DNA of 64,000 bases from Propioniciclava sp. MC1595 (GTDB lineage: Bacteria > Actinomycetota > Actinomycetes > Propionibacteriales > Propionibacteriaceae): positions 2,604,001 through 2,668,000 of the forward strand of contig NZ_CP071870.1 in NCBI RefSeq assembly GCF_017569205.1. Direction: 5' to 3'. Both the position numbers and the translations under genes were made by a program. The notes beneath the pieces were generated by a model. It saw only the letters and a list, made by a program, of their open reading frames with translations. It did no database searches and was not told the origin of the DNA. Shown piece by piece: positions 1-64,000 of this stretch (its first letter is position 1; the number at the start of each line of letters is the position of its first letter).

Positions 1-468
1 CACCGGCTTGGGGAAGGTGCGCTTGACCCCGTCGTAGCGCGACTCGGCGTAGCCGTGGCTCAGGGCCTGGTTCTGCAAGGGGCACTCGCCGCCCTTGTCG
101 CAGATGGGGCAGTCGAGCGGGTGGTTGATCAGCAGGAACTCGAGCATGCCCTTCTGGGCCTTCTCGGCGACCGGCGAGCTCACCTGCGTCTGGATCTGCA
201 TGTTCGGCGCGACCTCGAGCGTGCAGGACGCCTGCGGCTTCGGCATGCCGCGCCCGTTGCCCATGTCGGGGACCTCGACCATGCACTGGCGGCAGGCGCC
301 GACCGGGTCGAGCAGCGGGTGGTCGCAGAACCGCGGGATGTCGATGCCGATCATCTCCGCGGCACGGATGGCGAGGGTGCCCTTGGGCACCTGCACCTCG
401 GTGCCGTCGATGAACACCGAGATCAGGTCGCTCTTCTCGACGGCTCCAGCCTTGGCGTCGACGCTCAT
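1..468 (-). CDS. nuoG: NADH-quinone oxidoreductase subunit G (N-terminal part, cut by window edge)
   Basis: Only the first 156 codons are inside the window; the gene continues past position 1. NuoG is the large iron-sulfur subunit of the peripheral arm of Complex I and passes electrons from NuoE/F towards NuoI/B. The visible part is the ferredoxin-like domain: a beta-grasp start followed by the Cys set CDHP...ACRQC...C for the [2Fe-2S] cluster, then [14 protein letters not shown], the His-Cys3 ligands of an [4Fe-4S] cluster. The ATG overlaps the nuoF stop as ATGA, so it is the seventh gene of the nuo operon. Confidence 0.96.
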
Positions 469-1784
469 GCGTGGCCTCCAGCGGTCTTGACGGGGAACAG
501 GGCGCTCTTGGCGTAGGGGAACAGCTCCCAGGCGGGCGTGGTGTAGCCGGCCTCGAACTCGGAGCGGAACTCCTTCACCGCCGAGGTCACGCAGGCGACG
601 GCACCGTCGGCCAGGGCGCAGAACGACCGGCCACCGATGTTCTCGGCGACGTCGAGCATCTTCTCGATGTCGCCCTCCTGGGCCTGCCCGGCCTCGAACT
701 TCTTCAGCATCTGCACGAGCCACCAGTTGCCCTCGCGGCACGGCGTGCACTTGCCACAGGACTCGTGCTTGTAGAACTCGATCCAGCGCAGCGTCGTGCG
801 CACCACCGAGGTGGTCTCGTCGAAGATCTGCAGGGCGCGGGTGCCGAGCAGCGACCCCGCAGCCGCGACGGCCTCGAAGTCGAGCGGCATGTCGAGGGCG
901 TCCTTGGTGAGGATCTGGGTCGAGCTGCCACCGGGGGTGAAGAACTTCAGCTCGTGCCCGTTGCGCATGCCGCCGGCCAGCTCGATGAGCTGGCGCAGCG
1001 TGATGCCCATCGGCGCCTCGAACTGGCCCGGGTTGGCCACGTGGCCCGAGAGGGAGAAGATGCCGTGGCCCTTGCTCTTCTCGGTCCCCATCGACGAGAA
1101 CCAGGCGGCCCCGTTGGCGATGATGGCCGGGACGGACGCGATCGACTCGACGTTGTTCACGACGGTCGGGGACGCGTACAGGCCCGCGACGGCCGGGAAC
1201 GGCGGGCGCAGGCGCGGCTGCCCACGGCGTCCCTCGAGGGAGTCGAGGAGCGCGGTCTCCTCGCCGCAGATGTAGGCTCCGGCGCCGGCGTGCACGACGA
1301 GCTCGAGGTCGTGGCCGGTGCCCAGGATGTTCTTCCCCAGGTAGCCGGCCGAGTAGGCCTCGCGCACCGCCTGCTGGAGGCGGCGGATCACGTGCAGGAC
1401 CTCGCCACGGATGTAGATGAAGGCGAAGTGCGAGCGGATCGCGTAGGCGCTGATGATGACGCCCTCGACCAGCGCGTGCGGGTTGGCCATCATGAGCGGG
1501 ATGTCCTTGCAGGTGCCCGGCTCGGACTCGTCGGCGTTGACCACGAGGTACTTGGGGTTGGGGTTGTCCTGCGGGACGAAGCTCCACTTCATGCCCGTCG
1601 GGAAGCCCGCGCCGCCACGGCCACGCAGGCCGGCGTCCTTGACCTCGTTGATGACCTCGTCGGGGGTCATCTTCAGCGCCTTGCGCAGGGCCTGGTAGCC
1701 GCCGCGGCGCTCGTAGTTGGTGATCTTCCAGGAACGCTCGTCGGCCCAGTTGGCCGAGAGGACCGGGGTGAGGGTGTCCGTCAC
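465..1784 (-). CDS. nuoF: NADH-quinone oxidoreductase subunit F
   Basis: NuoF (51-kDa subunit, 439 aa) is the NADH-oxidising, FMN-binding subunit of Complex I. The FMN site [10 protein letters not shown] is near residue 65, and the [4Fe-4S] ligands [12 protein letters not shown] lie near residue 350, with the fourth Cys in the later SFCALADG. The reading frame is open much further upstream, but that part is a shadow of nuoE; the GTG at 1784 overlaps the nuoE stop as GTGA and begins directly before the conserved N-terminus ([10 protein letters not shown]). Translationally coupled to nuoE and nuoG. Confidence 0.96.
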
Positions 1785-2515
1785 TTCTCCTCCTCGCTCA
1801 CCGGGGCCGGGACGTCCGGGGCCGTCCAGCCACGCTCGTTGGCGATCCTGAGGCCCACCAGCGAGGCACCGCCGGCGGCGGGACCCTCGTCGGCACGGCC
1901 GTCGGGGAAGCCGGCGATGACCCGCTCGGCCTCCTTCCAGCTGGTGATGGTGGCGCCACGGGTCGACTCCACCGGCTTGCCGGCGGCCAGGTCGTCCAGC
2001 AGGCGGTCGGCCTTCTCGGGGTCCATGTTGTCCATGAACTCCCAGTTGACCATCATCACCGGGGCGAAGTCGCAGGCGGCGTTGCACTCGACGGCCTCGA
2101 GGCTGAAGGTGCCGTCGGCGGTGGTCTCACCGGGGTGGATGCCCAGCTTGTCCTCGACGTGCTCCATGAGCGCGTCGCCACCCATCACGGCGCAGAGCGC
2201 AGTGACGCAGACGCCGACGTGGTGCTTGCCCGCCGGGCGACGCTTGTACATCGTGTAGAAGGTCGCCACACCGGACACCTGGGCCGCGGAGATGCCCAGC
2301 ACCTCGGCGCAGGCCTCGATGCCGCGCGGGGACACGCGGCCGTCGACCGACTGCACCAGGTGGAGCATCGGGAGCAGCGCCGACCGGGCCTGCGGGTAGC
2401 GGGCCGCGAGTTGGCGCATCTCCTCGATGGTCTCGTCGGTGATGTTCGTCGCCTGGTCGGTGAGGTCGACGCCCCCCGACTCGGGGAAGAACGACTGGAA
2501 CTCGTGACCGCTCAC
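1781..2515 (-). CDS. nuoE: NADH-quinone oxidoreductase subunit E
   Basis: NuoE (24-kDa subunit, 244 aa) is a thioredoxin-fold [2Fe-2S] protein that works with NuoF at the NADH end of Complex I. The four ligands are visible as CVTALC and, about 40 residues on, CNAAC. The C-terminal tail after about residue 190 is longer than in E. coli NuoE and is rich in Ala, Gly and Glu, as in other actinobacterial NuoE. Its ATG overlaps the nuoD stop as ATGA. Confidence 0.96.
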
Positions 2516-3852
2516 CGGTCAACACCTCCCATGACGGGGTCGATCGAAGCCAGGGCCATGATCACGTCGGAGATCATGCCGCCCTCGCACTGCAGGGGCA
2601 CGGACTGCAGGTGGTTGAACCCTGGGTCCCGCATGTGCGCGCGGTACGGCCGGGTGCCACCATCGGAGACGATGTGGCAGCCGATCTCGCCCTTGGGCCC
2701 CTCGATCGGCACGTAGGCCTGCCCCGCCGGGACGCGGAAGCCCTCCGTGACGACCTTGAAGTGGTGGATCAGCGCCTCCATGGACTCACCCATGATGTGC
2801 TTGATGTGCTCGTGGCTGTTGCCCTGGCCGTCGGGCCCCACCTTGAGGTCGGCCGGCGTGCTGATCTTGGCGTCGGTGTACATCACCGGCTGGCCGACGG
2901 ACTGCTCGAGGCGATCGGCGACCTGCTCGACGATCTTCAGCGACTCCCACATCTCGTTGTAGCGCACGAGGTAGCGGCCGTAGCAGTCGGCCGTGTCCTC
3001 GACGGGCACGTCGAAGTCGTAGGTCTCGTAGCCGCAATAGGGCTGGGTCTTGCGGAGGTCCCAGCCGTAGCCGGCCGAGCGCAGCAGCGGGCCGGTGACG
3101 CCCATCGCCATGCACGCCGCCAGGTCCTGGACGCCGACGTCGATGGTGCGGCCCTTGAAGATCGGGTTCTCCTTGATCAGGAGGGCCAGCTCCGGGAGGT
3201 GCTTCTTCAGCCAGCTGATCAGGTTGCGCAGGTCGGTGATGCCGTTCTCGGGCAGGTCGACCGCCACGCCGCCGGGGCGGATGTAGGCGTGGTTCATGCG
3301 GACGCCGCTGACGGCCTCGAAGAAGTCGAGGATCATCTCGCGCTCGCGGAAGCCGGCCATCATCACCGAGGTGGCGCCCAGCTCGTTGCCCGTGGTGCCG
3401 ATGGCGACGAGGTGGTTGCTGATGCGGTTGAGCTCCATCATCAGCACGCGAATCTGCGTGGCGCGCTCGGGGATCTTGTCCTCGATGCCGAGCAGGCGCT
3501 CGACGGAGAGGCAGTAGGCCACCTCGTTGAAGATCGGGGCGACGTAGTCCATGCGGGTCACGAACGCCGAACCCTGGGCCCAGTTGCGGAACTCCATGTT
3601 CTTCTCGATGCCCGTGTGCAGGAAGCCGATGCCCGGGCGGACGCTCTTCACCGTCTCGCCCTCGGTCTCCAGGATCAGGCGGAGGACGCCGTGGGTCGCG
3701 GGGTGCTGCGGGCCCATGTTGATGACGAGGGTCTCGTCACCGCGCTCGGCCTGCTCCTGCTGGATGTCGGCCCAGTCGCCGCCCATGGGCATGTAGACCG
3801 TGCCCGTGGTCGCCTCGGATCCCTGGGCGTAGTAGTCGTGGTCCTGGCTCAC
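2512..3852 (-). CDS. nuoD: NADH-quinone oxidoreductase subunit D
   Basis: NuoD (49-kDa subunit, 446 aa) forms with NuoB the quinone pocket at the junction of the peripheral and membrane arms; here the acceptor is probably menaquinone, given menA and menG nearby. Family landmarks are [15 protein letters not shown] near residue 45, [14 protein letters not shown] near 77 and the C-terminal DPVMGGVDR. The reading frame is complete and overlaps nuoC by 4 bp. As is normal for the family it lacks hydrogenase-type nickel ligands. Confidence 0.97.
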
Positions 3853-4589
3853 CGGTATTCCCTCCGCTGGTCCGGGGGCGGCACAACGGCGCCCTTGTAC
3901 TCGACGGGGATGCCGCCGAGGGGGTAGTCCTTGCGCTGCGGGTGGCCCACCCAGTCATCCGGCATGAGGATGCGGGTCAGGGCCGGGTGCCCGTCGAAGA
4001 TGACGCCGAACATGTCCCACGTCTCCCGCTCGTGCCAGTCGGCGGCCGGGTAGGTGGGGACGACGCTGGGGACGTGCGGGTCGGCGTCCGGAGCGGTCAC
4101 CTCGAGCCGCACGCGGCGGTTGTGGGTGTAGGAGAGCAGGTGGTAGACCACGTGCAGTTCGGCGCCGGCGTCGGACGGGTAGTGGACGCCGGAGACGCTC
4201 ATGCAGCCCTCGAAACGCAGGTGGGCGTCGTCGCGCAGGGCGCGGACGACCTCGACCAGCTTCTCGCGGGGGACGAAGATCGTCAGCTCGCCGCGGTCGA
4301 ACAGGACGCGGGAGATCGCGCCGTCGACCAGACCCTCCAAGCGGGTGAGGAGGCGCTCGTTCGCGTCGTCCAGCGGACGCGCGGACGACTGCACGGGCAG
4401 GTACTCGCGGACGATGCCGCCGTAGCCGGAGGTGTCGGGCGAACCCTCGGACCACATGCCCGACCGGGTCACGGGCGGGCTGGGCTCGACGTCCTCGCGC
4501 TCGAGGCCGGCCACGGGGGCCGAGTCGGGGTTGGGGACGACGTCGCCGTCGATCGTCTTCTCCTCGCCGGGGAGCTTCTCGTCGCTCAT
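3849..4589 (-). CDS. nuoC: NADH-quinone oxidoreductase subunit C
   Basis: NuoC (30-kDa subunit, 246 aa) is a structural subunit of the Complex I peripheral arm. The first 80 or so residues are a low-complexity, acidic/proline extension; the conserved domain follows, ending in the signature [20 protein letters not shown], then [21 protein letters not shown]. It is a separate gene and is not fused to nuoD as in some bacteria. Four-base overlaps with nuoB and nuoD indicate coupled translation. Confidence 0.96.
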
Positions 4590-5143
4590 CGCATGAGGCC
4601 CTTCATCTCGAGCGTGGGGGTCGCGGCGAGCTGGAGCTCCTCCAGGTCCTCCAGAACCTTGGCGCGGTGGGCGCCCATCGGGTCGCGGAGCACGATCTCA
4701 CGCAGCTTGAACATCCCGTCGATGAACATGTCCGGACGCGGCGGGCAGCCGGGCACGTACACGTCGACGGGGACGATGTGGTCGCCACCCTGGACGATGG
4801 CGTAGTTGTTGAACATGCCGCCGGAGCTGGCGCACACGCCCATCGCCATGACCCACTTCGGGTTCGGCATCTGGTCGTAGACCTGCCGCATGACCGGGGC
4901 CATCTTCTGGCTCACGCGGCCCGAGATGATCAGCAGGTCGGCGTGGCGGGGCGAGGCGCGGAAGGCGACCTGGCCCCAGCGGTCGGCGTCGTACCGGGCG
5001 CAGCCGAACGCCATCATCTCGATGGCGCAGCAGGCCAGGCCGAAGGTGGCCGGCATGATCGAGGCGCGGCGCATCCAGCCGGCGATGCCCTCGATCGTGG
5101 TGGTCAGGATTCCCGACTCGGGGAGTGCGTCTTCGATACCCAT
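4586..5143 (-). CDS. nuoB: NADH-quinone oxidoreductase subunit B
   Basis: NuoB (185 aa) carries the terminal N2 [4Fe-4S] cluster that reduces the quinone. The unusual tandem-Cys ligand pair is visible in [11 protein letters not shown] near residue 37; the other two ligands are in GVCASSGG and VPGCPPRPD. Length and motifs are typical. It lies 23 bp after nuoA, and its stop overlaps the nuoC start. Confidence 0.97.
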
Positions 5144-5166
5144 TTCAGATTCCCTTTCCTACCGGC

Positions 5167-5526
5167 TCAGTCCCACTCCATGCCGCCGCGCTTGTACTCG
5201 TAGTAGTACGCGATGCACAGCAGCAGGAGGAACACGATCATGGAGAGCACGGCGAACATGCTCAGCTGGTCGAACGCCACCACCCAGGGGTAGAGGAAGG
5301 CGATCTCGACGTCGAAGACGAGGAACATCATCGCGGTGATGTAGTACTTCACCGGGAAGCGCCCACCGCCGGCGGCCCTGGGGGTCGGGTCGATGCCGCA
5401 CTCATACGGCATGTACTTCACCTTGTTGTACGTCTTCGGGCCGATGACCAGCGAGGCCACGATCATGACGGCCAGGAGGATGGCCGAGAAGAACAGCACC
5501 CCAAGGATCGGAACGTAGGGGCTCAT
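5167..5526 (-). CDS. nuoA: NADH-quinone oxidoreductase subunit A
   Basis: NuoA (119 aa) is a small membrane subunit with three predicted transmembrane helices (about residues 6-28, 63-83 and 88-110). Between helices 1 and 2 is the conserved loop with KTYNKVKYMPYECGIDP, which contains the Cys near the quinone channel. It is the first nuo gene and starts 25 bp after the flavoprotein upstream, so the whole set probably belongs to one transcript beginning near 6.88 kb. Confidence 0.96.
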   Translation of the reverse strand: MSPYVPILGVLFFSAILLAVMIVASLVIGPKTYNKVKYMPYECGIDPTPRAAGGGRFPVKYYITAMMFLVFDVEIAFLYPWVVAFDQLSMFAVLSMIVFLLLLCIAYYYEYKRGGMEWD

Positions 5527-5551
5527 CGCACCCTTCCCTTCTGGTAGTACG

Positions 5552-6838
5552 TCATGCCGACGGCACCACCCTCGTCAACGACGTGATGGTCTTGTCCATC
5601 CAGTCACCGTCCTTGGTGTCGTACAGATGGGCCAGCAGCTTCATCGTGAACTTCATCAGAGTCGGCCTGGGCAAACCGTATCGCGTACAGAGCCGCATGA
5701 TCTCGGGACGCTCGATAAGCGACACGAAGACTTGACCGAGCCTGAAGTAGCCACCCCACTCGTCCTCGAGGCGGGTGCGGTAGCCGTGGAGGGCCTTCTC
5801 GGCGCCGGGCGTCCCGAAACCCCTGCTGCGGGCGTCGGCGATGGCGTCGGCGGCCATGTCGGCGGCCTCCATCGCGTACGGGATGCCCTCGCCGTTGAAG
5901 GGGCTCACCATGCCGGCGGAGTCGCCGACCAGGACCAGCCCGCGGTGGTAGGCGGGCTTGCGGTTGAAACTCATCGGGAGGGCGGCCGAACCGATCGTGC
6001 CGACCATGTTCTCCTGCGTGAGGCCCCACTCGGCCGGGAAGTTCGCGAGGACCTTCCACATCAGGTCGCGGAAGTTCATCTTCGCCGACGCCGCCGAGCT
6101 GGAGACCGTGCCGAGGCCGAAGTTCACGGTGCCGTCGCCGAGGGCGAACAGCCACGCGTAGCCCGGGAGGAGGTTGGACTCCCCCGGCTTGCCGTCCCAC
6201 AGCTCGAGGTGGCTTTCCATGAGGTCGTCGTGGGTGCGGGCCGGGCTGGTGAAGTAGGCGCGCGCCGCGACGCCCATCGGGCGCTTGCGGTTCTTCTCCA
6301 GGCCCATCGCGATGGCCAGGCGGCTGGAGTTGCCGTCGGCGGCGATGGTGATCGGCGCGCGGTACTCGACCCCCGCCTTCGTCCGGACGCCGACGATGCG
6401 GTCGGTGCGCTCGTCGATGATCGGGTCGGAGACGTTCGCGCCCTCGTGGAGGGTGGCCCCGGCGTCCACGGCGAGGCGGGCGAGCATCTCGTCGAAGTCG
6501 CCGCGCCGGCGGGTGAGGCCGTAGTTGGGGAACTCGGCCAGCTCGGGCCAGCGGAACTCGAAGGGCTCGGGGTGGCCGCCGTAGGTGCGCAGGCCGTGGT
6601 TGTGCACCCAGCCCGCCTCCTCGGAGACGTCGACGCCGAGGCGCACGAGCTGCTTGGTCGCGCGCGGGGTGAGCCCGTCGCCGCAGACCTTGTCGCGGGG
6701 GAAGGTGGCCTTCTCCAGGAGCGTGACCTGGAGGCCCCGGTCGGCGAGCCACTTCGCGGCGGTCGAACCGCCCGGGCCCGCGCCGACGACGATGACGTCG
6801 GATTCGACCACCGACTGCGCCGCGCGCTGCTCGGTCAT
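5552..6838 (-). CDS. Geranylgeranyl-reductase-family FAD oxidoreductase (MenJ-like)
   Basis: A 428-aa flavoprotein with an N-terminal Rossmann FAD motif (VVGAGPGGSTAAKWLADRG, residues 17-35), the family's GDG/PRATKQLV segment near residue 55 and a second FAD motif GLVLVGDSAGMVSPFNGEGI near 295. The family saturates isoprenoid double bonds. In mycobacteria the relative MenJ partially reduces the menaquinone tail, and the position directly ahead of nuoA and close to menG and menA supports that role here (inference). The start is set by a GAGGAGG ribosome site before the ATG. Lipid geranylgeranyl reduction is the alternative. Confidence 0.85.
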   Translation of the reverse strand: MTEQRAAQSVVESDVIVVGAGPGGSTAAKWLADRGLQVTLLEKATFPRDKVCGDGLTPRATKQLVRLGVDVSEEAGWVHNHGLRTYGGHPEPFEFRWPELAEFPNYGLTRRRGDFDEMLARLAVDAGATLHEGANVSDPIIDERTDRIVGVRTKAGVEYRAPITIAADGNSSRLAIAMGLEKNRKRPMGVAARAYFTSPARTHDDLMESHLELWDGKPGESNLLPGYAWLFALGDGTVNFGLGTVSSSAASAKMNFRDLMWKVLANFPAEWGLTQENMVGTIGSAALPMSFNRKPAYHRGLVLVGDSAGMVSPFNGEGIPYAMEAADMAADAIADARSRGFGTPGAEKALHGYRTRLEDEWGGYFRLGQVFVSLIERPEIMRLCTRYGLPRPTLMKFTMKLLAHLYDTKDGDWMDKTITSLTRVVPSA

Positions 6839-6857
6839 CGAATCACACCCCTCCTCA

Positions 6858-6892
6858 GGGCACCACGCGGTGCCCGACTCCGGGTCAGTCTA
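6858..6892 (-). promoter_or_regulatory. Probable promoter and leader hairpin of the menJ-like/nuo operon
   Basis: On the minus strand a TAGACT hexamer at 6892-6887 could be the -10 element. Downstream, 6875-6858 forms a perfect 7-bp hairpin (GGGCACC-GCGT-GGTGCCC), directly followed by the GAGGAGG ribosome site of the first gene. No good -35 was found. The hairpin may stabilise the 5' end of this long transcript. The rest of 6893-7000 shows nothing else recognisable. Confidence 0.4.
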
Positions 6893-6996
6893 GGGAAGTC
6901 ATCAGACAAGCGCCATTTAGCGGCCGCCCTCGTGTCACCCGTAGTCAGCAGCATGTTATGGACGTGATATCCGAAACGAAACAGTTGCGGAAATGG

Positions 6997-7030
6997 TGGG
7001 TTGGGGTGGTGGCGAGGGGCACCCAACCCC
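6997..7030 (-). terminator. Hairpin after the ABC permease gene
   Basis: GGGGTTGGGT (7030-7021) can pair with ACCCCAACCC (7007-6998) on the minus strand, directly after the TAA stop of the membrane protein at 7031. An ATTT follows rather than a U-run, which is common for actinobacterial terminators. Read-through into the nuo operon is therefore possible. Confidence 0.45.
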
Positions 7031-8734
7031 TTACCGGGCCCGCGCGGCCTTCTCGGCGTCGAGGAGCTTCTGCTGCTCCTTGGCCTGCTCGGACATCTCC
7101 TCCAGGTTGAAGCCCGTCCGGAGGATGACCAGCACGACCACACCGATGGCCAGCGACCAGATCGGGTCGGCGTTGAGCAGCACCGGAGCGCTCACGAGGG
7201 CGGCGACGTCGAAGCCGCGCAGCAGGTTGAACACCAACGTGGGCGGCACCGCGCCCGCGCCGGTGGCCATCATCGGCACCGCGAAGTTCACCGGCTTGGC
7301 GGTCTGCCACCGGATCGCGGCGGCGAGCCCGGCGACACCACAGGCCAGGGCGACCGTCACGGCCGCCAGCGGTGAGCGCTGCAGGCCTCCCGTGACGCCC
7401 AGGAACGCCGGGATCGTCGCCAACGACCACACCAGCGCCAGCACCGCCGGCACGGCGAACGTGGCCGTGCGCAGTTGCGCGGTCGTGAAGGGCAGCGCCC
7501 GGGCCAGTCCGCTCGAGCGCGAGAGCACGCGCAGCGCCCCCAGCGTGGGCACGAGGGCGAACATCAGGGCGACCGCCGACAGGAGGGGGGTCAGCAGCGC
7601 CAGCCCGATCGCGTCGGAGGCGTACGGCGCCAGCACGGCACCGGCCAGCCCGATCAGCGGCCGCGGGAAGCGCTTCAGCCGCTGGACGTCGCGCCACACG
7701 AGCGCCTGCGCGCCGAGTCCACGCCCCGGCACCGGCTTCACGTGGCCCCGCTCGATCGCCTCGCGGTCGACCAGGATGTCGCGGGCCAGGCCCAGGTCGA
7801 GGCCGAACATCGCGCCCTGCAGCCCCGAGACCAGCGAGCCACCGGAGGTCAGGCGGGTGCGCGCGAAGCGGTCCAGGCGGCGGTGGGCACCGACGGTGAA
7901 GAAGACCGTCATCAGCAGGCCCAGGCCGGCCAGGGCCCACGGCACCACGCGCACCCAGGCCGGCGGCTCGATGTGCAGCCAGCCCGCGGCGACGGCGACC
8001 ATCGTGCCGAGCACGACCGCCGCCAGCGCGGCCAGGACCGCCTGGGCGACCCGCAGGGCCTTCACCCGCTCGAACGACTGCTCCCAGGCCGACCAGGCGA
8101 CCAGTCCCGAGGCCACCAGGCCGGACGCCGCGGCCCACGCCCCCACGACCCACAGCGGTTCTCCGGCGATGCCCGCGATGCCGGCGGACACCAGCCCCGC
8201 GACCACGAGGGCCCCGAGCACGACGGCCCACAGGCGCCCGCGCAGGATGCGCTTTCGCCCGATCGGCGCCTCCATGAGCCAGAAGCCCTCGGCGGCCGAG
8301 GCCAGCACCGGACCGAACAGGCGGGCGGTCGACACCGCCAGCGCGGCGATCGCGAAGAAGGTGCCCCATGGCACCAGCAGGCGCCCGTTGAGGCACGCCG
8401 CGGTGTCACACGACGCCGACTGCGTCTGGCTCCCCACGATGACGTTGATGACCATCGCACCGATCATGGCGACGCTGAAGATCGCGATGTACGCGTCCTG
8501 GAGCACGTCGAGGATCGACCGGGTGGCGCGGCCGTGGCGCCAGGACTTCACCAGCGCGTGCAGGGCCCGCTCGTCGACGACCTCGGGCTCCTCCTCGGGC
8601 AGCCAGGCGAAGTCCCACTCACGGTCGGCGTACTCGGCGTAGGGGTCGGTCGGCACCACCACGGGCTGGGGCGCGACCACCTGCGGTTCGGGCTGGTGCT
8701 GCTGCTTGGCGCCCTTGCGGCGCGCGCGGGCCAT
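7031..8734 (-). CDS. Polytopic membrane protein, probable ABC exporter permease
   Basis: A 567-aa integral membrane protein with a charged N-terminal cytoplasmic stretch of roughly 80 residues and about 12 hydrophobic segments. It resembles the DUF6297-type proteins of actinobacteria, but I assign no substrate. The ATG at 8734 overlaps the stop of an ABC ATPase gene (ATGA), which strongly suggests the two form one transporter. The frame is open further upstream, but that part only shadows the ATPase. An export role is inferred from the lack of any binding-protein gene. Confidence 0.75.
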   Translation of the reverse strand: MARARRKGAKQQHQPEPQVVAPQPVVVPTDPYAEYADREWDFAWLPEEEPEVVDERALHALVKSWRHGRATRSILDVLQDAYIAIFSVAMIGAMVINVIVGSQTQSASCDTAACLNGRLLVPWGTFFAIAALAVSTARLFGPVLASAAEGFWLMEAPIGRKRILRGRLWAVVLGALVVAGLVSAGIAGIAGEPLWVVGAWAAASGLVASGLVAWSAWEQSFERVKALRVAQAVLAALAAVVLGTMVAVAAGWLHIEPPAWVRVVPWALAGLGLLMTVFFTVGAHRRLDRFARTRLTSGGSLVSGLQGAMFGLDLGLARDILVDREAIERGHVKPVPGRGLGAQALVWRDVQRLKRFPRPLIGLAGAVLAPYASDAIGLALLTPLLSAVALMFALVPTLGALRVLSRSSGLARALPFTTAQLRTATFAVPAVLALVWSLATIPAFLGVTGGLQRSPLAAVTVALACGVAGLAAAIRWQTAKPVNFAVPMMATGAGAVPPTLVFNLLRGFDVAALVSAPVLLNADPIWSLAIGVVVLVILRTGFNLEEMSEQAKEQQKLLDAEKAARAR

Positions 8735-9432
8735 CAGGCCTCCACCCCGGCCCCCGGCTCGGCCGCGGCGTCGGCGTCCGGGGTCGGCGGACCGACCTGC
8801 ACGATGCGGGTGGCCACCTGCCCGACCAGGTACGGCTCGTGGGAGGCGAACACGATGGCCAGCCCCCGCTTGCGCTCCTCGGCCAGCCGGGCGGCGAGCC
8901 ACGCGACGCCCTCGACGTCGAGGCGCTGCTCGGGCTCGTCCAGCACCAGCAGGCGGCGCGGGCGCACGAACGCCGTGCCCAGCGCGAGGCGGCGCCGCTG
9001 GCCCGACGACAGCGTGCCGGGCAGCTGGCCCGACTGCGGGACGAGCTGCACCTCCTCGAGCACCTCGTCGACGATCGACTCGGGGTCGGGGACGCCGTGG
9101 GCGCGGGCGAGCAGGTCCAGGTGCTCCACGACCGAGAGGTCGGGGAAGAAGTCGAGGTCGTCGATGACCGAGGCCATGCCCTTGCGGATGGTGGCGTTGG
9201 TCTCGCTCATCCGGGTGCCCTCGAACTCGACGCGGCCCTCGTCGGGACGCACCGCGCCGACCAGCATGCGCAGGATCGTCGACTTGCCGGCACCGTTGCG
9301 CCCGGTCAGGGCCACGGCCTCGCCTGCGCGCACCGACAACGAGAAGTCGTGCACGATGCGGGCGGGGCCGAAGGACTTGGAGATGCTGGTCGCGGTGAGG
9401 ACCGGTGCGCGGGACGCCATGTCCTCAAGCAT
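8734..9432 (-). CDS. ABC transporter ATP-binding protein
   Basis: A 232-aa ABC ATPase with Walker [10 protein letters not shown] (near residue 43), signature [12 protein letters not shown] (near 140) and Walker [13 protein letters not shown] (near 165), followed by the switch His in FASHEP. It is translationally coupled to the membrane protein downstream. The start may be the ATG at 9432 or the one at 9420. The gene is divergent from menG, with only 14-26 bp between the starts, so the two promoters must overlap. Confidence 0.9.
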
Positions 9433-9446
9433 GGCAGGATCATCAG

Positions 9447-10148
9447 GTGCAGAAGTTCGATGCCCGCGCCACGCTCGCCAAGCGCCGCGCGGATGTGGCC
9501 GCCATGTTCGACGGCGTGGCCGGCCGGTATGACCTGATGAACGACGCCATGACCGGCGGACTGGTGCGCGCGTGGCGCGCCGAGACGCTGCGCGCGGTCG
9601 ACCCCCGCCCGGGCCAGCGCATCCTCGACCTCGCGGCCGGCACCGGCACCTCCTCGCGCACCTTCGCCGACGCGGGCGCCCTCGTGGTGCCCGCCGACCT
9701 GAGCCTCGGCATGGTGACCGAGGGCAAGAAGCGCCAGCCCGACCTGGGCTTCGTGAACGCCGACGCCCTCGAGCTCCCCTTCGCCGACGACACCTTCGAC
9801 GCCGTCACGATCAGCTACGGCCTGCGCAACATCGAGGACACCCTCGCCGCCCTCACCGAGATGCGCCGCGTCACCGCGCCGGGCGGCGTCCTCGTCGTGG
9901 CCGAGTTCTCCACGCCCACGTGGGGCCCGTTCCGCACCCTGTACCGCGAGTACATCCCGCGCGTGCTGCCCGCGATCGCCCGCGTGCTGTCCACCAACAA
10001 CCCGGCCTACAACTACCTGGCCGAGTCGATCAACGCGTGGCCCGACCAGGCGACCCTGGCCGGCCTCATCCGCGAGGCGGGCTGGCACGACGTCGAGTGG
10101 AAGAACCTCACCGGCGGCATCGTGGCCCTGCACCGGGCGGTCGCCTGA
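9447..10148 (+). CDS. menG: Demethylmenaquinone methyltransferase
   Basis: MenG/UbiE (233 aa) performs the last methylation of menaquinone using SAM. Visible motifs are [19 protein letters not shown], the SAM-binding [11 protein letters not shown] near residue 57, [17 protein letters not shown] and ISYGLRN. The frame is open upstream, but the GTG at 9447 begins the conserved N-terminus ([18 protein letters not shown]). There is no Shine-Dalgarno; a CAGGAT hexamer lies 6 nt upstream, so it may be leaderless. Together with menA (12.3 kb) and the MenJ-like flavoprotein it makes a menaquinone neighbourhood beside Complex I. Confidence 0.93.
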
Positions 10149-10165
10149 CCCCCACGGAGCCACCG

Positions 10166-11857
10166 ATGTCGTTCACCCTGGACGCCTACGCCGCCCGCAG
10201 CTGCCCGCTCAAGACGGTGAACCTGTTCACCCCCAACCTCGTCGCGCCCAGCCTCGAGCGCCCCGACCCGCCGTTCTTCCGTGACGCCGACGCCATCGAG
10301 GCCGAGGTCATGGCGGCGGTCCTCGGCGGCCCGGGCCGGGTGGTCGACCTGCGTCCGCTGCGCGAGGGCCCGAGCGCGGACGCCGAGGCGGCCTGCCTCG
10401 AGGCGCTGGCGTCCGGCGCCGACGTGGTCATCGCCGGCCTGCTGCCCAAGGACGAGGTCTCGCACCGCCGCGGCCGGCCGTCCCTGCTGGTGCGCTCGCG
10501 CGGCGAGGGCGGCGGCTACCACCCCGTCCAGGTGAAGCTCCACCGCGTCCTGGAGGCCGACCCCGACGGTGAGCCGCTCGACGTGGCGTCCCTCACCACC
10601 CCCCGGCGGCCGGTCATGGTCACCGGACGGCGCTTCCGCTGGGGCAGCCGCCTGAACGCGGCGCTGCAGATGGCCCACTACTGGCGCCTGCTCGAGGCGT
10701 GCGGGTACGCCGCGCGCATCCCGTGGGCCGGCCTCGTCGGCATCGACAAGATCGCCCTCGACCCCGAGCACCCCGGGCAGGTCGAGCAGGTGATCACCTG
10801 GCTGAACCTCGGCCAGGAGCGCGTGCCGCCCGACCCGCGCCACCTCGACCGGCCCGAGGACGCCGAGCCCGTCAGCACGCTGGCCCGCTACGACGACGAG
10901 CACCGCTACCGCGTCGAGCTCGCCCAGGCGGCGCTGGCCTCCTCGGGGCAGGACCAGCTGCTCACCCCGATCCTGTCCAGCGAGTGCCGCGGGTGCGTGT
11001 GGCAGGAGCACTGCCAGGCGCAACTGGACGCCGACGACCTGTCCCTGCGCATCACCAAGGCCCCGCTCGACGTCCACGAGGTGCGCACCCTGCGCCGCCT
11101 CGGCATCTCGACGGTGGCCGAGCTCGCCCACGCCGACCTCGACGACCTGCTCGAGCAGTACCTCCCCCGCGCCAGCCACCGGCTCGGCAGCGAGGAGCGG
11201 CTGCGGCGGGCGTACCGCCGGGCCACCCTCATGGACGCCGGCGTCCAGCTCGAGCGCCAGACGCAGGGCCCGCTGGACCTGCCCCGCCACGACCTCGAGA
11301 TCGACGTCGACATCGAGACCTCCTCCGACGACCGGGTGTACCTGTGGGGGTTCTGGGTCGACGACCCGTCCCGCGGCGAGCCCTACGGCCGGCAGTTCGC
11401 GACCTTCGCCGACCTCGACGACGCCGCCGAGCTGGACCTCGCCCGGCGCGCCCTGGGCTGGCTGCGCCAGGTGGTGGCCGGGCGCGACGCGGCGGTCTAC
11501 CACTACTCCGACTACGAGGTGATCCGGCTGAACCGGCTGGCCCAGCGGCTCGGCGAGGTCGGCACCTGGGCGACCACCTGGGCGGCCGACGGGTTCGTCG
11601 ACCTGTTCGAGGTGGTGCGGCGCAACTACTTCGGCGCCAACGGGCTGGGACTGAAGGTGGTCACGGCCGCGGTGACGGGGTTCGCCTGGCGCGACGAGGA
11701 CCCGGGCGGCCTGAACTCCCAGAGCTGGTTCGCCGAGGCCGTCGGCGACCCCGACGAGCGGGTGCGCGAGCTGGCCCGCGTGCGGGTGCTGGAGTACAAC
11801 GAGGACGACGTGCGCGCCACCTGGCACCTGCGCCGGTGGCTGCGCGAGCAGGCCTGA
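10166..11857 (+). CDS. RecB-like [4Fe-4S] nuclease with YprB RNase H-like domain (TM0106 family)
   Basis: A 563-aa protein. The N-terminal part is a RecB/Cas4-like nuclease module with an iron-sulfur Cys set: one Cys near residue 12 (ARSCPLK) and CRGCVWQEHC near residue 274. The C-terminal half (from about 370) is a YprB-type RNase H-like exonuclease: IDVDIETSSDDRVYLWGF, YHYSDYEVIRL and YNEDDVRATWHLRRWL. Many relatives are longer because a helicase is fused behind; here the protein ends at the exonuclease domain. Seventeen bases after menG, so possibly co-transcribed. A role in DNA repair or processing is inferred from domains only. Confidence 0.82.
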   Translation: MSFTLDAYAARSCPLKTVNLFTPNLVAPSLERPDPPFFRDADAIEAEVMAAVLGGPGRVVDLRPLREGPSADAEAACLEALASGADVVIAGLLPKDEVSHRRGRPSLLVRSRGEGGGYHPVQVKLHRVLEADPDGEPLDVASLTTPRRPVMVTGRRFRWGSRLNAALQMAHYWRLLEACGYAARIPWAGLVGIDKIALDPEHPGQVEQVITWLNLGQERVPPDPRHLDRPEDAEPVSTLARYDDEHRYRVELAQAALASSGQDQLLTPILSSECRGCVWQEHCQAQLDADDLSLRITKAPLDVHEVRTLRRLGISTVAELAHADLDDLLEQYLPRASHRLGSEERLRRAYRRATLMDAGVQLERQTQGPLDLPRHDLEIDVDIETSSDDRVYLWGFWVDDPSRGEPYGRQFATFADLDDAAELDLARRALGWLRQVVAGRDAAVYHYSDYEVIRLNRLAQRLGEVGTWATTWAADGFVDLFEVVRRNYFGANGLGLKVVTAAVTGFAWRDEDPGGLNSQSWFAEAVGDPDERVRELARVRVLEYNEDDVRATWHLRRWLREQA

Positions 11858-11858
11858 G

Positions 11859-12323
11859 CTACGCGGCCCGGCGCCCGGCCGACCCGCCGCGTGGAGGCCG
11901 GACCGCGACGCGGTCGAGGCCCGCGGCCGCGGCCACCTGCTCGGCCAGCCCGCGGGCATACCCGTCGGGCCCGCCGAACCAGGCCAGCCCGTCGAGGGCG
12001 ACGTCGGCCAGGGCGCGCCCCTGGCGCACCACGACATAGGGCACCGAGACCAGGCCCGGCTGTACCTCGACCGCGTGCACCTGCTCCCACGGCACGTGGC
12101 CGAGGCGCGGCAGCACGATGCCGGCGTCGTCGTGGCGCACGCGCAGGGACAGGGCGAGCCACGCCGTCACGAGCCCGCCGAGCACCCCTGCCGCGCCGAG
12201 CAGCAGGCCCGCGGGGCGGGAGAGGCCGACGAACGACAGGGCGCCCAGCACGAACCACCCGACGGCGACGAGGCCGGTGATGACGACCATCGGCCCCGAG
12301 AACGTGCGGAAGTGACCCTCCAT
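11859..12323 (-). CDS. Small membrane protein with PH-like domain
   Basis: A 154-aa protein with two transmembrane helices (about residues 10-32 and 37-58) followed by a cytoplasmic domain of the bacterial PH type (LSLRVRHDDAGIVLPRLGHVPWEQV). Function unknown. The ATG overlaps the menA stop as ATGA, so it is translated with menA. Its stop is almost back-to-back with that of the convergent nuclease gene. Confidence 0.75.
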   Translation of the reverse strand: MEGHFRTFSGPMVVITGLVAVGWFVLGALSFVGLSRPAGLLLGAAGVLGGLVTAWLALSLRVRHDDAGIVLPRLGHVPWEQVHAVEVQPGLVSVPYVVVRQGRALADVALDGLAWFGGPDGYARGLAEQVAAAAGLDRVAVRPPRGGSAGRRAA

Positions 12324-13198
12324 CAGCCGATCACCGTGCCCACCAGCACGCCCACGGCCGCCAGCACCTCGGCGATGCCGGTCACCTTGAGCACCCGGAT
12401 CAGCTCGGGGCCGCGCGCGCCCTGCAGCACCCGGGCGACCGGACCGACGAGGACGATGAGCCCCAGCAGGCCCAGCGCCGCCCACCAGGTCGTGCCCGCG
12501 GCGAGCAGCACGATGCCGAGCGCGCCCAAGCCGACGAGCGCGACGTAGAACCACCGGGTCCCGCGGTCACCCAGCCGCACGGCGAGGGTGCGCTTGCCCG
12601 ACTCGGCGTCGCCGGCCCGGTCACGCAGGTTGTTGGCGACCAGGATCGCGGACGCCAGGGCCCCGGTCGCCACGCCGCCCCAGACGGCGGGCGCGGGGAC
12701 GGACAGGGTCTGGACGTACGTCGTGCCCACGGTGGCGACCAGCCCGAAGAAGACGAAGACGAAGAACTCACCGAGGCCCGCGTAGCCGTAGGGACGGCGT
12801 CCGCCGGTGTAGTACCACCCGGCGAGGATGCAGGCCACGCCGACCGCGAGCAGCCACCACTGGCCGGTCAGCACGACCAGCGCCAGGCCGGCCACCGCGG
12901 CGATACCGAAGGATGCGAACGCCGCGAGCCTGACCGCCTTCGGGGTCGCCGCCCCGGACCCGACCAGACGCATGGGCCCCACGCGTTCGGCGTCGGTGCC
13001 GCGCACCCCGTCGGAGTAGTCGTTGGCGTAGTTGACCCCCACCTGGAGGGCGAGCGCCACGACCCCCGCGAGGGCCGCACGCAGCCAGTCGGCCTGCCCG
13101 AGGTGCAACGCGACCGCGGACCCCACGACCACCGGCGCCAGCGCCGCCGGGAGGGTGCGCAGGCGCGCCCCCTCGACCCATTCGGCCACCGTCGCCAC
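12323..13198 (-). CDS. menA: 1,4-dihydroxy-2-naphthoate polyprenyltransferase
   Basis: MenA (291 aa) attaches the polyprenyl chain to 1,4-dihydroxy-2-naphthoate to give demethylmenaquinone. It is a UbiA-superfamily membrane enzyme; the first Asp-rich motif is VNYANDYSDGVRGTD near residue 60, the second NLRDRAGDAESGKRT near 195, and about eight helices are visible. I choose the GTG at 13198 because GAGGAGGAG lies 6-7 nt upstream; an ATG further up (13249) would add 17 poorly conserved residues. Product is the substrate of MenG, encoded at 9.4 kb. Confidence 0.93.
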   Translation of the reverse strand: MATVAEWVEGARLRTLPAALAPVVVGSAVALHLGQADWLRAALAGVVALALQVGVNYANDYSDGVRGTDAERVGPMRLVGSGAATPKAVRLAAFASFGIAAVAGLALVVLTGQWWLLAVGVACILAGWYYTGGRRPYGYAGLGEFFVFVFFGLVATVGTTYVQTLSVPAPAVWGGVATGALASAILVANNLRDRAGDAESGKRTLAVRLGDRGTRWFYVALVGLGALGIVLLAAGTTWWAALGLLGLIVLVGPVARVLQGARGPELIRVLKVTGIAEVLAAVGVLVGTVIG

Positions 13199-13262
13199 GC
13201 GTGCTCCTCCTCGCCCGGGCCCCCGCCCGACCACGGACCATCCTCCCACGTCGGTGGCCGGG

Positions 13263-13268
13263 TAGATT
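13263..13268 (+). promoter_or_regulatory. -10 element of a leaderless gene
   Basis: TAGATT lies 7 nt before the ATG at 13276 and no Shine-Dalgarno is present, so transcription probably starts at the start codon. Confidence 0.55.
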
Positions 13269-13275
13269 GGACGCC

Positions 13276-13530
13276 ATGCCTCGCGTCCTGCTCGTCCTCG
13301 CCATCGTCGCCGTCACGGTGTACGCCCTGGTGGAGGCCGCGCAGACCCCGGCCAACCGCACCCGGCTCATGCCGCGTTGGCTGTGGTTCGTCGCGATCGT
13401 GGCGCTGCCCGTGGTCGGCCCCGTCGGCTGGTTCGCCGTCGGCCGCCCGCCGGGCGGGGGCATCGCCGGCCCGGGGCGCCGTCCGCCGATCGCCCCCGAC
13501 GACGACCCCGACTTCCTGCGCCGGCTCTGA
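13276..13530 (+). CDS. Small membrane protein with phospholipase D N-terminal-type (PLDc_N) domain
   Basis: An 84-aa protein with two hydrophobic helices (residues 3-20 and 36-58, the latter including PVVGPVGWFAVGRP), the shape of the PLDc_N membrane domain found in many actinobacterial proteins. There is no catalytic domain. Function unknown. The start at 13276 is supported by a TAGATT hexamer 7 nt upstream. It is divergent from menA and ends in a terminator shared with the deaminase gene. Confidence 0.75.
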   Translation: MPRVLLVLAIVAVTVYALVEAAQTPANRTRLMPRWLWFVAIVALPVVGPVGWFAVGRPPGGGIAGPGRRPPIAPDDDPDFLRRL

Positions 13531-13557
13531 CCTCGGCGTGGTGCGGCGCCGAGGTCA
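13528..13557. terminator. Bidirectional terminator hairpin
   Basis: An 11-bp perfect stem (TGACCTCGGCG / CGCCGAGGTCA) with an 8-nt loop lies between two convergent genes and includes the stop codon of the left one. It can act on both strands. Confidence 0.65.
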
Positions 13558-13560
13558 CGG

Positions 13561-14016
13561 TCACCGGTCGCTCCCGGCCCAGTCCACGAGCCCGTCGGCG
13601 TCGTGGCTGCCCCCGGGCCACACGGCCCGGACGATGCCCGCCGCGGCGAGGGCCTTGCGGCACCCGGGGCACGGCGGGTCGGTGATGTAGGCGGTGGCGC
13701 CCTTGGTGTCGCGGGTGGCGAACAGCAGGGCGTTCACCTCGGCGTGGATGGCGATGCAGAAGCCGGGGGTCCCGGGACGGTCGTAGTCGCCCAGGCCCGG
13801 CACGGCGTCGTAGCCGAGCTGCCCGCGCGGGCAGGCCCCCTCGAGGCAGTCCGGCCGCCCCGGCGCGGCCCCGTTGTAGCCGGTGGCGATGATCCGCCGC
13901 TCGTGGACCAGCACGGCGCCGACCCGGCGCCGGGTGCACTTGGCCCTCCGGGCGACCGCGTCCGCGATCCCCAGGAAGTAGTCGTCCCACCCGGGCACGG
14001 TGACGCCGTCGTCCAC
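13561..14016 (-). CDS. dCMP deaminase / ComEB-like cytidylate deaminase
   Basis: A 151-aa zinc deaminase. Residues in order: DDYFLGIADAVARRAKCTRRRVGAV (typical dCMP deaminase start), CxxGxCPRG insertion region, HAEVNALL with the Zn-binding His and catalytic Glu near residue 95, and PPCPGC with the two Zn-binding Cys near 122. It probably deaminates dCMP to dUMP for thymidylate synthesis. The GTG at 14016 follows a GAGGAGG at 6 nt. It starts 15 bp after the ribY-like stop and could be co-transcribed with it. Confidence 0.85.
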   Translation of the reverse strand: MDDGVTVPGWDDYFLGIADAVARRAKCTRRRVGAVLVHERRIIATGYNGAAPGRPDCLEGACPRGQLGYDAVPGLGDYDRPGTPGFCIAIHAEVNALLFATRDTKGATAYITDPPCPGCRKALAAAGIVRAVWPGGSHDADGLVDWAGSDR

Positions 14017-14030
14017 GTCAGACCTCCTCG

Positions 14031-15041
14031 TCAGCCCTCGACGAACTCGTTCGTCATCGCCTCGGCAGGATCGACCGCGGCGGTCATGAGCCCCGTCTCG
14101 AGCATGAAGTCCGTCATCGCGGCCCACTCCTGCGCGTCCATTGTGCCGGTCGCGCGGCCCGCGGGCGCGGTCCACAACGGAATGGTCGCCTCCAGCGTCG
14201 CGAGGGCGGACGCCTCGGCCCCGGCCTGGTCGAGGGTCGGGATGTGCTTCTTGCCCGCCGCGACGGCGCTGGCGGGCTCGGCGACGGTCCGCTCCAGGCC
14301 GGCCACCATGGCGTGCGCGACCTTGCGCGCCGTCCCGGGGTTGGCCTTCAGGTTGGCGCCCGTGGTCACCAGCACGATGCTGACCAGGGGGAGCTCGCCG
14401 TCGGCGGCCAGCGGGATCGCCCGGGTGGGGATGCCGGCCAGCCCGAACTGGACCTGGTCGTTGTTGGAGAAGCCGACCACGGCGTCCACCTTGCCGGTGG
14501 TCAGCGCGGCCTGGGCGGTGTAGCCGATCTCGACCACCTCGACGTCGGACTCCGTGAGCCCGGCCCCGGCGAGCGCGGCCTGCAGGCCGAACCAGCTCTC
14601 GCCGAACTTGCCGGGCAGGCCGATCCGCAGGCCCGCGAGGTCGGCGACCGACTGCGCCGGCGACACGTCCGGGACGATCAGCACCACCGGGTAGCGGTGG
14701 TAGTACTGCGCGATCGCCACCAGGTCCAAGCCCTCGGCGCGCGCCTGCACCATCTCGTCCCCACCCGCGACGACGTAGTCCTCCTGGCCCGCGACGAGCG
14801 CGGTGAACAGGCCCTCCTGCGCGCCGTGGTGGCGCAGGGTCGCGTCGAGACCCTGCTCGGTGAACAGGCCCTCCTCGGCGGCGACGTAGAAGGGGGCGAA
14901 TTGGATGTCGGGGATGTAGGTGAGGCCGACGGTGGCCTTCGCGGGCCCCGTGTCGGTGCCGACGGGGGTGCGGGCGCACCCGGTCAGGACCAGGGCGACG
15001 GCGGCCACGAGGGCGAGGGCGACGCGGACGGTGCGGTGCAT
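14031..15041 (-). CDS. ribY: Riboflavin ABC transporter substrate-binding lipoprotein (RibY-like)
   Basis: A 336-aa periplasmic-binding-protein homologue of the NMT1/THI5 family: lipoprotein signal with lipobox LVLTGC, then VGLTYIPDIQFAPFYVAAEEGLF and the family's GGDEMVQARAEGLD segment. Sequence alone would suggest thiamine precursor or nitrate/sulfonate-type uptake. The upstream FMN riboswitch, which covers this gene and the permease, points to riboflavin instead, as in the RibXY system. RBS AAGGAAGG lies 6 nt before the ATG. Fourteen bases separate it from the permease. Confidence 0.82.
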   Translation of the reverse strand: MHRTVRVALALVAAVALVLTGCARTPVGTDTGPAKATVGLTYIPDIQFAPFYVAAEEGLFTEQGLDATLRHHGAQEGLFTALVAGQEDYVVAGGDEMVQARAEGLDLVAIAQYYHRYPVVLIVPDVSPAQSVADLAGLRIGLPGKFGESWFGLQAALAGAGLTESDVEVVEIGYTAQAALTTGKVDAVVGFSNNDQVQFGLAGIPTRAIPLAADGELPLVSIVLVTTGANLKANPGTARKVAHAMVAGLERTVAEPASAVAAGKKHIPTLDQAGAEASALATLEATIPLWTAPAGRATGTMDAQEWAAMTDFMLETGLMTAAVDPAEAMTNEFVEG

Positions 15042-15054
15042 GGGAGTCCTTCCT

Positions 15055-15864
15055 TCAGGGTCGGTCCGTGCGCAGCAGCGACGCGACGGTGCGGCTGCGG
15101 CGTTCGATGAGGTGGATGAGGCCGTACAGGCCGGAGGCCATGGCGCAGAGCACGACGATGGTGGCGAACATCCCGGCGGTGTCGACCGAGTCGCGCTGGA
15201 CGGTGAGCAGCTGGCCGAGCCCGGACCCACCCATGACCATCTCGCCGACGACGGCGCCGGTGACCGACAGGGTGAAGCCGTTGCGGAGGCCGGCCAGCAC
15301 GTTCGGCAGGGCCAGCGGCAGTTCGATGTGGCGCAGGAGCGCGACGCTGCCCGCGCCGTCCATGCGGGCGGCGTCGACGACCTGGGGGTCCACGTGGCGC
15401 AGCCCGACGACCGACGAGACGAGGATCGGGAAGAAGACCATCAGCGCGCACAGCAGGATGATGGGGCCCAGCCCGTAGCCGACCCAGATGGCCAGCAGCG
15501 GGGCCAGCGCGATGGCCGGGATGGCCTGCGTCGCCCCCAGGAAGGGGGTCACGGCGGCGTGCAGCAGGCGGCTGCGGTGGATCGCGATCGCCAGGGGCAG
15601 CGCCACCACAGCGCCCAGCAGGCTGCCGCCGACGGCCTCGGTGAAGGTCGCCCGCACGGCCGGCCAGAAGGCCGCGGCCCCGAGGGCGGCGACGAGCCGC
15701 TCGGCGACCGCCAGCGGGGACGGCAGCATGTACGGCGGCGGGGCGGCGACGACCACGACGAGGGCCCACGCGGCCAGGAGGCCGAGGCCGAACAGCCACG
15801 GGGCGGCGGCGAGCAGGCCGGTGGGGCGCGGGCGTCGCGGCTCGCGTGGTGTGCTGGACGACAC
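15055..15864 (-). CDS. ribX: Riboflavin ABC transporter permease (RibX-like)
   Basis: A 269-aa ABC permease of the SsuC/ThiX class with six predicted helices and the cytoplasmic EAA loop (VDAARMDGAGSVALLRHIELPLALPNV, near residue 175). It is the first gene after an FMN riboswitch. The GTG at 15864 is preceded by GGGGAGGG at about 4 nt; this ribosome site lies in a hairpin arm. No ATPase gene is adjacent, so the transporter needs an ATPase encoded elsewhere, or a shared one. Confidence 0.82.
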   Translation of the reverse strand: MSSSTPREPRRPRPTGLLAAAPWLFGLGLLAAWALVVVVAAPPPYMLPSPLAVAERLVAALGAAAFWPAVRATFTEAVGGSLLGAVVALPLAIAIHRSRLLHAAVTPFLGATQAIPAIALAPLLAIWVGYGLGPIILLCALMVFFPILVSSVVGLRHVDPQVVDAARMDGAGSVALLRHIELPLALPNVLAGLRNGFTLSVTGAVVGEMVMGGSGLGQLLTVQRDSVDTAGMFATIVVLCAMASGLYGLIHLIERRSRTVASLLRTDRP

Positions 15865-15866
15865 CG

Positions 15867-15900
15867 GACCCTCCCCTCTCGCTCTGCGCCGGGGCAGGGT
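15867..15900 (-). promoter_or_regulatory. RBS-sequestering hairpin (expression platform of the FMN riboswitch)
   Basis: ACCCTGCCCC (15900-15891) can pair with GGGGAGGGT (15876-15868), leaving one bulged G; the latter is the ribosome-binding site of ribX. A nearby CCTCCC (15906-15901) can pair either with this site or with GGGAGG at the 3' end of the aptamer (15966-15961), so ligand binding could switch the ribosome site between open and closed. Confidence 0.55.
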
Positions 15901-15952
15901 GGGAGGATCTCGACGGGCCCGGTCGCACGCGGATGCGCGTGCGCGGACACGT

Positions 15953-16080
15953 CGCGTGCGCCTCCCATCCGGACTTTGACCGTCGGTCCCGGAATTCCAC
16001 CGGGTCAGCCAGGGGCCCTGGTGGGCCACTGGGTCGCGGACTGTAACCGCCGGTTCGGATTTTCACCGACCCCGGAGCAC
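15953..16080 (-). promoter_or_regulatory. FMN riboswitch (RFN element)
   Basis: The minus strand carries the near-universal RFN core: GGGGTCGGTGAAAATCCGA, ACCGGCGGTTACAGTCCGCGA, then GACCCGGTGGAATTCCGG, GACCGACGGTCAAAGTCCGG and ATGGGAG. All the conserved loops are in order and spacing. It ends about 90 nt before the ribX start. A TAACCT hexamer at 16102-16097, overlapping the stop of the upstream gene, is a suitable -10 and would start the transcript near 16090. Confidence 0.95.
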
Positions 16081-16099
16081 GTGTGTGTTCGAGGTCAGG

Positions 16100-17047
16100 T
16101 TACCCCACCGGGCGTGCGGCCCACGCCTGCAGTTGCTCGGCGGACCCGAAGAACACGTTGCGGTCGAGGTGGTTCTCCACCGCGCGCTGCCACAGCGTCG
16201 GGCGTTCCCAGCCTGCGGGCAGCTCGCCCGGGACCTGCGCGTGGTCGAACAGCCACAGCGGGCGCGAGCCGAACGTGGTGTCGCCGCCGGTGCACTCGGC
16301 CCACACCTCGGTCTTGGTGTAGATCACCGGGTTCCGGCCGGACAGGCGGCGGTACTCGTCGGAGAACTCCCGGACCCAGGCGACCATCTGCTCGCGGTCC
16401 AGCCCGTGGCAGCGGTCGCCCTCCTCGGCGAACTCGAGGTCGAGCGCCCCCGGGAGCGTGCGCCCGTCGGGCAGCCAGGCCCCGCCGTTGGCGTGGAAGA
16501 AGCGCGCCTGCAGCGTCCCGGACGACTGCCCCGGCCGCGCGTAGTGGTAGGCGCCCTGCACCAGGCCCGCGCCGCGGGCCCCCGCGCGCTGGTCGTCGTG
16601 GGTGGGGCTCACGTGCTGGGTGCCCTCCGTGGCCTTCACGTACGTGAAGAGGTGCCCGGACGCCAGCAGGCCCGGCCAGTCCACCCGCGGCTGGTAGCGG
16701 GAGACGTCGACGCCCGCGACGCCCTCGCCGGCGCGCCAGTCCACCTCGGCCGGGGGTGCGGGGGTGCTCGACGCCACGGCAGCCGCGGACGCGGACGCCT
16801 CTGCGGCCCGCGCCCTGGCCCGTTCCGCCTCGGCCTGCGCGGCCCGGACCTGGGCCGCGTCGACCGAGGCCGCCTCCACGGCCACGGGGCTCGCGGTGGG
16901 CTCCTCCGGCGTGACGACGGAGTCCGACGCCGTCGGCGCCACGGCGGGCGGGGTCAGCGAGAGCGCGGCGGGGCCGACGCAGCCGGCCAGCGCGAGCACG
17001 GCGGCGCCGGCTGCCCAGCGGGCTCGCACGACTCGTCCCTCCCCCAT
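16100..17047 (-). CDS. Glycoside hydrolase family 25 (lysozyme-like) lipoprotein
   Basis: A 315-aa secreted protein. The signal peptide ends in lipobox LALAGC, followed by a Pro/Ala/Thr-rich linker to about residue 100. The GH25 muramidase domain follows: GVAGVDVSRYQ, FTYVKATEGT, GAYHYARPG, and ALDLEF with the catalytic Asp/Glu. It should cleave the MurNAc-GlcNAc bond of peptidoglycan. I choose the ATG at 17047, since it gives a proper signal peptide and a TAGGGT hexamer lies 7 nt upstream (leaderless pattern). Not functionally tied to the riboflavin genes downstream. Confidence 0.88.
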   Translation of the reverse strand: MGEGRVVRARWAAGAAVLALAGCVGPAALSLTPPAVAPTASDSVVTPEEPTASPVAVEAASVDAAQVRAAQAEAERARARAAEASASAAAVASSTPAPPAEVDWRAGEGVAGVDVSRYQPRVDWPGLLASGHLFTYVKATEGTQHVSPTHDDQRAGARGAGLVQGAYHYARPGQSSGTLQARFFHANGGAWLPDGRTLPGALDLEFAEEGDRCHGLDREQMVAWVREFSDEYRRLSGRNPVIYTKTEVWAECTGGDTTFGSRPLWLFDHAQVPGELPAGWERPTLWQRAVENHLDRNVFFGSAEQLQAWAARPVG

Positions 17048-17086
17048 CCGGGGCACCCTACCCCGAAATCCGGGAGACATCAGACG

Positions 17087-18607
17087 TCAGCCGAAGTCAA
17101 CGCCCTGGGCGAGCTGGACCGAGCCCGAGTAGTTGATCGTGTTCGTGGCCCGTCGCATGTAGGCGCGCCACGCGTCCGAGCCGGACTCGCGGCCGCCGCC
17201 GGTCTCCTTCTCGCCGCCGAACGCGCCACCGATCTCGGCGCCCGAGGTGCCGGCGTTGACGTTGGCGATGCCGGTGTCGGCGCCGGACGCCCCGAGGTAG
17301 CGCTCGGCCTCCAGCACGTCGTTGCTGAACAGGCCGCTGGAGAGCCCCTGCGGGACCGCGTTGTGCAGCGCGATGGCCTCGTCGAAGTCCGACCAGGTGA
17401 GCACGTACAGGATCGGCGCGAAGGTCTCGGTGAGCACCACGCCCTCCTGGGCGGGCATCCGCACCAGGGCGGGGCGCACCCAGAAGCCCTCGGCGTCCAC
17501 GTCGGCGCGCTCGCCGCCGGAGACCACCTCGCCGCCCTGGGCCTTCGCCTTCTCCAGCGAGGCCTGCATCGCGTCGAACGCTGCCTCGTTCACCAGCGGG
17601 CCGAGCAGGACGCCGTCGGCGAACGGGTCACCGGCCTGCAGCGACTCGAAGGCCCGGGCGACGCGCCCGACGACCTCGTCGGCGACGGACTCGTGCACCA
17701 GCAGTCGCCGGGTCGAGGTGCACCGCTGCCCCGCCGTGCCGGCCGCGCCGAACACGATCGAGCTGACGGCCTGGTCGAGGTTCGCGCTCGGGGTGACGAT
17801 CACGGCGTTGTTGCCGCCGAGCTCGAGCAGCGAGCGGCCGAAGCGGGCGGCCACGCGCGGCCCGACCTCGCGGCCCATCCGAGTGGAACCGGTCGCCGAC
17901 ACCAGGGCCACGCGCGGGTCGTCGACGAGCGCCTCTCCGATGGCCCGGTCGCCGATGACGACCGCGTGCAGGCCCTCGGGGGCGCCGACCTCTGCCATCG
18001 CGCGGCGCAGCAGGGCGTCGCAGCCCAGCGCGCACAGCGGGGTGAGCTCGGACGGCTTCCACACCACGGGGTCGCCGCACACCAGCGCGATCGCGGTGTT
18101 CCACGACCAGACGGCGACCGGGAAGTTGAACGCCGAGATGACCCCGACGACGCCGAGCGGCTGCCAGGTCTCCTGCAGGCGGTGCCCGACGCGCTCGCTG
18201 GGCATGGTCCGCCCGTACAGCTGGCGGGAGAGGCCGACGGCGAAGTCGCAGATGTCGATCATCTCCTGGACCTCGCCCAAGGCCTCGGTGTGGATCTTGC
18301 CGGCCTCGATGGTGACGAGGGCGGCGAGGTCCTCCTTGTGCTCGCCGATCAGCTCGCCGAGGCGCTTGACCAGCGCGCCGCGCACGGGGGCGGGCACCTC
18401 GCGCCAGGCGACGAAGGCCTCGGACGCCGCGGCCACGGCGTCCGACACCTCGGCCGGGGTGTGCGTACGGACGCCGCACAGCTCCTCGCCGGTGAGCGGC
18501 GAGCGGGCGCGGACGGCGCCGTCGTCGACGCACCAGGCGTCCCGGTCGACGCCGAGGGCGGCCAGTGCGGCCTCGGCGCGCTCGCGGAGTTGGGCGGTGG
18601 TCTTCAT
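17087..18607 (-). CDS. amaB: L-piperidine-6-carboxylate / aminoadipate-semialdehyde dehydrogenase
   Basis: A 506-aa NAD-dependent aldehyde dehydrogenase of the ALDH7 (antiquitin) type. Visible: VISAFNFPVAVWSWNTAIALVCGD near residue 165, LELGGNNAV with the general-base Glu near 270, and GQRCTSTRRLLVH with the catalytic Cys near 305. It oxidises 2-aminoadipate 6-semialdehyde (or its cyclic form) to 2-aminoadipate, the step after lysine 6-aminotransferase, whose gene is the first of this operon. The ATG overlaps the hglS stop (ATGA). Confidence 0.9.
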   Translation of the reverse strand: MKTTAQLRERAEAALAALGVDRDAWCVDDGAVRARSPLTGEELCGVRTHTPAEVSDAVAAASEAFVAWREVPAPVRGALVKRLGELIGEHKEDLAALVTIEAGKIHTEALGEVQEMIDICDFAVGLSRQLYGRTMPSERVGHRLQETWQPLGVVGVISAFNFPVAVWSWNTAIALVCGDPVVWKPSELTPLCALGCDALLRRAMAEVGAPEGLHAVVIGDRAIGEALVDDPRVALVSATGSTRMGREVGPRVAARFGRSLLELGGNNAVIVTPSANLDQAVSSIVFGAAGTAGQRCTSTRRLLVHESVADEVVGRVARAFESLQAGDPFADGVLLGPLVNEAAFDAMQASLEKAKAQGGEVVSGGERADVDAEGFWVRPALVRMPAQEGVVLTETFAPILYVLTWSDFDEAIALHNAVPQGLSSGLFSNDVLEAERYLGASGADTGIANVNAGTSGAEIGGAFGGEKETGGGRESGSDAWRAYMRRATNTINYSGSVQLAQGVDFG

Positions 18608-19905
18608 CGGGTCTCCTCCATGGCGTCGCGCGACGCCTGCTGCTGTGCTGCGTACAACTCCATCGGGTCGTGGACGGTGCGGCCCATCGCCTCGGCCAGC
18701 CACGCCTCGTCGCGGTGCGACCCCTCGAGCGTGACATCGCGGCTGCCCGCATGAGCGAGGTTCGAGGCGAAGATGCCCGCCGCCGAGCGCGGCAGGAAGT
18801 CCTCGTAGACGATGGGCGTCCGGACGCCATCGACCCACTCGAAGAACGCCAGGCCGGCCTCGGCCAGGCCATCCTCGTCGACGGGCCAGTTGGCGCGCCA
18901 GACGTCGAGCTTCACCTGGTTGCGCTCGTCGGCCGACATCCCGGCCGAGCGCTCGTCGATCTCGACGATGAGGCGGTCGTACAGGTCACGCCCCTTCGGG
19001 GTCAGCGCGATGCCGCGCTGCTCGACCTCGCCGAAGCGCACCGACAGGGTGCCGTCGACGACCGAACCGTCGGCCTCGCGGAAGCGGCGGCGTTCGGCCA
19101 GCGCCTTGAACGAGGTCTGGCGCAGCAGGACGTCCGGGCCCTCCCACGCCGGGGGGCCCTGGATCTCGTCGATCATGGCGATGCCCAACTCGGTCATGCG
19201 GCGGTAGAGGTCGTCGATGTCGAGCACGCGCGGGGTCAGGTGGTTGATGTGCGTGGCTCGGACGCCGCCGATGTCGGCCGCGACGCCGGAGATCGTGGAG
19301 AGGCGCTCGTACCACGCCCGGCCGACGGGCTCGTCGGAGAGCTCGAAGCAGGCGGTGGCGAGGGCGAGAAACTCCGTGGCTTCGGCGTCCTCCAACCCGC
19401 CGTCCCGCTCGGCCTTCTCGGCCAGGGCCACGACGTCGTCGCCGAACAGTTCGCGGTCGGCGAGGAAGGCGTCCAGCTCGGCCTGCAGGGCCTCGTCGAA
19501 GTAGCGGCGGTCGTCGGTGACCAACACCGAGCAGAACACCCGGAACGGGTTGATCGCCAGCGCCTCCTTCGTCGTCGGCCGGAACGCCGTCGACACGATC
19601 GGGAGCGACGTGGCGGCGTCCCCGCGCAGGTCGTAGAAGCCGACGGGCTCCATGCCGAGCGCCGCGAACACCTGCGCGACGCGCGCCAGTTCATGGGCCG
19701 TGCCGACGCGGATGGCGCCGTGCCGCTCGGCCGTGACCCGGTCGATGCGGCCGAGGCGCTCGGCCGTGTCGGGGTGGGCGGCCATGTGGTCGGCGTTCAC
19801 GGCGGTGGAGACGTCCACGAGCGTGTTGTACGCGGGCACCTCGGTGCCGTACATCGCCGACAGCGAGCGCGCGAACGCCGCGCGCAGGGCGTGGGTGTCG
19901 TGCAT
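18604..19905 (-). CDS. hglS: 2-oxoadipate dioxygenase/decarboxylase (HglS, DUF1338)
   Basis: A 433-aa protein of the DUF1338/YdcJ family, related to HglS of Pseudomonas putida, a non-heme Fe(II) enzyme that turns 2-oxoadipate into D-2-hydroxyglutarate and CO2. The metal and substrate residues expected from that family are visible: HGAIRVGT (first His plus substrate-binding Arg) near residue 60, THINHLTPR near 225, and GEVEQRGIALTPKG with the third ligand Glu near 290. The position between lat and amaB supports the assignment. Start is ATG, 1 nt after the lat stop. Confidence 0.88.
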   Translation of the reverse strand: MHDTHALRAAFARSLSAMYGTEVPAYNTLVDVSTAVNADHMAAHPDTAERLGRIDRVTAERHGAIRVGTAHELARVAQVFAALGMEPVGFYDLRGDAATSLPIVSTAFRPTTKEALAINPFRVFCSVLVTDDRRYFDEALQAELDAFLADRELFGDDVVALAEKAERDGGLEDAEATEFLALATACFELSDEPVGRAWYERLSTISGVAADIGGVRATHINHLTPRVLDIDDLYRRMTELGIAMIDEIQGPPAWEGPDVLLRQTSFKALAERRRFREADGSVVDGTLSVRFGEVEQRGIALTPKGRDLYDRLIVEIDERSAGMSADERNQVKLDVWRANWPVDEDGLAEAGLAFFEWVDGVRTPIVYEDFLPRSAAGIFASNLAHAGSRDVTLEGSHRDEAWLAEAMGRTVHDPMELYAAQQQASRDAMEETR

Positions 19906-19906
19906 G

Positions 19907-21235
19907 TCAGCCCTCCATCGCGGTGAGCACGCGGTCGATGGCGTCCACGGCCTTGTCGATCGCGGCGCGCTCGACCGTCAGGGGCGGGCGGACGCGCAGC
20001 GAGCGCTCACCGCAGCCCAGCATGAGCACCCTCTCGTCGTCCTGCAGCCGGCGGATGGCCTCGTTGCGGGTCGCGGTGTCCGGCAGGGAGATGGCGCACA
20101 TGAGGCCGAGGCCGCGGGCGTTGGTGACGATGGAGTGGCGGGACTGCACCTCCTCGAGGCGGGAGAGCAAGTGCTCGCCCTCGGTGCGGGCGCGCCCCAT
20201 GAGGTCGTCGGCCTCGATGACCTCGAGGATGCGGCGCGAGCGGACCATGTCGGTCAGGTTGCCGCCCCACGTGGAGTTGATCCGGCTGGAGACCTTGAAC
20301 ACGTTCTGCTCGACCTCGTCGACGCGGCCGCCGGCGGTGATGCCGCAGACCTGCAGCTTCTTGCCGAAGCTCATCACGTCGGGGGCCACGCCGTAGTTCT
20401 GCCAGGCCCACGGCGTCCCGGTCATGCCGCCGCCGGTCTGCACCTCGTCGAAGATGAACAGGGCGTCGTTCGCGTGGCACAGGGCCTTCATCTGCTCCAG
20501 GAAACCCTGGCGGAAGCGGTGGTCGCCGCCCTCGCCCTGGATCGGCTCCATGATGAACGCCGCGATGTCGTGCGGGTTCGCGGCGAAGGCCGCCTCGGCC
20601 TCGGCGAGCGTGGCCGCCTCGACGGCGTCCATGTCGCGCTCGGCCGCCCAGTACGGGGTGGACAGGCGCGGCCAGTCGAACTTCGGGAACCGGGCGACCT
20701 TGTTGGGGTCGGTGTTGGTGAGGCTCATGGTGTAGCCCGAGCGGCCGTGGAAGGCCTCCTTCAGGTGCATGATCTTCGTGCCCAGCTCGGGGCTGCGGCC
20801 GTGCGCCTCGTTGTGGCGCGACTTCCAGTCGAAGGCCGTCTTGAGGGCGTTCTCGACGGCGAGGCTGCCGCCCTCGATGAAGAAGTAGTGGGGCAGCTGG
20901 TCGGCGCCCATGACGCGCGCGAAGGTGTCGACGAAGCGGGCCATCGCGACGGTGTAGATGTCGGAGTTGGACGGCTTGTTCAGCGCGGCCTCGAGCAGTT
21001 CGGCGCGGAAGGTCTCGTCCTCGGTCAGCCCCGGGTGGTTCATGCCCAGGGCGTTGGAGGCGAAGAACGTGAACATGTCGAGGAACTCGTCCCCCGTGGC
21101 CTCGTCGACCAGCGTGGTGCCGCGCGAGCGGTTGAGGTCGAGGACCAGGCGCATGCCGTCGACGAGGATGTGGCGACCCAAGGAGGCGAATACCTCGCCG
21201 GGCGCGATGGTGTCGTTCGTGAGCGTGTCAACCAT
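19907..21235 (-). CDS. lat: L-lysine 6-transaminase
   Basis: A 442-aa class III PLP aminotransferase that moves the epsilon-amino group of lysine to 2-oxoglutarate, yielding 2-aminoadipate 6-semialdehyde. Features are FFASNALGMNHPGL near residue 55, IEGGSLAVENALKTAFDWKSRHN (PLP phosphate loop) near 125, FDEVQTGGG near 260 and the PLP Lys in SFGKKLQVCG near 290. The ATG at 21235 is preferred over one 10 codons upstream, because TATCGT lies 6 nt before it (leaderless). First gene of lat-hglS-amaB. Confidence 0.92.
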   Translation of the reverse strand: MVDTLTNDTIAPGEVFASLGRHILVDGMRLVLDLNRSRGTTLVDEATGDEFLDMFTFFASNALGMNHPGLTEDETFRAELLEAALNKPSNSDIYTVAMARFVDTFARVMGADQLPHYFFIEGGSLAVENALKTAFDWKSRHNEAHGRSPELGTKIMHLKEAFHGRSGYTMSLTNTDPNKVARFPKFDWPRLSTPYWAAERDMDAVEAATLAEAEAAFAANPHDIAAFIMEPIQGEGGDHRFRQGFLEQMKALCHANDALFIFDEVQTGGGMTGTPWAWQNYGVAPDVMSFGKKLQVCGITAGGRVDEVEQNVFKVSSRINSTWGGNLTDMVRSRRILEVIEADDLMGRARTEGEHLLSRLEEVQSRHSIVTNARGLGLMCAISLPDTATRNEAIRRLQDDERVLMLGCGERSLRVRPPLTVERAAIDKAVDAIDRVLTAMEG

Positions 21236-21323
21236 TCGGGGACGATACCCCGGGAGTAGCCGCAAAATCTACGCTCGAATCGCATATTCGCCTGTGATTC
21301 TTCGCCGTGCCCCGTCTCGCGGA
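21236..21323 (-). promoter_or_regulatory. Promoter region of the lysine operon
   Basis: TATCGT at 21247-21242 is a good -10, 6 nt from the lat ATG. This AT-richer stretch also has GGCGAA repeated at 8-nt spacing (around 21304-21285 on the minus strand) and GCGATTCGAGCG, possible sites for an Lrp/AsnC-type lysine-responsive regulator. That role is only a guess, since no regulator gene is nearby. Confidence 0.4.
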
Positions 21324-21461
21324 TCAGGCCACGACCTCACCGCCGGCGGCGTCCAGCGTCTCTCTGGACGCGGACCGGCCGCCCGCCGGCCCGGCCTGCG
21401 GGGTGGTGCACCCCACGAGGGCCAGGCCGAGGACGGCCAGTGCTGCGCGACGCGTGAGCAT
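21324..21461 (-). CDS. Tiny predicted lipoprotein coupled to glpX
   Basis: A 45-codon frame: MLTRRAALAVLGLALVGC is a textbook lipoprotein signal peptide with lipobox LVGC; the mature part is only about 28 residues (Gly/Ala/Ser-rich). Its ATG overlaps the glpX stop as ATGA, like the confirmed gene pairs in this window. Function unknown. It could be a decayed longer gene, but codon usage and coupling argue for real translation. Confidence 0.55.
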   Translation of the reverse strand: MLTRRAALAVLGLALVGCTTPQAGPAGGRSASRETLDAAGGEVVA

Positions 21462-22468
21462 CAGCCGCCGTGGGCGGCGCGCCAGGCGCTGACCTTGTCG
21501 AGGCGGTGGTGGGCCTCGACCCAGCGCACGGTGCCGGACTCGGAGCGCATGACGACCGAGTGCGTGCGGGCGTCGCCGCCCGGCATGTAGCGGACGCCGT
21601 CGACCAGGTCGCCGTCGGTGATGCCCGTGGCGACGAACAGGGTCTTGTCGGAGCCGACCAGGTCGTTGGTGTCGAGGACCTTGTCGACATCGAAGCCGGC
21701 CTCGGCGGTGCGGCGGCGCTCCTCGTCGGTGGTCGGGTGCAGGCGGGCCAGGATGCGGCCGCCGAGGCACTTCATCGCACACGCGGTGACGACGCCCTCG
21801 GGGCTGCCGCCGATGCCGGCGAGCATGTCGATCTTCACGCCCGGGGTCGCGGCGGCCACGGCGGCGGCCACGTCGCCGTCGGTGAACATGCGGGTGGCCG
21901 CACCGGCCGCGCGGATCTCGTTGACTAGGTCGTTGTGGCGCTCACGGTTGAGCACGCCGACGACGAACTCGGAGACGTCCTTGCCCTCGGCCGCGGCGGC
22001 CTTGCGGATGTTGTCGGCGATGGGGGCGTCGAGGTCGATGACGTCGGCGGCGTTCTGGCTGACGACCAGCTTCTCCATGTAGAAGCACATGTGCGGGTCG
22101 TACATGGTGCCGCCCTCGGCCGCGGCGAGCACCGCGATCGAGTTGCGCATGCCCCACGCCAGCAGGCGGGTGCCGTCCACGGGGTCGACGGCGATGTCGA
22201 TGCGGTCGCCCCAGCCGGTGCCGACCTTCTCACCGTTGGCGAGCATCGGGGCCTCGTCCTTCTCGCCCTCGCCGATGACGATGGTGCCGGCCATGCGCAC
22301 CTGGTTCAGGATCGAACGCATCGCGTCCACGGCGGCCTTGTCGCCGGACTCCTTGTCGCCGCGCCCGGCCCAGCGGCCGGCGGCCAGGGCCGCAGCCTCG
22401 GTCGCGCGCATCAGGTCCAGCCCCAGGTTGTGACCCGCCAGCATGAACCGCTCCATACCCTGACCCAT
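21461..22468 (-). CDS. glpX: Fructose-1,6-bisphosphatase class II
   Basis: GlpX (335 aa) hydrolyses fructose-1,6-bisphosphate in gluconeogenesis. Family motifs are GRGDKESGDKAAVDAMR near residue 37, VIGEGEKDEAPML (metal-binding Glu/Asp), VDPVDGTRLLAWGM near 95 and GIGGSPEGVVTACAMKCLGG near 200. The frame is open upstream, but the ATG at 22468 follows GAGGAGG at 6 nt. Actinobacteria commonly use this class as the only FBPase. Confidence 0.95.
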   Translation of the reverse strand: MGQGMERFMLAGHNLGLDLMRATEAAALAAGRWAGRGDKESGDKAAVDAMRSILNQVRMAGTIVIGEGEKDEAPMLANGEKVGTGWGDRIDIAVDPVDGTRLLAWGMRNSIAVLAAAEGGTMYDPHMCFYMEKLVVSQNAADVIDLDAPIADNIRKAAAAEGKDVSEFVVGVLNRERHNDLVNEIRAAGAATRMFTDGDVAAAVAAATPGVKIDMLAGIGGSPEGVVTACAMKCLGGRILARLHPTTDEERRRTAEAGFDVDKVLDTNDLVGSDKTLFVATGITDGDLVDGVRYMPGGDARTHSVVMRSESGTVRWVEAHHRLDKVSAWRAAHGG

Positions 22469-22604
22469 CCGTGACCTCCTCGTCCGGCGCGACGTCGACG
22501 GCCGCGCTGTGTCCCGCCCCCATGTTTCCGCATCCCCCGGGTTCGCGCACGCGACGGCGACCCGGGTCACCCGCAGGGGTTCTACCCCCACGGCCGGGGA
22601 CGGC

Positions 22605-22636
22605 TAGACTGGCCCCCGAACCTACGCCTGCGTAGG
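22605..22636 (+). promoter_or_regulatory. Promoter and 16-bp operator of the desaturase operon
   Basis: TAGACT (22605-22610) is a plausible -10. Eleven bases on, CCTACGC-CT-GCGTAGG (22621-22636) is a perfect 16-bp palindrome placed at about +5 to +20, where a bound repressor would block transcription. The leader then carries GGGGGAGG as ribosome site for the ATG at 22661. TetR-type regulators control similar desaturase/reductase pairs in other bacteria. Confidence 0.65.
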
Positions 22637-22660
22637 TGGTGTCTCTCGGGGGAGGATCCC

Positions 22661-23716
22661 ATGCGCCGACGACGGCCCCTGGCCGAGATCCTGTCCGCGC
22701 TCACCTACCCCCTGCACGTCGACGACATCACCGCCCTGTTCGACCCGCGCTACTCGTCCAAGCAGCCGCGCGCCCGCGTGACAGACGTCGTGCGCGAGGG
22801 GCCACGCACCGCGACCATCCGGTTCCACCCCCCGCCCGGCTGGCGCGAGCACCAGGCCGGCCAGTGGGTGCGGGTGGGCGTCGAGATCGACGGCGTCCGG
22901 CACTGGCGGTCGTACTCCCTGTCGACCGCCCCGGGCCAGGACCCGGCCATCACCGTCACCGACATCGGTCGCGTCTCGGGCGCGCTCGTGCGGCGGGCGC
23001 GACGCGGCGACATCCTCTACCTCGACCCGCCGCAGGGCGAGTTCGTGCTGCCCGAGCACCCGCGACCCCTGCTCATGGTCACCGGCGGCAGCGGCATCAC
23101 CCCGGTCATGTCGATGCTGCGCACGCTGGCCGGCAGCCGGCCCGATGCCGACGTCGTCCTCCTCCACACCGCACGCACCCGCGACGAGGCGCTGTTCGTC
23201 GACGAGCTGGACGCCCTGGCCGCCTCCGCCCCGAACGTTCGGCACGTGCTGTGGCTCAGCGGCGAGCGCGGACGCCTCGACCTCACCTCCGTCGCGGCCC
23301 TGGAGGAGCTGTGCCCCGACTGGAGGCAGCGCGCCGCCTACGTCTGCGGCCCCGAGGGCCTGGTCGCGGACGCCGAGCGGCTGTGGGCGTCCGAGGGCGC
23401 CGGCGAGCACCTGACGCTGGAGCGGTTCGAGGTGAGCCGGATCGCCGCACCCGCCGGCACCGGCGGCACAGTCACCTTCACGCGCTCCGACAAGGAGGTC
23501 GCCGCCGACGGGGCCACCGCCCTGCTCGAGGCCGGCGAGACCAACGGCGTCCCGCTGCCCAGCGGCTGCCGCATGGGCATCTGCCGCACCTGCCTCACCA
23601 AGCTGGACGCCGGGCGCGTCCGCGACCTCACCACCGGCGAGGTGCACGGCGAGCCCGGCGACCTCATCAGAACCTGCGTGTCCGCCGCCGCGGGCGACGT
23701 CCACCTCGATGCCTGA
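22661..23716 (+). CDS. Ferredoxin/NAD(P)H reductase with C-terminal [2Fe-2S] domain
   Basis: A 351-aa electron-transfer flavoprotein: FAD-binding RSYSLSTAPG near residue 85, NAD(P)-binding MVTGGSGITPVMSMLR near 140, and a plant-type [2Fe-2S] domain at the C-terminus with PSGCRMGICRTCLTKL and a final RTCVSAA. It corresponds to the Rv3230c-type reductase that feeds electrons to the acyl-CoA desaturase DesA3 in mycobacteria; the desaturase gene follows after 15 bp. Expression is probably controlled by the palindrome in the leader. Confidence 0.9.
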   Translation: MRRRRPLAEILSALTYPLHVDDITALFDPRYSSKQPRARVTDVVREGPRTATIRFHPPPGWREHQAGQWVRVGVEIDGVRHWRSYSLSTAPGQDPAITVTDIGRVSGALVRRARRGDILYLDPPQGEFVLPEHPRPLLMVTGGSGITPVMSMLRTLAGSRPDADVVLLHTARTRDEALFVDELDALAASAPNVRHVLWLSGERGRLDLTSVAALEELCPDWRQRAAYVCGPEGLVADAERLWASEGAGEHLTLERFEVSRIAAPAGTGGTVTFTRSDKEVAADGATALLEAGETNGVPLPSGCRMGICRTCLTKLDAGRVRDLTTGEVHGEPGDLIRTCVSAAAGDVHLDA

Positions 23717-23731
23717 CGACAGGGAGAGACC

Positions 23732-24853
23732 ATGACCATCGCCATCCGTGACGAACGGCCCGCCGCCCGGCCCGCCGGCGCGTCCCACCTGACCCGCGCG
23801 CAGGTCGACGAGCTGGGCCGCGAGCTGGACGCCATCCGGGCCGAGGTCATGGACTCCCTCGGCGCCGCCGACGCGGCCTACATCAAGCGCGTCATCCAGA
23901 TGCAGCGCATGCTGGAGGTCGGCGGGCGGGCGCTGCTGCTGGGCGCGCGGCGTCCGGCGGCGTTCGTGGTCGGCACCGGCATGCTGGCGCTGTCGAAGGT
24001 CCTCGAGAACATGGAGATCGGCCACAACGTGATCCACGGCCAGTGGGACTGGATGCGCGATCCCGACATCCACTCCACGACGTGGGAGTGGGACTTCGTC
24101 GCCCCGGCCAAGGGCTGGAAGCACACCCACAACGACGTGCACCACACCTGGACCAACGTCGTCGGCAAGGACCGCGACGTCGGCTACTCGGTGCTGCGGG
24201 TCAGCCGCGACCAGCCGTGGGAACCCCGCTTCCTGGCCAACGTGCCCATGAACGCGCTCATCGCCCCGTTCTTCGAGTGGGCGATCGCGATCTACGACCT
24301 CGAGATCGACGAGGTGAAGGCCGGACGCAAGCCGAAGAAGGCGCTCGTCGACGACCTCAAGGCCGTCGGGGTGAAGTTCGCCCGCATGATCGGCAAGGAC
24401 TACGCCGGCACGCCCGGCCTGGCCCACATGGCCACCCGGTCGGGGCTGCAGGCGATGGCCGGCACGTTCCTGGCCAACACGATCCGCAACATCTGGGCGC
24501 ACACCGTGATCTTCTGCGGGCACTTCCCCGACGAGGTGGAGTCCTTCACCGAGGAGGCGATCGAGGGCGAGACCCGCGGCGACTGGTACGTCCGCCAGAT
24601 GCTCGGCTCGGCGAACCTCTCCGGCGGGCGGCTGTTCCACATCATGGCCGGCAACCTGAGCCACCAGATCGAGCACCACCTGTTCCCCGACATGCCCTCC
24701 AACCGGTACGCGCAGGTGGCGCCGAAGGTGAAGGAGATCTGCGAGCGCTACGGCCTGAAGTACACCTCCGGCCCCCTGCACCGGCAGATCGCGCAGACGT
24801 GGCGCACGATCGCCCGCCTCAGCCTGCCCGACCGCCTCGCCGTCGCGCGCTGA
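23732..24853 (+). CDS. Membrane fatty-acid (acyl-CoA) desaturase
   Basis: A 373-aa di-iron membrane desaturase. The three His boxes are present: HNVIHGQWDW near residue 97 (HxxxH), HTHNDVHHTW near 131 (HxxHH) and HQIEHHLFPDMPSNRY near 310 (HxxHH). It probably introduces a delta-9 double bond into acyl-CoA using the reductase encoded just upstream. RBS GGGAGAG precedes the ATG. Its stop codon abuts that of the convergent hydrolase with no spacer. Confidence 0.9.
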   Translation: MTIAIRDERPAARPAGASHLTRAQVDELGRELDAIRAEVMDSLGAADAAYIKRVIQMQRMLEVGGRALLLGARRPAAFVVGTGMLALSKVLENMEIGHNVIHGQWDWMRDPDIHSTTWEWDFVAPAKGWKHTHNDVHHTWTNVVGKDRDVGYSVLRVSRDQPWEPRFLANVPMNALIAPFFEWAIAIYDLEIDEVKAGRKPKKALVDDLKAVGVKFARMIGKDYAGTPGLAHMATRSGLQAMAGTFLANTIRNIWAHTVIFCGHFPDEVESFTEEAIEGETRGDWYVRQMLGSANLSGGRLFHIMAGNLSHQIEHHLFPDMPSNRYAQVAPKVKEICERYGLKYTSGPLHRQIAQTWRTIARLSLPDRLAVAR

Positions 24854-25603
24854 TCAGGCGACGCGGCCCAGGAAATCGGTCAGGGCCGCAACGATGGACG
24901 CCTCGGCCTCGGCCCGGCTGACCGTCGGGATCCCGTCCCCGGCCTGCGGCCCGTAGCGGCCGAAGAAGCTGTGCACCGCGCCCTCGACGACGACCAGGTC
25001 GGTGCCGGCCGGCAGGCGGTCCAGCCCGCCGCGCACGGCGTCCCCGTCGGCGACGAGGTCGTGCTCGGCCTGCAGGACCACCGCCGGGAACCCCGCCGCG
25101 GTGAGGTCGTCGCCGTCGGGCGGGTAGGCGGCCAGCAGCACGAGCCCCGCCAAGGCGTCGGGGTGGTCGGACGCCCACGCGGCGGCCATCGCCCCGCCGA
25201 GCGAGTGGCCCCCCACCACGACCGGACGCCCCGCGGCGTAGTGGTCGACCAACCGCTGCGCCCGACCGGCGTCGAGCACGGCGAGGTCGACGGGGAACTC
25301 GGGGATCACGGTGTGCACCCCTCGGCCGGCCAGCGCGCGCCCCAGCCACTCGTAGGCCTGGGGCCGGACCAGGCCGCCGGGGTAGAGCACGAACAGGATG
25401 TCGGCATCGGCCTCCGGCCGGACCGACAGGACGCGGCCTCCCACGTCGTCGAGCGACACCACGGCCCGGGCGCCGGCGGGGTCGCCCGCCGCGTCCTGCC
25501 CCGGCACCAGCGGCGGGCGGAGCACATAGGGCTGGGCCAGCCCGACCCCGTAGCCGAGCAGGCCGACCAGGACGACGAGCAGCACCTTGAGGAGACGTCG
25601 CAT
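24854..25603 (-). CDS. Secreted or membrane-anchored alpha/beta hydrolase
   Basis: A 249-aa protein with an N-terminal hydrophobic anchor (residues 4-24) and an alpha/beta-hydrolase fold: oxyanion region LYPGGLVRPQAYEWLGRAL, nucleophile elbow GGHSLGG near residue 135, Asp in EHDLVADGD and the catalytic His in EGAVHSFFGRYGPQ near 218. Substrate unknown; the family includes carboxylesterases and dienelactone hydrolases. The ATG at 25603 has a weak ribosome site; a TTG 4 codons upstream is possible. Confidence 0.75.
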   Translation of the reverse strand: MRRLLKVLLVVLVGLLGYGVGLAQPYVLRPPLVPGQDAAGDPAGARAVVSLDDVGGRVLSVRPEADADILFVLYPGGLVRPQAYEWLGRALAGRGVHTVIPEFPVDLAVLDAGRAQRLVDHYAAGRPVVVGGHSLGGAMAAAWASDHPDALAGLVLLAAYPPDGDDLTAAGFPAVVLQAEHDLVADGDAVRGGLDRLPAGTDLVVVEGAVHSFFGRYGPQAGDGIPTVSRAEAEASIVAALTDFLGRVA

Positions 25604-25634
25604 GGGGCCATGCAAGCAGACCGGGGCCCCGCGG

Positions 25635-25707
25635 TGGGCCCACAGGGGATCGAACCCTGAACCCGCGGATTAAAAGTCCGCTGCTCTGCCAATTGAGCTA
25701 TAGGCCC
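25635..25707 (-). tRNA. tRNA-Lys (anticodon TTT)
   Basis: A 73-nt cloverleaf: acceptor GGGCCTA / TGGGCCC (one G-U pair), U8-A9, D stem GCTC/GAGC, anticodon stem GCGGA/TCCGC with loop CTTTTAA, and T stem CAGGG/CCCTG with loop TTCGATC. Discriminator A; the CCA end is not encoded. Confidence 0.96.
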
Positions 25708-25714
25708 CGCCGGC

Positions 25715-25739
25715 CCACTCTACCGGCGGCCTAGAGTGG
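25715..25739. promoter_or_regulatory. Back-to-back -10 elements of tRNA-Lys and the GroEL-like gene
   Basis: CCACTCTA-N9-TAGAGTGG is an exact inverted repeat. On the plus strand TAGAGT (25732-25737) is 6 nt before the ATG at 25744; on the minus strand TAGAGT (25722-25717) is 9 nt before the 5' end of tRNA-Lys. Both hexamers match the actinobacterial -10 consensus, so two RNA polymerases cannot start here at once. Confidence 0.55.
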
Positions 25740-25743
25740 CCGC

Positions 25744-26367
25744 ATGAACCCTCCGTGGTGGGGCATCCCTGTCCTGCTCGTCGTGGGCGCGGCGATCATC
25801 CTGGGCGGTTGGTGGTGGGACCGCCGACGCCAGCGCGCGGCGTCCGAGGGGTTCACCACCGAGGAGGACCTGGCCGCCGCCGCTCCCCCACCGGGCATCC
25901 CCGAGGACCGGCTCGGCGAGCTGCTGGCCTCGCGAGGGCCGGAGCCGACCTTCCCGGCGGGCCTGGCCGACCGCGCCTTCCTGACCCACCCGCAGCGCGG
26001 CGTCGCGGCCGTCGTCGACCCCTACGTGGTGGTGACGGACACCGACCTCGACGACGAGCGGCTCGTGCTGCACCTGCTGGACGCCGCCCACACCCACCGC
26101 CGCGCGCTCGTGCTCGTGGCGCCCGGCTTCGGCCCGGCCCTGCTCGGGACCCTGCGCGCCAACCACGTCACCGGCCGGGTCACCACCGTCCCCGTCGAGC
26201 TGGCCGACCCCGACCTGCTCGCAGGCGCGGCCACCCTGTGCGGCTCGACCGTCGTCCCGGACGCCGACCTCCGGTCCGGCTGGTGGCCGGCCGACCGGCG
26301 CGGGACGTGCGCTGCCTGGGTGGCCGACCTCGACGACTCGTGGGTCACCCCGGCACCCTCAACCTGA
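25744..26367 (+). CDS. Membrane-anchored protein resembling a lone GroEL apical domain
   Basis: A 207-aa protein. Residues 6-25 form one transmembrane helix with a short outside N-terminus, then a linker to about 65. Residues 78-200 follow the order of the GroEL apical (substrate-binding) domain: FLTHPQRGVAAVVDPYVVV (GroEL has a T-D/N-P-E-K stretch then EDPYIL), RALVLVAPGFGPALLGTLRANHVTG (compare [23 protein letters not shown]), then CGSTVVPD (compare TGGTVISEE). Equatorial and ATP-binding parts are absent. I saw this by eye, without an alignment score. Likely leaderless (TAGAGT 6 nt upstream). Function unknown. Confidence 0.65.
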   Translation: MNPPWWGIPVLLVVGAAIILGGWWWDRRRQRAASEGFTTEEDLAAAAPPPGIPEDRLGELLASRGPEPTFPAGLADRAFLTHPQRGVAAVVDPYVVVTDTDLDDERLVLHLLDAAHTHRRALVLVAPGFGPALLGTLRANHVTGRVTTVPVELADPDLLAGAATLCGSTVVPDADLRSGWWPADRRGTCAAWVADLDDSWVTPAPST

Positions 26368-26386
26368 CCTTGAGATCTCTCAGGGT
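26367..26386 (+). terminator. Hairpin after the GroEL-like gene
   Basis: ACCTTGAG-ATCT-CTCAGGGT makes an 8-bp stem with one G-U pair directly at the stop codon, followed by CCTCTTGG. Confidence 0.5.
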
Positions 26387-26480
26387 CCTCTTGGGGAGGC
26401 CCCGTCCCCGGGGAGGGCTCAGCCCGGCACGCCCACCCCGCCACCCCGAACCGCCTTCCGACTAGGGGAAACGTGACGCG

Positions 26481-26623
26481 GTTCGCTTGAAATGACAACC
26501 ATGTGGTTCTCCCCCCGCGCCCGGCGTGTCGGCGGGTCCCGCTCTCAGGGCTGAAGGTGAATCCCCTTGCCGCGAGCACCCTCGTCAGCTTGTACTGGCT
26601 CAGGCAACACAGTGACGAGGGGG
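26481..26623 (+). promoter_or_regulatory. Structured leader, candidate c-di-AMP (ydaO/yuaA-type) riboswitch
   Basis: The leader of the SH3b gene keeps parts of the ydaO/yuaA consensus in the right order: GGGCTGAAGGTGAATCCCC, GAGCACC, then GTCAGCT and AGGC near 26585-26605. Other consensus positions differ, so this is a tentative call. The segment CCCTCGTCA (26579-26587), which includes part of GTCAGCT, pairs perfectly with TGACGAGGG (26613-26621), which contains the ribosome site of the GTG at 26630. That gives a simple switch: folding of the upstream core would free the ribosome site. In actinobacteria this riboswitch commonly precedes cell-wall hydrolase genes. Confidence 0.4.
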
Positions 26624-26629
26624 AATCCG

Positions 26630-27997
26630 GTGAGGCGAGCTGGCAGGTTGACGAGCGCCCTGGTGGGCGGCTGCATGGCCCTGACGGTGCTCGGTGCGGG
26701 CAGCCTGGTCATCGCGTCGGTGGCCGACGCGTCGCAGGCGATGACCGCCACGACGTGGGTCAACATGCGCTCCGGCCCCTCGACCTCGAACCCCGTGGTG
26801 ACCGTGCTCGCCCCCTCGCAGGCCGTCACCGCGTCCGGTCAGGTCAGCGGCGGCTGGTACCAGGTCACCACCGACAAGGGGCAGACCGGCTGGGTCTACC
26901 AGAACTACCTCAAGGCGAGCGAGTCCGCCCCCACCCAGCCCTCACAGCCGGCTCCCACCGACCCGGTGCCCACGGCGACCGGCGAGGCGACGACCACCGC
27001 CAACGTGAACGTGCGCACCGGGCCGGGCACCAGCTACACGGCCGTGGCCGTGGCCACCAAGGGCTCCACCCTCCCGACGACGGGGAAGACGTCGGGCGGG
27101 TGGACCCAGGTCATCCACGGCGGGCAGGCCCGCTGGATCTCCACCAACTACCTGACCACCGGCACCGTCACCAAGGCCGTCGCCGCCGGCCAGCTCCGGA
27201 CCACCGCCAACCTCTACCTGCGCACCGGCGGCAGCACGGCGTACGGCTACACCGGCGTCCTGCCCGGCAACTCGGTCGTCGACACGACCGGCCAGAAGAC
27301 CGCCGACTACACCGAGATCATCCACGGCGGCGAGACCCGCTGGATCGCGACCCGGTACACCACGGCGGTCACGACCACCGCGCCCGCCCCGGCCCCTGCC
27401 CCCACGGCGACCGGCACGGTCTACGTCAACGTGGGATCCCTCTACGTGCGGGCCACCTCCGACCCGTCCAGCACGGTGGTGGCGACCGTCTACCGCGGCC
27501 ACGAGCTCGCGACGACCGGCACGGTGGTCGGCGACCGCCTGCAGGTCATCCACAACGGTGCCGCGCGCTGGGTCTTCAAGGCCTACACCACCTCGACCGC
27601 ACCGGCCACGCCGCTGACCTCGTCGGTCTCGCTGCCCGGGTACGACCCGCTCAACGCGAACGCCAAGAAGGTCGTCCAGCACGTGCTCGACACCTACCCG
27701 CTGATCCGCACCATCGGCGGCTACCGGGCCTCGAGCAGCTACTCCTCCGACCACCCGAACGGCCGCGCCGTCGACGTGATGGTGTCGAACTGGTCGCAGC
27801 AGTCGAGCATCGACTACGGCTGGACGATCGCCCGCGACTTCGCCGCCAACGCCGCGGAGTACAAGATCACCTACATCATCTGGCGCCAGCAGATCTGGAA
27901 CGCCTCCTACCCCGAGCGCGGCTGGCGCTGGATGGAGGACCGGGGCGGCGCCACGGCGAACCACCTCGACCACGTGCACATCTCGGTGCGCGACTGA
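26630..27997 (+). CDS. Secreted SH3b-repeat protein with C-terminal peptidase-like domain
   Basis: A 455-aa exported protein. The signal peptide covers residues 1-35 (ends VADASQA). Four bacterial SH3 domains follow, each starting like VNMRSGPST / VNVRTGPGT / LYLRTGGS / LYVRATSDPS and ending W-x3-YL or similar; linkers are Pro/Thr/Ala-rich. The last 110 residues (from VQHVLDTYP) carry SSDHPNGRAVDVMV and LDHVHISV, a His/Asp/His pattern like M15-type or ARB_07466-like cell-wall domains. A peptidoglycan-remodelling role is inferred. The GTG at 26630 follows GAGGGGG at 6 nt. Confidence 0.82.
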   Translation: MRRAGRLTSALVGGCMALTVLGAGSLVIASVADASQAMTATTWVNMRSGPSTSNPVVTVLAPSQAVTASGQVSGGWYQVTTDKGQTGWVYQNYLKASESAPTQPSQPAPTDPVPTATGEATTTANVNVRTGPGTSYTAVAVATKGSTLPTTGKTSGGWTQVIHGGQARWISTNYLTTGTVTKAVAAGQLRTTANLYLRTGGSTAYGYTGVLPGNSVVDTTGQKTADYTEIIHGGETRWIATRYTTAVTTTAPAPAPAPTATGTVYVNVGSLYVRATSDPSSTVVATVYRGHELATTGTVVGDRLQVIHNGAARWVFKAYTTSTAPATPLTSSVSLPGYDPLNANAKKVVQHVLDTYPLIRTIGGYRASSSYSSDHPNGRAVDVMVSNWSQQSSIDYGWTIARDFAANAAEYKITYIIWRQQIWNASYPERGWRWMEDRGGATANHLDHVHISVRD

Positions 27998-28001
27998 TCC
28001 C

Positions 28002-28559
28002 TCAGCCGACGGGCGCCAGGGTCGACGCGAAGGCCTCGAGCGCCTCGTAGGGCAGGTCGCCGGACACGATCGTCGCGGCGTCCCCGTCCCGCGCGACCAG
28101 TGAGCGCGTCCGTCCGTCCTCGGAGACGTAGCGCGCCCAGGTGCGTCCGCCCGCGGCCCCCTCGCCGTCGGGGCGTCCGGTGCGGGTCACCGCGGTCACG
28201 AACGCCTCGGGCGCGACGTCGCGCTGGTCGAGCGCGAAGTAGCGCTGCTCGGGGCTGAGGAAGCCGAGCTGGAAGGTGTCACCGGGCGCCGGGTCGCCGC
28301 CACCGGTCGTGGACTGGCCGCCGGGCGTGAACCGGGCGCGGGTCGCCACCCAGCCCTCGGGCAGGTTCGTCGGTGCCAGCACCTCGTAGGACGCCTCGGC
28401 CGCGGCCCGCTGGGCCACCGGCTGCCAGTCGATCGGGGTGATCGGCGGCTCGGGGTTGCGGGTGAACAGCTGGGTCACCAGCACTACGGGCACGAACAGC
28501 ACCAGCATGGCCACCAACATGTGGACGACGGACGAGTTCCTCTTCTTGGTCGTGGCCAT
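28002..28559 (-). CDS. DUF4245 membrane-anchored protein
   Basis: A 185-aa protein with an N-terminal transmembrane anchor (residues 12-32) and an extracytoplasmic DUF4245 domain: PITPIDWQPVAQRA, LPEGWVATRARFTPGG, LGFLSPEQRYFALDQ, WARYVSEDGRTRSLV. The family is confined to actinobacteria and often sits near glpX. Function unknown. It is separated from phoH by 18 bp and may be transcribed with it. Confidence 0.85.
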   Translation of the reverse strand: MATTKKRNSSVVHMLVAMLVLFVPVVLVTQLFTRNPEPPITPIDWQPVAQRAAAEASYEVLAPTNLPEGWVATRARFTPGGQSTTGGGDPAPGDTFQLGFLSPEQRYFALDQRDVAPEAFVTAVTRTGRPDGEGAAGGRTWARYVSEDGRTRSLVARDGDAATIVSGDLPYEALEAFASTLAPVG

Positions 28560-28577
28560 GCGGGGAATCCTGCCACG

Positions 28578-29933
28578 TCAGAACGAGATGTCCTCCAACA
28601 TGTCCGTGACCAGCGCGGCGATCGGCGAGCGCTCGGAGCGGGTCAGCGTCACGTGCCCGAACAGCGGGTTGCCCTTGAGCTTCTCCACCACCGCGGCCAC
28701 GCCGTCGTGGCGCCCGACCCTCAGGTTGTCGCGCTGGGCCACGTCGTGGGTGAGCACGACCCGGCTGTTCTGGCCGATGCGGCTGAGCACCGTGAGCAGC
28801 ACGTTGCGCTCCAGGGACTGTGCCTCGTCGACGATCACGAACGCGTTGTGCAGCGACCGGCCACGGATGTGGGTCAGCGGCAGCACCTCGATGAGGTTGC
28901 GGCTGGCGACCTCGTCCATGACGTTGCGGTGCACCACCGAGCCGAGCGTGTCGAACACGGCCTGGCCCCAGGGCGACATCTTCTCGTGCTCGGTGCCGGG
29001 CAGGAAGCCGAGCTCCTGGCCGCCCACCGCGTACAGCGGCCGGAACACGATGACCTTCTCGTGCTGGCGCCGCTCGAGCACGGCCTCGAGCCCGGCGGCG
29101 AGCGCGAGGGCCGACTTGCCGGTGCCGGCCTTGCCGCCGAGGGAGACGATGCCGACCGACTCGTCGAGCAGCAGGTCCAGGGCGACGCGCTGCTCGGCGG
29201 AGCGGCCGTGCAGGCCGAAGGCGTCCCGGTCGGTCTTGATCAGGCGCAGCGTGTGGTCGGGGTGCACGCGGGCCAGGGCGGTCGAGCCGCCGCCGCGCAC
29301 GATGACGCCGGTGTGGACGGGCAGGTCGGCCGCCTCGTCGGGGGCGGTGCTGCCGTGGTCGTACAGCTCGTCGAGCTGCTCGGGGGCGAGCTCCAGGGAC
29401 GCCATGCCGGTCCAACCCGACTCCCGGGGCAGCTCGTGGCGGTACTCCTCGGCGGCCAACCCGACGGCGGCGGCCTTGACGCGCAGCGGCAGGTCCTTGG
29501 TGACGAGCACGACGTCGCGGCCCTCGTGGGCGAAGTTCACCGCGACGGCGAGGATGCGCGAGTCGTTGTCGCCGAGCCGGAACCCGGCCGGGAGGCGCTC
29601 GACGTCGGTGTGGTTGAGCTCGACGTGCACGACCCCGCCGGCGTCGTTGACGCGGACCGGGGCGTCGAGGCGCCCGTAGGTGACGCGCAGGTCGTCCAGG
29701 AACCGGAGCGCCTTGCGGGCGAAGAAGCCCAGCTCGGGGTGGTGGCGCTTGCCCTCCAGCTCGGTGACGACCACCAGCGGCACCACGACCTCGTGTTCGG
29801 CGAAGAACAACAGGGCGTTCGGGTCGGACAAGAGCACCGAGGTGTCGATGACGTAGGTCCGGAGCTGGGTGGGCGTGCTCGTCGCGGTGCTGCTCGGGGT
29901 GCCGGTCTGGGCGTCGGTGGCGAGGTCGGTCAC
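28578..29933 (-). CDS. PhoH-family PIN-ATPase (PhoH2-like)
   Basis: A 451-aa fusion. The N-terminal PIN domain (residues 25-155) has the acidic residues [28 protein letters not shown] and [10 protein letters not shown]. The C-terminal PhoH ATPase has Walker [19 protein letters not shown] near residue 265 and Walker [11 protein letters not shown] near 370. The mycobacterial relative PhoH2 is an RNA helicase/ribonuclease. Upstream lies a long leader with a hairpin and a possible 12-codon ORF. Confidence 0.9.
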
Positions 29934-30192
29934 GTCGGTCCTTTGCGTCAGGGCCGAATGAAGCTCACCCGGCCTGTCCGTGGTGGTTCAGCCGAGGGCG
30001 TCCCGTGAAAGGGGAAGAAGTCTCATTGGAGTCCTCTCGAGGGCACCTGCGGAGGTGTCCTGAGCCCGAATCTAGGTCGGACGCCGCGCGGATCGGCGCT
30101 GACACGCGAGAGTTCAGGCAATGTTCACCCCGGCCCCCGCGGTCGGGCGTTTCCTGGTGGCGGCACCAGGCTGGCTTGGCAGAATGCCTCCC
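29934..30192 (-). promoter_or_regulatory. phoH leader with hairpin and possible 12-codon upstream ORF
   Basis: TAGATT (30074-30069) is a good minus-strand -10. The leader of about 130 nt holds a stem (CACCT-GCGG-AGGTG core, 30057-30044) and a small ORF at 30026-29988, ATG AGA CTT CTT CCC CTT then TCA CGG GAC and TGA after GGC, with AGAGGA 5 nt upstream of the ATG. It encodes MRLLPLSRDALG. Nothing else was recognised between 30075 and 30192 apart from CAGAAT 7 nt before the trmO remnant on the plus strand. Confidence 0.35.
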
Positions 30193-30872
30193 ATGACCGA
30201 GATCCGCCCCGTCGCGCACGCGCGCACGGACTTCCCCGCGAAGTTCGGCATCCCGCGGCAGGCGGGCTGGTGCCCGAGCTCGTCGCCCGGATCGTGTTCG
30301 TGCCGGAGTTCCGCACCCCGGACGCCGTCCGCGGCATCGACGGCTTCTCCCACCTGTGGCTGGTGTAGGGGTTCTCGGGCGTGGAGCGCGACGGCTGGTC
30401 GCCGGTCGTCCGGCCGCCGCGGCTGGGCGGGGACGTCCGCGTGGGCGTGTTCGCGTCGCGCTCGCCGTTCCGCCCGAACGGGCTGGGCCTGTCGTCGGTG
30501 CGGTTGCTGGCGGTCGAGTCGGACGCCGCGGGTGCGCCCGAGCTGCTGGTCGGTGGCGCCGACCTCATGGACGGCACGCCGATCTACGACATCAAGCCCT
30601 ACGTCGCCGCCGACGTGCACGCCGACGCGACGCTGGGCTTCACGGCGACCAACGCCGACTACGGCGTGGAGGTCGACCTGCCGGACACCCTGGCCGTGCT
30701 GGTGCCGGCCGACAAGCTCGCCGCGCTGGTCGGCGTGCTGGCCCAGGACCCCCGCCCGGCGGTCGGGCGTGACCCCGAGCGCGTCCACGGGGTGGAGTTC
30801 GCCGGGCTGAACGTGCGGTTCCGGGTGGCTCGCGGCGTCCTGCACGTCGTGGAGGTCCACCCGCTCGGCTGA
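30193..30872 (+). pseudogene. trmO: Broken trmO (tRNA m6t6A37 methyltransferase)
   Basis: The start reads VAHARTDFPAKFGIPRQAG in one frame, then the TrmO sequence continues one frame over as LVPELVARIVFVPEFRTP, FSHLWLV, DGWSPVVRPPRLGG, GVFASRSPFRPN and GLSSVRLL. So one base is missing near 30261-30266. In the second frame a TAG at 30366-30368 replaces the codon for a conserved Trp. The two lesions together make a sequencing error less likely. The gene would methylate t6A37 in Thr tRNA. A shorter product from 30381 (163 aa) is possible but lacks the N-terminal SAM region. Confidence 0.85.
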
Positions 30873-30882
30873 CGCCTGCCGA

Positions 30883-31545
30883 TCAGACCCCGGCGAGCGT
30901 GGCGGGCGCCGACAGGGTCACGGCCCGGTCACACGCGGCGACGACGACGGGGTCGTGGGTGACCACCACGATCGTCTTGCCCGCCCTGTTCATGTCCCGC
31001 AGCAGGGTGAGCACGATGTCACGGTTGTCGGCGTCCAGGGAACCCGTCGGCTCGTCGGCCAGGACGATCTCGCACGGCTTGAGCAGCAGGCGGGCGATCG
31101 CCACGCGCTGCTGCTCCCCTCCTGACAGGGTGGCCACGCGGCGTCCCTGGGCCCCGTTCAGCCCCACGAAGCGCAGGGCGGCGTCCACCTGCGCGGATCG
31201 GTCCCCCGCGCGCGGGGCGTAGGTCAGCGCCAGGTCGAGATTCTGCTGCACCGTGTCGGCATCGACCAGGGCGAAGTTCTGGAACAGGTAGCCGAGGTGG
31301 TGGCGCAGGTACTGCTGCGCCCCCCGGCTCCGCGGCTGGGGTGCCGGTGCCCCCAGCAGGCGCACCTCGCCGGCGTCCGGGGCCTCGAGCAGTCCCAGGA
31401 GATTGAGGATGGTGGTCTTGCCGGACCCACTGGGCCCGGTGATGGCCACCATCTCCCCTGCCGCCACGGCCAGGTCAAGGTCCCGCAGGACCTCCTTGGC
31501 GCCGAACGACTTCGACACCCCGCGCAGTTCACAGTGGACGGTCAT
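30883..31545 (-). CDS. ABC ATPase of a lactococcin-972-type bacteriocin locus
   Basis: A 220-aa ABC ATPase of the MacB/LolD class: Walker A GPSGSGKTT near residue 38, Q-loop FQNFALVD, signature LSGGEQQRVAIARLLL near 138, Walker B IVLADEPTGSLD and the switch His in VTHDP. The ATG overlaps the stop of the membrane protein (ATGA). The group is known to accompany lactococcin-972-like bacteriocins and is thought to serve immunity or export. Last gene of the four-gene locus. Confidence 0.88.
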   Translation of the reverse strand: MTVHCELRGVSKSFGAKEVLRDLDLAVAAGEMVAITGPSGSGKTTILNLLGLLEAPDAGEVRLLGAPAPQPRSRGAQQYLRHHLGYLFQNFALVDADTVQQNLDLALTYAPRAGDRSAQVDAALRFVGLNGAQGRRVATLSGGEQQRVAIARLLLKPCEIVLADEPTGSLDADNRDIVLTLLRDMNRAGKTIVVVTHDPVVVAACDRAVTLSAPATLAGV

Positions 31546-32879
31546 GCCTGGAGCTCCTTCAGTCGGGTGGCGGTGTTGCGTCGTTCGTTGAGGATGACCA
31601 CGGCCGCCACGAAGGCGACCTCCACGGCTGCGACAATTCCCATGATGGCCACCAGGCGTCCGAGCTCCTCGAGGAGGGGAGGGGGAGGTGGGGCGAAGGT
31701 GGCGCGGGGCAGGGCCAGGGCCGCTCCCATCAGCAGGCCCGCCAGGGCGAGTTGGCCGAGCCACGTCGCCGCCATGGCCGCGAGGAGTTCGCGATACGTG
31801 CGGACGAAGGAGAACCCGTGCAGCCGTCGCACGGTGATGCGCTGGCGCAGTGCGTCCCCCAGCACAAGGACGAGGGCCGCGCTGAAGGCCAGCATCACAC
31901 CGAGGGCCGCCGCGGCAGCGAGCAGCGTGGTCGTCGTCATCCGCCGCAACTCGTCCAGTTCCATGAGCATGGCCTCGTTGCCCGTCACGAGGTTCTGCAG
32001 GTTGTCATCGAGGTGCAACTGCCGCAGGAGTGGCTGGAGTCGGGCCAGCGTGCCTGCAGGATCGCCGTCGACACGCACCTTCAGGGGCGAGTTGAGGTGG
32101 CCGCGGATGGCGTTCATCCGGTCGATGGTCAAGCTGTTGGCCGGCGTGAGCACCTCGATGATCGGGTCCCGCACCGTGTTGCCACCGTCCGCGTTGACCT
32201 GGCTGTTGAACGTGAAGACGTCCTGACCCGCCCGGGTCCAGACGATGCGGACGGACTGGGCGCGCAGTCCGTCGGGAACGGGCTCGCGCAGCATCATCTC
32301 CTGGCCCTGGACGGCCCCCTGGAAGTCGGGGCCACCCACGCGCGACCGGGTGAAGAACTCCGTGATGGACGCCTCGTCCCCCCGATGGGTCTCCGGGACC
32401 AGGACGACCCAGTCGGCCTCGTCGTCCCCGACCCGGACCGGTTGCCCGGCCACGTCGAGGATCGGGTACCGCTCCAGGTAGTTGTCGTTCACCCGCATGG
32501 GCCACACGGGTACCGGCGGGTCGTCCGGGATGCCCGGCTCGTGGTTCTGCGCGTCGACGAAGAGCGCACCGGCCTCGTCCAGAACGGGGTACAGGTCGCG
32601 CGCCTCAGCGATCTTCGTGGCGTGGCCGCCGCCCGAGACCTCCTGCTCGTCGAGGCCGACCTGCTGCGGGTAGAACACGGCGTAGGTGGTGGCATCGGCC
32701 CACCGAGCGGCCCGAGCCTCCCGGGCGCGCCCCTCCTCGAGTTGGTGCCAGGCCACCACCAGCAGGAGTGCGAGAACCGCCCCACACAGGCCCTTGGCCA
32801 GGACGGACAGCAGGGCGAGCCCGCGTCGCTGGCGCGGGGGGCGGACGGCCGCGGGGCGCGGCGGGGCGAAGGTGGTCAC
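31542..32879 (-). CDS. Bacteriocin-associated integral membrane protein, second half (DUF1430-like)
   Basis: A 445-aa membrane protein: one N-terminal helix (residues 28-48), a large extracytoplasmic domain (about 50-275) and three helices near the C-terminus, the FtsX/MacB-like plan. In related loci one protein of roughly 650-700 aa has this plan twice; here the work is split over two genes, this one and the next upstream, joined by a GTGA overlap. It probably forms the membrane part of the transporter with the ATPase. Confidence 0.75.
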   Translation of the reverse strand: MTTFAPPRPAAVRPPRQRRGLALLSVLAKGLCGAVLALLLVVAWHQLEEGRAREARAARWADATTYAVFYPQQVGLDEQEVSGGGHATKIAEARDLYPVLDEAGALFVDAQNHEPGIPDDPPVPVWPMRVNDNYLERYPILDVAGQPVRVGDDEADWVVLVPETHRGDEASITEFFTRSRVGGPDFQGAVQGQEMMLREPVPDGLRAQSVRIVWTRAGQDVFTFNSQVNADGGNTVRDPIIEVLTPANSLTIDRMNAIRGHLNSPLKVRVDGDPAGTLARLQPLLRQLHLDDNLQNLVTGNEAMLMELDELRRMTTTTLLAAAAALGVMLAFSAALVLVLGDALRQRITVRRLHGFSFVRTYRELLAAMAATWLGQLALAGLLMGAALALPRATFAPPPPPLLEELGRLVAIMGIVAAVEVAFVAAVVILNERRNTATRLKELQA

Positions 32880-33850
32880 GAGAGTCCTCCCTTGACGAGG
32901 TCGGTGATGCGGACGCGGTCGATGACCACCGCACCCACGGCGAGACTGGTGGTCAGGCTGACGGCGACCGTGACGAGCAGGGCCTGGACGACGGCACGGA
33001 CGAACTCCGCGTCGACCCCGGGGGTGAGGCCGATCAGGGCGGCGGCCGCAACGACCCCGACGAGGGTCGCGACGGCCTGGACGGCACCGACCACGCGGAA
33101 CCACACCCGAGCACCGGAGAATCCGAGCAGGCGCAGGACGCCGATGCGCTTGCCCGCCCTGAGCAGGACGGCGGCCGACACGACCACGGCGATGAGGAGC
33201 AGGGGCACGGGCAGGAAGCGGAGCAACGACCCCGACCCATCGGCGGCACCCGACGACGCCCGCTCGGTCGGCACGGCCGGGGGTGCCCCCCGGGACGCGA
33301 GCCTCTCCCCGACCCGTGCGAGGAACCCGTCGAGGGTGGCCCGATCGGCCCCCTCCAGGACGTAGGTGCCGGCGACCGGCAGCGACTCGTACGCCTGTGC
33401 CATCGGTGCGACCGTCAGCGCGTACCCATCGGCCAGCACCTGCAGCCGTCCGATGCGAGCCGAGGTGGTGTCCTCGGTGGAGACGACGACGCCGAGGTGC
33501 CTGCTCTCCGCGTCGGTCGGCCAGCGGCCCTCCACCAGCGGCAGGGTCCGGTACAGGGACGTCCCGCCCGTGCTCAGCACATAGTGCGTGATGCGCGAGC
33601 GGCCGTCGGTGCCGGTGGACACGGACGTGCGCAGCACGGACGCCCCGACCGCTTGAGCAGCCTCGGCGAGCACCTCCACGGCGAACGTCGGATCGGCGGC
33701 CCGCTCGTCGGAGGGCCACTCGAACGCGGCCCCGAGCGCCCGTGCGGCGGCGATGTCGCGCTGGACCCGCGCGGGAACCGCGTCGGCCACCTGCGACAGC
33801 GGCACACCGCAGAAGACGAACACCAACAGGAGGGCGAGCGCCGCCCTCAT
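32876..33850 (-). CDS. Bacteriocin-associated integral membrane protein, first half
   Basis: A 324-aa protein starting with a signal/anchor helix (residues 3-20), an extracytoplasmic region to about 200 and three C-terminal helices (about 213-232, 250-275, 287-310), again the FtsX-like plan. It is co-translated with the following membrane protein. Location directly after the bacteriocin gene supports a role in immunity or export. It has no recognisable catalytic residues. Confidence 0.72.
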   Translation of the reverse strand: MRAALALLLVFVFCGVPLSQVADAVPARVQRDIAAARALGAAFEWPSDERAADPTFAVEVLAEAAQAVGASVLRTSVSTGTDGRSRITHYVLSTGGTSLYRTLPLVEGRWPTDAESRHLGVVVSTEDTTSARIGRLQVLADGYALTVAPMAQAYESLPVAGTYVLEGADRATLDGFLARVGERLASRGAPPAVPTERASSGAADGSGSLLRFLPVPLLLIAVVVSAAVLLRAGKRIGVLRLLGFSGARVWFRVVGAVQAVATLVGVVAAAALIGLTPGVDAEFVRAVVQALLVTVAVSLTTSLAVGAVVIDRVRITDLVKGGLS

Positions 33851-33889
33851 CGGCTGCTTCCGTCCACGTCATCCTCCCTCGCCGGGCGA

Positions 33890-33926
33890 CCCGCTGCCCG
33901 GCACGACGGGGGTGCCGGGCAGCGGG
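33890..33926 (-). terminator. Strong hairpin between bacteriocin and transporter genes
   Basis: CCCGCTGCCCGGCAC pairs perfectly over 15 bp with GTGCCGGGCAGCGGG, with a 7-nt loop. No U-run follows. It lies after the bacteriocin stop and before the membrane-protein genes, so it may attenuate them or protect the bacteriocin mRNA, giving more toxin than transporter. Confidence 0.65.
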
Positions 33927-33944
33927 GGGCGGTCGCGGACGGGA

Positions 33945-34259
33945 TCAGGGCTTGTTCCAGTACGTGTAGCAGGTGTACGCGGCACCTGCCCACGAGGAGG
34001 CGCGCGACCAGTACCCGGCATTCGCGTAGTCGGTGTCGTACGCGCGGGAGATCATGGCCGTCGAGGAGTGGTAGGCCGAGTTGTGCTTGTAGTCGGAGTA
34101 GCAGGTCTTCGGCGGCCAGATCTGCAGGTAGGAGCCGTAGCTCCACGTGCCGCCACCCACGGTGGCGGTGGCTGCTTGGGCGCCGGCGGCCGCGCCGCCG
34201 GCGAGGATGGCGGTCGCGGCGGCGATGGCCGCTCCTGTGCGGATGGTGCTTCCCTTCAT
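33945..34259 (-). CDS. Lactococcin-972-family bacteriocin precursor
   Basis: A 104-aa secreted protein. The signal peptide is residues 1-29 (ends GAQA). The mature part has the family features: GGGTWSYG, Y-S-D-Y-K-H-N, SAYHSSTAM and W near the C-terminus (CYTYWNKP). Lactococcin 972 kills by binding lipid II. Unlike that peptide, this one has two Cys (KTCYSD and YTCYTY), which could form a disulfide. The ATG follows AGGAGA. It sits with two membrane proteins and an ATPase as expected for such loci. Confidence 0.85.
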   Translation of the reverse strand: MKGSTIRTGAAIAAATAILAGGAAAGAQAATATVGGGTWSYGSYLQIWPPKTCYSDYKHNSAYHSSTAMISRAYDTDYANAGYWSRASSWAGAAYTCYTYWNKP

Positions 34260-34407
34260 GGTGTCTCCTGTTGTTGGGGGGTAGGGACGAGCTCAGGTTA
34301 GGGACAGCGGCGCCCGGCGCGGAACGGGCGCGGGGCAGGTTCCGTCGAAAGTCGAGGCGCTCCGGCCAAGAGACGTCGTACCAAAGAACGACGGCTACCG
34401 TGGGGCC
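34260..34407. promoter_or_regulatory. Divergent promoter region, bacteriocin and GH31 genes
   Basis: Plus strand: TACCGT (34396-34401) lies 6 nt before the GH31 ATG and there is no ribosome site, so it is probably leaderless. Minus strand: TAACCT near 34301-34296 may be the bacteriocin -10, giving a leader with AGGAGA. No clear operator was seen. Confidence 0.45.
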
Positions 34408-36834
34408 ATGGCCCTGCCCGAGCGCTTCCGCCCGACCACCACGCCCTTCACCGACCCGGCCCAGGTGCTGGTCGGCCCCACCTGGCGCATCACGGTGCTC
34501 ACCGAACGGCTGCTGCGGCTGGAGTGGTCCGATGACGGCCAGTTCGAGGACCGGGCGACCCAGGTGGTGTGGAACCGCGACCTCCCCGCGGTGCCGTACG
34601 AGGTGTCCCACGACGGCGACGCGCTCCAGCTGTCCACGCGGGGCCTGCAGCTGTCCTGGGACGGCCGGCGCTTCTCCCCCGGCGGCCTGCAGGTCCGCCA
34701 GCCCGGCGTCCGCGACTGGCGCAGCGTGTGGCACTACGGCGACCCCGAGACCGTGCAGGAGCGCGAGGCCGGCTGGCACGTCGGCAACCTCGGCGGCACG
34801 GCCCGCACCCTCGACGAGGCCGACGGCGCCGTCCCGCTGGAGAAGGGGTTGGTCAGCGCCTTCGGGTTCGCGACCCTGGACGACTCCGGCTCGCTCGCGC
34901 TGGACGACGTCGGCTGGCCCACCCCGCGCGAGGGCGAGGTCGACCTCTACCTGTTCGTGCACGGCTACGACGCGCCTGCCGCGCTGCGCGACTTCCACGC
35001 CCTCACCGGCCCCACGCCGCTGCTGCCCCGCTGGGCGCTGGGCAACTGGTGGTCGCGCTACCACCCCTACACCTCCGGCGAGTACGTCGCCCTCATGGAC
35101 CGGTTCGCCGACGAGGGCCTGCCGTTCTCCGTCGCGGTCATCGACATGGACTGGCACTGGGTCGACATCGACCCACGCCACGGCTCGGGCTGGACCGGCT
35201 TCTCCTGGAACACCGACCTCATCGGCGACCCGGAGGCGTTCCTGGCCGCCCTGCACGCCCGCGGCCTCACGGTCTCGCTCAACCTCCACCCAGCCGACGG
35301 AGTCCGCTCGTTCGAGGACGCCTACCCGCGCCTCGCCGAGCGGCTCGGGCTCGACCCCGGCGCCGGCGACCCGATCCCGTTCGACGTCGCGAACCCCGAC
35401 TTCATGGAGGCCTACTTCGACGAGGTCCTGCACCCGCTGGAGGCCCAGGGCGTCGACTTCTGGTGGGTCGACTGGCAGCAGGGCGGCGCCTCGTCGATCC
35501 CCGGCCTGGACCCCCTGTGGCTGCTCAACCACCTCCACTTCCTCGACGCCGGACGCGACGGGCGGCGTCCGATCACGTTCAGCCGGTACGCCGGACCGGG
35601 CTCGCACCGCTACCCCGTGGGCTTCTCCGGCGACACGGTGACGTCGTGGGCGTCGCTGGACTTCCAGCCGTGGTTCACCGCGACCGCGGCCAACATCGGC
35701 TACGGCTGGTGGAGCCACGACATCGGCGGGCACATGTTCGGCGAGCGCGACGACGAGATGGTGGCCCGGTGGGTCCAGCTGGGCACGTGGTCGCCGATCA
35801 ACCGCCTGCACTCGACGTCGAGCCCGTTCCAGGGCAAGGAGCCGTGGAACTTCGGCGTCGAGGCCCGCGAGGCGATGACGGACGCCCTGCGGCTACGGCA
35901 CCGCCTCGTGCCCTGGCTGCACACGATGAACGAGCGCGCCCACCGCGCCGGGGAGCCGCTCGTGCGGCCGGTCTACCACGCCGACCCGCGCCCGGAGTCG
36001 GTGCTGCACGGGTCGGGGGCGTTCCTGTTCGGCGCGGGCCTGCTGGTCGCGCCGCTGACCACGCCCGCCGACCGGCGCACGCGCCGGGCAGCGGTCACCA
36101 CGTGGCTGCCCGCGGGCACCTGGCACGACTGGTACTCGGGGCTGCGCTACACCGGCGGCCGGTTCGTCACCTTCCGCCGGCCTCTGGAGACCTACCCCGT
36201 GCTCGCCCGCTCGGGCACGATCGTGCCCCTCGTGGACGGCGACGACCTGTCGGTGGCCAACCCCGCGGCCCTGCACGTGCGGGTGTTCGCCGGCGCCGAC
36301 GGCGAGTTCGTGCTCTACGAGGACGACGACGCCGGCGAGCCCACCACCTGCCGCACGCGGCTGTCGTGGAACCAGGCCGACGGGCTGTTCACCATCGACC
36401 CGGTGGTGGGCGACGCCTCCGTGCTGCCGGCCGTGCGCCGCTGGCGGGTGTCGGTGACCGGGCTGGCGCCCAGCGACACCGGCGCAGCCCCGGAGGCGAG
36501 CACGACCTACGACCACGCGACGGGCACCGTGACCGTCGACCTGGGCGTCGTGGACCCGGCCCGCGGGGCGTCCTTCGACTTCGCGCTGCTGCCCACGGCG
36601 TCCGACCAGCGGCTGGACGAGCGGCTGTTCGCCGCCGTCAACGACCTGCAGGTCAGCTACATCGACAAGCACGCGCTGTGGGGGTTCCTCGAGGCCAACC
36701 CCGGCCGGGTGGCCCGCGTGGCGGGGCTGGCGAGCCTCCCGATCGCAGACGACATCAAGGACGTCGTGGGCGAACTGCTGTTGGCCGACCTCGCCGCCGA
36801 GGCGTCGTCGACGTCAGCCGAGCCCGGGCCGTAG
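34408..36834 (+). CDS. Glycoside hydrolase family 31 (alpha-glucosidase-like)
   Basis: An 808-aa GH31 enzyme without signal peptide. An N-terminal beta domain precedes the TIM barrel: GNWWSRYHPY and VIDMDWHWVDI near residue 250; GVDFWWVDWQQG near 350 with the catalytic nucleophile Asp; FSGDTVTSW near 410 with the acid/base Asp; then SHDIGGH. A beta-sandwich tail follows, and the last 65 residues are an extra charged helical end. Likely substrates are alpha-linked oligosaccharides or alpha-xylosides; no transporter is adjacent. Its end overlaps that of the convergent YhgE gene by 21 bp. Confidence 0.88.
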   Translation: MALPERFRPTTTPFTDPAQVLVGPTWRITVLTERLLRLEWSDDGQFEDRATQVVWNRDLPAVPYEVSHDGDALQLSTRGLQLSWDGRRFSPGGLQVRQPGVRDWRSVWHYGDPETVQEREAGWHVGNLGGTARTLDEADGAVPLEKGLVSAFGFATLDDSGSLALDDVGWPTPREGEVDLYLFVHGYDAPAALRDFHALTGPTPLLPRWALGNWWSRYHPYTSGEYVALMDRFADEGLPFSVAVIDMDWHWVDIDPRHGSGWTGFSWNTDLIGDPEAFLAALHARGLTVSLNLHPADGVRSFEDAYPRLAERLGLDPGAGDPIPFDVANPDFMEAYFDEVLHPLEAQGVDFWWVDWQQGGASSIPGLDPLWLLNHLHFLDAGRDGRRPITFSRYAGPGSHRYPVGFSGDTVTSWASLDFQPWFTATAANIGYGWWSHDIGGHMFGERDDEMVARWVQLGTWSPINRLHSTSSPFQGKEPWNFGVEAREAMTDALRLRHRLVPWLHTMNERAHRAGEPLVRPVYHADPRPESVLHGSGAFLFGAGLLVAPLTTPADRRTRRAAVTTWLPAGTWHDWYSGLRYTGGRFVTFRRPLETYPVLARSGTIVPLVDGDDLSVANPAALHVRVFAGADGEFVLYEDDDAGEPTTCRTRLSWNQADGLFTIDPVVGDASVLPAVRRWRVSVTGLAPSDTGAAPEASTTYDHATGTVTVDLGVVDPARGASFDFALLPTASDQRLDERLFAAVNDLQVSYIDKHALWGFLEANPGRVARVAGLASLPIADDIKDVVGELLLADLAAEASSTSAEPGP

Positions 36835-38850
36835 GTCGCTCGGACGGAAGCGGCGGCGGCGGTGGATCACGGCCACGAGCAGGCCGAGACTTGAGGCGAA
36901 CAACACGCCCATGAGGGCCAGGTCGGCCACCAACCGGTCGAGCGGTCCGCCGGAGATGGCGATCCGGAACGCGTCGATGGTGTAGGTCATCGGCATGAGG
37001 TGGCCGATCCACGCGAAGAACGGCGGCAACAGCTCGGGCGGATAAGTCCCCCCGGTCGACGTGAGCTGGATGATGAGCACCACCAGGAGTGCCGCCGTGG
37101 CCACGAAGCCGAGCGCGGTCCGCAGCAGGTGGGCCACGGCCGAGAACGCCAGCGCGACGGCCGTGACCGCGACCACCATCCACACGGGGTGGACGGGGTC
37201 GAGCCCCAGGCCGAGCCACGACGCGGCCAGCATCAGCCAGCCGGCCACGACGCTCAGGCCGCCGATCGGCAGCCAGGCTGTGAAGGCGGTCCGCAGGTCG
37301 CTGGCGCGGCCCGCGATGACGCGGCCGGTCGTCGGCCGGACCACCATGAACGCCGAGATGCCCAGCACCCACAATGCGATGGAGAAGAACAGCGGAGCCA
37401 GCCCGCGGCCGTAGACATGCGCCGGGTTGTCGACGGTCATCGTGACGTCGACGGGCGCGGCGAGCACTTGGGCGGCATCGGCCTGCTCGTCGGCGGTCAG
37501 TACCGGCAGGCGGGCCACGCCGTCGGCCAGCCCGGCCGAGAGCTCGTGCGCGCCGGACGCCAGCCTCCCGAGCCCGTCGTCCAGGGACGCTGCGCCTTCG
37601 GCGAGCGCGTGCAGCCCGGTGGCCAGGGTGGACGCCCCGCCCGTGAGCTGGTCGACGCCGGTGCGCAGGTCGCCGAGGCCCTGCGCGAGCTTGCGTGCGC
37701 CTCCGGCGGCCGCGATGCTGCCGCGGTGCAGGTCGGCCGCCCCGGCAGCGACCTGCTGGGCGCCGTCGTTGAGGGCGTCCACCTTGTCCTGAGCCGTGCG
37801 TGCCTTCGCCCCGAGGTCGCCAATGCGCTGGCCGACGTCCGCCACCGCCTCAGAGAAGTCACCGACGCGTCCGCGCAACCGCTGGAACGCCGGGTCGTCG
37901 GCGAGCTCCGGATGGGCCGCGGCGAGGGCGTCCAGCTCGGGGAGGAGCGCCGCATCGGCCTCGGTGAGCCGCGCCTGGGCGTCCGGCAGCTTGACCGCGG
38001 CCAGCGCGAGGACGGGGTCGACGGCGTCCGCGAGCTGCTGGGTGCCTGCGGCGACCTGGGCCGACCCGGAGGCGAGGCGTCCCGCGCCGTCGTCGAGGCG
38101 CTCCAGACCGGCGGCCAGGTCGTCCGCGCTGCCCTCCGCGGTACGGGCCCCGGTGGCGAGGCGGGACGCCCCGGTCGCGAGCTCGTCGGCGCCCGTCGCC
38201 GCCTGGCTGGCGCCGTCGTGGAGCCGGCTGCTGCCCTCACGCGCCTGGATGAGCCCTGCCTCGAGTTGCGCGGCACCGTCGGACGCGCTGGCCATGCCCT
38301 CCCGGATCGTGGCGAGGTTGGCGAAGACGGCCTCGAAGTAGCTGCGCACGGCCGTCTCGTCGATGGCCCGCGCGATGCTGTTCTGGGCGCTGTTGGTGAT
38401 CGTGCCGATCACGAAGCCGTTGGCGTCGTTGCGGCGCAGCATGATCGCGGCCCGGCGCGGATCGGCGCCCTGGCCGCTGACCAGATCGGCCGAGAAGGAC
38501 TCAGGAACGGTGATGACGAGGTAGTACCGGCCCCGGGAGAGGCCCTCCTCGGCGTCCCGGGCGTCGGTGTCGCGGAAGTCGAAGGTGCCGGCCCGGTGCA
38601 GGCTGGTGACGAAGTCCTCGCCCGCGGCGACGCGCCTGTCGCCCACGGTGGTGGGGATGTCCTCGTTGACCACCGCGACGGGCACGTGGTTGAGCCGGCC
38701 GTACGGATCCCAGTTGCCCGAGAGGTAGATGCAGCCGTAGAGCAGCGGGATCAGCAGGATGAACACGATGGCGAGGCGGGGCAGCGGCCCACGCAGCCGC
38801 TTGAGTTCGTAGCGCGCCAGGGTGAGGGGGTTGCGGGCGGAGTCGAACAC
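36814..38850 (-). CDS. YhgE/Pip-family ABC-2 type membrane protein
   Basis: A 678-aa protein with one N-terminal helix (residues 24-43), a long extracytoplasmic region (45-500) and five to six C-terminal helices. Between about 190 and 440 it has many repeats of the form ASRLATGA / GAGRLASGS, expected to form a coiled rod; this is the YhgE/Pip hallmark, related to phage-infection protein and EsaA. It is 8 bp after an ABC ATPase and probably pairs with it in export. A divergent TetR regulator is encoded next door. Confidence 0.87.
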   Translation of the reverse strand: MFDSARNPLTLARYELKRLRGPLPRLAIVFILLIPLLYGCIYLSGNWDPYGRLNHVPVAVVNEDIPTTVGDRRVAAGEDFVTSLHRAGTFDFRDTDARDAEEGLSRGRYYLVITVPESFSADLVSGQGADPRRAAIMLRRNDANGFVIGTITNSAQNSIARAIDETAVRSYFEAVFANLATIREGMASASDGAAQLEAGLIQAREGSSRLHDGASQAATGADELATGASRLATGARTAEGSADDLAAGLERLDDGAGRLASGSAQVAAGTQQLADAVDPVLALAAVKLPDAQARLTEADAALLPELDALAAAHPELADDPAFQRLRGRVGDFSEAVADVGQRIGDLGAKARTAQDKVDALNDGAQQVAAGAADLHRGSIAAAGGARKLAQGLGDLRTGVDQLTGGASTLATGLHALAEGAASLDDGLGRLASGAHELSAGLADGVARLPVLTADEQADAAQVLAAPVDVTMTVDNPAHVYGRGLAPLFFSIALWVLGISAFMVVRPTTGRVIAGRASDLRTAFTAWLPIGGLSVVAGWLMLAASWLGLGLDPVHPVWMVVAVTAVALAFSAVAHLLRTALGFVATAALLVVLIIQLTSTGGTYPPELLPPFFAWIGHLMPMTYTIDAFRIAISGGPLDRLVADLALMGVLFASSLGLLVAVIHRRRRFRPSDLRPGLG

Positions 38851-38858
38851 GGGGCTCC

Positions 38859-39524
38859 TCAGCTGAGGTCGATGATTGTCGCGCCTGCCGGGACGGCGGC
38901 GCGCTCGGTGGTGGCCGCGATGACGCTCGTGCCGGACGCCGCCAGCGCGGCGATCCCGCGCCAGAGGGCGGCCTGCTCATCGAGGGTGGCGTCATGGTCG
39001 AGGTCGTCCAGGACGACGAGATCGGCCGGCCGGACGCAGGCCAGCGCCACGGCGGCCCGCGTCTGGTCGACCGGGGGCAGGTCGCCGTACAGGGCGTCCG
39101 GGTCGACGTCGAGGCCCATCAGTTCGGCGGCCGACGCGAAAGCGGCGTGGCGCTGACGGGGTGCCCCGGCGTCCAGGAGGCTGCGTTCGGTGATGCACTC
39201 CGCGACGGTCAGGGTCGGCTCCGGGCCGATCAGGTCGGCGACCCGGGCCACCGACGTAACCTGCCGGACAGGCCCGGGGTGCCGGACAGCGTCGAGGCCT
39301 GACACCAGCAGCGTTCCGGTGACGCCTCGCATGCGCCCCGTGAGGGACAGCAACAGGGTGGACTTCCCCGCGCCGCTGGGGCCCACGACCGCGCCGTACC
39401 CGGAGACGGGCAGGTCGACGTCCAGGCCGGCGAAGACGGTGGTGCGGCCGGCCGTCAGGCGCAGCGCCCGGGCGAGCACGATCGGGCGGGGTGTGTCGTC
39501 CATCACATTAGTGAGCGTACTCAT
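38859..39524 (-). CDS. ABC ATPase of the YhgE-type exporter
   Basis: A 221-aa ATP-binding protein with Walker A GPSGAGKSTLLLSLTG near residue 48. The signature region is degenerate (YGDLPPVDQTRAAVALA instead of LSGGQ) and Walker B is DLVVLDDLD, lacking the usual catalytic Glu. It may therefore bind rather than actively hydrolyse ATP. The start is either the ATG at 39524, which lies inside the operator palindrome, or the ATG at 39503. Confidence 0.78.
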   Translation of the reverse strand: MSTLTNVMDDTPRPIVLARALRLTAGRTTVFAGLDVDLPVSGYGAVVGPSGAGKSTLLLSLTGRMRGVTGTLLVSGLDAVRHPGPVRQVTSVARVADLIGPEPTLTVAECITERSLLDAGAPRQRHAAFASAAELMGLDVDPDALYGDLPPVDQTRAAVALACVRPADLVVLDDLDHDATLDEQAALWRGIAALAASGTSVIAATTERAAVPAGATIIDLS

Positions 39525-39537
39525 TTATGAGTATGAT
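39518..39537. promoter_or_regulatory. Operator palindrome and overlapping promoters, tetR / exporter
   Basis: TACTCAT-TT-ATGAGTA (39518-39533) is a perfect 16-bp palindrome in an AT-rich gap between divergent genes. TATGAT (39532-39537) can serve as -10 for tetR, and CATACT on the other strand as -10 for the exporter, so one bound TetR dimer would control both. Confidence 0.65.
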
Positions 39538-39560
39538 CACAAAATGGGTAGCGTGGAGCC

Positions 39561-40196
39561 ATGCAGACCCTCGGACGCCGCGAGCGCAACAAGGCGGAGA
39601 AGCGCGACCGCATCGTGTCGGCCGCCTCCCGGCTGTTCGCCCAGCACGGTTTCGCCGCCACCACCACCCAGCAGGTCGCCGCCGACGCGGACGTCGCCGA
39701 CGGCACCCTGTTCCGCTACGCCCCCACCAAGATCGAGCTGTTGCTGATGGTCACGAACGAGCGCCTGGCCCCGCTCCTGGACGCGGGGCGCCAAGCCGCG
39801 CAGGCGCGCCGGCCAGCCGAGGTCGTGGCGGCGATCCTCGACGTCGTCGGCCCGCTCGCTGCGCTCGCGGACGCCGAGCCCGACACCGTGGGCCCCTACC
39901 TGCGGGAGGTGATGTTCGGCACGGCCGGGCCGCACCGCACCGAGGCCCTGACCCTGTTCGACGACCTCGTCCACACCATCGCCGACCTCCTCCGGCCCCA
40001 CGTCGCCGTCGGCGACCTGCCCCCGGGCCTCGACCTGCCCGAAGCAGCCCGCTGGGTGTTCTCGACGCTGAGCAGCGAGGTGCTCCGCGCGGTGGTCGGA
40101 CGCGGTGCGCCCGACACGGCGGCCAGCCTGCAAGCACACATCCGGGTCCTGCTGCGGGGCCTCGGCGTCCGCCTCGAGGGGGGTCAGCGCCCGTAG
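39561..40196 (+). CDS. TetR-family transcriptional regulator
   Basis: A 211-aa regulator. The N-terminal helix-turn-helix is RLFAQHGFAATTTQQVAADADVADGTLFRYAPTKIELL (residues 25-62; written here in parts: RLFAQHGFAATTT, QVAADADVADGTLFRY, APTKIELL). The ligand domain is not recognisable. Its place opposite the YhgE/ABC genes, with a palindrome between, implies drug- or envelope-stress-responsive repression of that exporter and of itself. The 3' end overlaps the convergent prenyltransferase gene by 13 bp. Confidence 0.9.
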   Translation: MQTLGRRERNKAEKRDRIVSAASRLFAQHGFAATTTQQVAADADVADGTLFRYAPTKIELLLMVTNERLAPLLDAGRQAAQARRPAEVVAAILDVVGPLAALADAEPDTVGPYLREVMFGTAGPHRTEALTLFDDLVHTIADLLRPHVAVGDLPPGLDLPEAARWVFSTLSSEVLRAVVGRGAPDTAASLQAHIRVLLRGLGVRLEGGQRP

Positions 40197-40990
40197 CGGC
40201 GCTCACGGGAGGCGTAGTCACGCAGGGCGCGGAGGAAATCGACGCGCCGGAAGTCGGGCCACAGTGCCTCGCAGAAGTAGAACTCGCTGTGCGCCGACTG
40301 CCACATCAGGAAGCCCGACAGCCGCTGCTCGCCCGAGGTACGGATGATCAGGTCGGGGTCGGGGTCGCCGGCGGTGTAGAGGTGCTCGGCGATGTCGTCG
40401 ATCTCGAGGCGCTCGGCCACGTCGGCGAGCGATGCGCCGTGCGAAGCCTCCTCGGCCAGCAGCTTGCGGACGGCGTCGCGCAGCTCGTGGCGGCCGCCGT
40501 AGGCGATGGCCACGTTGACCTTCAGCCCGTCGAGGGACGCCGTGTCGAACTCGGCGGCCCGCAGCGCGTCGGTCATGTCCTCGGGCAGCAGGGAGGGGTC
40601 GCCCACCAGCTTCAGCCGCCAGCGGCCGGTGGAGGCCAGCTCGACGAACAGGCGCTCGATGACGCCCAGCAGCGGCTTCACGTCGTCGGAGTTGCGGGCC
40701 AGGTTCTCGGTGGACAGCACCCAGAGGGTGACCACGCCGAGCCCGACCTCGTCGCACCACTCGACGAACTGCTTCAGCTTGTCGGCGCCGGCCTGGTAGC
40801 CGACCTCGTAGGGCTGGCCCGGGGCATTCAGCCGGGCCCAGCGGCGGTTGCCGTCGGCGAGGACGGCGACGTGGCGGGGCAGGCGGTCCCGGTCCAGCTC
40901 GGCGAGCAGCCGCTGCTCGTAGGTGGAGTAGAGCAGCCCGGCGGGGTGCAGCCGGTCGGCCACCTCGCGGGCTCGTTCGACCCAGGACAT
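40184..40990 (-). CDS. Isoprenyl (cis-prenyl) transferase, UppS family
   Basis: A 268-aa Z-type prenyltransferase. Motifs: HVAVLADGNRRWARL near residue 40 (catalytic Asp; Arg after DGN as in the short-chain mycobacterial Rv1086 rather than DGNGRWA), TLWVLSTENLARN near 90, VAIAYGGRHELRDAV near 160 and DLIIRTSGEQRLSGFLMWQSAHSE near 210 (RTSGE). The DGNRRWA form suggests Z,E-farnesyl diphosphate synthesis, a step toward decaprenyl phosphate, but the product length cannot be read with certainty. TAAGCT lies 7 nt before the ATG (leaderless). Confidence 0.88.
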   Translation of the reverse strand: MSWVERAREVADRLHPAGLLYSTYEQRLLAELDRDRLPRHVAVLADGNRRWARLNAPGQPYEVGYQAGADKLKQFVEWCDEVGLGVVTLWVLSTENLARNSDDVKPLLGVIERLFVELASTGRWRLKLVGDPSLLPEDMTDALRAAEFDTASLDGLKVNVAIAYGGRHELRDAVRKLLAEEASHGASLADVAERLEIDDIAEHLYTAGDPDPDLIIRTSGEQRLSGFLMWQSAHSEFYFCEALWPDFRRVDFLRALRDYASRERRYGR

Positions 40991-41000
40991 GGGTGCGAGC

Positions 41001-41945
41001 TTACCGGGGGACGACGTTGCGCAGCGGTTCGCCTGACCCCAGCCGGGCCAGGTTGTCGTTGATCAGCTCGTCGCTGCCGTGCGCGACGCCCCCGGCGACG
41101 TGCGGGACGAGGATGCAGTTGCGGGCGTCCCACAGGGGTCCGTCGGCCGGGTAGGGCTCGGGGTCGGCCACGTCGAGGGCCGCGCCGCCGAGCTCGCCGG
41201 CGTTGAGCGCCGCGGCCAGGGCGTCGTTGTCGATCGTGGTTCCGCGGCCCACGTTGACCACCCAGGCGTGGTCCGGGAGCAGGGCCATGCGGTCGGCGTC
41301 CAGCGCGTGGCGGGTGCTGTCGTCGTGGGGCAGGACCATGACCAGGACGTCCGTCGCCGGCAGGAGGCGCGGCAGGTCGGCGTCGGTGAACACCTCGAAG
41401 CCGCCGCGCTCCCCTGCCGTGGTCGCGATGCCGCGCACCCGGGCGCCGACGGCGGTGAACAGGCGGGCGACCTGCTCACCGATGGCGCCGAAGCCCCACA
41501 CGAGGACGTCGGTGTCGATGAGCGAGCCGAGGCGTCCGGTCGGGTGGAGCGCACGCCACGTGCCGTACTCCTCGTAGGCCCAGCGGTGCTCCCGCTGGGC
41601 CGCGAGCATGCCGGGCAGCCGGAGGATGCCGGCGAGCGTGAGGGCCAGCGCCGTCTCGGCGACCGTGTACGTGTGCAGGCCGCGCCCGTTGGTGATGGTG
41701 ACGCCGGGCCCGAACCCGGCGGCCAGCACCCCGTCCGGCCCCGCGGCCAGCGTCTGCACCCACCGCAGCCCGGACGCCTCCGCGGCCAGCTGGTCGGCCA
41801 CCCGGGTCCGGCCGCCGACGAGGATCGCCGCGTCGGCGTCCAGGTGCTCGGCGGGCACGGGCTCGCGCTCGTCGACGGGGACGACCTCGACCCCGGCCGG
41901 GGGCTCGAACTCGAAGGGGGCGTTCGTGGTGGCGAGGATCTTCAC
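41001..41945 (-). CDS. D-isomer-specific 2-hydroxyacid dehydrogenase
   Basis: A 314-aa NAD-dependent dehydrogenase. The nucleotide-binding domain has VLVWGFGAIGEQVARLFTAVG near residue 140, and the catalytic residues are Arg in NVGRGTTID (near 225), Asp/Glu in DVADPEPYPADGPLW and His in LVPHVAGG (near 275). Substrate not predictable. I choose the GTG at 41945, since TAGTTT lies 7 nt upstream, over an ATG three codons earlier. Confidence 0.88.
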   Translation of the reverse strand: MKILATTNAPFEFEPPAGVEVVPVDEREPVPAEHLDADAAILVGGRTRVADQLAAEASGLRWVQTLAAGPDGVLAAGFGPGVTITNGRGLHTYTVAETALALTLAGILRLPGMLAAQREHRWAYEEYGTWRALHPTGRLGSLIDTDVLVWGFGAIGEQVARLFTAVGARVRGIATTAGERGGFEVFTDADLPRLLPATDVLVMVLPHDDSTRHALDADRMALLPDHAWVVNVGRGTTIDNDALAAALNAGELGGAALDVADPEPYPADGPLWDARNCILVPHVAGGVAHGSDELINDNLARLGSGEPLRNVVPR

Positions 41946-42041
41946 GGGCCCCAAACTACCCCGTGGCGCCGCCCCAGACCGTAGGCTGACAGCGTGCGTT
42001 GTGCCGCACGACAGCGTGGGTTACCCTTACCTACGTGACCG

Positions 42042-42047
42042 TAACTT
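42042..42047 (+). promoter_or_regulatory. -10 element of the hemolysin-III gene
   Basis: TAACTT is followed about 20 nt later by the ribosome site GGAGG. An inverted repeat CGTGCG-N6-CGCACG lies upstream at 41993-42010 and GTTAC...GTAAC flanks the -35 area; both could bind a regulator. Confidence 0.4.
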
Positions 42048-42073
42048 ACGCTTCGTCAAGTAAGGAGGCGACC

Positions 42074-42715
42074 GTGGAGGAGCTGCTCCCCAAGCCGCGC
42101 CTCCGCGGGTGGTTCCACCTCGGCATGGCCCCGTTCGTGCAGCTGGCGGGCCTCATCCTGATCGTGGCCGCCCCCGCCCTCATCGCCCGCATCGGCATCG
42201 CGATCTACCTCGTCGGCGCCACCCTGCTGTTCGCCACCTCGGCCATCTACCACCGGGGAACCTGGTCGCCGCGCATGGGCGGTTTCCTGCGCCGCCTCGA
42301 CCACGCCAACATCTTCATCTTCATCGCCGGCACCTACACGCCCCTGGCGCTGCTGCTCCTCGACGCCGGCCACGCCACCGTGCTGCTGACGCTGATCTGG
42401 GCCATCGCCGCCTTCGGGATCGCGTTCAAGCTCGGCTGGATGGGCGCGCCCCGCTGGCTCTACACCGGCCTCTACATCGCCATGGGCTGGGTGGCGGTCG
42501 GCTGGCTGATCCCGTTCTGGAACGCCGGCGGCCCCGTCATCGTCGCCCTCATCGTGCTCGGCGGCCTCATCTACTCCGCGGGCGCGGTCGTCTACGCGCT
42601 CAAGAAGCCCGACCCCGCCCCGGCGTGGTTCGGCTACCACGAGGTGTTCCACGTGGCCACCGTGGTGGCGGCCCTGTGCCACTTCGCCGCGATCGCGCTG
42701 GTGGTGCTGCGCTGA
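42074..42715 (+). CDS. Hemolysin III / PAQR-family membrane protein
   Basis: A 213-aa seven-helix membrane protein of the YqfA/HlyIII (PAQR) family. The family's conserved polar residues are present: SAIYHRG near residue 60, LDHANIFIFIAGTYTP near 80 and YHEVFHVATVVAALCHF near 188, i.e. the His/Asp set that binds zinc. Function in bacteria is unsettled, perhaps membrane-lipid homeostasis. The GTG start at 42074 follows GGAGG at 5 nt; the frame opens earlier, but that would include the promoter. Confidence 0.88.
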   Translation: MEELLPKPRLRGWFHLGMAPFVQLAGLILIVAAPALIARIGIAIYLVGATLLFATSAIYHRGTWSPRMGGFLRRLDHANIFIFIAGTYTPLALLLLDAGHATVLLTLIWAIAAFGIAFKLGWMGAPRWLYTGLYIAMGWVAVGWLIPFWNAGGPVIVALIVLGGLIYSAGAVVYALKKPDPAPAWFGYHEVFHVATVVAALCHFAAIALVVLR

Positions 42716-42724
42716 GCTGACGCC

Positions 42725-44944
42725 CTACGCGCGGCTCCACAGGGCCGCGCGGGCGTCCTGAACGGTGCGTGCCGGCGCGAAGCAGACCTCGCCGCGGCAG
42801 ACGTAGACGGTCTGGTCGAGACCGACCACCTCGTGCTCGTCGTACTCGTCCTCGTCGTCGTGCCCGTGGGACGCCTCGGTCTCGACCTCGGTGACCCCGC
42901 CCGACCCGCCGATGCGCGCGTGCGTGAGCTTGGCCAGCGGGGACTCCTCCGCGACGGTCCCGGCCTGCCCCACCTGCGGCGCAGGTGCGGCGCCACCGGC
43001 AGATACCTCTCCCGCCACCGGCTCACGGCCCTCGAACCACGACCCGAAGCCCTCGGTGCCCGGACGTCCCGAGACCGCGACCGTGCCCAGCGGCGCCATC
43101 CGCCACACGGCACGCGCGGCGTCGTTGAGGGGGTCGCCGGCCTCGTCGACCACGACGGCCACGGCGGGGCGCAGCCCCTTCCGGGCTTCGTCGGCCATGA
43201 GCAGGTCGGTCAGCGCGGCCGAGGCGTGCCGCGGGGCGGCCTCGACGGTGCCCCACGTGGTGCGGGCGGCGGTGTCGGCCCGGTCGAGCAGGTCGCGCCG
43301 CTCGGCGAGCAGGCCCACCACGCGCAGCGCGGAGACCAGCGCCATGGTCCCCGAAGGGGTCGGGTTGTCCTGCACGTCGCGCGGGCGCGCGAACAGGTCG
43401 CCGGCGGCCGCGTCGAAGAAGCCTCCGTCCTCGGCGCCGAAGAGCGCCACGGCGGCGTCCAGCACCTCGACGGCGCGGTCGAGCCACACCGACTCGCCGA
43501 GCACCCCGGCCAGGCGCGCGAACGCGGACGCCACGGCCCCGTGGTCCTCGGCCACGCCTGCGGCCTCGCCGGCGACGCCGTCGAGCGACGTTCGGCGCAG
43601 GGCGCCGTCGACCCAGTGGGTCTCCCACAGGTAGGTCGCGGCCCGCTCGGCCAGGTCGATCCACGAGCGCTCGCCGAAGACCAGCCCGGCCCAGAGCAGC
43701 GACTCGATCGCCCAGCCGTTCCAGGACGCGACGACCTTGCCGTCGCGCGGCGGCTCGAACCGGTTGGCGCGCACCTCGAGCAGGCGCGCCGAGACCGACT
43801 CCAGCCGGGCGACGTCAGGCGCGCCGCGCAACTGCAGCGTCGATAGCCCGTGCTCGAAGGTGCCGTCGTTGGTGACGTGGAAGACCTTGCCCGCCCAGTC
43901 GGCGTCCTCCTCGCCGAGCGCGTCGACGAGCAGCGAGGGGTTCCACACGTAGTAGATGCCCTCGTGGGCCATGCCGCGGATGTCGGCGGAGTCGGCGTCC
44001 AGCGACGCGGCGAAACCGCCGCCCTCGACGACCATCTCGCGCTCGAGCCAGCCCACGATCCCGCGGACCACGCGCTCGAAGAGCCAGCGCAGGCCGGTCT
44101 CGTGCTGCGGCGTCCGGCGCCACCCGCGCACGTACGAGCCGAGCAGCAGGGCGTTGTCGTAGAGCATCTTCTCGAAGTGGGGCACGACCCAGCCGGCGTC
44201 GACGGCGTAGCGGTGGAACCCGCCGCCCACCTGGTCGTGGATGCCGCCGCGCGCCATCGCCTCGAGCGTGCGCTGGGCCAGGTCGAGCGAACCTGCCTCG
44301 CCCTTGACGAGCAGCGCGTCCACCAGCATCGGCGCGGGGAACTTCGGCGCCCCGCCGAACCCGCCGTGGAGGAGGTCGAACTCGGCGCTCACGGCGTCCA
44401 GCAGTTCCCACACCCCCGGCGAGGCGGACGCCGCGGGCAGCGCGTTGATCTGGGCCAGCTGGGCGACGATCGCGGAGGCGGACTCGAGTACCTCGCCCTG
44501 CCGGTCGCGCCAGGCCTCGCCGAGCGCGGTGACGACCTGCGTGAACGACGGCAGGCCCTGCGCGGGCTCGGGCGGGTAGTAGGTGCCGGCGAAGAAGGGT
44601 TGGCCGTCGGGGGTCGCGAACACCGTCATCGGCCAGCCGCCGTGCCCGGTCAGGGCCTGGGTGGCGCGCATGTAGACCGCGTCCACGTCGGGGCGCTCCT
44701 CGCGGTCGACCTTGACCGGCACGAAGAACTCGTTGACGAGCGCGGCCGCCCCGGCGTCCTCGAACGACTCATGGGCCATGACGTGGCACCAGTGGCACGC
44801 CGAGTAGCCGACCGAGATCAGCAGCGGCACGTTGCGCCGGCGCGCCTCCTCGAACGCCTCGGGCCCCCACGGCCACCAGTCGACCGGGTTGGTGGCGTGT
44901 TGCAGGAGGTACGGGCTGGTCTGGGTGGCGAGCCGGTTCACCAT
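42725..44944 (-). CDS. DUF255 thioredoxin-fold protein (YyaL / SPATA20-like)
   Basis: A 739-aa protein. The N-terminal thioredoxin-like domain has [17 protein letters not shown] near residue 10, [20 protein letters not shown] near 45 (CxxC motif) and [11 protein letters not shown] near 80. The rest is an alpha/alpha toroid related to N-acylglucosamine epimerases ([24 protein letters not shown]). Exact role unknown. The last 70 residues are Asp/Glu-rich and end with CRGEVCFAP. The ATG overlaps the stop of a small membrane protein gene. Confidence 0.87.
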
Positions 44945-45147
44945 CAGAGCTTGGGGTCGCCCGGGGCGTCGGTGTCGGTGGAGTCGCCCATCAGGCCGTC
45001 CTCGGCCGCGAAGCGGGCGGCGCGCTTGAGGTGGCGGCGCATGCTCAGGAACAGCAGCAGGAGGACCAGCAGCAGCAGCGCGGCGGCGCCCAGCGGCGCC
45101 CAGCTCGGCGCGAGGTCGCGCCCGAGACCTAGATCGAGTAGAACCAC
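44944..45147 (-). CDS. Small single-pass membrane protein
   Basis: A 67-aa protein with one transmembrane helix (residues 18-35, Leu-rich) and a basic patch after it ([11 protein letters not shown]). It overlaps the end of mca by 19 bp and the start of the DUF255 gene by 1 bp (TCAT junction, ATGA). Position between the two genes and full reading-frame integrity suggest it is real; function unknown. Confidence 0.55.
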
Positions 45148-46064
45148 GCCTCCACCCTATCCGTCTCGTGGCAGCACTCGACGCCGGCGAACAGGTCCTC
45201 CTCGGGCAGGGTCGTGGCGACCCGCGAGCGGGCGAGCTGGAAGTCCTCGGTGGGCCACGCCATCTGCTGGACCGTGAGCGGGATCGCGAACCAGAACCCG
45301 TCGGGGTCGACCTGCGTGGCGTGGGCCCGCAGGGCGTCGTCGCGGACCGGGTACTGCTCCGCGCACGCGATGAACGTCGTGAGGCGCTCGGCCTGGGTCG
45401 GGTCCTCGGGCCAGTTGGCCAGGCGCTCGCGGTAGGGCGACTCCAGGCCGTGCTCGTGCATGGCGGCATCCAGCGCGACGGCCCGCTGCCGGTGGAACGT
45501 CATGTGGTAGTACACCTTGGCCACCGGCCAGGGCGCCCCCTCGACGTCGGCGTCCGCCTCGGCAGCCAGGTCGACGGCCCGCAGCGTGACCTGGTGGGTC
45601 ATGATGTGGTCGGGGTGCGGGTAGCCGCCGTTCTCGTCGTAGGTCAGCACCACGTGCGGGCGGAACTCGCGCATCACCGCGGCCAGCGCGGCCCCCGCCT
45701 CGTCGAGGTCGGCCAGCGCGAAGCAGCCGTCGGGCAGCGGGGGCAGCGGGTCGCCCTGGGGCAGGCCCGAGTCGACGTAGCCCAGCCAGCGGTGCTGCAC
45801 GCCGAGGATCTCGGCGGCGCGCGCCATCTCGTCCACGCGCATGGCGGTGATGTTGGCCCAGTTCTCGGGGGTGTCGACGGCCGGGTTGAGGATGTCGCCG
45901 CGCTCGCCGCCGGTGCAGGTGACGACCATGACCTCGACGCCCTCGGCGACGTACTTGGCCATCGTCGCCGCACCCTTGCTCGACTCGTCGTCGGGGTGCG
46001 CGTGCACCGCCATCAACCGCAGCGGCTCGCCCGCCTTGTCCACCCTCACAGCCATGTCGGCCAT
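45129..46064 (-). CDS. mca: Mycothiol S-conjugate amidase
   Basis: Mca (311 aa) is the zinc amidase that cleaves mycothiol adducts to release a mercapturic acid, part of actinobacterial detoxification. Zinc motif [10 protein letters not shown] is near residue 22, GERGDILNP near 53 and the third ligand in [12 protein letters not shown] near 145. It is longer than the related deacetylase MshB and has the Mca-type C-terminus ([17 protein letters not shown]). Presence implies that the organism makes mycothiol. Confidence 0.93.
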
Positions 46065-46114
46065 TCAACCACCCCGGTTGGCCCACCCCGCGGCGCCCCC
46101 GGCACAATGGACCC

Positions 46115-46519
46115 ATGACCGCGACCGAGTCCGACGCCCAGCGCATCGCGCGCCGCTACCCGCCGAGCAGGGCGCCGAAGTGGCTGTGGGTCGTCGTGGC
46201 CGCCGTGATCGCCGGCGTCGGCGGCACGTGGCTGCTGTGGTCGGCGGCCTACGGCGCGAACCCGCCGATCAGCGCGAAGATCGTCACCTGGGAGGTCACC
46301 TCCGACTCCACCATGGACGTCCGCGTCACCACCCAGCGCCCCGACCCCTCGCGCCCGGCCGTGTGCACGGTCACCGCGCAGGCCGAGTCCTACGAGACGG
46401 TGGGCCAGTACGACATCGAGCTCGGCCCCGGCACCGAGGAGCTCGAGCACCACGACATCGAGCTCAAGACCTTCAAGCGCGCCACCTCGGTCAAGATCCT
46501 CGCCTGCACACCCCGCTGA
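46115..46519 (+). CDS. DUF4307 membrane protein
   Basis: A 134-aa protein with an N-terminal RYP motif, one transmembrane helix (residues 24-45) and a small extracytoplasmic domain ending in a Cys (ILACTPR), typical of DUF4307. It usually sits beside mca and greA in actinobacteria, as here. Function unknown. CACAAT lies 6 nt before the ATG, so it is probably leaderless. Confidence 0.85.
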   Translation: MTATESDAQRIARRYPPSRAPKWLWVVVAAVIAGVGGTWLLWSAAYGANPPISAKIVTWEVTSDSTMDVRVTTQRPDPSRPAVCTVTAQAESYETVGQYDIELGPGTEELEHHDIELKTFKRATSVKILACTPR

Positions 46520-46533
46520 GCTAGGCTGGTCGA

Positions 46534-47037
46534 ATGTCTGAAGCAGCACAGTCCACCGTGTGGCTCACCCAGGAGGCGTACGACAAGCTCGCGGGTGAGC
46601 TCGAGTTCCTCAAGGGTGAAGGCCGCCGCACGGTGTCGGCCAAGATCGCCCAGGCACGCGACGAGGGCGACCTGTCCGAGAACGGCGGCTACCACGCCGC
46701 GCGCGAGGAGCAGGGCCAGCAGGAGGCGCGCATCCGCCAGCTCGAGGCCATGCTGAGGGACGCCCACATCGGCGAGCCCGAGGCCGCCAACGAGGTGACG
46801 CCGGGCATGACCGTGACGATCTGCTACGACGGCGACGAGGACGACACCGACACGTTCCTGCTCGGCTCCCGCGAGCTCATGGGCGTGACCGACACCGAGG
46901 TCGAGGTGTTCAGCCCGCAGTCCCCGCTGGGCGCGGCCGTCGTCGGCGCCACCAAGGGCCAGACCGTCTCCTACGAGGCGCCCACCGGCAAGACCATCGA
47001 GGTCACCGTCCTCGACTTCAAGGTCTACACCGGCTGA
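46534..47037 (+). CDS. greA: Transcription elongation factor GreA
   Basis: GreA (167 aa) rescues backtracked RNA polymerase by stimulating transcript cleavage. The N-terminal coiled coil contains ARDEGDLSENGGYHAAREEQG (near residue 45; tip acidic residues D and E), and the C-terminal FKBP-like domain has SPLGAAVVGATKGQTVSYEAP. TAGGCT at 46522-46527 lies 6 nt before the ATG and there is no Shine-Dalgarno, hence leaderless. Its stop is adjacent to that of the convergent DUF2089 gene. Confidence 0.95.
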   Translation: MSEAAQSTVWLTQEAYDKLAGELEFLKGEGRRTVSAKIAQARDEGDLSENGGYHAAREEQGQQEARIRQLEAMLRDAHIGEPEAANEVTPGMTVTICYDGDEDDTDTFLLGSRELMGVTDTEVEVFSPQSPLGAAVVGATKGQTVSYEAPTGKTIEVTVLDFKVYTG

Positions 47038-47553
47038 TCAGCGCAGCTTGCTGAGCAGGTCGGCGGCCACCGCCGGCGACAGCGTGCCCGCCGCGACCTG
47101 CGCGAGCACCTGGTCGCGCACCCCGTCGGGGGTCTCGGACGCCGCTGGCTGCGGTCCGTCCTCCCCCGGCTCCCCATCCCGGACGCCCTCCTCCGCGGGG
47201 GCGTCCTCGTGCGTCGGGGCCGGGTCGTGGCCGGCCGCGACGTCGGCGTCCGGGATCGTCTCGGGGCCCGCCTCGGCGAGCCAGCCCAGCCGCTCGAGCA
47301 GGTCGTTGAACCGCGCCCGCGCCGTGGGGTAGCTGACGCCCAGGTGGGACTGCAGCTCCTTGAGGTTGCCGCGCGAGACGAGGAACACCTTGAGGGCCTC
47401 GAGGTCGGCGTCGTCGAGCGCGCAGAACGGGCAGGGGGCGAACTGGCCGACGAGCTCGGTGCCGCAGCCCGAGCAACCCAGCCGCGTGGTCACCAGCGCG
47501 TCGCCGCAGACCGGGCAGTCGGCCAGGGCGCGGTGCGTGTGGGGGGCGGTCAC
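47038..47553 (-). CDS. DUF2089 zinc-ribbon protein
   Basis: A 171-aa protein. Two zinc ribbons are visible at the N-terminus: CPVC...CSGC and CPFC; then a DUF2089 helix-turn-helix-like region (LKELQSHLGVSYPTARARFNDLLERLG). A Pro/Glu-rich linker leads to a C-terminal helix pair, VLAQVAAGTLSPAVAADLLSKL. It looks like a DNA-binding regulator. The GTG overlaps the stop of the DUF4097-like gene (GTGA), so the two are co-translated. Confidence 0.82.
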   Translation of the reverse strand: MTAPHTHRALADCPVCGDALVTTRLGCSGCGTELVGQFAPCPFCALDDADLEALKVFLVSRGNLKELQSHLGVSYPTARARFNDLLERLGWLAEAGPETIPDADVAAGHDPAPTHEDAPAEEGVRDGEPGEDGPQPAASETPDGVRDQVLAQVAAGTLSPAVAADLLSKLR

Positions 47554-48338
47554 GACTCGGACCGCCGCACGGTCGCGCTGCCCATGACGACCTCGAGGTC
47601 GAGGCGGGCGGTGCCGTTGCCGAAGACGACCTCGTCGGGGGCGCCGCCGTCGTCGGGCCACACGACGCGGCCGAGCTGGGTCTGCGAGCGCACGGTCACC
47701 GAGGAGCGCTTCTCGAGCGTGACAGTGAGCGAGCCGGACTCGATCTTCACCCGCGAGCGGCCCGCGTTGATCGGTCCCTCGATGCTGCCCGAGCCGGCCT
47801 GGATGAGGACGTCGGTGAGCCGGCGCACGCCCTTGATCGCGGCGCCGCCCGCCGTCACGCGCACACGGCCCAGGAACGGCACGCCGCTCACGTTGAGGCT
47901 GCCGGCGGTGAGCTCGACGTCGACCTCGATCGCCGGGTTGACCCGCACGGTCAGACCACGGGCGAAGGTGAGGCCACGCAGGTCCTCGAGGCTCTTGGGC
48001 GGGTTGAGCACGTTGAAGCCCTCGAGCTTGGGGCCGACCTCGCCGTCGGCGGAGATCTCGAGCACGTCGCCCTGACGGCGCAGCACGTGCTCGCCGGTGA
48101 CCGACGCGGTGGCGACGGAGGCGTCGCCGACCACGGTGACGCGGCGCCCGACGGCGCGGATGGTGACGCGCTCGGTGCCCTTCACGCCGGTCGGGCCGGC
48201 CGGCTCGTCGACCTCGGGCTCGGCGTCGGCGGGGGCCTGCTTCTTCTGGGCCGCCTCGATGCGGCGGGCCGCCTCGGCGGCGTCGATGGTGCCGGCCGCG
48301 AGGTCGGCGAGGATCTGGCTGAGATCGGGGTCGCTCAT
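47550..48338 (-). CDS. DUF4097-like beta-helix protein with N-terminal SHOCT-like helix pair
   Basis: A 262-aa protein without signal peptide. Residues 7-28 (ILADLAAGTIDAAEAARRI) form a short helix pair like those in YvlB/SHOCT-type proteins; the rest is a regular beta-strand repeat region with SLNVSG, VRVTAGGAAIKGV, LIQAGSGSIEGP, VKIESGSLTVTLE, the plan of DUF4097 adhesin-like or bactofilin-like proteins. Envelope-stress sensing is a guess. TAGCAT is 6 nt before the ATG (leaderless). Confidence 0.78.
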   Translation of the reverse strand: MSDPDLSQILADLAAGTIDAAEAARRIEAAQKKQAPADAEPEVDEPAGPTGVKGTERVTIRAVGRRVTVVGDASVATASVTGEHVLRRQGDVLEISADGEVGPKLEGFNVLNPPKSLEDLRGLTFARGLTVRVNPAIEVDVELTAGSLNVSGVPFLGRVRVTAGGAAIKGVRRLTDVLIQAGSGSIEGPINAGRSRVKIESGSLTVTLEKRSSVTVRSQTQLGRVVWPDDGGAPDEVVFGNGTARLDLEVVMGSATVRRSES

Positions 48339-48403
48339 ACCAAAATGCTAAGCCCGGTTTTCCATTTGCGAAAGGCGCCGGGCCCCTGAGGCGACCCTGA
48401 GGC

Positions 48404-49621
48404 TCAGGCGGTCGCCGGCGCCAGCGGGAGCGGGTCGGGCTCGTCGGACTCGAGCACGTCGACACCCGGCGACTCCGGGTTGCGCAGCGCGCGCAGGAAG
48501 GCGACGCCGAACGCCAGGACGGGGATCGCCAGCAGGGCGCCGAGGATGCCCGAGACGATGGCGCCCGCGGTGATGCCGAGCAGCACCGCCAGCGGGTGCA
48601 GGTCGACGGCCTTGCCCATCACGAGCGGCTGGAGGAACGTGCTCTCCAACTGCATGACCAGGATCACCGCGCCCAGCATGATCAGCGCCTGCACCCAGCC
48701 GTGCGTGACGAGGGCGAGCACGACCGCGACCGCGCCGGCCACGGTGGCGCCCACGATCGGGATGAAGGACAGGAAGAACGTCAGCGCGAACAGGGCCGCC
48801 ACCAGGGGCACCTGCAGGAGGAGCGCGGCGAGGGCGACGCCGGCGGCGTCCACCGCCGCGACGATGACGGCCGAGCGCATGTAGGCCACCAGGGACGTCC
48901 AGCCGCGCAGGGCGGCGTGGTCGACCGAGGCCCGGTACTGGCGGGGCACGAGCGTCTCGACCGATCCGGCGAAGATGCGGCGGCCCTGGTAGGCGAAGAA
49001 GAAGGCGGCCACGAGCGCGGTGGCCAGCCCGGCGAAGAAGTTGCCGAAGGCCGCGCCCACGGACGCCGCGGCCCCGGCCAACGAGGAGGCCTGGGTCTGG
49101 AGCCAGGCGGTGCCCTGGGCGATCCAGTCGTTGAGGCGGGCGTCGTCGATGCCGAACGGCAGGGTGCCCAGCCAGGCGACCAGCGCCTGGAAGCCCTCGC
49201 GCGACTGCTCGAGCAGCTCGGGCCACTCGGCGGCCACCTGGGTTCCGACGAAGGTCAGCAGGCCGCTGACCACCACGACGAGGAGCAGGAGGGAGACGAT
49301 CGCGGACAGCGCGGCCGGCCAGCCCCAGCGGCGCAGCAGCGTGACGAGCGGGTAGAGCATGGCGGCGAGCAGGATGGCCATGCCGACCGGCACGGTGATC
49401 TGCGAGAAGTAGGCCAGCACCTGGAACAGCGCCACCACGGCGACACCGAGCAGCAGCAGCCGCCACGCGTAGCCGGCGGCGACGGTGAGCCCGCGGGGCA
49501 CGTCGGGCTCGAGGTCGACCCGGCGGTCCGGGGCGGGGACCGGCACTTGGACGACGACGGGCTCGGCCGGCGGGGTGGGCTCGGTGCCGAGCAGGCGGCG
49601 CAGGGTGGGGATCAGCGTCAC
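48404..49621 (-). CDS. AI-2E (PerM/TqsA) family transporter
   Basis: A 405-aa membrane protein with eight predicted helices and the family pattern of AI-2E exporters: [20 protein letters not shown] near residue 85, [19 protein letters not shown] near 295 and [28 protein letters not shown] near 320. Substrate unknown; members include AI-2 exporters and Na+/H+ antiporters. GTG start at 49621 with GGAAGGAG at 7 nt. Flanked downstream by the DUF4097 gene's promoter region. Confidence 0.88.
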
Positions 49622-49723
49622 GGGTGGGCTCCTTCCAGCACCGTCAGCCTAGACCCGCCCCCGCCGCCCGGACGCCGCGCGCGCCGGGCCGGACCGAGCC
49701 CGCGCCGGGCTAGCCTGAGCCCC

Positions 49724-50401
49724 GTGACCGCACGCCCGCTCGCCGACCTCGTGGCCCCCGACTGGGCCGACGCCCTCGCCCCCGTCGCCGACCGCGTGAC
49801 CGCGATGGGCGCCTTCCTCCGCCAGGAGATGGCCGCCGGGCGCTCCTACTTGCCCGCCGGGGAGAACGTGCTGCGCGCCTTCACCCGCCCGCTCGCCGAC
49901 GTCCGCGTGCTGGTCGTCGGACAGGACCCCTACCCCACGCCGGGGCACGCCGTCGGGCTGTCCTTCTCGGTCGCGCGCGACGTGCGCCCGATCCCGCGCA
50001 GCCTGCAGAACATCTACGCCGAGCTGTCCGCCGACCTCGGCATCCCGCCCGCCGAGCACGGCGACCTCAGCGCCTGGTTCGAGCGGGGCGTCCTGCTGCT
50101 GAACCGGTGTCTGACGGTGCGGCCGGGGGCGCCGGCGTCACACCGCGGCAAGGGGTGGGAGGAGGTCACCGACCGCGCGATCGAGGCGCTCGTCGAGCGG
50201 GGCGGGCCGCTGGTCGCGATCCTGTGGGGCCGGGACGCCCAGGGCCTCACCCCGCGCCTGGGGCAGGTGCCGGTGATCGCCTCCGCGCACCCCTCACCGC
50301 TGTCGGCCCGGTCGGGCTTCTTCGGGTCGCGCCCGTTCTCGCGCGCCAACGCGGCGCTTACCGCCCAGGGGGCCGACCCGATCGACTGGCGGCTGTCCTA
50401 G
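49724..50401 (+). CDS. ung: Uracil-DNA glycosylase
   Basis: Family 1 Ung (225 aa) removes uracil from DNA. Motifs: [22 protein letters not shown] near residue 63 (catalytic Asp), [11 protein letters not shown] near 122, and the leucine-loop region [11 protein letters not shown] near 186 (catalytic His). The start is the GTG at 49724, with TAGCCT 7 nt upstream; the long upstream opening of this frame only shadows the AI-2E gene. Confidence 0.95.
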
Positions 50402-50411
50402 GCTGACGGGC

Positions 50412-51083
50412 ATGGAAGCTCTCCCCCACGCAATCGTCTTCGACATGGACGGCACGCTCACCGACTCCGAGGAGGAGTGGGACGTCGTGCGCCGCGGGCT
50501 CGCCGCCGCCGACGGCGTCCCGTGGCCCGAGGGGGCCACGCAGGCGATGATGGGCATGAGCACCCGGGAGTGGTCGACGTACCTCGTCGAGGCGGTCGAC
50601 CTGCGGGGCACCCCCGAGGAGGCCGCCCAGCGCACCATCGACGGCATGGCCGCGGCCTACCGCGCCGGCCGCATCCCCGTTGTGCACGGGGCCGTGGACG
50701 CCGTGCGCCGCATGGCCGCCCTCGCCCCGCTGGCCGTGGCGTCCAGTTCCCCGCGCACGCTGATCGAGGCGGGGCTGGAACTGCTGGGCGTCCGCGACCT
50801 CGTGGGGGTGGTCGTCTCCACCGAGGAGGTGGAGCGCGGCAAGCCGCACCCGGACGGCTTCCTCGCCGCGGCGTCCCGCCTCGGGGTCGACCCGGCCGCC
50901 TGCGTGGCGGTCGAGGACTCGACCAACGGCGTCCGTTCGGCCCTGGCCGCGGGCATGCGCACGGTGGTCGTCCCGCCGCGGTTTCACCCTCCGGCCGCGG
51001 AGGTGCTCGACCGCGCCCACGCCGTCATCGACGACCTGGACGCCCTCACGGTCGACCTGGTGCGGGGCCTCTTCCCGGGTTAG
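50412..51083 (+). CDS. HAD-family phosphatase (beta-phosphoglucomutase-like)
   Basis: A 223-aa HAD hydrolase: motif I FDMDGTLTDSE near residue 10, motif II VASSSP near 111, motif III Lys in VERGKPHPDGFL near 142 and motif IV VAVEDSTNGVRSA near 165. The insert cap is of the phosphoglycolate phosphatase/beta-phosphoglucomutase class. Substrate unknown. TAGGCT lies 7 nt before the ATG (leaderless), overlapping the ung stop. Confidence 0.87.
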   Translation: MEALPHAIVFDMDGTLTDSEEEWDVVRRGLAAADGVPWPEGATQAMMGMSTREWSTYLVEAVDLRGTPEEAAQRTIDGMAAAYRAGRIPVVHGAVDAVRRMAALAPLAVASSSPRTLIEAGLELLGVRDLVGVVVSTEEVERGKPHPDGFLAAASRLGVDPAACVAVEDSTNGVRSALAAGMRTVVVPPRFHPPAAEVLDRAHAVIDDLDALTVDLVRGLFPG

Positions 51084-51160
51084 GCAATATCCCGCAACCT
51101 TCAGCGGGGGCACGGGCCCCGGGCGAGAATGGACCAACCCGAGCCCGAAGGAGAGCCGCT

Positions 51161-52102
51161 GTGAGCCAGCACCCGGAAGCCGCCCAGGTCCTCGTCGACT
51201 TCGTCCCCACCGGAGAGTTCTTCGTGGGGATCGACTCCGACGGGTGCGCGATGGACGCCATGGACATCAAGCACCAGGAGTGCTTCACCCCCGCCTACAT
51301 CAAGGCCTGGGACCTGCAGCCGGTCTCGACCCTCGCCCGCCAGACGGCCCTGTTCGTGAACCTGGGCTCGATCACCCGCGGCCTCAACCGCTGGCTGGCC
51401 CTCAAGCAGCTGCTCGACCTGCTGCGCGACCGCACCGAGGTCGCCGAGCGTGGCGTGACCATCCCCGAGTACCCCGAGCTGACCGCCTTCATCGAGGCTG
51501 AGGGCTACCCGCTGTCCGACAAGGGCATCGCCGCCTACGCCGCCGACCACCCGTGCGAGACCATCGACCGCGCGATCCGCTGGGGCGACGAGGTCAACGC
51601 CCGCATCGCCGACATGGTGCACGGCTGTGGCCCGTTCCCGGGCGTGCGCGAGTCGATGCAGGCCATGCAGGACGCCGGGGTCGACCAGATGACCGTGTCG
51701 GCCACCCCGCTGCACGCGCTGGAGTACGAGTGGAACGCCCACGGCATCGCCCAGTACATGAAGGTCATCGCCGGCCAGGAGATGGGCTCGAAGGCCGAGC
51801 ACGTCCAGTACGCGGCGAAGGGCAAGTACGACGCCGACAGGATCATGCTCATCGGGGACGCCCCGGGCGACCGTGACGCGGCCGCCAAGGCGGAGTGCCT
51901 CTACTACCCGATCCTGCCGGGCAACGAGAAGTACAGCTGGGCGCGCTTCCGCGACGAGGCGCTGGGCAAGTTCCTCGACGGCACCTTCGCCGGCGAGTAC
52001 CAGGACTCCCTGATCGCGGAGTTCAACAGCTACCTGCCCGACGTCGTGCCGTGGGAGACCATCTCGGGCACCAAGACCGTCCCGATGCCGCGCGTCAAGT
52101 GA
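51161..52102 (+). CDS. HAD-superfamily hydrolase, long form
   Basis: A 313-aa HAD-type protein. Motif I is FVGIDSDGCAMDAMDIKH near residue 25 (Asp-x-Asp), motif II MTVSATPL near 187 and motif IV IMLIGDAPGDRDAAAKA near 232. The helical cap between residues 40 and 150 is larger than usual. Substrate is not known. GTG at 51161 follows GAAGGAGAG. Followed by a strong terminator. Confidence 0.78.
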   Translation: MSQHPEAAQVLVDFVPTGEFFVGIDSDGCAMDAMDIKHQECFTPAYIKAWDLQPVSTLARQTALFVNLGSITRGLNRWLALKQLLDLLRDRTEVAERGVTIPEYPELTAFIEAEGYPLSDKGIAAYAADHPCETIDRAIRWGDEVNARIADMVHGCGPFPGVRESMQAMQDAGVDQMTVSATPLHALEYEWNAHGIAQYMKVIAGQEMGSKAEHVQYAAKGKYDADRIMLIGDAPGDRDAAAKAECLYYPILPGNEKYSWARFRDEALGKFLDGTFAGEYQDSLIAEFNSYLPDVVPWETISGTKTVPMPRVK

Positions 52103-52110
52103 CGCCCCAG

Positions 52111-52149
52111 GGCGCAGGCACGTTTGGCAACCCCGCACGTGCCTGCGCC
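52111..52149 (+). terminator. Terminator after the HAD gene
   Basis: A perfect 13-bp stem GGCGCAGGCACGT / ACGTGCCTGCGCC with a 13-nt loop follows the stop codon by 8 bp. No U-run. Confidence 0.65.
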
Positions 52150-52158
52150 ACCCCTCGT

Positions 52159-52271
52159 TACACTGCTGCGAAGCCGGCCCCCGGGGTCGGCGCTGCACGA
52201 GTTGGCCGCCAGCGCTCCTGAGAGCCTGACGGGACCCGTCTCCTGCTCGTACGAACCGGAAAGGGCACCAG
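52159..52271 (+). promoter_or_regulatory. terC promoter and structured leader
   Basis: TACACT (52159-52164) is a likely -10. The roughly 100-nt leader can form GCCGGCCCC/GGGGTCGGC (with a wobble), GACGGG/CCCGTC, and an outer pairing CACGAG with CTCGT(G)-like sequence before the ribosome site AAAGG. Manganese riboswitches often precede terC, but the GGGGAGUAG core is absent here. Confidence 0.4.
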
Positions 52272-53591
52272 ATGCCTGTTGTCTCCACCACGGTGTGGAT
52301 CCTCACCGCCATCTTCATCATCGCGCTGCTCGCGTTCGACTTCATCTTCCACGTCCGCAAGGCGCACATCCCCACGATCGGGGAGGCCGCCAAGTGGACG
52401 GCGATCTATGTCTCCGTCGCGATCCTGTTCGGCGTGTGGGTGTGGCTCTCGATGGGCCAGAAGTCGGGTATCGAGTACTACGCGGGTTACATCACCGAGT
52501 TGAGTCTCTCGGTCGACAACCTGTTCGTCTTCCTCATCATCATGGCGAGCTTCAAGGTGCCGCGGCAGAACCAGCAGCTGGTGCTGATGTTCGGCATCGT
52601 GGTGTCGCTTATCTTCCGCACCGGGTTCATCTTCCTGGGCGCCGCGCTGATCAACAGCTTCGCGTGGGTCTTCTACATCTTCGGCCTCATCCTGCTGATC
52701 ACCGCCGGCAACCTGATCAAGCCCGAGAAGGACGAGGAGGACGAGGAGTCCTCCGAGGCGAACAACTTCATCATCCGCCTGGCCAAGCGCTTCATGCACA
52801 CCACCGACCACTACGACGGCGACAAGCTGTTCACGATGGAGAACGGCAAGAAGGCCATGACCCCGCTGATGCTGGTCATGATCGCCATCGGTGGCACCGA
52901 CGTCATGTTCGCGCTCGACTCGATCCCGGCCATCTTCGGCCTGACCCAGAACACCTACATCGTGTTCACCGCCGTCGCGTTCTCGCTGCTCGGCCTGCGC
53001 CAGCTGTACTTCCTCATCGACGGCCTGCTCGACCGCCTGATCTACCTCAAGTACGGCCTCGCGATCATCCTGGCCTTCATCGGCGTCAAGCTGATCCTGC
53101 ACGCCCTGCACGAGAACAACCTGCCGTTCATCAACGGCGGCCAGCGCGTGCCGGTCTTCGAGGTCAGCACCGAGCTCAGCCTCGGCGTCATCGTCGGCAC
53201 CCTGGTCGTGGTCATCTTCTTCTCGCTGCTGTCCCCCAAGGGCAAGGCGCTCACCACGATCAAGAACACCCGCCGCCACGCCAAGCAGTACCTCGACGCG
53301 TCGTTCGAGGCCGACCCCGCACAGCGCGAGAAGCTCTACCGCTCGCTGCTGAAGGAGGAGGCCGCGCTGCTGGCCATGAACCCCAAGTACAAGGACGAGA
53401 TCTTCCGTGAGCAGGAGTTGCTCGACCTGCTCGACGAGGCGCACGCCACGCACGACCGCTACGTGGACGCCAACCCCGAGCGGTTCGCGTCCCACGACCC
53501 GCTGCAGGGCCAGCCGAAGCTCGACACGGCCGCCTACCGGCGCGCGCTGGAGGACCCGGACGCCCTCGAGGGGGCCAACCCCGAGGAGTGA
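52272..53591 (+). CDS. TerC/Alx-family metal-homeostasis membrane protein
   Basis: A 439-aa membrane protein with nine predicted helices and the two inverted TerC halves: YITELSLSVDNLFVFLIIM near residue 75 and IGGTDVMFALDSIPAIFGL near 210, whose Asp residues bind metal. A cytoplasmic loop around 155-190 is Glu-rich. The C-terminal 100 residues are a soluble, charged tail. Relatives export Mn2+ and help to metallate secreted enzymes; some give tellurite resistance. Confidence 0.9.
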   Translation: MPVVSTTVWILTAIFIIALLAFDFIFHVRKAHIPTIGEAAKWTAIYVSVAILFGVWVWLSMGQKSGIEYYAGYITELSLSVDNLFVFLIIMASFKVPRQNQQLVLMFGIVVSLIFRTGFIFLGAALINSFAWVFYIFGLILLITAGNLIKPEKDEEDEESSEANNFIIRLAKRFMHTTDHYDGDKLFTMENGKKAMTPLMLVMIAIGGTDVMFALDSIPAIFGLTQNTYIVFTAVAFSLLGLRQLYFLIDGLLDRLIYLKYGLAIILAFIGVKLILHALHENNLPFINGGQRVPVFEVSTELSLGVIVGTLVVVIFFSLLSPKGKALTTIKNTRRHAKQYLDASFEADPAQREKLYRSLLKEEAALLAMNPKYKDEIFREQELLDLLDEAHATHDRYVDANPERFASHDPLQGQPKLDTAAYRRALEDPDALEGANPEE

Positions 53592-53613
53592 GAACCTCCT
53601 CCTGACAACCCGT

Positions 53614-53648
53614 GACGAGCCGCGCACCCCCCGGGTGCGCGGCTCGTC
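53614..53648 (+). terminator. Strong terminator after terC
   Basis: GACGAGCCGCGCACCC pairs perfectly (16 bp) with GGGTGCGCGGCTCGTC around a CCC loop, 23 bp after the terC stop. Confidence 0.85.
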
Positions 53649-53715
53649 CGTTCGGGGATAGATTGGGTGGGCGCGGCGATCCCGCGCCACTCACACACCG
53701 TGTCAGGAGGGGTCG

Positions 53716-54639
53716 ATGAAGAACCTGCTGTTGGCCGCCTCGCGCAACACCCACGTGCGGGACCTGGCCACGCGTCTGCCCGTCGTCCGTCGTACCGTCG
53801 ACCGCTTCGTGCCGGGCGACGGGGTCGAGGACGCCGTCCGTGCGATCCGCGAGATCAGCGCCACCGGGCGCCTCGCCACCATCGACCACCTGGGCGAGGA
53901 CACGACCAGCCAGGCCGAGGCGCTGGCGGCCACCGAGGCCAACATCGCGCTGATCCGCCGGCTCTCCGACGAGGAGCTGACCGACGTCGCCGAGATCTCG
54001 GTCAAGGCCAGCGCGATCGGTCAGGCGCTGCCCGGCGGGGTCGACCTGGCCGCCGAGAACGCGGGCCGCATCGTCGCCGCCGCGACCGAGGCCGGCACGA
54101 CCGTCACCTTCGACGCCGAGGACCACACCACGCTCGACGGCATGCACGCCCTCGTGGACGGGCTGCGCGCGGAGTTCCCCGGCACCGGGCTGGTGCTGCA
54201 GGCCATGCTGTTCCGCACCGAGGACGACGCCCGGCACTACTCCGGGGCGGGGTCGCGCGTGCGGTTGTGCAAGGGCGCCTACGCCGAGCCGGCCACCGTC
54301 GCCCACACGACCCCGGCCGCGATCGGCGAGGCCTTCCAGCGCTGCCTGGGGATCCTGATCGCGGGCGAGGGCTACCCCATGATCGCCACCCACGATCCCA
54401 AGATGATCACCGCGGCCCTGGGGCAGCTGCTGGTCGCCGGGCGGGCCCCCGGGTCGTACGAGTTCCAGATGCTCTACGGCGTGCGCCCCGAGGAGCAGCT
54501 GCGGCTGGCGCGCGAGGGCCACCGCGTCCGGGTGTACGTGCCCTACGGCGTCGACTGGTACGGCTACTACATGCGCCGCCTGGCCGAGAAGCCGGCGAAC
54601 CTCGCCCTACTGGGAAGGGCCCTGATTTCCCGGAGGTGA
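53716..54639 (+). CDS. Proline dehydrogenase
   Basis: A 307-aa FAD-dependent proline dehydrogenase of the monofunctional (PruB/Rv1188-like) type, making delta-1-pyrroline-5-carboxylate. Motifs: TFDAEDHTTLDG near residue 135, VRLCKGAYAEP near 190, MIATHDPKMI near 235, YEFQMLYGVRPEEQ near 257 and the C-terminal VPYGVDWYGYYMRRLAEKPAN. TAGATT (53659-53664) is the probable -10 and AGGAGG precedes the ATG. No P5C dehydrogenase is adjacent; the aldehyde dehydrogenases in this window are of other types. Confidence 0.9.
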   Translation: MKNLLLAASRNTHVRDLATRLPVVRRTVDRFVPGDGVEDAVRAIREISATGRLATIDHLGEDTTSQAEALAATEANIALIRRLSDEELTDVAEISVKASAIGQALPGGVDLAAENAGRIVAAATEAGTTVTFDAEDHTTLDGMHALVDGLRAEFPGTGLVLQAMLFRTEDDARHYSGAGSRVRLCKGAYAEPATVAHTTPAAIGEAFQRCLGILIAGEGYPMIATHDPKMITAALGQLLVAGRAPGSYEFQMLYGVRPEEQLRLAREGHRVRVYVPYGVDWYGYYMRRLAEKPANLALLGRALISRR

Positions 54640-54736
54640 CCCTGAATCTCCTAGCCGCCGCTTGAACCACGGTCCCGGGTACGGAAAAGTCGAGGGGTGG
54701 CCGCGCAAGCGCGCGGCGTCCGATGAAAGGGGCACC

Positions 54737-55450
54737 ATGGGCCTGTTCGACATGTTCCGCCGCGACGAGGAGATCGAGATCACGCGCTCCGCGTTGGACG
54801 AGGCGAACGACCCCTCCGGCAACGACGACGCCATCACCGGCCTGATCAAGCAGCTGACCGGCGTGGGCATCGAGGGCGTCAGCAAGTTCTCGGGCGCCAA
54901 GGAGATCGCCGACAAGGCCCTCGCCAAGGCCAACGGTGACGTCGAGGCGGCCGTGGACGACGTCGTGCGCCAGCACCTCGTCGGCGGTGCCGCCGGCGGC
55001 TTCGTGACCTTCCTGGGTGGCTTCCTGACCATGGTCGTGGCCATCCCGGCCAACGTCTTCGAGTTCTACGTGCAGGCCACCCGCATGACCGCGGCCGTCG
55101 CGCACCTGCGCGGCTACGACGTGACCGACGACCGCATCCGCACCGCGGTGCTGCTGACCCTGGTCGGCTCCAACTCCGCCGACGTGCTCGCCAAGGCGGG
55201 CGTCTCCGTCGGCACGAGCGCCGCGCTGAACGTGGCCGGCAAGAACCTGCCGAAGTCGGCGCTCATGGTGATCCAGAAGGCCGTCGGCTTCCGCATCCTG
55301 CGGTCGGTCGGCGAGCGCGTGTTCGCCCGCGTCGGCAAGCTGGCCCCCCTCGTCGGTGGCCTCTTCGGCGCCGGCATCGACCTCGCCATGATGAAGCGCA
55401 TCTCCGAGCAGGCGCGGGCCGAGTTCCCGCGCACGCTGGGCACCGTCTGA
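54737..55450 (+). CDS. EcsC-family protein
   Basis: A 237-aa protein of the EcsC family. A short N-terminal segment (GLFDMFRRDEEIEI) precedes a Gly/Ala-rich amphipathic region with possible membrane association (GGAAGGFVTFLGGFLTMVV, residues 85-103) and RILRSVGERVFARVGKLAPLVGG near 195. Function unknown. The ATG at 54737 is preferred (AAAGGGG 5 nt upstream) over an in-frame one 25 codons earlier. Convergent with metB, 2 bp between stops. Confidence 0.82.
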   Translation: MGLFDMFRRDEEIEITRSALDEANDPSGNDDAITGLIKQLTGVGIEGVSKFSGAKEIADKALAKANGDVEAAVDDVVRQHLVGGAAGGFVTFLGGFLTMVVAIPANVFEFYVQATRMTAAVAHLRGYDVTDDRIRTAVLLTLVGSNSADVLAKAGVSVGTSAALNVAGKNLPKSALMVIQKAVGFRILRSVGERVFARVGKLAPLVGGLFGAGIDLAMMKRISEQARAEFPRTLGTV

Positions 55451-55452
55451 GT

Positions 55453-56616
55453 TCAGACCGCCTCGGCGACCCGATCGAGCCCCGCCACCAGGTCCGCGAC
55501 CAGGTCGGCGGGGTCTTCGATGCCCACCGACAGGCGCACGAGGCCGGGGCGCAGGCCGGCCGCCTCCTGCACCTCGGGCGGCATCGCCGCGTGGGTCATG
55601 GAGCCCGGGTGGCAGACCAGCGACTCGACGCCGCCGAGGGACTCGGCGAGCGAGAAGTGCTCCAGCCCCGACACCAGGGCCGCCACGGCGGCCTCGCCGC
55701 CACGCACCTCGAAGGACACGATCGCGCCGAAGCCGTCCATCTGGCGCTGGGCGAGCTCGTGGCCCGGGTGGGTGGACAGGCCCGGGTAGTGCAACCGCTC
55801 GACGGCGGGGTGCAGCGACAGGGCCTCCACCACGGCCGCCGCGTTCTCCTGGTGGGCGGCCATCCGGACGCCCAGCGTCCGCAGGCCGCGCAGCGTCAGG
55901 TAGCTGTCGAACGCTCCCCCGGTGACGCCGAGGCAGTTCGCCCACCACGCCATCTGCTCGGCCATCTCGGCGGTCGCCGAGCACACGACGCCCCCGATCA
56001 CGTCGGAGTGCCCGTTGAGGTACTTGGTCGAGGACTGCACGACGGCGTCCGCCCCGAACCCGATGGGGCGCTGCAGCACCGGCGAGCAGAACGTGTTGTC
56101 GGCCACCATGAGCCCGCCCCCGGCGTGCGTGGCCTCGGCCAGCGCCGCGAGGTCGCTGATGGCCAGCAAGGGGTTCGAGGGGGTCTCCACCCAGGTCAGC
56201 GCGGGCGACAGCGCGCGGACGGTGGCCGCGGCGTCCGATGCCGCCAGGTCGACCAGCCGCAGGTCGAAGCCCACCCGCCGCGACAGCGCGTCCAGCAGCC
56301 GCCACGTGCCGCCGTAGGCGTCGTGCGGGGCGACCACGGTGTCCCCCGCCGCCACCAGCGCCATCAGCGCGGTCGTGATCGCGCCCATCCCCGAGGCCGT
56401 CACCACCGCCCCGGCCGCCCCGTCGAGCTCGGCCAGCGCGTCGGCCAGGTGGCTGCGCGTCGGGTTGCCCGAGCGGGAGTAGTCGAAGCTGCGCGGGCTG
56501 CGCAGGCCGTCGAAGCGGTAGTTCGTCGACAGGTAGATCGGGGGGACGACCGCGCCCTCGGCGGTGTCCGCGTCGATGCCCGCGCGGACGGCGGCGGTGC
56601 GCCAGGATCGCTCCAC
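55453..56616 (-). CDS. metB: Cystathionine gamma-synthase-type PLP enzyme
   Basis: A 387-aa Cys/Met-metabolism PLP enzyme. Features: PPIYLSTNYRF, FDYSRSGNPTRSHLADALAELDG near residue 45 (the SRSGNPTR Arg/Tyr set), ASGMGAITTALMAL near 74, VADNTFCSPVLQRP near 170 and the PLP Lys in QSSTKYLNGHSDVIGG near 198. The DYSR form and overall sequence resemble E. coli MetB; cystathionine gamma-lyase or O-acylhomoserine sulfhydrylase cannot be excluded. GTG start with AGGAG upstream; TATGAT near 56657-56652 may be the -10. Confidence 0.88.
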   Translation of the reverse strand: MERSWRTAAVRAGIDADTAEGAVVPPIYLSTNYRFDGLRSPRSFDYSRSGNPTRSHLADALAELDGAAGAVVTASGMGAITTALMALVAAGDTVVAPHDAYGGTWRLLDALSRRVGFDLRLVDLAASDAAATVRALSPALTWVETPSNPLLAISDLAALAEATHAGGGLMVADNTFCSPVLQRPIGFGADAVVQSSTKYLNGHSDVIGGVVCSATAEMAEQMAWWANCLGVTGGAFDSYLTLRGLRTLGVRMAAHQENAAAVVEALSLHPAVERLHYPGLSTHPGHELAQRQMDGFGAIVSFEVRGGEAAVAALVSGLEHFSLAESLGGVESLVCHPGSMTHAAMPPEVQEAAGLRPGLVRLSVGIEDPADLVADLVAGLDRVAEAV

Positions 56617-56705
56617 GGGCCGCTCCTGTCTGTCGAGGTGGTGGACGGACCGATCATAGGGTGCGCCTCTGGCGTGGCGGTGCGGGTTCCGGGTACCGTC
56701 CCGCC

Positions 56706-57134
56706 ATGAAGCTCGAAGACGTCATCCGCAGCAAGGGCAACTCCGTCGTCACTATCGCCCCGTCCGCCTCCGTGGCCGAGCTCGTCTCCGTCATGGCCGA
56801 CAACAACATCGGCGCCGTGGTCGTCTCCGCCGACGGTCGCCACATCGCCGGCATCATCAGCGAGCGCGACATCGTGCGCGGCCTCGCCGGCTCGGGCGCC
56901 GGCCTCCTCGAGGCGACCGTGGCCGACCTCATGACCGGCGACGTCGTCGTCGGCCACCTCGAGGACCGCATCGAGGACACCGCCCACACCATGACCCACA
57001 AGCGCGTGCGCCACGTTCCGATCGAGGTCGACGGCGAACTCGCCGCGATCGTCTCCATCGGCGACGTGGTCAAGTACCGCATCGACCAGCTCACCGACGA
57101 GCGCAACCACCTGCTCGGCTACCTCCACACGTGA
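56706..57134 (+). CDS. CBS-domain protein
   Basis: A 142-aa protein with a tandem pair of CBS domains: VVTIAPSASVAELVSVMADNNIGAVVV then GIISERDIVRG (first), and ADLMTGDVVVGHLEDRIED then RVRHVPIEVDGELAAIVSIGDVVK (second). Such pairs bind adenine nucleotides. The ATG at 56706 has TACCGT 6 nt upstream (leaderless). Its stop overlaps the acylphosphatase start (GTGA). Confidence 0.88.
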   Translation: MKLEDVIRSKGNSVVTIAPSASVAELVSVMADNNIGAVVVSADGRHIAGIISERDIVRGLAGSGAGLLEATVADLMTGDVVVGHLEDRIEDTAHTMTHKRVRHVPIEVDGELAAIVSIGDVVKYRIDQLTDERNHLLGYLHT

Positions 57135-57574
57135 GCTCGGACGCCGCGGGCCTGGCCCGCGCGCTCGTCCGGGTCGACGGGCACGTTCAGGGCGTCGGCT
57201 TCCGGTGGTGGGTCTCCCGGCAGGCCGGACGCCTCGGGCTGTCCGGGTACGCCGAGAACCTGTGGGACGGTCAGGTGGAGGTGGACGTCCAGGGCCTCCC
57301 CGAGGATGTGGACGCCATGGTCGAACTGCTCACGTCGCCCAAGGCGTCCGGACGCCCGGGCCGCGTCACCGGCTTCCTGGTCGACCGGCGCCCGCCCGAG
57401 GCGTCCATCAGCGGTTTCGACATGCGCTCACCGCCGAGGGCCTGGGTCCGATCCGCCGAGGGCTTGGGTCCGATCCGCCGAGAGCTTGGGTCCGATCCGC
57501 CGAGGGCTCTCACAGGGAACGCACAGCCAACTCATGGCGTCCGGCCATGCCGGGCTGGGAGAGTGGACCCATGA
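57131..57574 (+). CDS. acyP: Acylphosphatase with repeat-encoded C-terminal extension
   Basis: A 147-aa frame. Residues 8-100 are a complete acylphosphatase: GHVQGVGFRWWVSRQA with the phosphate-binding Arg and GYAENLWDGQVEVDVQG with the catalytic Asn. Normal members end near residue 100; here translation runs on through 22-bp repeats (RAWVRSAEGLGPIRREL...) and stops only at an ATGA overlap with the response-regulator start. Because 22 is not a multiple of 3, each repeat is read in another frame, so the tail is unlikely to have evolved as a domain. Confidence 0.82.
   Translation: MSSDAAGLARALVRVDGHVQGVGFRWWVSRQAGRLGLSGYAENLWDGQVEVDVQGLPEDVDAMVELLTSPKASGRPGRVTGFLVDRRPPEASISGFDMRSPPRAWVRSAEGLGPIRRELGSDPPRALTGNAQPTHGVRPCRAGRVDP
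57431..57508 (+). repeat. Array of 22-bp direct repeats (3.5 copies)
   Basis: Copies at 57431-57452, 57453-57474, 57475-57496 and a partial 57497-57508. Unit: CCGCCGAGGGCYTGGGTCCGAT; copies differ by one base each. Related single or partial units lie at 58305-58339 and 62509-62526 in reverse orientation. Confidence 0.95.
57511..57537 (+). promoter_or_regulatory. Candidate response-regulator binding site
   Basis: CACAG at 57511 and at 57522, and the related CATGG at 57533, are spaced exactly 11 bp, one helical turn, as OmpR-type regulators bind. The site is 34 bp before the response-regulator start, suggesting autoregulation. Confidence 0.4.
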
Positions 57575-58293
57575 CAGAACGCGAGCAGCTCACCCGGGCG
57601 GATGGGACGCCCATCCGCGTGCTCACCGTGGACGACGAGCCGGCGATCACCGAACTGCTCAGCATGGCCCTGCGCTACGAGGGGTGGGATGTCACCACCG
57701 CCCACTCCGGCACGACCGCCGTGCAGGCCGCGCGCGACACGCGGCCGGACGTGCTCGTGCTCGACATGATGCTTCCCGACTTCGACGGGCTCGAGGTGAT
57801 GCGCCGCGTGCGCGCCGAGCAGCCGGACGTACCTGTCATCTTTCTCACCGCCCGGGACGCCGTGGACGACCGAATCCATGGGCTGACGGCCGGCGGGGAC
57901 GACTACGTCACCAAGCCCTTCTCTCTCGAGGAACTCGTCGCCCGCCTGCGCGGCCTGCTGCGCCGCTCGGGCGCGACGTTGGTCAAGCCGGGCTCGCAGC
58001 TCGTGGTCGGCGACCTCGCCCTCGACGAGGACTCTCACGAGGTGACCCGCGGGGGCGAGGAGATCCAGCTGACCGCGACCGAGTTCGAGCTGCTGCGCTA
58101 CCTGATGCGCAACCCGCGCCGCGTGCTGAGCAAGGCGCAGATCCTCGACCGCGTGTGGAACTACGACTTCGGTGGCCAGGCCAACGTCGTCGAGCTCTAC
58201 ATCTCCTACCTCCGCAAGAAGATCGACGCGGGGCGCGAGCCGATGATCCACACGCTGCGGGGTGCGGGGTACGTCCTGAAGCCGGCCGGCTGA
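57571..58293 (+). CDS. OmpR-family response regulator
   Basis: A 240-aa regulator. Receiver domain: acidic pair VDDEP near residue 21, phospho-acceptor Asp in VLVLDMMLPDFDG near 65, Thr in IFLTARDAV and Lys in YVTKPFSLEEL near 115. C-terminal winged helix: LTATEFELLRYLMRNPRRVLSK and VVELYISYLRKKID...IHTLRGAGYVLKP. Closest in form to TcrA/TrcR/MprA types. The ATG overlaps the acyP stop, and its stop overlaps the kinase start (TGATG). Confidence 0.93.
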   Translation: MTEREQLTRADGTPIRVLTVDDEPAITELLSMALRYEGWDVTTAHSGTTAVQAARDTRPDVLVLDMMLPDFDGLEVMRRVRAEQPDVPVIFLTARDAVDDRIHGLTAGGDDYVTKPFSLEELVARLRGLLRRSGATLVKPGSQLVVGDLALDEDSHEVTRGGEEIQLTATEFELLRYLMRNPRRVLSKAQILDRVWNYDFGGQANVVELYISYLRKKIDAGREPMIHTLRGAGYVLKPAG

Positions 58294-59786
58294 TGGCGGA
58301 ACACAAGCCCTCGGCGGATCCAACCCAAGCCCTCGGCGGAGCGGGAGTGTCGGGCAAGGGGACGCTCAGCCGCCAGCTGATCCTGTCCACCACGGCGCTG
58401 GTCGCGGTGATCGCGATCCTGCTGTCGGGGCTGACCGCGCTGTCGATGCACCGCATCCTGCAGGAACAGCTCGACGACCAGCTGGTCTCCGCCACGACCA
58501 TGACGCGCGGCGAGGGACGCGGCCCGATGCTGCCCCAGGGCCGGGGCGGCCCCGGCCTGGCCCAAGGCCTCCTGTTCTACTGGCAGGGGCAGGGCGGCAT
58601 CGTCCAGGTCGAGCGCGACCGCAACGTCGTGGGCAGCGACGTCGCCGCCGAGCTCGAGGCGCTCGAGCCCGACCGGACGCCCCGCACGATCGGCCTGTCC
58701 GGCCTCGGCAGCTACCGCGTCTACACCACGACGCAGGGCGGCCAGGTGCTCGTGGTCGGCCTGCCGACGTCGGCGCTGACCGCGTCGATGACCGCGATCC
58801 TCGCCGCCGCTGCGGTGCTCACCCTGCTGGCCATCGCGATCGCGTTCATCGCCGCCCGGACCGTCGTCGAGCGCAGTCTGCGCCCCCTGGCCCGGCTCAC
58901 AGCGACGGCGAACCACGTCTCCCGCATGCCGCTGCACTCCGGTGAGGTCGCCGTGCCCGTCCGCGTCCCGGACGCCGACGTCGACCCCCGCAGCGAGGTC
59001 GGGCAGGTAGGGCTGGCGTTCAACCACATGCTCGACAACGTCGAAGGAGCCCTGGCCGCGCGCCAGCGCTCGGAGACCAAGGTGCGCCAGTTCGTCGCGG
59101 ACGCCAGCCACGAGCTCCGCAACCCACTGGCGTCCATCCGCGGCTACGCGGAGCTCACTCGCCGCGAGCGCGCCCACCTGCCCGACACCACCGCGCACGC
59201 GTTGGGGCGCATCGAGTCCGAGTCCGAGCGCATGTCGCGCCTCGTCGAGGACCTCCTCCTGCTCGCCCGCCTCGACTCCGGCCCCGAGCTGGCCCTGCTA
59301 CCCACCTCGCTGAACCAGGTAGTCGCCAACGCCGTGTCGGACGCCCGCGCGGCGGGCCCCGACCACATCTGGACCCTCGACCTGCCGGACGCCGACGTCC
59401 TCGCCCAGGGCGACCCCTACCGGCTCACCCAGGTCGTGGCCAACCTGCTCGCCAACGCCCGGACGCACACGCCGGCCGGCACCCGCGTCCACGCCTCGGT
59501 GGCCGCCGACGGGCCGGACGCCGTGGTCACGGTCACCGACGACGGCCCGGGCATCCCGCGCGAGCTCCTCGACCGGGTCTTTGAGCGGTTCACCCGCGCG
59601 GACGCCAGCCGCGTCCGGTCGGGCGCCGGTGGCCAGTCGACCGGGCTCGGGCTGGCCATCGTCGCCGCCGTGGTGGGCGCCCACCATGGGCGCGTCGAGG
59701 TGGCCTCGCGGCCGGGCCTTACCGCGTTCACGGTGCGCCTACCCCGCGCGGACGCCGACGGGCCCCCGTACGCGAACCGACCGTAG
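58293..59786 (+). CDS. Sensor histidine kinase
   Basis: A 497-aa membrane kinase. Two helices (about residues 28-50 and 165-190) flank an extracytoplasmic sensor; then HAMP, HisKA with the phosphorylated His in ADASHELRNPLASIRGYAEL near 275, and HATPase with N box (VVANLLANARTHTP), G1 DDGPGIP and G2 GLGLAIV. Partner of the regulator just upstream. If translation starts at 58293, the first 18 residues are encoded by a 22-bp-repeat copy; the GTG at 58348 would avoid this and is the alternative start. Confidence 0.92.
   Translation: MAEHKPSADPTQALGGAGVSGKGTLSRQLILSTTALVAVIAILLSGLTALSMHRILQEQLDDQLVSATTMTRGEGRGPMLPQGRGGPGLAQGLLFYWQGQGGIVQVERDRNVVGSDVAAELEALEPDRTPRTIGLSGLGSYRVYTTTQGGQVLVVGLPTSALTASMTAILAAAAVLTLLAIAIAFIAARTVVERSLRPLARLTATANHVSRMPLHSGEVAVPVRVPDADVDPRSEVGQVGLAFNHMLDNVEGALAARQRSETKVRQFVADASHELRNPLASIRGYAELTRRERAHLPDTTAHALGRIESESERMSRLVEDLLLLARLDSGPELALLPTSLNQVVANAVSDARAAGPDHIWTLDLPDADVLAQGDPYRLTQVVANLLANARTHTPAGTRVHASVAADGPDAVVTVTDDGPGIPRELLDRVFERFTRADASRVRSGAGGQSTGLGLAIVAAVVGAHHGRVEVASRPGLTAFTVRLPRADADGPPYANRP
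58305..58339 (-). repeat. 22-bp repeat, 1.6 copies, reversed
   Basis: 58318-58339 matches the 22-bp unit at 20 of 22 bases on the minus strand; 58305-58317 is a partial second copy (13 bp, exact). It lies at the start of the kinase gene. Confidence 0.9.
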
Positions 59787-59798
59787 CGTGGCGCAGCG

Positions 59799-59820
59799 CC
59801 CGGGGGACGCGTCCCCCGGG
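59799..59820 (+). terminator. Palindromic terminator after the kinase gene
   Basis: CCCGGGGGACG-CGTCCCCCGGG is a perfect 22-bp palindrome, directly upstream of TAACCT (59822-59827), the -10 of the next gene; termination and initiation are therefore packed into 30 bp. Confidence 0.7.
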
Positions 59821-59833
59821 ATAACCTCGTATG

Positions 59834-60784
59834 GTGATCATCACCTTCACGGCGAACCCGAGCCTCGATCGCAGCGCACCGCTGGCCCGCGACCTGCGCG
59901 TCGCCCGGCTGAACCGGCTCGGGCAGGTCTACCGACTCGCCTCCGGCAAGGGGGTCAACGTGAGCGCGGCTGTGCACGCCGCCGGCCACCCCACCCTCGC
60001 CATCGTCCCGGTGGACACCAGCGACCCGCTGGCCGAGGCGCTGCGCAGCCGTGGCGTCCCGAGCCGCATGGTCCCGGTCGGACGCCGTGCGCGCACCAAC
60101 CTCTCGATCACCCACCCCGACGGCAGCACCACCCGCTTCATCGAGCCCGGCGAGCCGCTGACGCCGGAGAACCAGACGGCACTGGTGAGCGCCCTGCTCG
60201 CCTCCCTGCCGGGGGCCTCGTGGCTGGCGCTGTGCGGCAGCCTGCCGCCGGGCGCCCCCGTCGACTGGTACGTGAAGCTCACCGAGATGGCCCACTCCGT
60301 CGGCGTCCGGGTGGCCGTTGACGCCGACGGTCCCGCCCTGGACGCCGTGATCAGCCACGCGCACGCAACCCCGCCCGACCTCCTCTCCCCCAACGTGGCC
60401 GAGCTGCAGAAGGCGACCGGACGCTCCATCCGGAAGGCGGTCAAGGCGGGCGACCTCCAGCCCGCGATCGATGCCGTGCAGGAACTGCACAACCGGGGGG
60501 TCCCGCGCGTGCTCGCCACGCTGGGCCCCCAGGGCGCCCTCCTCTCCTGCGAGGACGGCCTGTGGCACGCCGAGCCCGACCCGGTCCAGCCGGTGTCGGT
60601 GATGGGGGCGGGGGACGCCGCGTTGGCCGGCTGCCTGCTCATCAGCACGCGAACACAGGACCCGGCGCTGTGCCTCGACCGCGCCGTCGCCTACGGGACG
60701 GCGACCGTGCTCAAGCCGGGCTCCGAGGTGCCGACCCCGGCGGACGCCGACGCGATCCCCCTCACCGTGCGCAAGCTGGCCTGA
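59834..60784 (+). CDS. PfkB-family sugar kinase (1-phosphofructokinase-like)
   Basis: A 316-aa ribokinase-fold kinase. N-terminal FTANPSLDR, GKGVNVSAAVHAAGHP near residue 35, NLSITHPDGSTTRFIEPG near 95, LSPNVAELQKATG near 190 and the catalytic Asp in SVMGAGDAALAGCLL near 258. Probably phosphorylates a phosphosugar such as fructose-1-phosphate or tagatose-6-phosphate. No PTS gene is nearby. TAACCT lies 6 nt before the GTG at 59834, which I prefer to the ATG one codon earlier. Confidence 0.87.
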   Translation: MIITFTANPSLDRSAPLARDLRVARLNRLGQVYRLASGKGVNVSAAVHAAGHPTLAIVPVDTSDPLAEALRSRGVPSRMVPVGRRARTNLSITHPDGSTTRFIEPGEPLTPENQTALVSALLASLPGASWLALCGSLPPGAPVDWYVKLTEMAHSVGVRVAVDADGPALDAVISHAHATPPDLLSPNVAELQKATGRSIRKAVKAGDLQPAIDAVQELHNRGVPRVLATLGPQGALLSCEDGLWHAEPDPVQPVSVMGAGDAALAGCLLISTRTQDPALCLDRAVAYGTATVLKPGSEVPTPADADAIPLTVRKLA

Positions 60785-62349
60785 TCACAGGCGCAGCGCC
60801 CGCATCACCTTGAGCGCTCCCGTCATCACCTCGGCGAACTTCTCCCGCGACGCACCCGTGGGCGCACCCAGGCCCATCCCGCGCTGGGTCGCGACGGCCT
60901 GCACCTGCGTGAAGCGCAGCAGGCCCTCGGGCCCCTGGCGTCGCCCCAGGCCCGACTGCCCCATGCCGCCCATCGGGGCCGACAGCGACCCGAAGCTGGC
61001 CGCGATGGCCTCGTTCACGTTGACCGTGCCGCACCTGATCCGGGACGCCAGCGCCCGGGCTCGCGCGTGGTCGCGGCTCCAGACGGCCGCGTTCAGTCCG
61101 TAGGTGGAGTCGTTGGCCAGTGCGAGGGCCTCCTCCTCGGTGTCGAACGGGTAAGGGAGACCACGGGGCCGAACGTCTCGTCGCGGAAGCACTCCATGTC
61201 CTCGCTGACGCCCTCCAGCACCGTCGGCTCGAAACTCCACGGCGCGAGGTCGGGGCGGTGGCGTCCGCCGACGAGCACGGTCGCGCCCTTCGCGCGGGCA
61301 TCCTCGACGTGCGCCTGCACCTTGTCGAGTTGGGCCGCCGAGGTGAGGGTGCCGACCTCGCCGGTCCAGTCCAGGCCGGGGCGCAGTTCGAGGGCAGCGA
61401 CGGCCGCGACGAACCGGTCGCGGAAGTCCGCGTACACCGCTCGGGCGACGTACAACCGCTCGAAGCTGGCGCACAGCTGGCCCGCGTTGGAGAAGCAGCC
61501 GCGGAGCGCCCCGTCGACCGCCGCGTCCAGGTCGGCGTCCGCGCACACGACCATGGGGTTCTTGCCGCCCAGTTCCAGGCTGGAGGCGACCAGCCGCTCG
61601 GCCGCCCCCACCCCGACCTTGCGGCCCGTGGCCGTGGAGCCGGTGAAGCAGACGTGGTCGCCGCGCTCGACCAGCGCCGTGCCGATCTCGCCGCCGGGCC
61701 CGGTCACCACCTGCCACACGTCGTCCGGGACGCCCGCGCGCCGCAGCAGCTCCAACCCGGCCAGCGCGGTCAGGACGGTCAGGGCGTCCGGCTTGGCCAC
61801 CACCGCGTTGCCCGCCGCCAGCGCGGCGAGTCCGTCGGCCATCGCCATGGTGAGCGGGTAGTTCCACGGCGAGATGACCGACACCACGCCCTTGGGGTGG
61901 TGGTGCACGTCGATGCGCGTCAGCCCCGGAAACACGCCCCGACGGCGCTGCGGCCGCAGGAAGCCGGCCGCGTACTGCCCGTAGTAGCGGGCCGTCATCG
62001 CGAGGTGGAAGACCTCCTCGACGGCGTCCTTGCGCGCCTTGCCGGACTCGGCGACGATCACGTCGGCCAGCTCGGCCTGCGCGGCGAGCAGCAAGTCGTG
62101 GAACGCCAGCAGGCGGCGTCCACGTTCGGACGCCCCCAGCTCGGCCCAGGCGGGTTGCGCGGCGCGGGCGGACGCGAACGCGGCATCCACGTCGTCCAGC
62201 GTCGACTGGGGGACGTCGGCCAGGTGGCTGCCGTCGAGCGGGGACGCCGTGGCGTCCGTCTCGCCCGAGGTCGCTCGGGCCAGGGGCAGCAGGCGGCGCA
62301 CCGTGGCGTCCGGGAGCAGGAGTGCGGCGTCGGAGCGGGTCGCGGTCAT
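60785..62349 (-). pseudogene. Frameshifted succinate-semialdehyde-type dehydrogenase (GabD2-like)
   Basis: The N-terminal 400 residues are read from the ATG at 62349: SPWNYPLTMAMADGLAAL, CFTGSTATGRKVG, SLELGGKNPMVV, FSNAGQLCASFERLYV (catalytic Cys). The frame is lost in ETFGPVVSL near 61153-61156, and the C-terminus continues one frame over as YPFDTEEEALALANDSTYGLNAAVW... SAPMGGMGQSGLGRRQGPEG. One missing base explains this. Restored, the enzyme would be 521 aa. Either a recent inactivation or a sequencing error, since both parts are otherwise intact. Confidence 0.85.
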
Positions 62350-62411
62350 GCCATCAGCCTATGCACGATCCCGGGCCACCACGGCTCCGATGGGCATCGT
62401 GCTGGCCACCT

Positions 62412-62472
62412 GCAGGACCGACACTCGACGCCTCCCAGACCCCCTCGTGGCGGGGTCGAGTGTCGGTCCTGC
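62412..62472. repeat. 61-bp inverted repeat with 18-bp perfect arms
   Basis: GCAGGACCGACACTCGAC (62412-62429) and its exact complement at 62455-62472 flank a 25-nt centre. It lies between divergent genes, so it is not an ordinary terminator. Confidence 0.9.
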
Positions 62473-62508
62473 GGTTGTCCACAGGCACACGCCGTGATTC
62501 CCGAGGGC

Positions 62509-62526
62509 GACCCAGGCCCTCGGCGG
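62509..62526 (-). repeat. Partial 22-bp repeat, reversed
   Basis: On the minus strand it equals the first 18 bases of the unit found at 57431 (exact match). Confidence 0.85.
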
Positions 62527-62604
62527 TGTGGTGTGAGGTTTGTCATGGTGAAGTGGTGAAGCGCAGCACTGGGGGCCGGCGCGATCCGGGGCGAGTCTGG
62601 ATGC

Positions 62605-63597
62605 ATGACCACGACAGCCCACATGCCCACCGCCCCCGGCGCCGCCCGCACCGACGAGGTGATCGTCCTGTCCGGCGTGCGCCGCAGCTACACGACGGCG
62701 TCCCGCCTCAACCTCCTGTCCGGTCGCCGGGTTCCGACCGCGTCCTTCGAGGCCGTCCGGGGCGTCGACCTGAGCGTGCGCCGCGGCGAGCTGTTCGCGC
62801 TGCTCGGCACGAACGGGGCGGGCAAGACCTCGACGGTCGAGCTCATCGAGGGGCTGGCGAGGCCGTCCGCCGGTGAGATCCGGGTGCTGGGCCACGACCC
62901 GGTGGCCGAGCGCGGGCGCGTCCGGTTCCGAACGGGCGTCGTCCTGCAGAGCTCGGGCTTCCCCTCCGCCCTGACCGTCGCCGAGATGGCGCGCCTGTGG
63001 CACGGCACCCTGACCCGCCCGCTGCCGGTCGACGCCATGCTCGAAGCGGTCGACCTCGCGGGCCGCGCCGACGTGGAGACCAACAAGCTCTCGGGCGGCG
63101 AGCGCCGTCGCCTCGACGTCGCGCTGGCGCTGATGGCCGACCCTGAGGTGCTCATCCTCGACGAACCCACCACCGGCCTGGACCCCGAGAGCCGCCGCAC
63201 CATCTGGGGGCTGGTCACCGGCCTGGTCGAGCGCGGCAGCGCCGTCCTGCTCACCACGCACTACCTCGAGGAGGCCGAGCAGCTCGCCGACCGGATCGCG
63301 ATCATGCACGCCGGCGTCATCGCCCGCGAGGGCACGCTCGCCGAGATCGTCGCCGACACGCCCTCGCGCATCACGTTCACCCGGCCAGAGCACCTCGACC
63401 TGGCCCTCCTCGAGACCCCCGGCGCCCGCGTCCACGTCACCGACGAGGTCGTGATCGAAACCCCCACCCTGCAGGACACCCTCGCCCGTGTGCTGGCCTG
63501 GGCCGGCCACGAGCCGCTGGGCTCGCTGAACGCCCGTGTCGCCTCGCTGGAGCAGGTGTTCCTCGCCGTCGCCGACCGGCCGCTCACCAACGCCTGA
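62605..63597 (+). CDS. ABC-2 exporter ATP-binding protein (DrrA/NatA-like)
   Basis: A 330-aa ABC ATPase: Walker A GTNGAGKTSTVELIEGL near residue 70, signature LSGGERRRLDVALALM near 170, Walker B VLILDEPTTGLDPESRR near 190 and switch His in LLTTHYLEEAEQLADR. The C-terminal 90 residues are the usual DrrA-type extension. The N-terminal 50 residues contain a long variable insert before the Walker A strand. With the next gene it forms an exporter; drug or lipid export is typical for the class. Confidence 0.92.
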   Translation: MTTTAHMPTAPGAARTDEVIVLSGVRRSYTTASRLNLLSGRRVPTASFEAVRGVDLSVRRGELFALLGTNGAGKTSTVELIEGLARPSAGEIRVLGHDPVAERGRVRFRTGVVLQSSGFPSALTVAEMARLWHGTLTRPLPVDAMLEAVDLAGRADVETNKLSGGERRRLDVALALMADPEVLILDEPTTGLDPESRRTIWGLVTGLVERGSAVLLTTHYLEEAEQLADRIAIMHAGVIAREGTLAEIVADTPSRITFTRPEHLDLALLETPGARVHVTDEVVIETPTLQDTLARVLAWAGHEPLGSLNARVASLEQVFLAVADRPLTNA

Positions 63598-63622
63598 CCC
63601 CACCCCGACAAGGAGACCCACG

Positions 63623-64000
63623 ATGACCATCACCACCGCCACCACCCAACCTGACGCCGCGACTTCCGCCCCGGCCGCCCGCGGCAGCTTCTGGCGCCGC
63701 TTCGGCGCGCTGGTCGCCGCCGAGAGCCGCATCCTCGTCCGCAACCGGACGGCCCTGTTCACCGCGATCGCCATGCCGCCGCTGATTGCCTTCGCGTTCT
63801 CGGGGCTGTCGATGGACCGCGCCGCCCTCGGCGTCGTCCTGACCATGATGATGGTCGGCAGCGCACTGATGTTCGTCCTGTACTTCACGATGGTCACCTC
63901 GCTGGTTGCGCGCCGCGAGCAGCTCGTGCTGAAGCGCCTGGCGGCCGGCGAGCCCACGCCGCTGGAGATCCTGCTGGCCCCCGCCGTCCCCCTGCTGGCG
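63623..64000 (+). CDS. ABC-2 type permease (5' part, cut by window edge)
   Basis: The first 126 codons are visible: a short hydrophilic N-terminus (Thr/Ala-rich), then FGALVAAESRILVRNRTALFTAIAMP, helices near residues 45-62 and 70-95, and VARREQLVLKRLAAGEPTPLEIL, typical of DrrB-like permeases. AAGGAGA lies 9 nt before the ATG. Twenty-five bases after the ATPase gene, hence the same transporter. Confidence 0.88.
   Translation, partial: MTITTATTQPDAATSAPAARGSFWRRFGALVAAESRILVRNRTALFTAIAMPPLIAFAFSGLSMDRAALGVVLTMMMVGSALMFVLYFTMVTSLVARREQLVLKRLAAGEPTPLEILLAPAVPLLA

Follow-up and report, generated by a model that had tools for sequence, protein, structure and literature searches.

RibXY was predicted as a riboflavin transporter in the Chloroflexi, where it is described without an ATPase and as replacing riboflavin synthesis in Roseiflexus castenholzii (PMC3766115). 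The ribXY genes of Chloroflexus aurantiacus rescue an E. coli riboflavin auxotroph (PMC4418817). That study describes the system as an adjacent permease and binding protein of COG0600 and COG0715, and its initial criterion for RibY was an identity of 38% or more, over 80%, to the C. aurantiacus protein. For a few Chloroflexi it notes an ATPase gene linked to ribXY, named ribZ, and it lists ribXY in Actinobacteria both with and without riboflavin biosynthesis (PMC4418817). According to a further report RibXY occurs in prototrophs as well as auxotrophs, and the facilitator-type riboflavin transporters considered there were seen only in prototrophs (PMC6593275).

The window analysed here, a stretch of 64,000 nucleotides of Propioniciclava sp. 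MC1595 (NZ_CP071870.1, positions 2,604,001 to 2,668,000), very probably carries a RibXY riboflavin importer under the control of an FMN riboswitch, its Propioniciclava-like source being a predicted riboflavin auxotroph. A first-pass annotation of the sequence had already proposed riboflavin uptake by a RibXY-type system, a reading supported by the full riboswitch, by the RibY clade and by the RibA, RibB and RibH families not being found in the genome. It had also placed the riboswitch directly ahead of a permease and an NMT1/THI5-like protein, and the PF00528 and PF09084 genes are indeed adjacent to each other, downstream of the riboswitch and on the same strand (Table 1).

Table 1. Features of the ribXY locus, in window positions.
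Feature	Position	Strand	Evidence
FMN riboswitch aptamer (RFN element)	15953..16083	-	cmscan RF00050 and R1 model
Leader, 88 nt	15865..15952	-	CCUCCC at 15901-15906; Shine-Dalgarno GGGGAGGG at 15869-15876; read and folded
ribX, ABC importer permease (BPD_transp_1)	15055..15864	-	PF00528, 97.9 bits; GTG start with Shine-Dalgarno
ribY, NMT1/THI5-type substrate-binding lipoprotein	14031..15041	-	PF09084, 136 bits
CDA-family deaminase gene	13561..14016	-	PF00383, 69.9 bits; ComEB model 74.4 bits, below its cut-off of 219
GH25 family gene (upstream of the aptamer)	16100-17080

Scanning the whole window with Rfam cmscan gave a match to RF00050 of 95 bits (cut-off 66.2, E 1.2e-20) covering the full length of the model (1-138), and this aptamer is the sole RF00050 match in the genome (3.43 Mb, one contig). 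The first-pass annotation had described a nearly complete RFN core within 14031-16080 and proposed a search with this Rfam family; the element proves to be full length, although that interval ends 3 bases short of the aptamer. The aptamer scores 130.5 bits with R1, our own FMN riboswitch model, which was built from riboswitches of the family, the window sequence itself among them and some taken from genomes that were also scored. Rfam itself confirms the FMN riboswitch both in the window and in L177, a Ktedonobacterales locus.

The most likely start of ribX is the GTG at 15864, with GGGGAGGG just before it; the query for the PF00528 search was taken from 15879. In the leader the CCUCCC motif has two alternative partners, the Shine-Dalgarno sequence or a UGGGAGG at the 3' end of the aptamer. 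Because it can pair with either, repression of translation by FMN is suggested, and the ribX leader is, with moderate support, a predicted translational switch. The fold of the whole leader is somewhat better than that of shuffles (z -1.91), 8 of 200 shuffles being equally good. The window shares the motif with L107, L108, L110, L111, L174 and, as the variant CCUCCU, L109, six of the seven further members of its clade; the leader of the seventh, L112, lacks it. Across the wider set an anti-Shine-Dalgarno motif was found in 17 of 61 leaders against a shuffle mean of 25.4, so that there is no enrichment, and a family-wide motif was rejected on this count. A second test, of Shine-Dalgarno occlusion with mononucleotide shuffles of the upstream sequence as the control, put 41 of the 61 leaders below the shuffle mean (p 0.010 by the sign test and 0.008 by the Wilcoxon test) and 11 of them in the lowest tenth, so that occlusion is modestly greater than in shuffles. 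With the motif unenriched and the effect on occlusion modest, translational control is therefore only moderately supported.

RibY begins with a lipoprotein signal and an LTGC lipobox, as read by eye, and is predicted to be a riboflavin-binding lipoprotein. It is the sole RibY match in the genome at E 1e-3, and the second-best ribX-type match reaches 46 bits only. Its nearest named relatives come from a MAG labelled Propionibacterium (83%), from an uncultured Propioniciclava (77%) and from Propioniciclava sinopodophylli (76%), which makes Propioniciclava in the Propionibacteriaceae the most likely source. A confident AlphaFold2 model of the protein (mean pLDDT 92) has thiamin- and HMP-type binding proteins as its nearest folds, the closest being 4nmy (TM 0.78/0.86). 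With the sequences nearest RibY likewise belonging to thiamin- or HMP-binding proteins among those of solved structure (4nmy, 3ix1), and NMT1/THI5 as the name of the Pfam family, the pair could be taken for a ThiXY importer of thiamine or an HMP precursor, its FMN riboswitch being there by chance or for cross-regulation. We consider this very unlikely on the evidence of the tree and the gene neighbourhoods that follows. That the pair might instead import sulfonate or taurine and be mis-associated with a flavin riboswitch is extremely improbable: RibY does match the SsuA family model TIGR01728, but at 78.5 bits it falls below the curated cut-off of 163.5, and the flavin evidence also speaks against it.

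A phylogeny of the binding protein, which the first-pass annotation had suggested as a check, places RibY in a single clade of riboswitch-linked proteins (100/98), apart from four ThiY-like paralogues; the tree has 86 rows and was built without SsuA or a characterised RibY (C. aurantiacus), and its outgroup, 4nmy, lies on a very long branch and was given no weight. The loci of the four paralogues differ from that of the window in keeping with this separation, which argues against a thiamine importer: three have a TPP riboswitch, all four have an ATPase gene close by, and their matches to the FMN model are at chance level at most. Between the 81 RibY rows and the four ThiY-like rows 17 alignment columns are near-fixed for different residues. 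Among these, Q47-F48 is found in 81 of 81 RibY rows, in contrast to the D-H pair of the paralogues, a difference that again tells against a ThiY function; individual residues of this kind may have roles in ligand binding. At L084:6043-7011 a ThiY-like gene near a TPP riboswitch contains an in-frame stop, reflecting either decay or a sequencing error.

Profile searching with RibY brought up 501 relatives; the analysis retained the best 80 named loci, a set that includes near-duplicates. The ribX gene adjoins ribY in 79 of these, the eightieth (L176) stopping at the end of its contig. In 71 of the best 80 an FMN riboswitch was found by R1 no more than 1 kb upstream of ribX, a conservation that speaks against a ThiXY system. 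The nine other loci comprise three that stop at the contig end at this point (L134, L137 and L176) and six, five from Streptomyces and one from Saccharothrix, in which the riboswitch is absent upstream of ribX. These riboswitch-less relatives (L155, L162, L165, L168, L183 and L184) have 45-47% identity, and L165 has an FMN riboswitch about 5 kb away on the opposite strand. The nearest Chloroflexota relative found is that of L177, with 46% identity over query residues 22-334 and an RF00050 match.

A search of the genome for ribBA and ribH had also been proposed in the earlier annotation. The Pfam families of RibB, RibH and RibA have no match in the genome, the same searches being positive in 14, 14 and 10 of 14 control genomes respectively, and RibF is present (143.5 bits). 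The source genome is therefore that of a predicted riboflavin auxotroph, judged from its gene content, which should be able to convert riboflavin to FMN and FAD. Its sole RibD_C match is a protein of 188 residues in which Pfam finds RibD_C only and no deaminase domain. A search for PF04973 (PnuC/RibM), positive in 5 of the 14 controls, gave no match in it. Control by FMN would suit the salvage of any flavin, and the substrate might accordingly be a derivative such as FMN, lumichrome or roseoflavin. This too has only a slim chance of being correct: a cell without RibA, RibB and RibH needs external riboflavin or FMN, RibF is present, and the rescue by C. aurantiacus ribXY is described as occurring on riboflavin (PMC4418817).

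The distribution of RibY was followed through 147 Propionibacteriaceae genomes, 140 of which have RF00050 matches (138 above the cut-off) and 51 RibB matches. A best match of 115 bits or more scored a genome as RibY+, which gave 96 genomes, and weaker matches, including fragments in G123 and G065, were set aside. Among the 116 good genomes (at least 90% complete, at most 5% contaminated) 60 were RibY+/RibB-, 14 RibY+/RibB+, 10 RibY-/RibB- and 32 RibY-/RibB+, so that RibY is associated with the absence of RibB (Fisher p 2.2e-9, uncorrected for kinship), which is a further point against thiamine uptake; the corresponding counts for all 147 are 79, 17, 17 and 34. RibB is kept in 14 of the 74 good RibY+ genomes. 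In the genus of the window all 13 sampled genomes have the riboswitch and no RibB match, and 12 have a strong RibY match, the thirteenth, G123 (73% complete), having a fragment. In five genera (g9, g14, g16, g27 and g28) some good RibY+ genomes keep RibB and others lack it, a mixture that suggests repeated loss. FMN riboswitches precede ribXY in 19 of 20 wider family loci. The one exception, L073, is the ribXY locus of a RibB+ family genome and has no FMN riboswitch match at E 0.001.

Of the 10 good RibY-/RibB- genomes, the six that were read each have a PF04973 gene following the riboswitch. Because of this position we infer that the PF04973 proteins of these sister genomes are RibM and not PnuC. 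In these loci (L187-L192), whose genomes have no RibB match, the order is FMN riboswitch, PF04973 gene and hisE/hisG-like genes, the his names being assigned by eye.

As in the described RibXY systems the question arises of which ATPase drives transport. Pfam finds no ATPase gene among the operon genes, and searching the best 80 loci at E 1e-4 with two ThiZ-like ATPases gave no match within 2.5 kb of ribXY, the flank being short on at least one side in 13 of them. Searching the genome for ThiZ-like ATPases gave 73 matches (the top-scoring 40% identical), a count that includes parts of one protein. A dedicated ATPase of the sulfonate, taurine or nitrate type is not evident among the best 9 of the 73, which were classified: the NrtCD, SsuB and TauB models are the best match for none of them. 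The best match is ProV-like and sits beside two permease matches. The second is UgpC-like, at 472 bits above the cut-off of 432, and is encoded at about 2828471-2829652 of the genome, two genes ahead of the cysteinyl-tRNA synthetase gene. Among the six genes that surround it within 9 kb Pfam detects neither an ABC permease nor a binding protein; they comprise methyltransferase, histidine kinase, VTT-like, DUF4032, cysteinyl-tRNA synthetase and SpoU methylase genes. Shared ATPases have been described, for example MsiK in Streptomyces (PMC6167110, PMC7658222), and our best guess at the motor of RibXY would be this orphan UgpC/MsiK-like protein. More tentatively, RibXY might be a lasting half-transporter without an ATPase of its own, in which the orphan UgpC/MsiK-like or the betaine-type ATPase powers vitamin B2 uptake across ABC-importer subfamilies.

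The deaminase gene, a third gene that the first-pass annotation left unmentioned, starts 14 bases past ribY and is probably co-transcribed with ribXY. It is 83-95% conserved beside ribY in many Propioniciclava and Propionicimonas loci, lies 1.9 kb from ribY in L114 and was not found in L111, L113 and L174 of the same group. A role in flavin metabolism was not adopted, since the gene is a patchy neighbour among relatives and plain genomic linkage explains its position equally well; a link to riboflavin is doubtful. Often a histidine kinase/response regulator pair and menA come after the deaminase gene, forming a recurrent block with it (names by eye). On the other side 16 bases separate the end of the GH25 gene from the aptamer, and the ribXY promoter would therefore have to lie in or near the end of that gene. 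Beyond it, at 17087-21265, are aldehyde dehydrogenase, DUF1338-like and lysine-aminotransferase-like frames in a row (names by eye), which we take to resemble lysine breakdown.

For the RibXY riboflavin importer we infer the substrate, the direction of transport, the ATPase and the detail of switching as follows. The RibY lipoprotein would bind riboflavin outside the membrane and RibX would pass it through, powered by an ATPase that is most likely shared and whose gene lies elsewhere, after which RibF would convert the imported riboflavin to FMN and FAD. When FMN is plentiful it would bind the leader, and CCUCCC would close the ribosome site GGGGAGGG, turning ribXY off; when FMN is short, the 3' end of the aptamer would be released to pair with CCUCCC, allowing translation of ribXY.

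On this analysis riboflavin is the likely substrate of a transporter that has its nearest annotated kin among systems for the uptake of thiamine precursors and sulfonates. The analysis also predicts riboflavin auxotrophy for one genus, and possibly for 70 of the 116 good Propionibacteriaceae genomes if judged by the absence of RibB alone, and it provides a complete genome in which to seek the ATPase borrowed by RibXY. A literature search for Propioniciclava together with riboflavin found no paper. Earlier publications already cover RibXY itself, the ATPase it lacks and its occurrence among actinobacteria and auxotrophs, and that the window is a further example is well supported.

Like RibM/PnuX (PF04973) in the six sister genomes, the window system stands under an FMN riboswitch, but the families are unrelated and the source genome has no PF04973 match. 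With ThiXYZ it shares protein families, fold and permease type; it differs in having an FMN and not a TPP riboswitch, in the position of RibY outside the group of four ThiY-like paralogues, and from the loci of those paralogues, with their own tree group, in riboswitch and nearby ATPase gene. Compared with RibXY of the Chloroflexi, the window locus is actinobacterial, lies in a one-contig genome in which RibA, RibB and RibH were not found and is followed by a deaminase gene; a ribZ-type ATPase, as in a few Chloroflexi, was not seen here. The RibY sequence comparison was made with the Chloroflexota locus L177 (46%). In the FMN riboswitch, the pairing of ribX with ribY, the combination of a permease with an NMT1-type protein, the ATPase-less operon and the predicted capacity to stand in for absent biosynthesis genes, the window locus is like the RibXY systems of the Chloroflexi.
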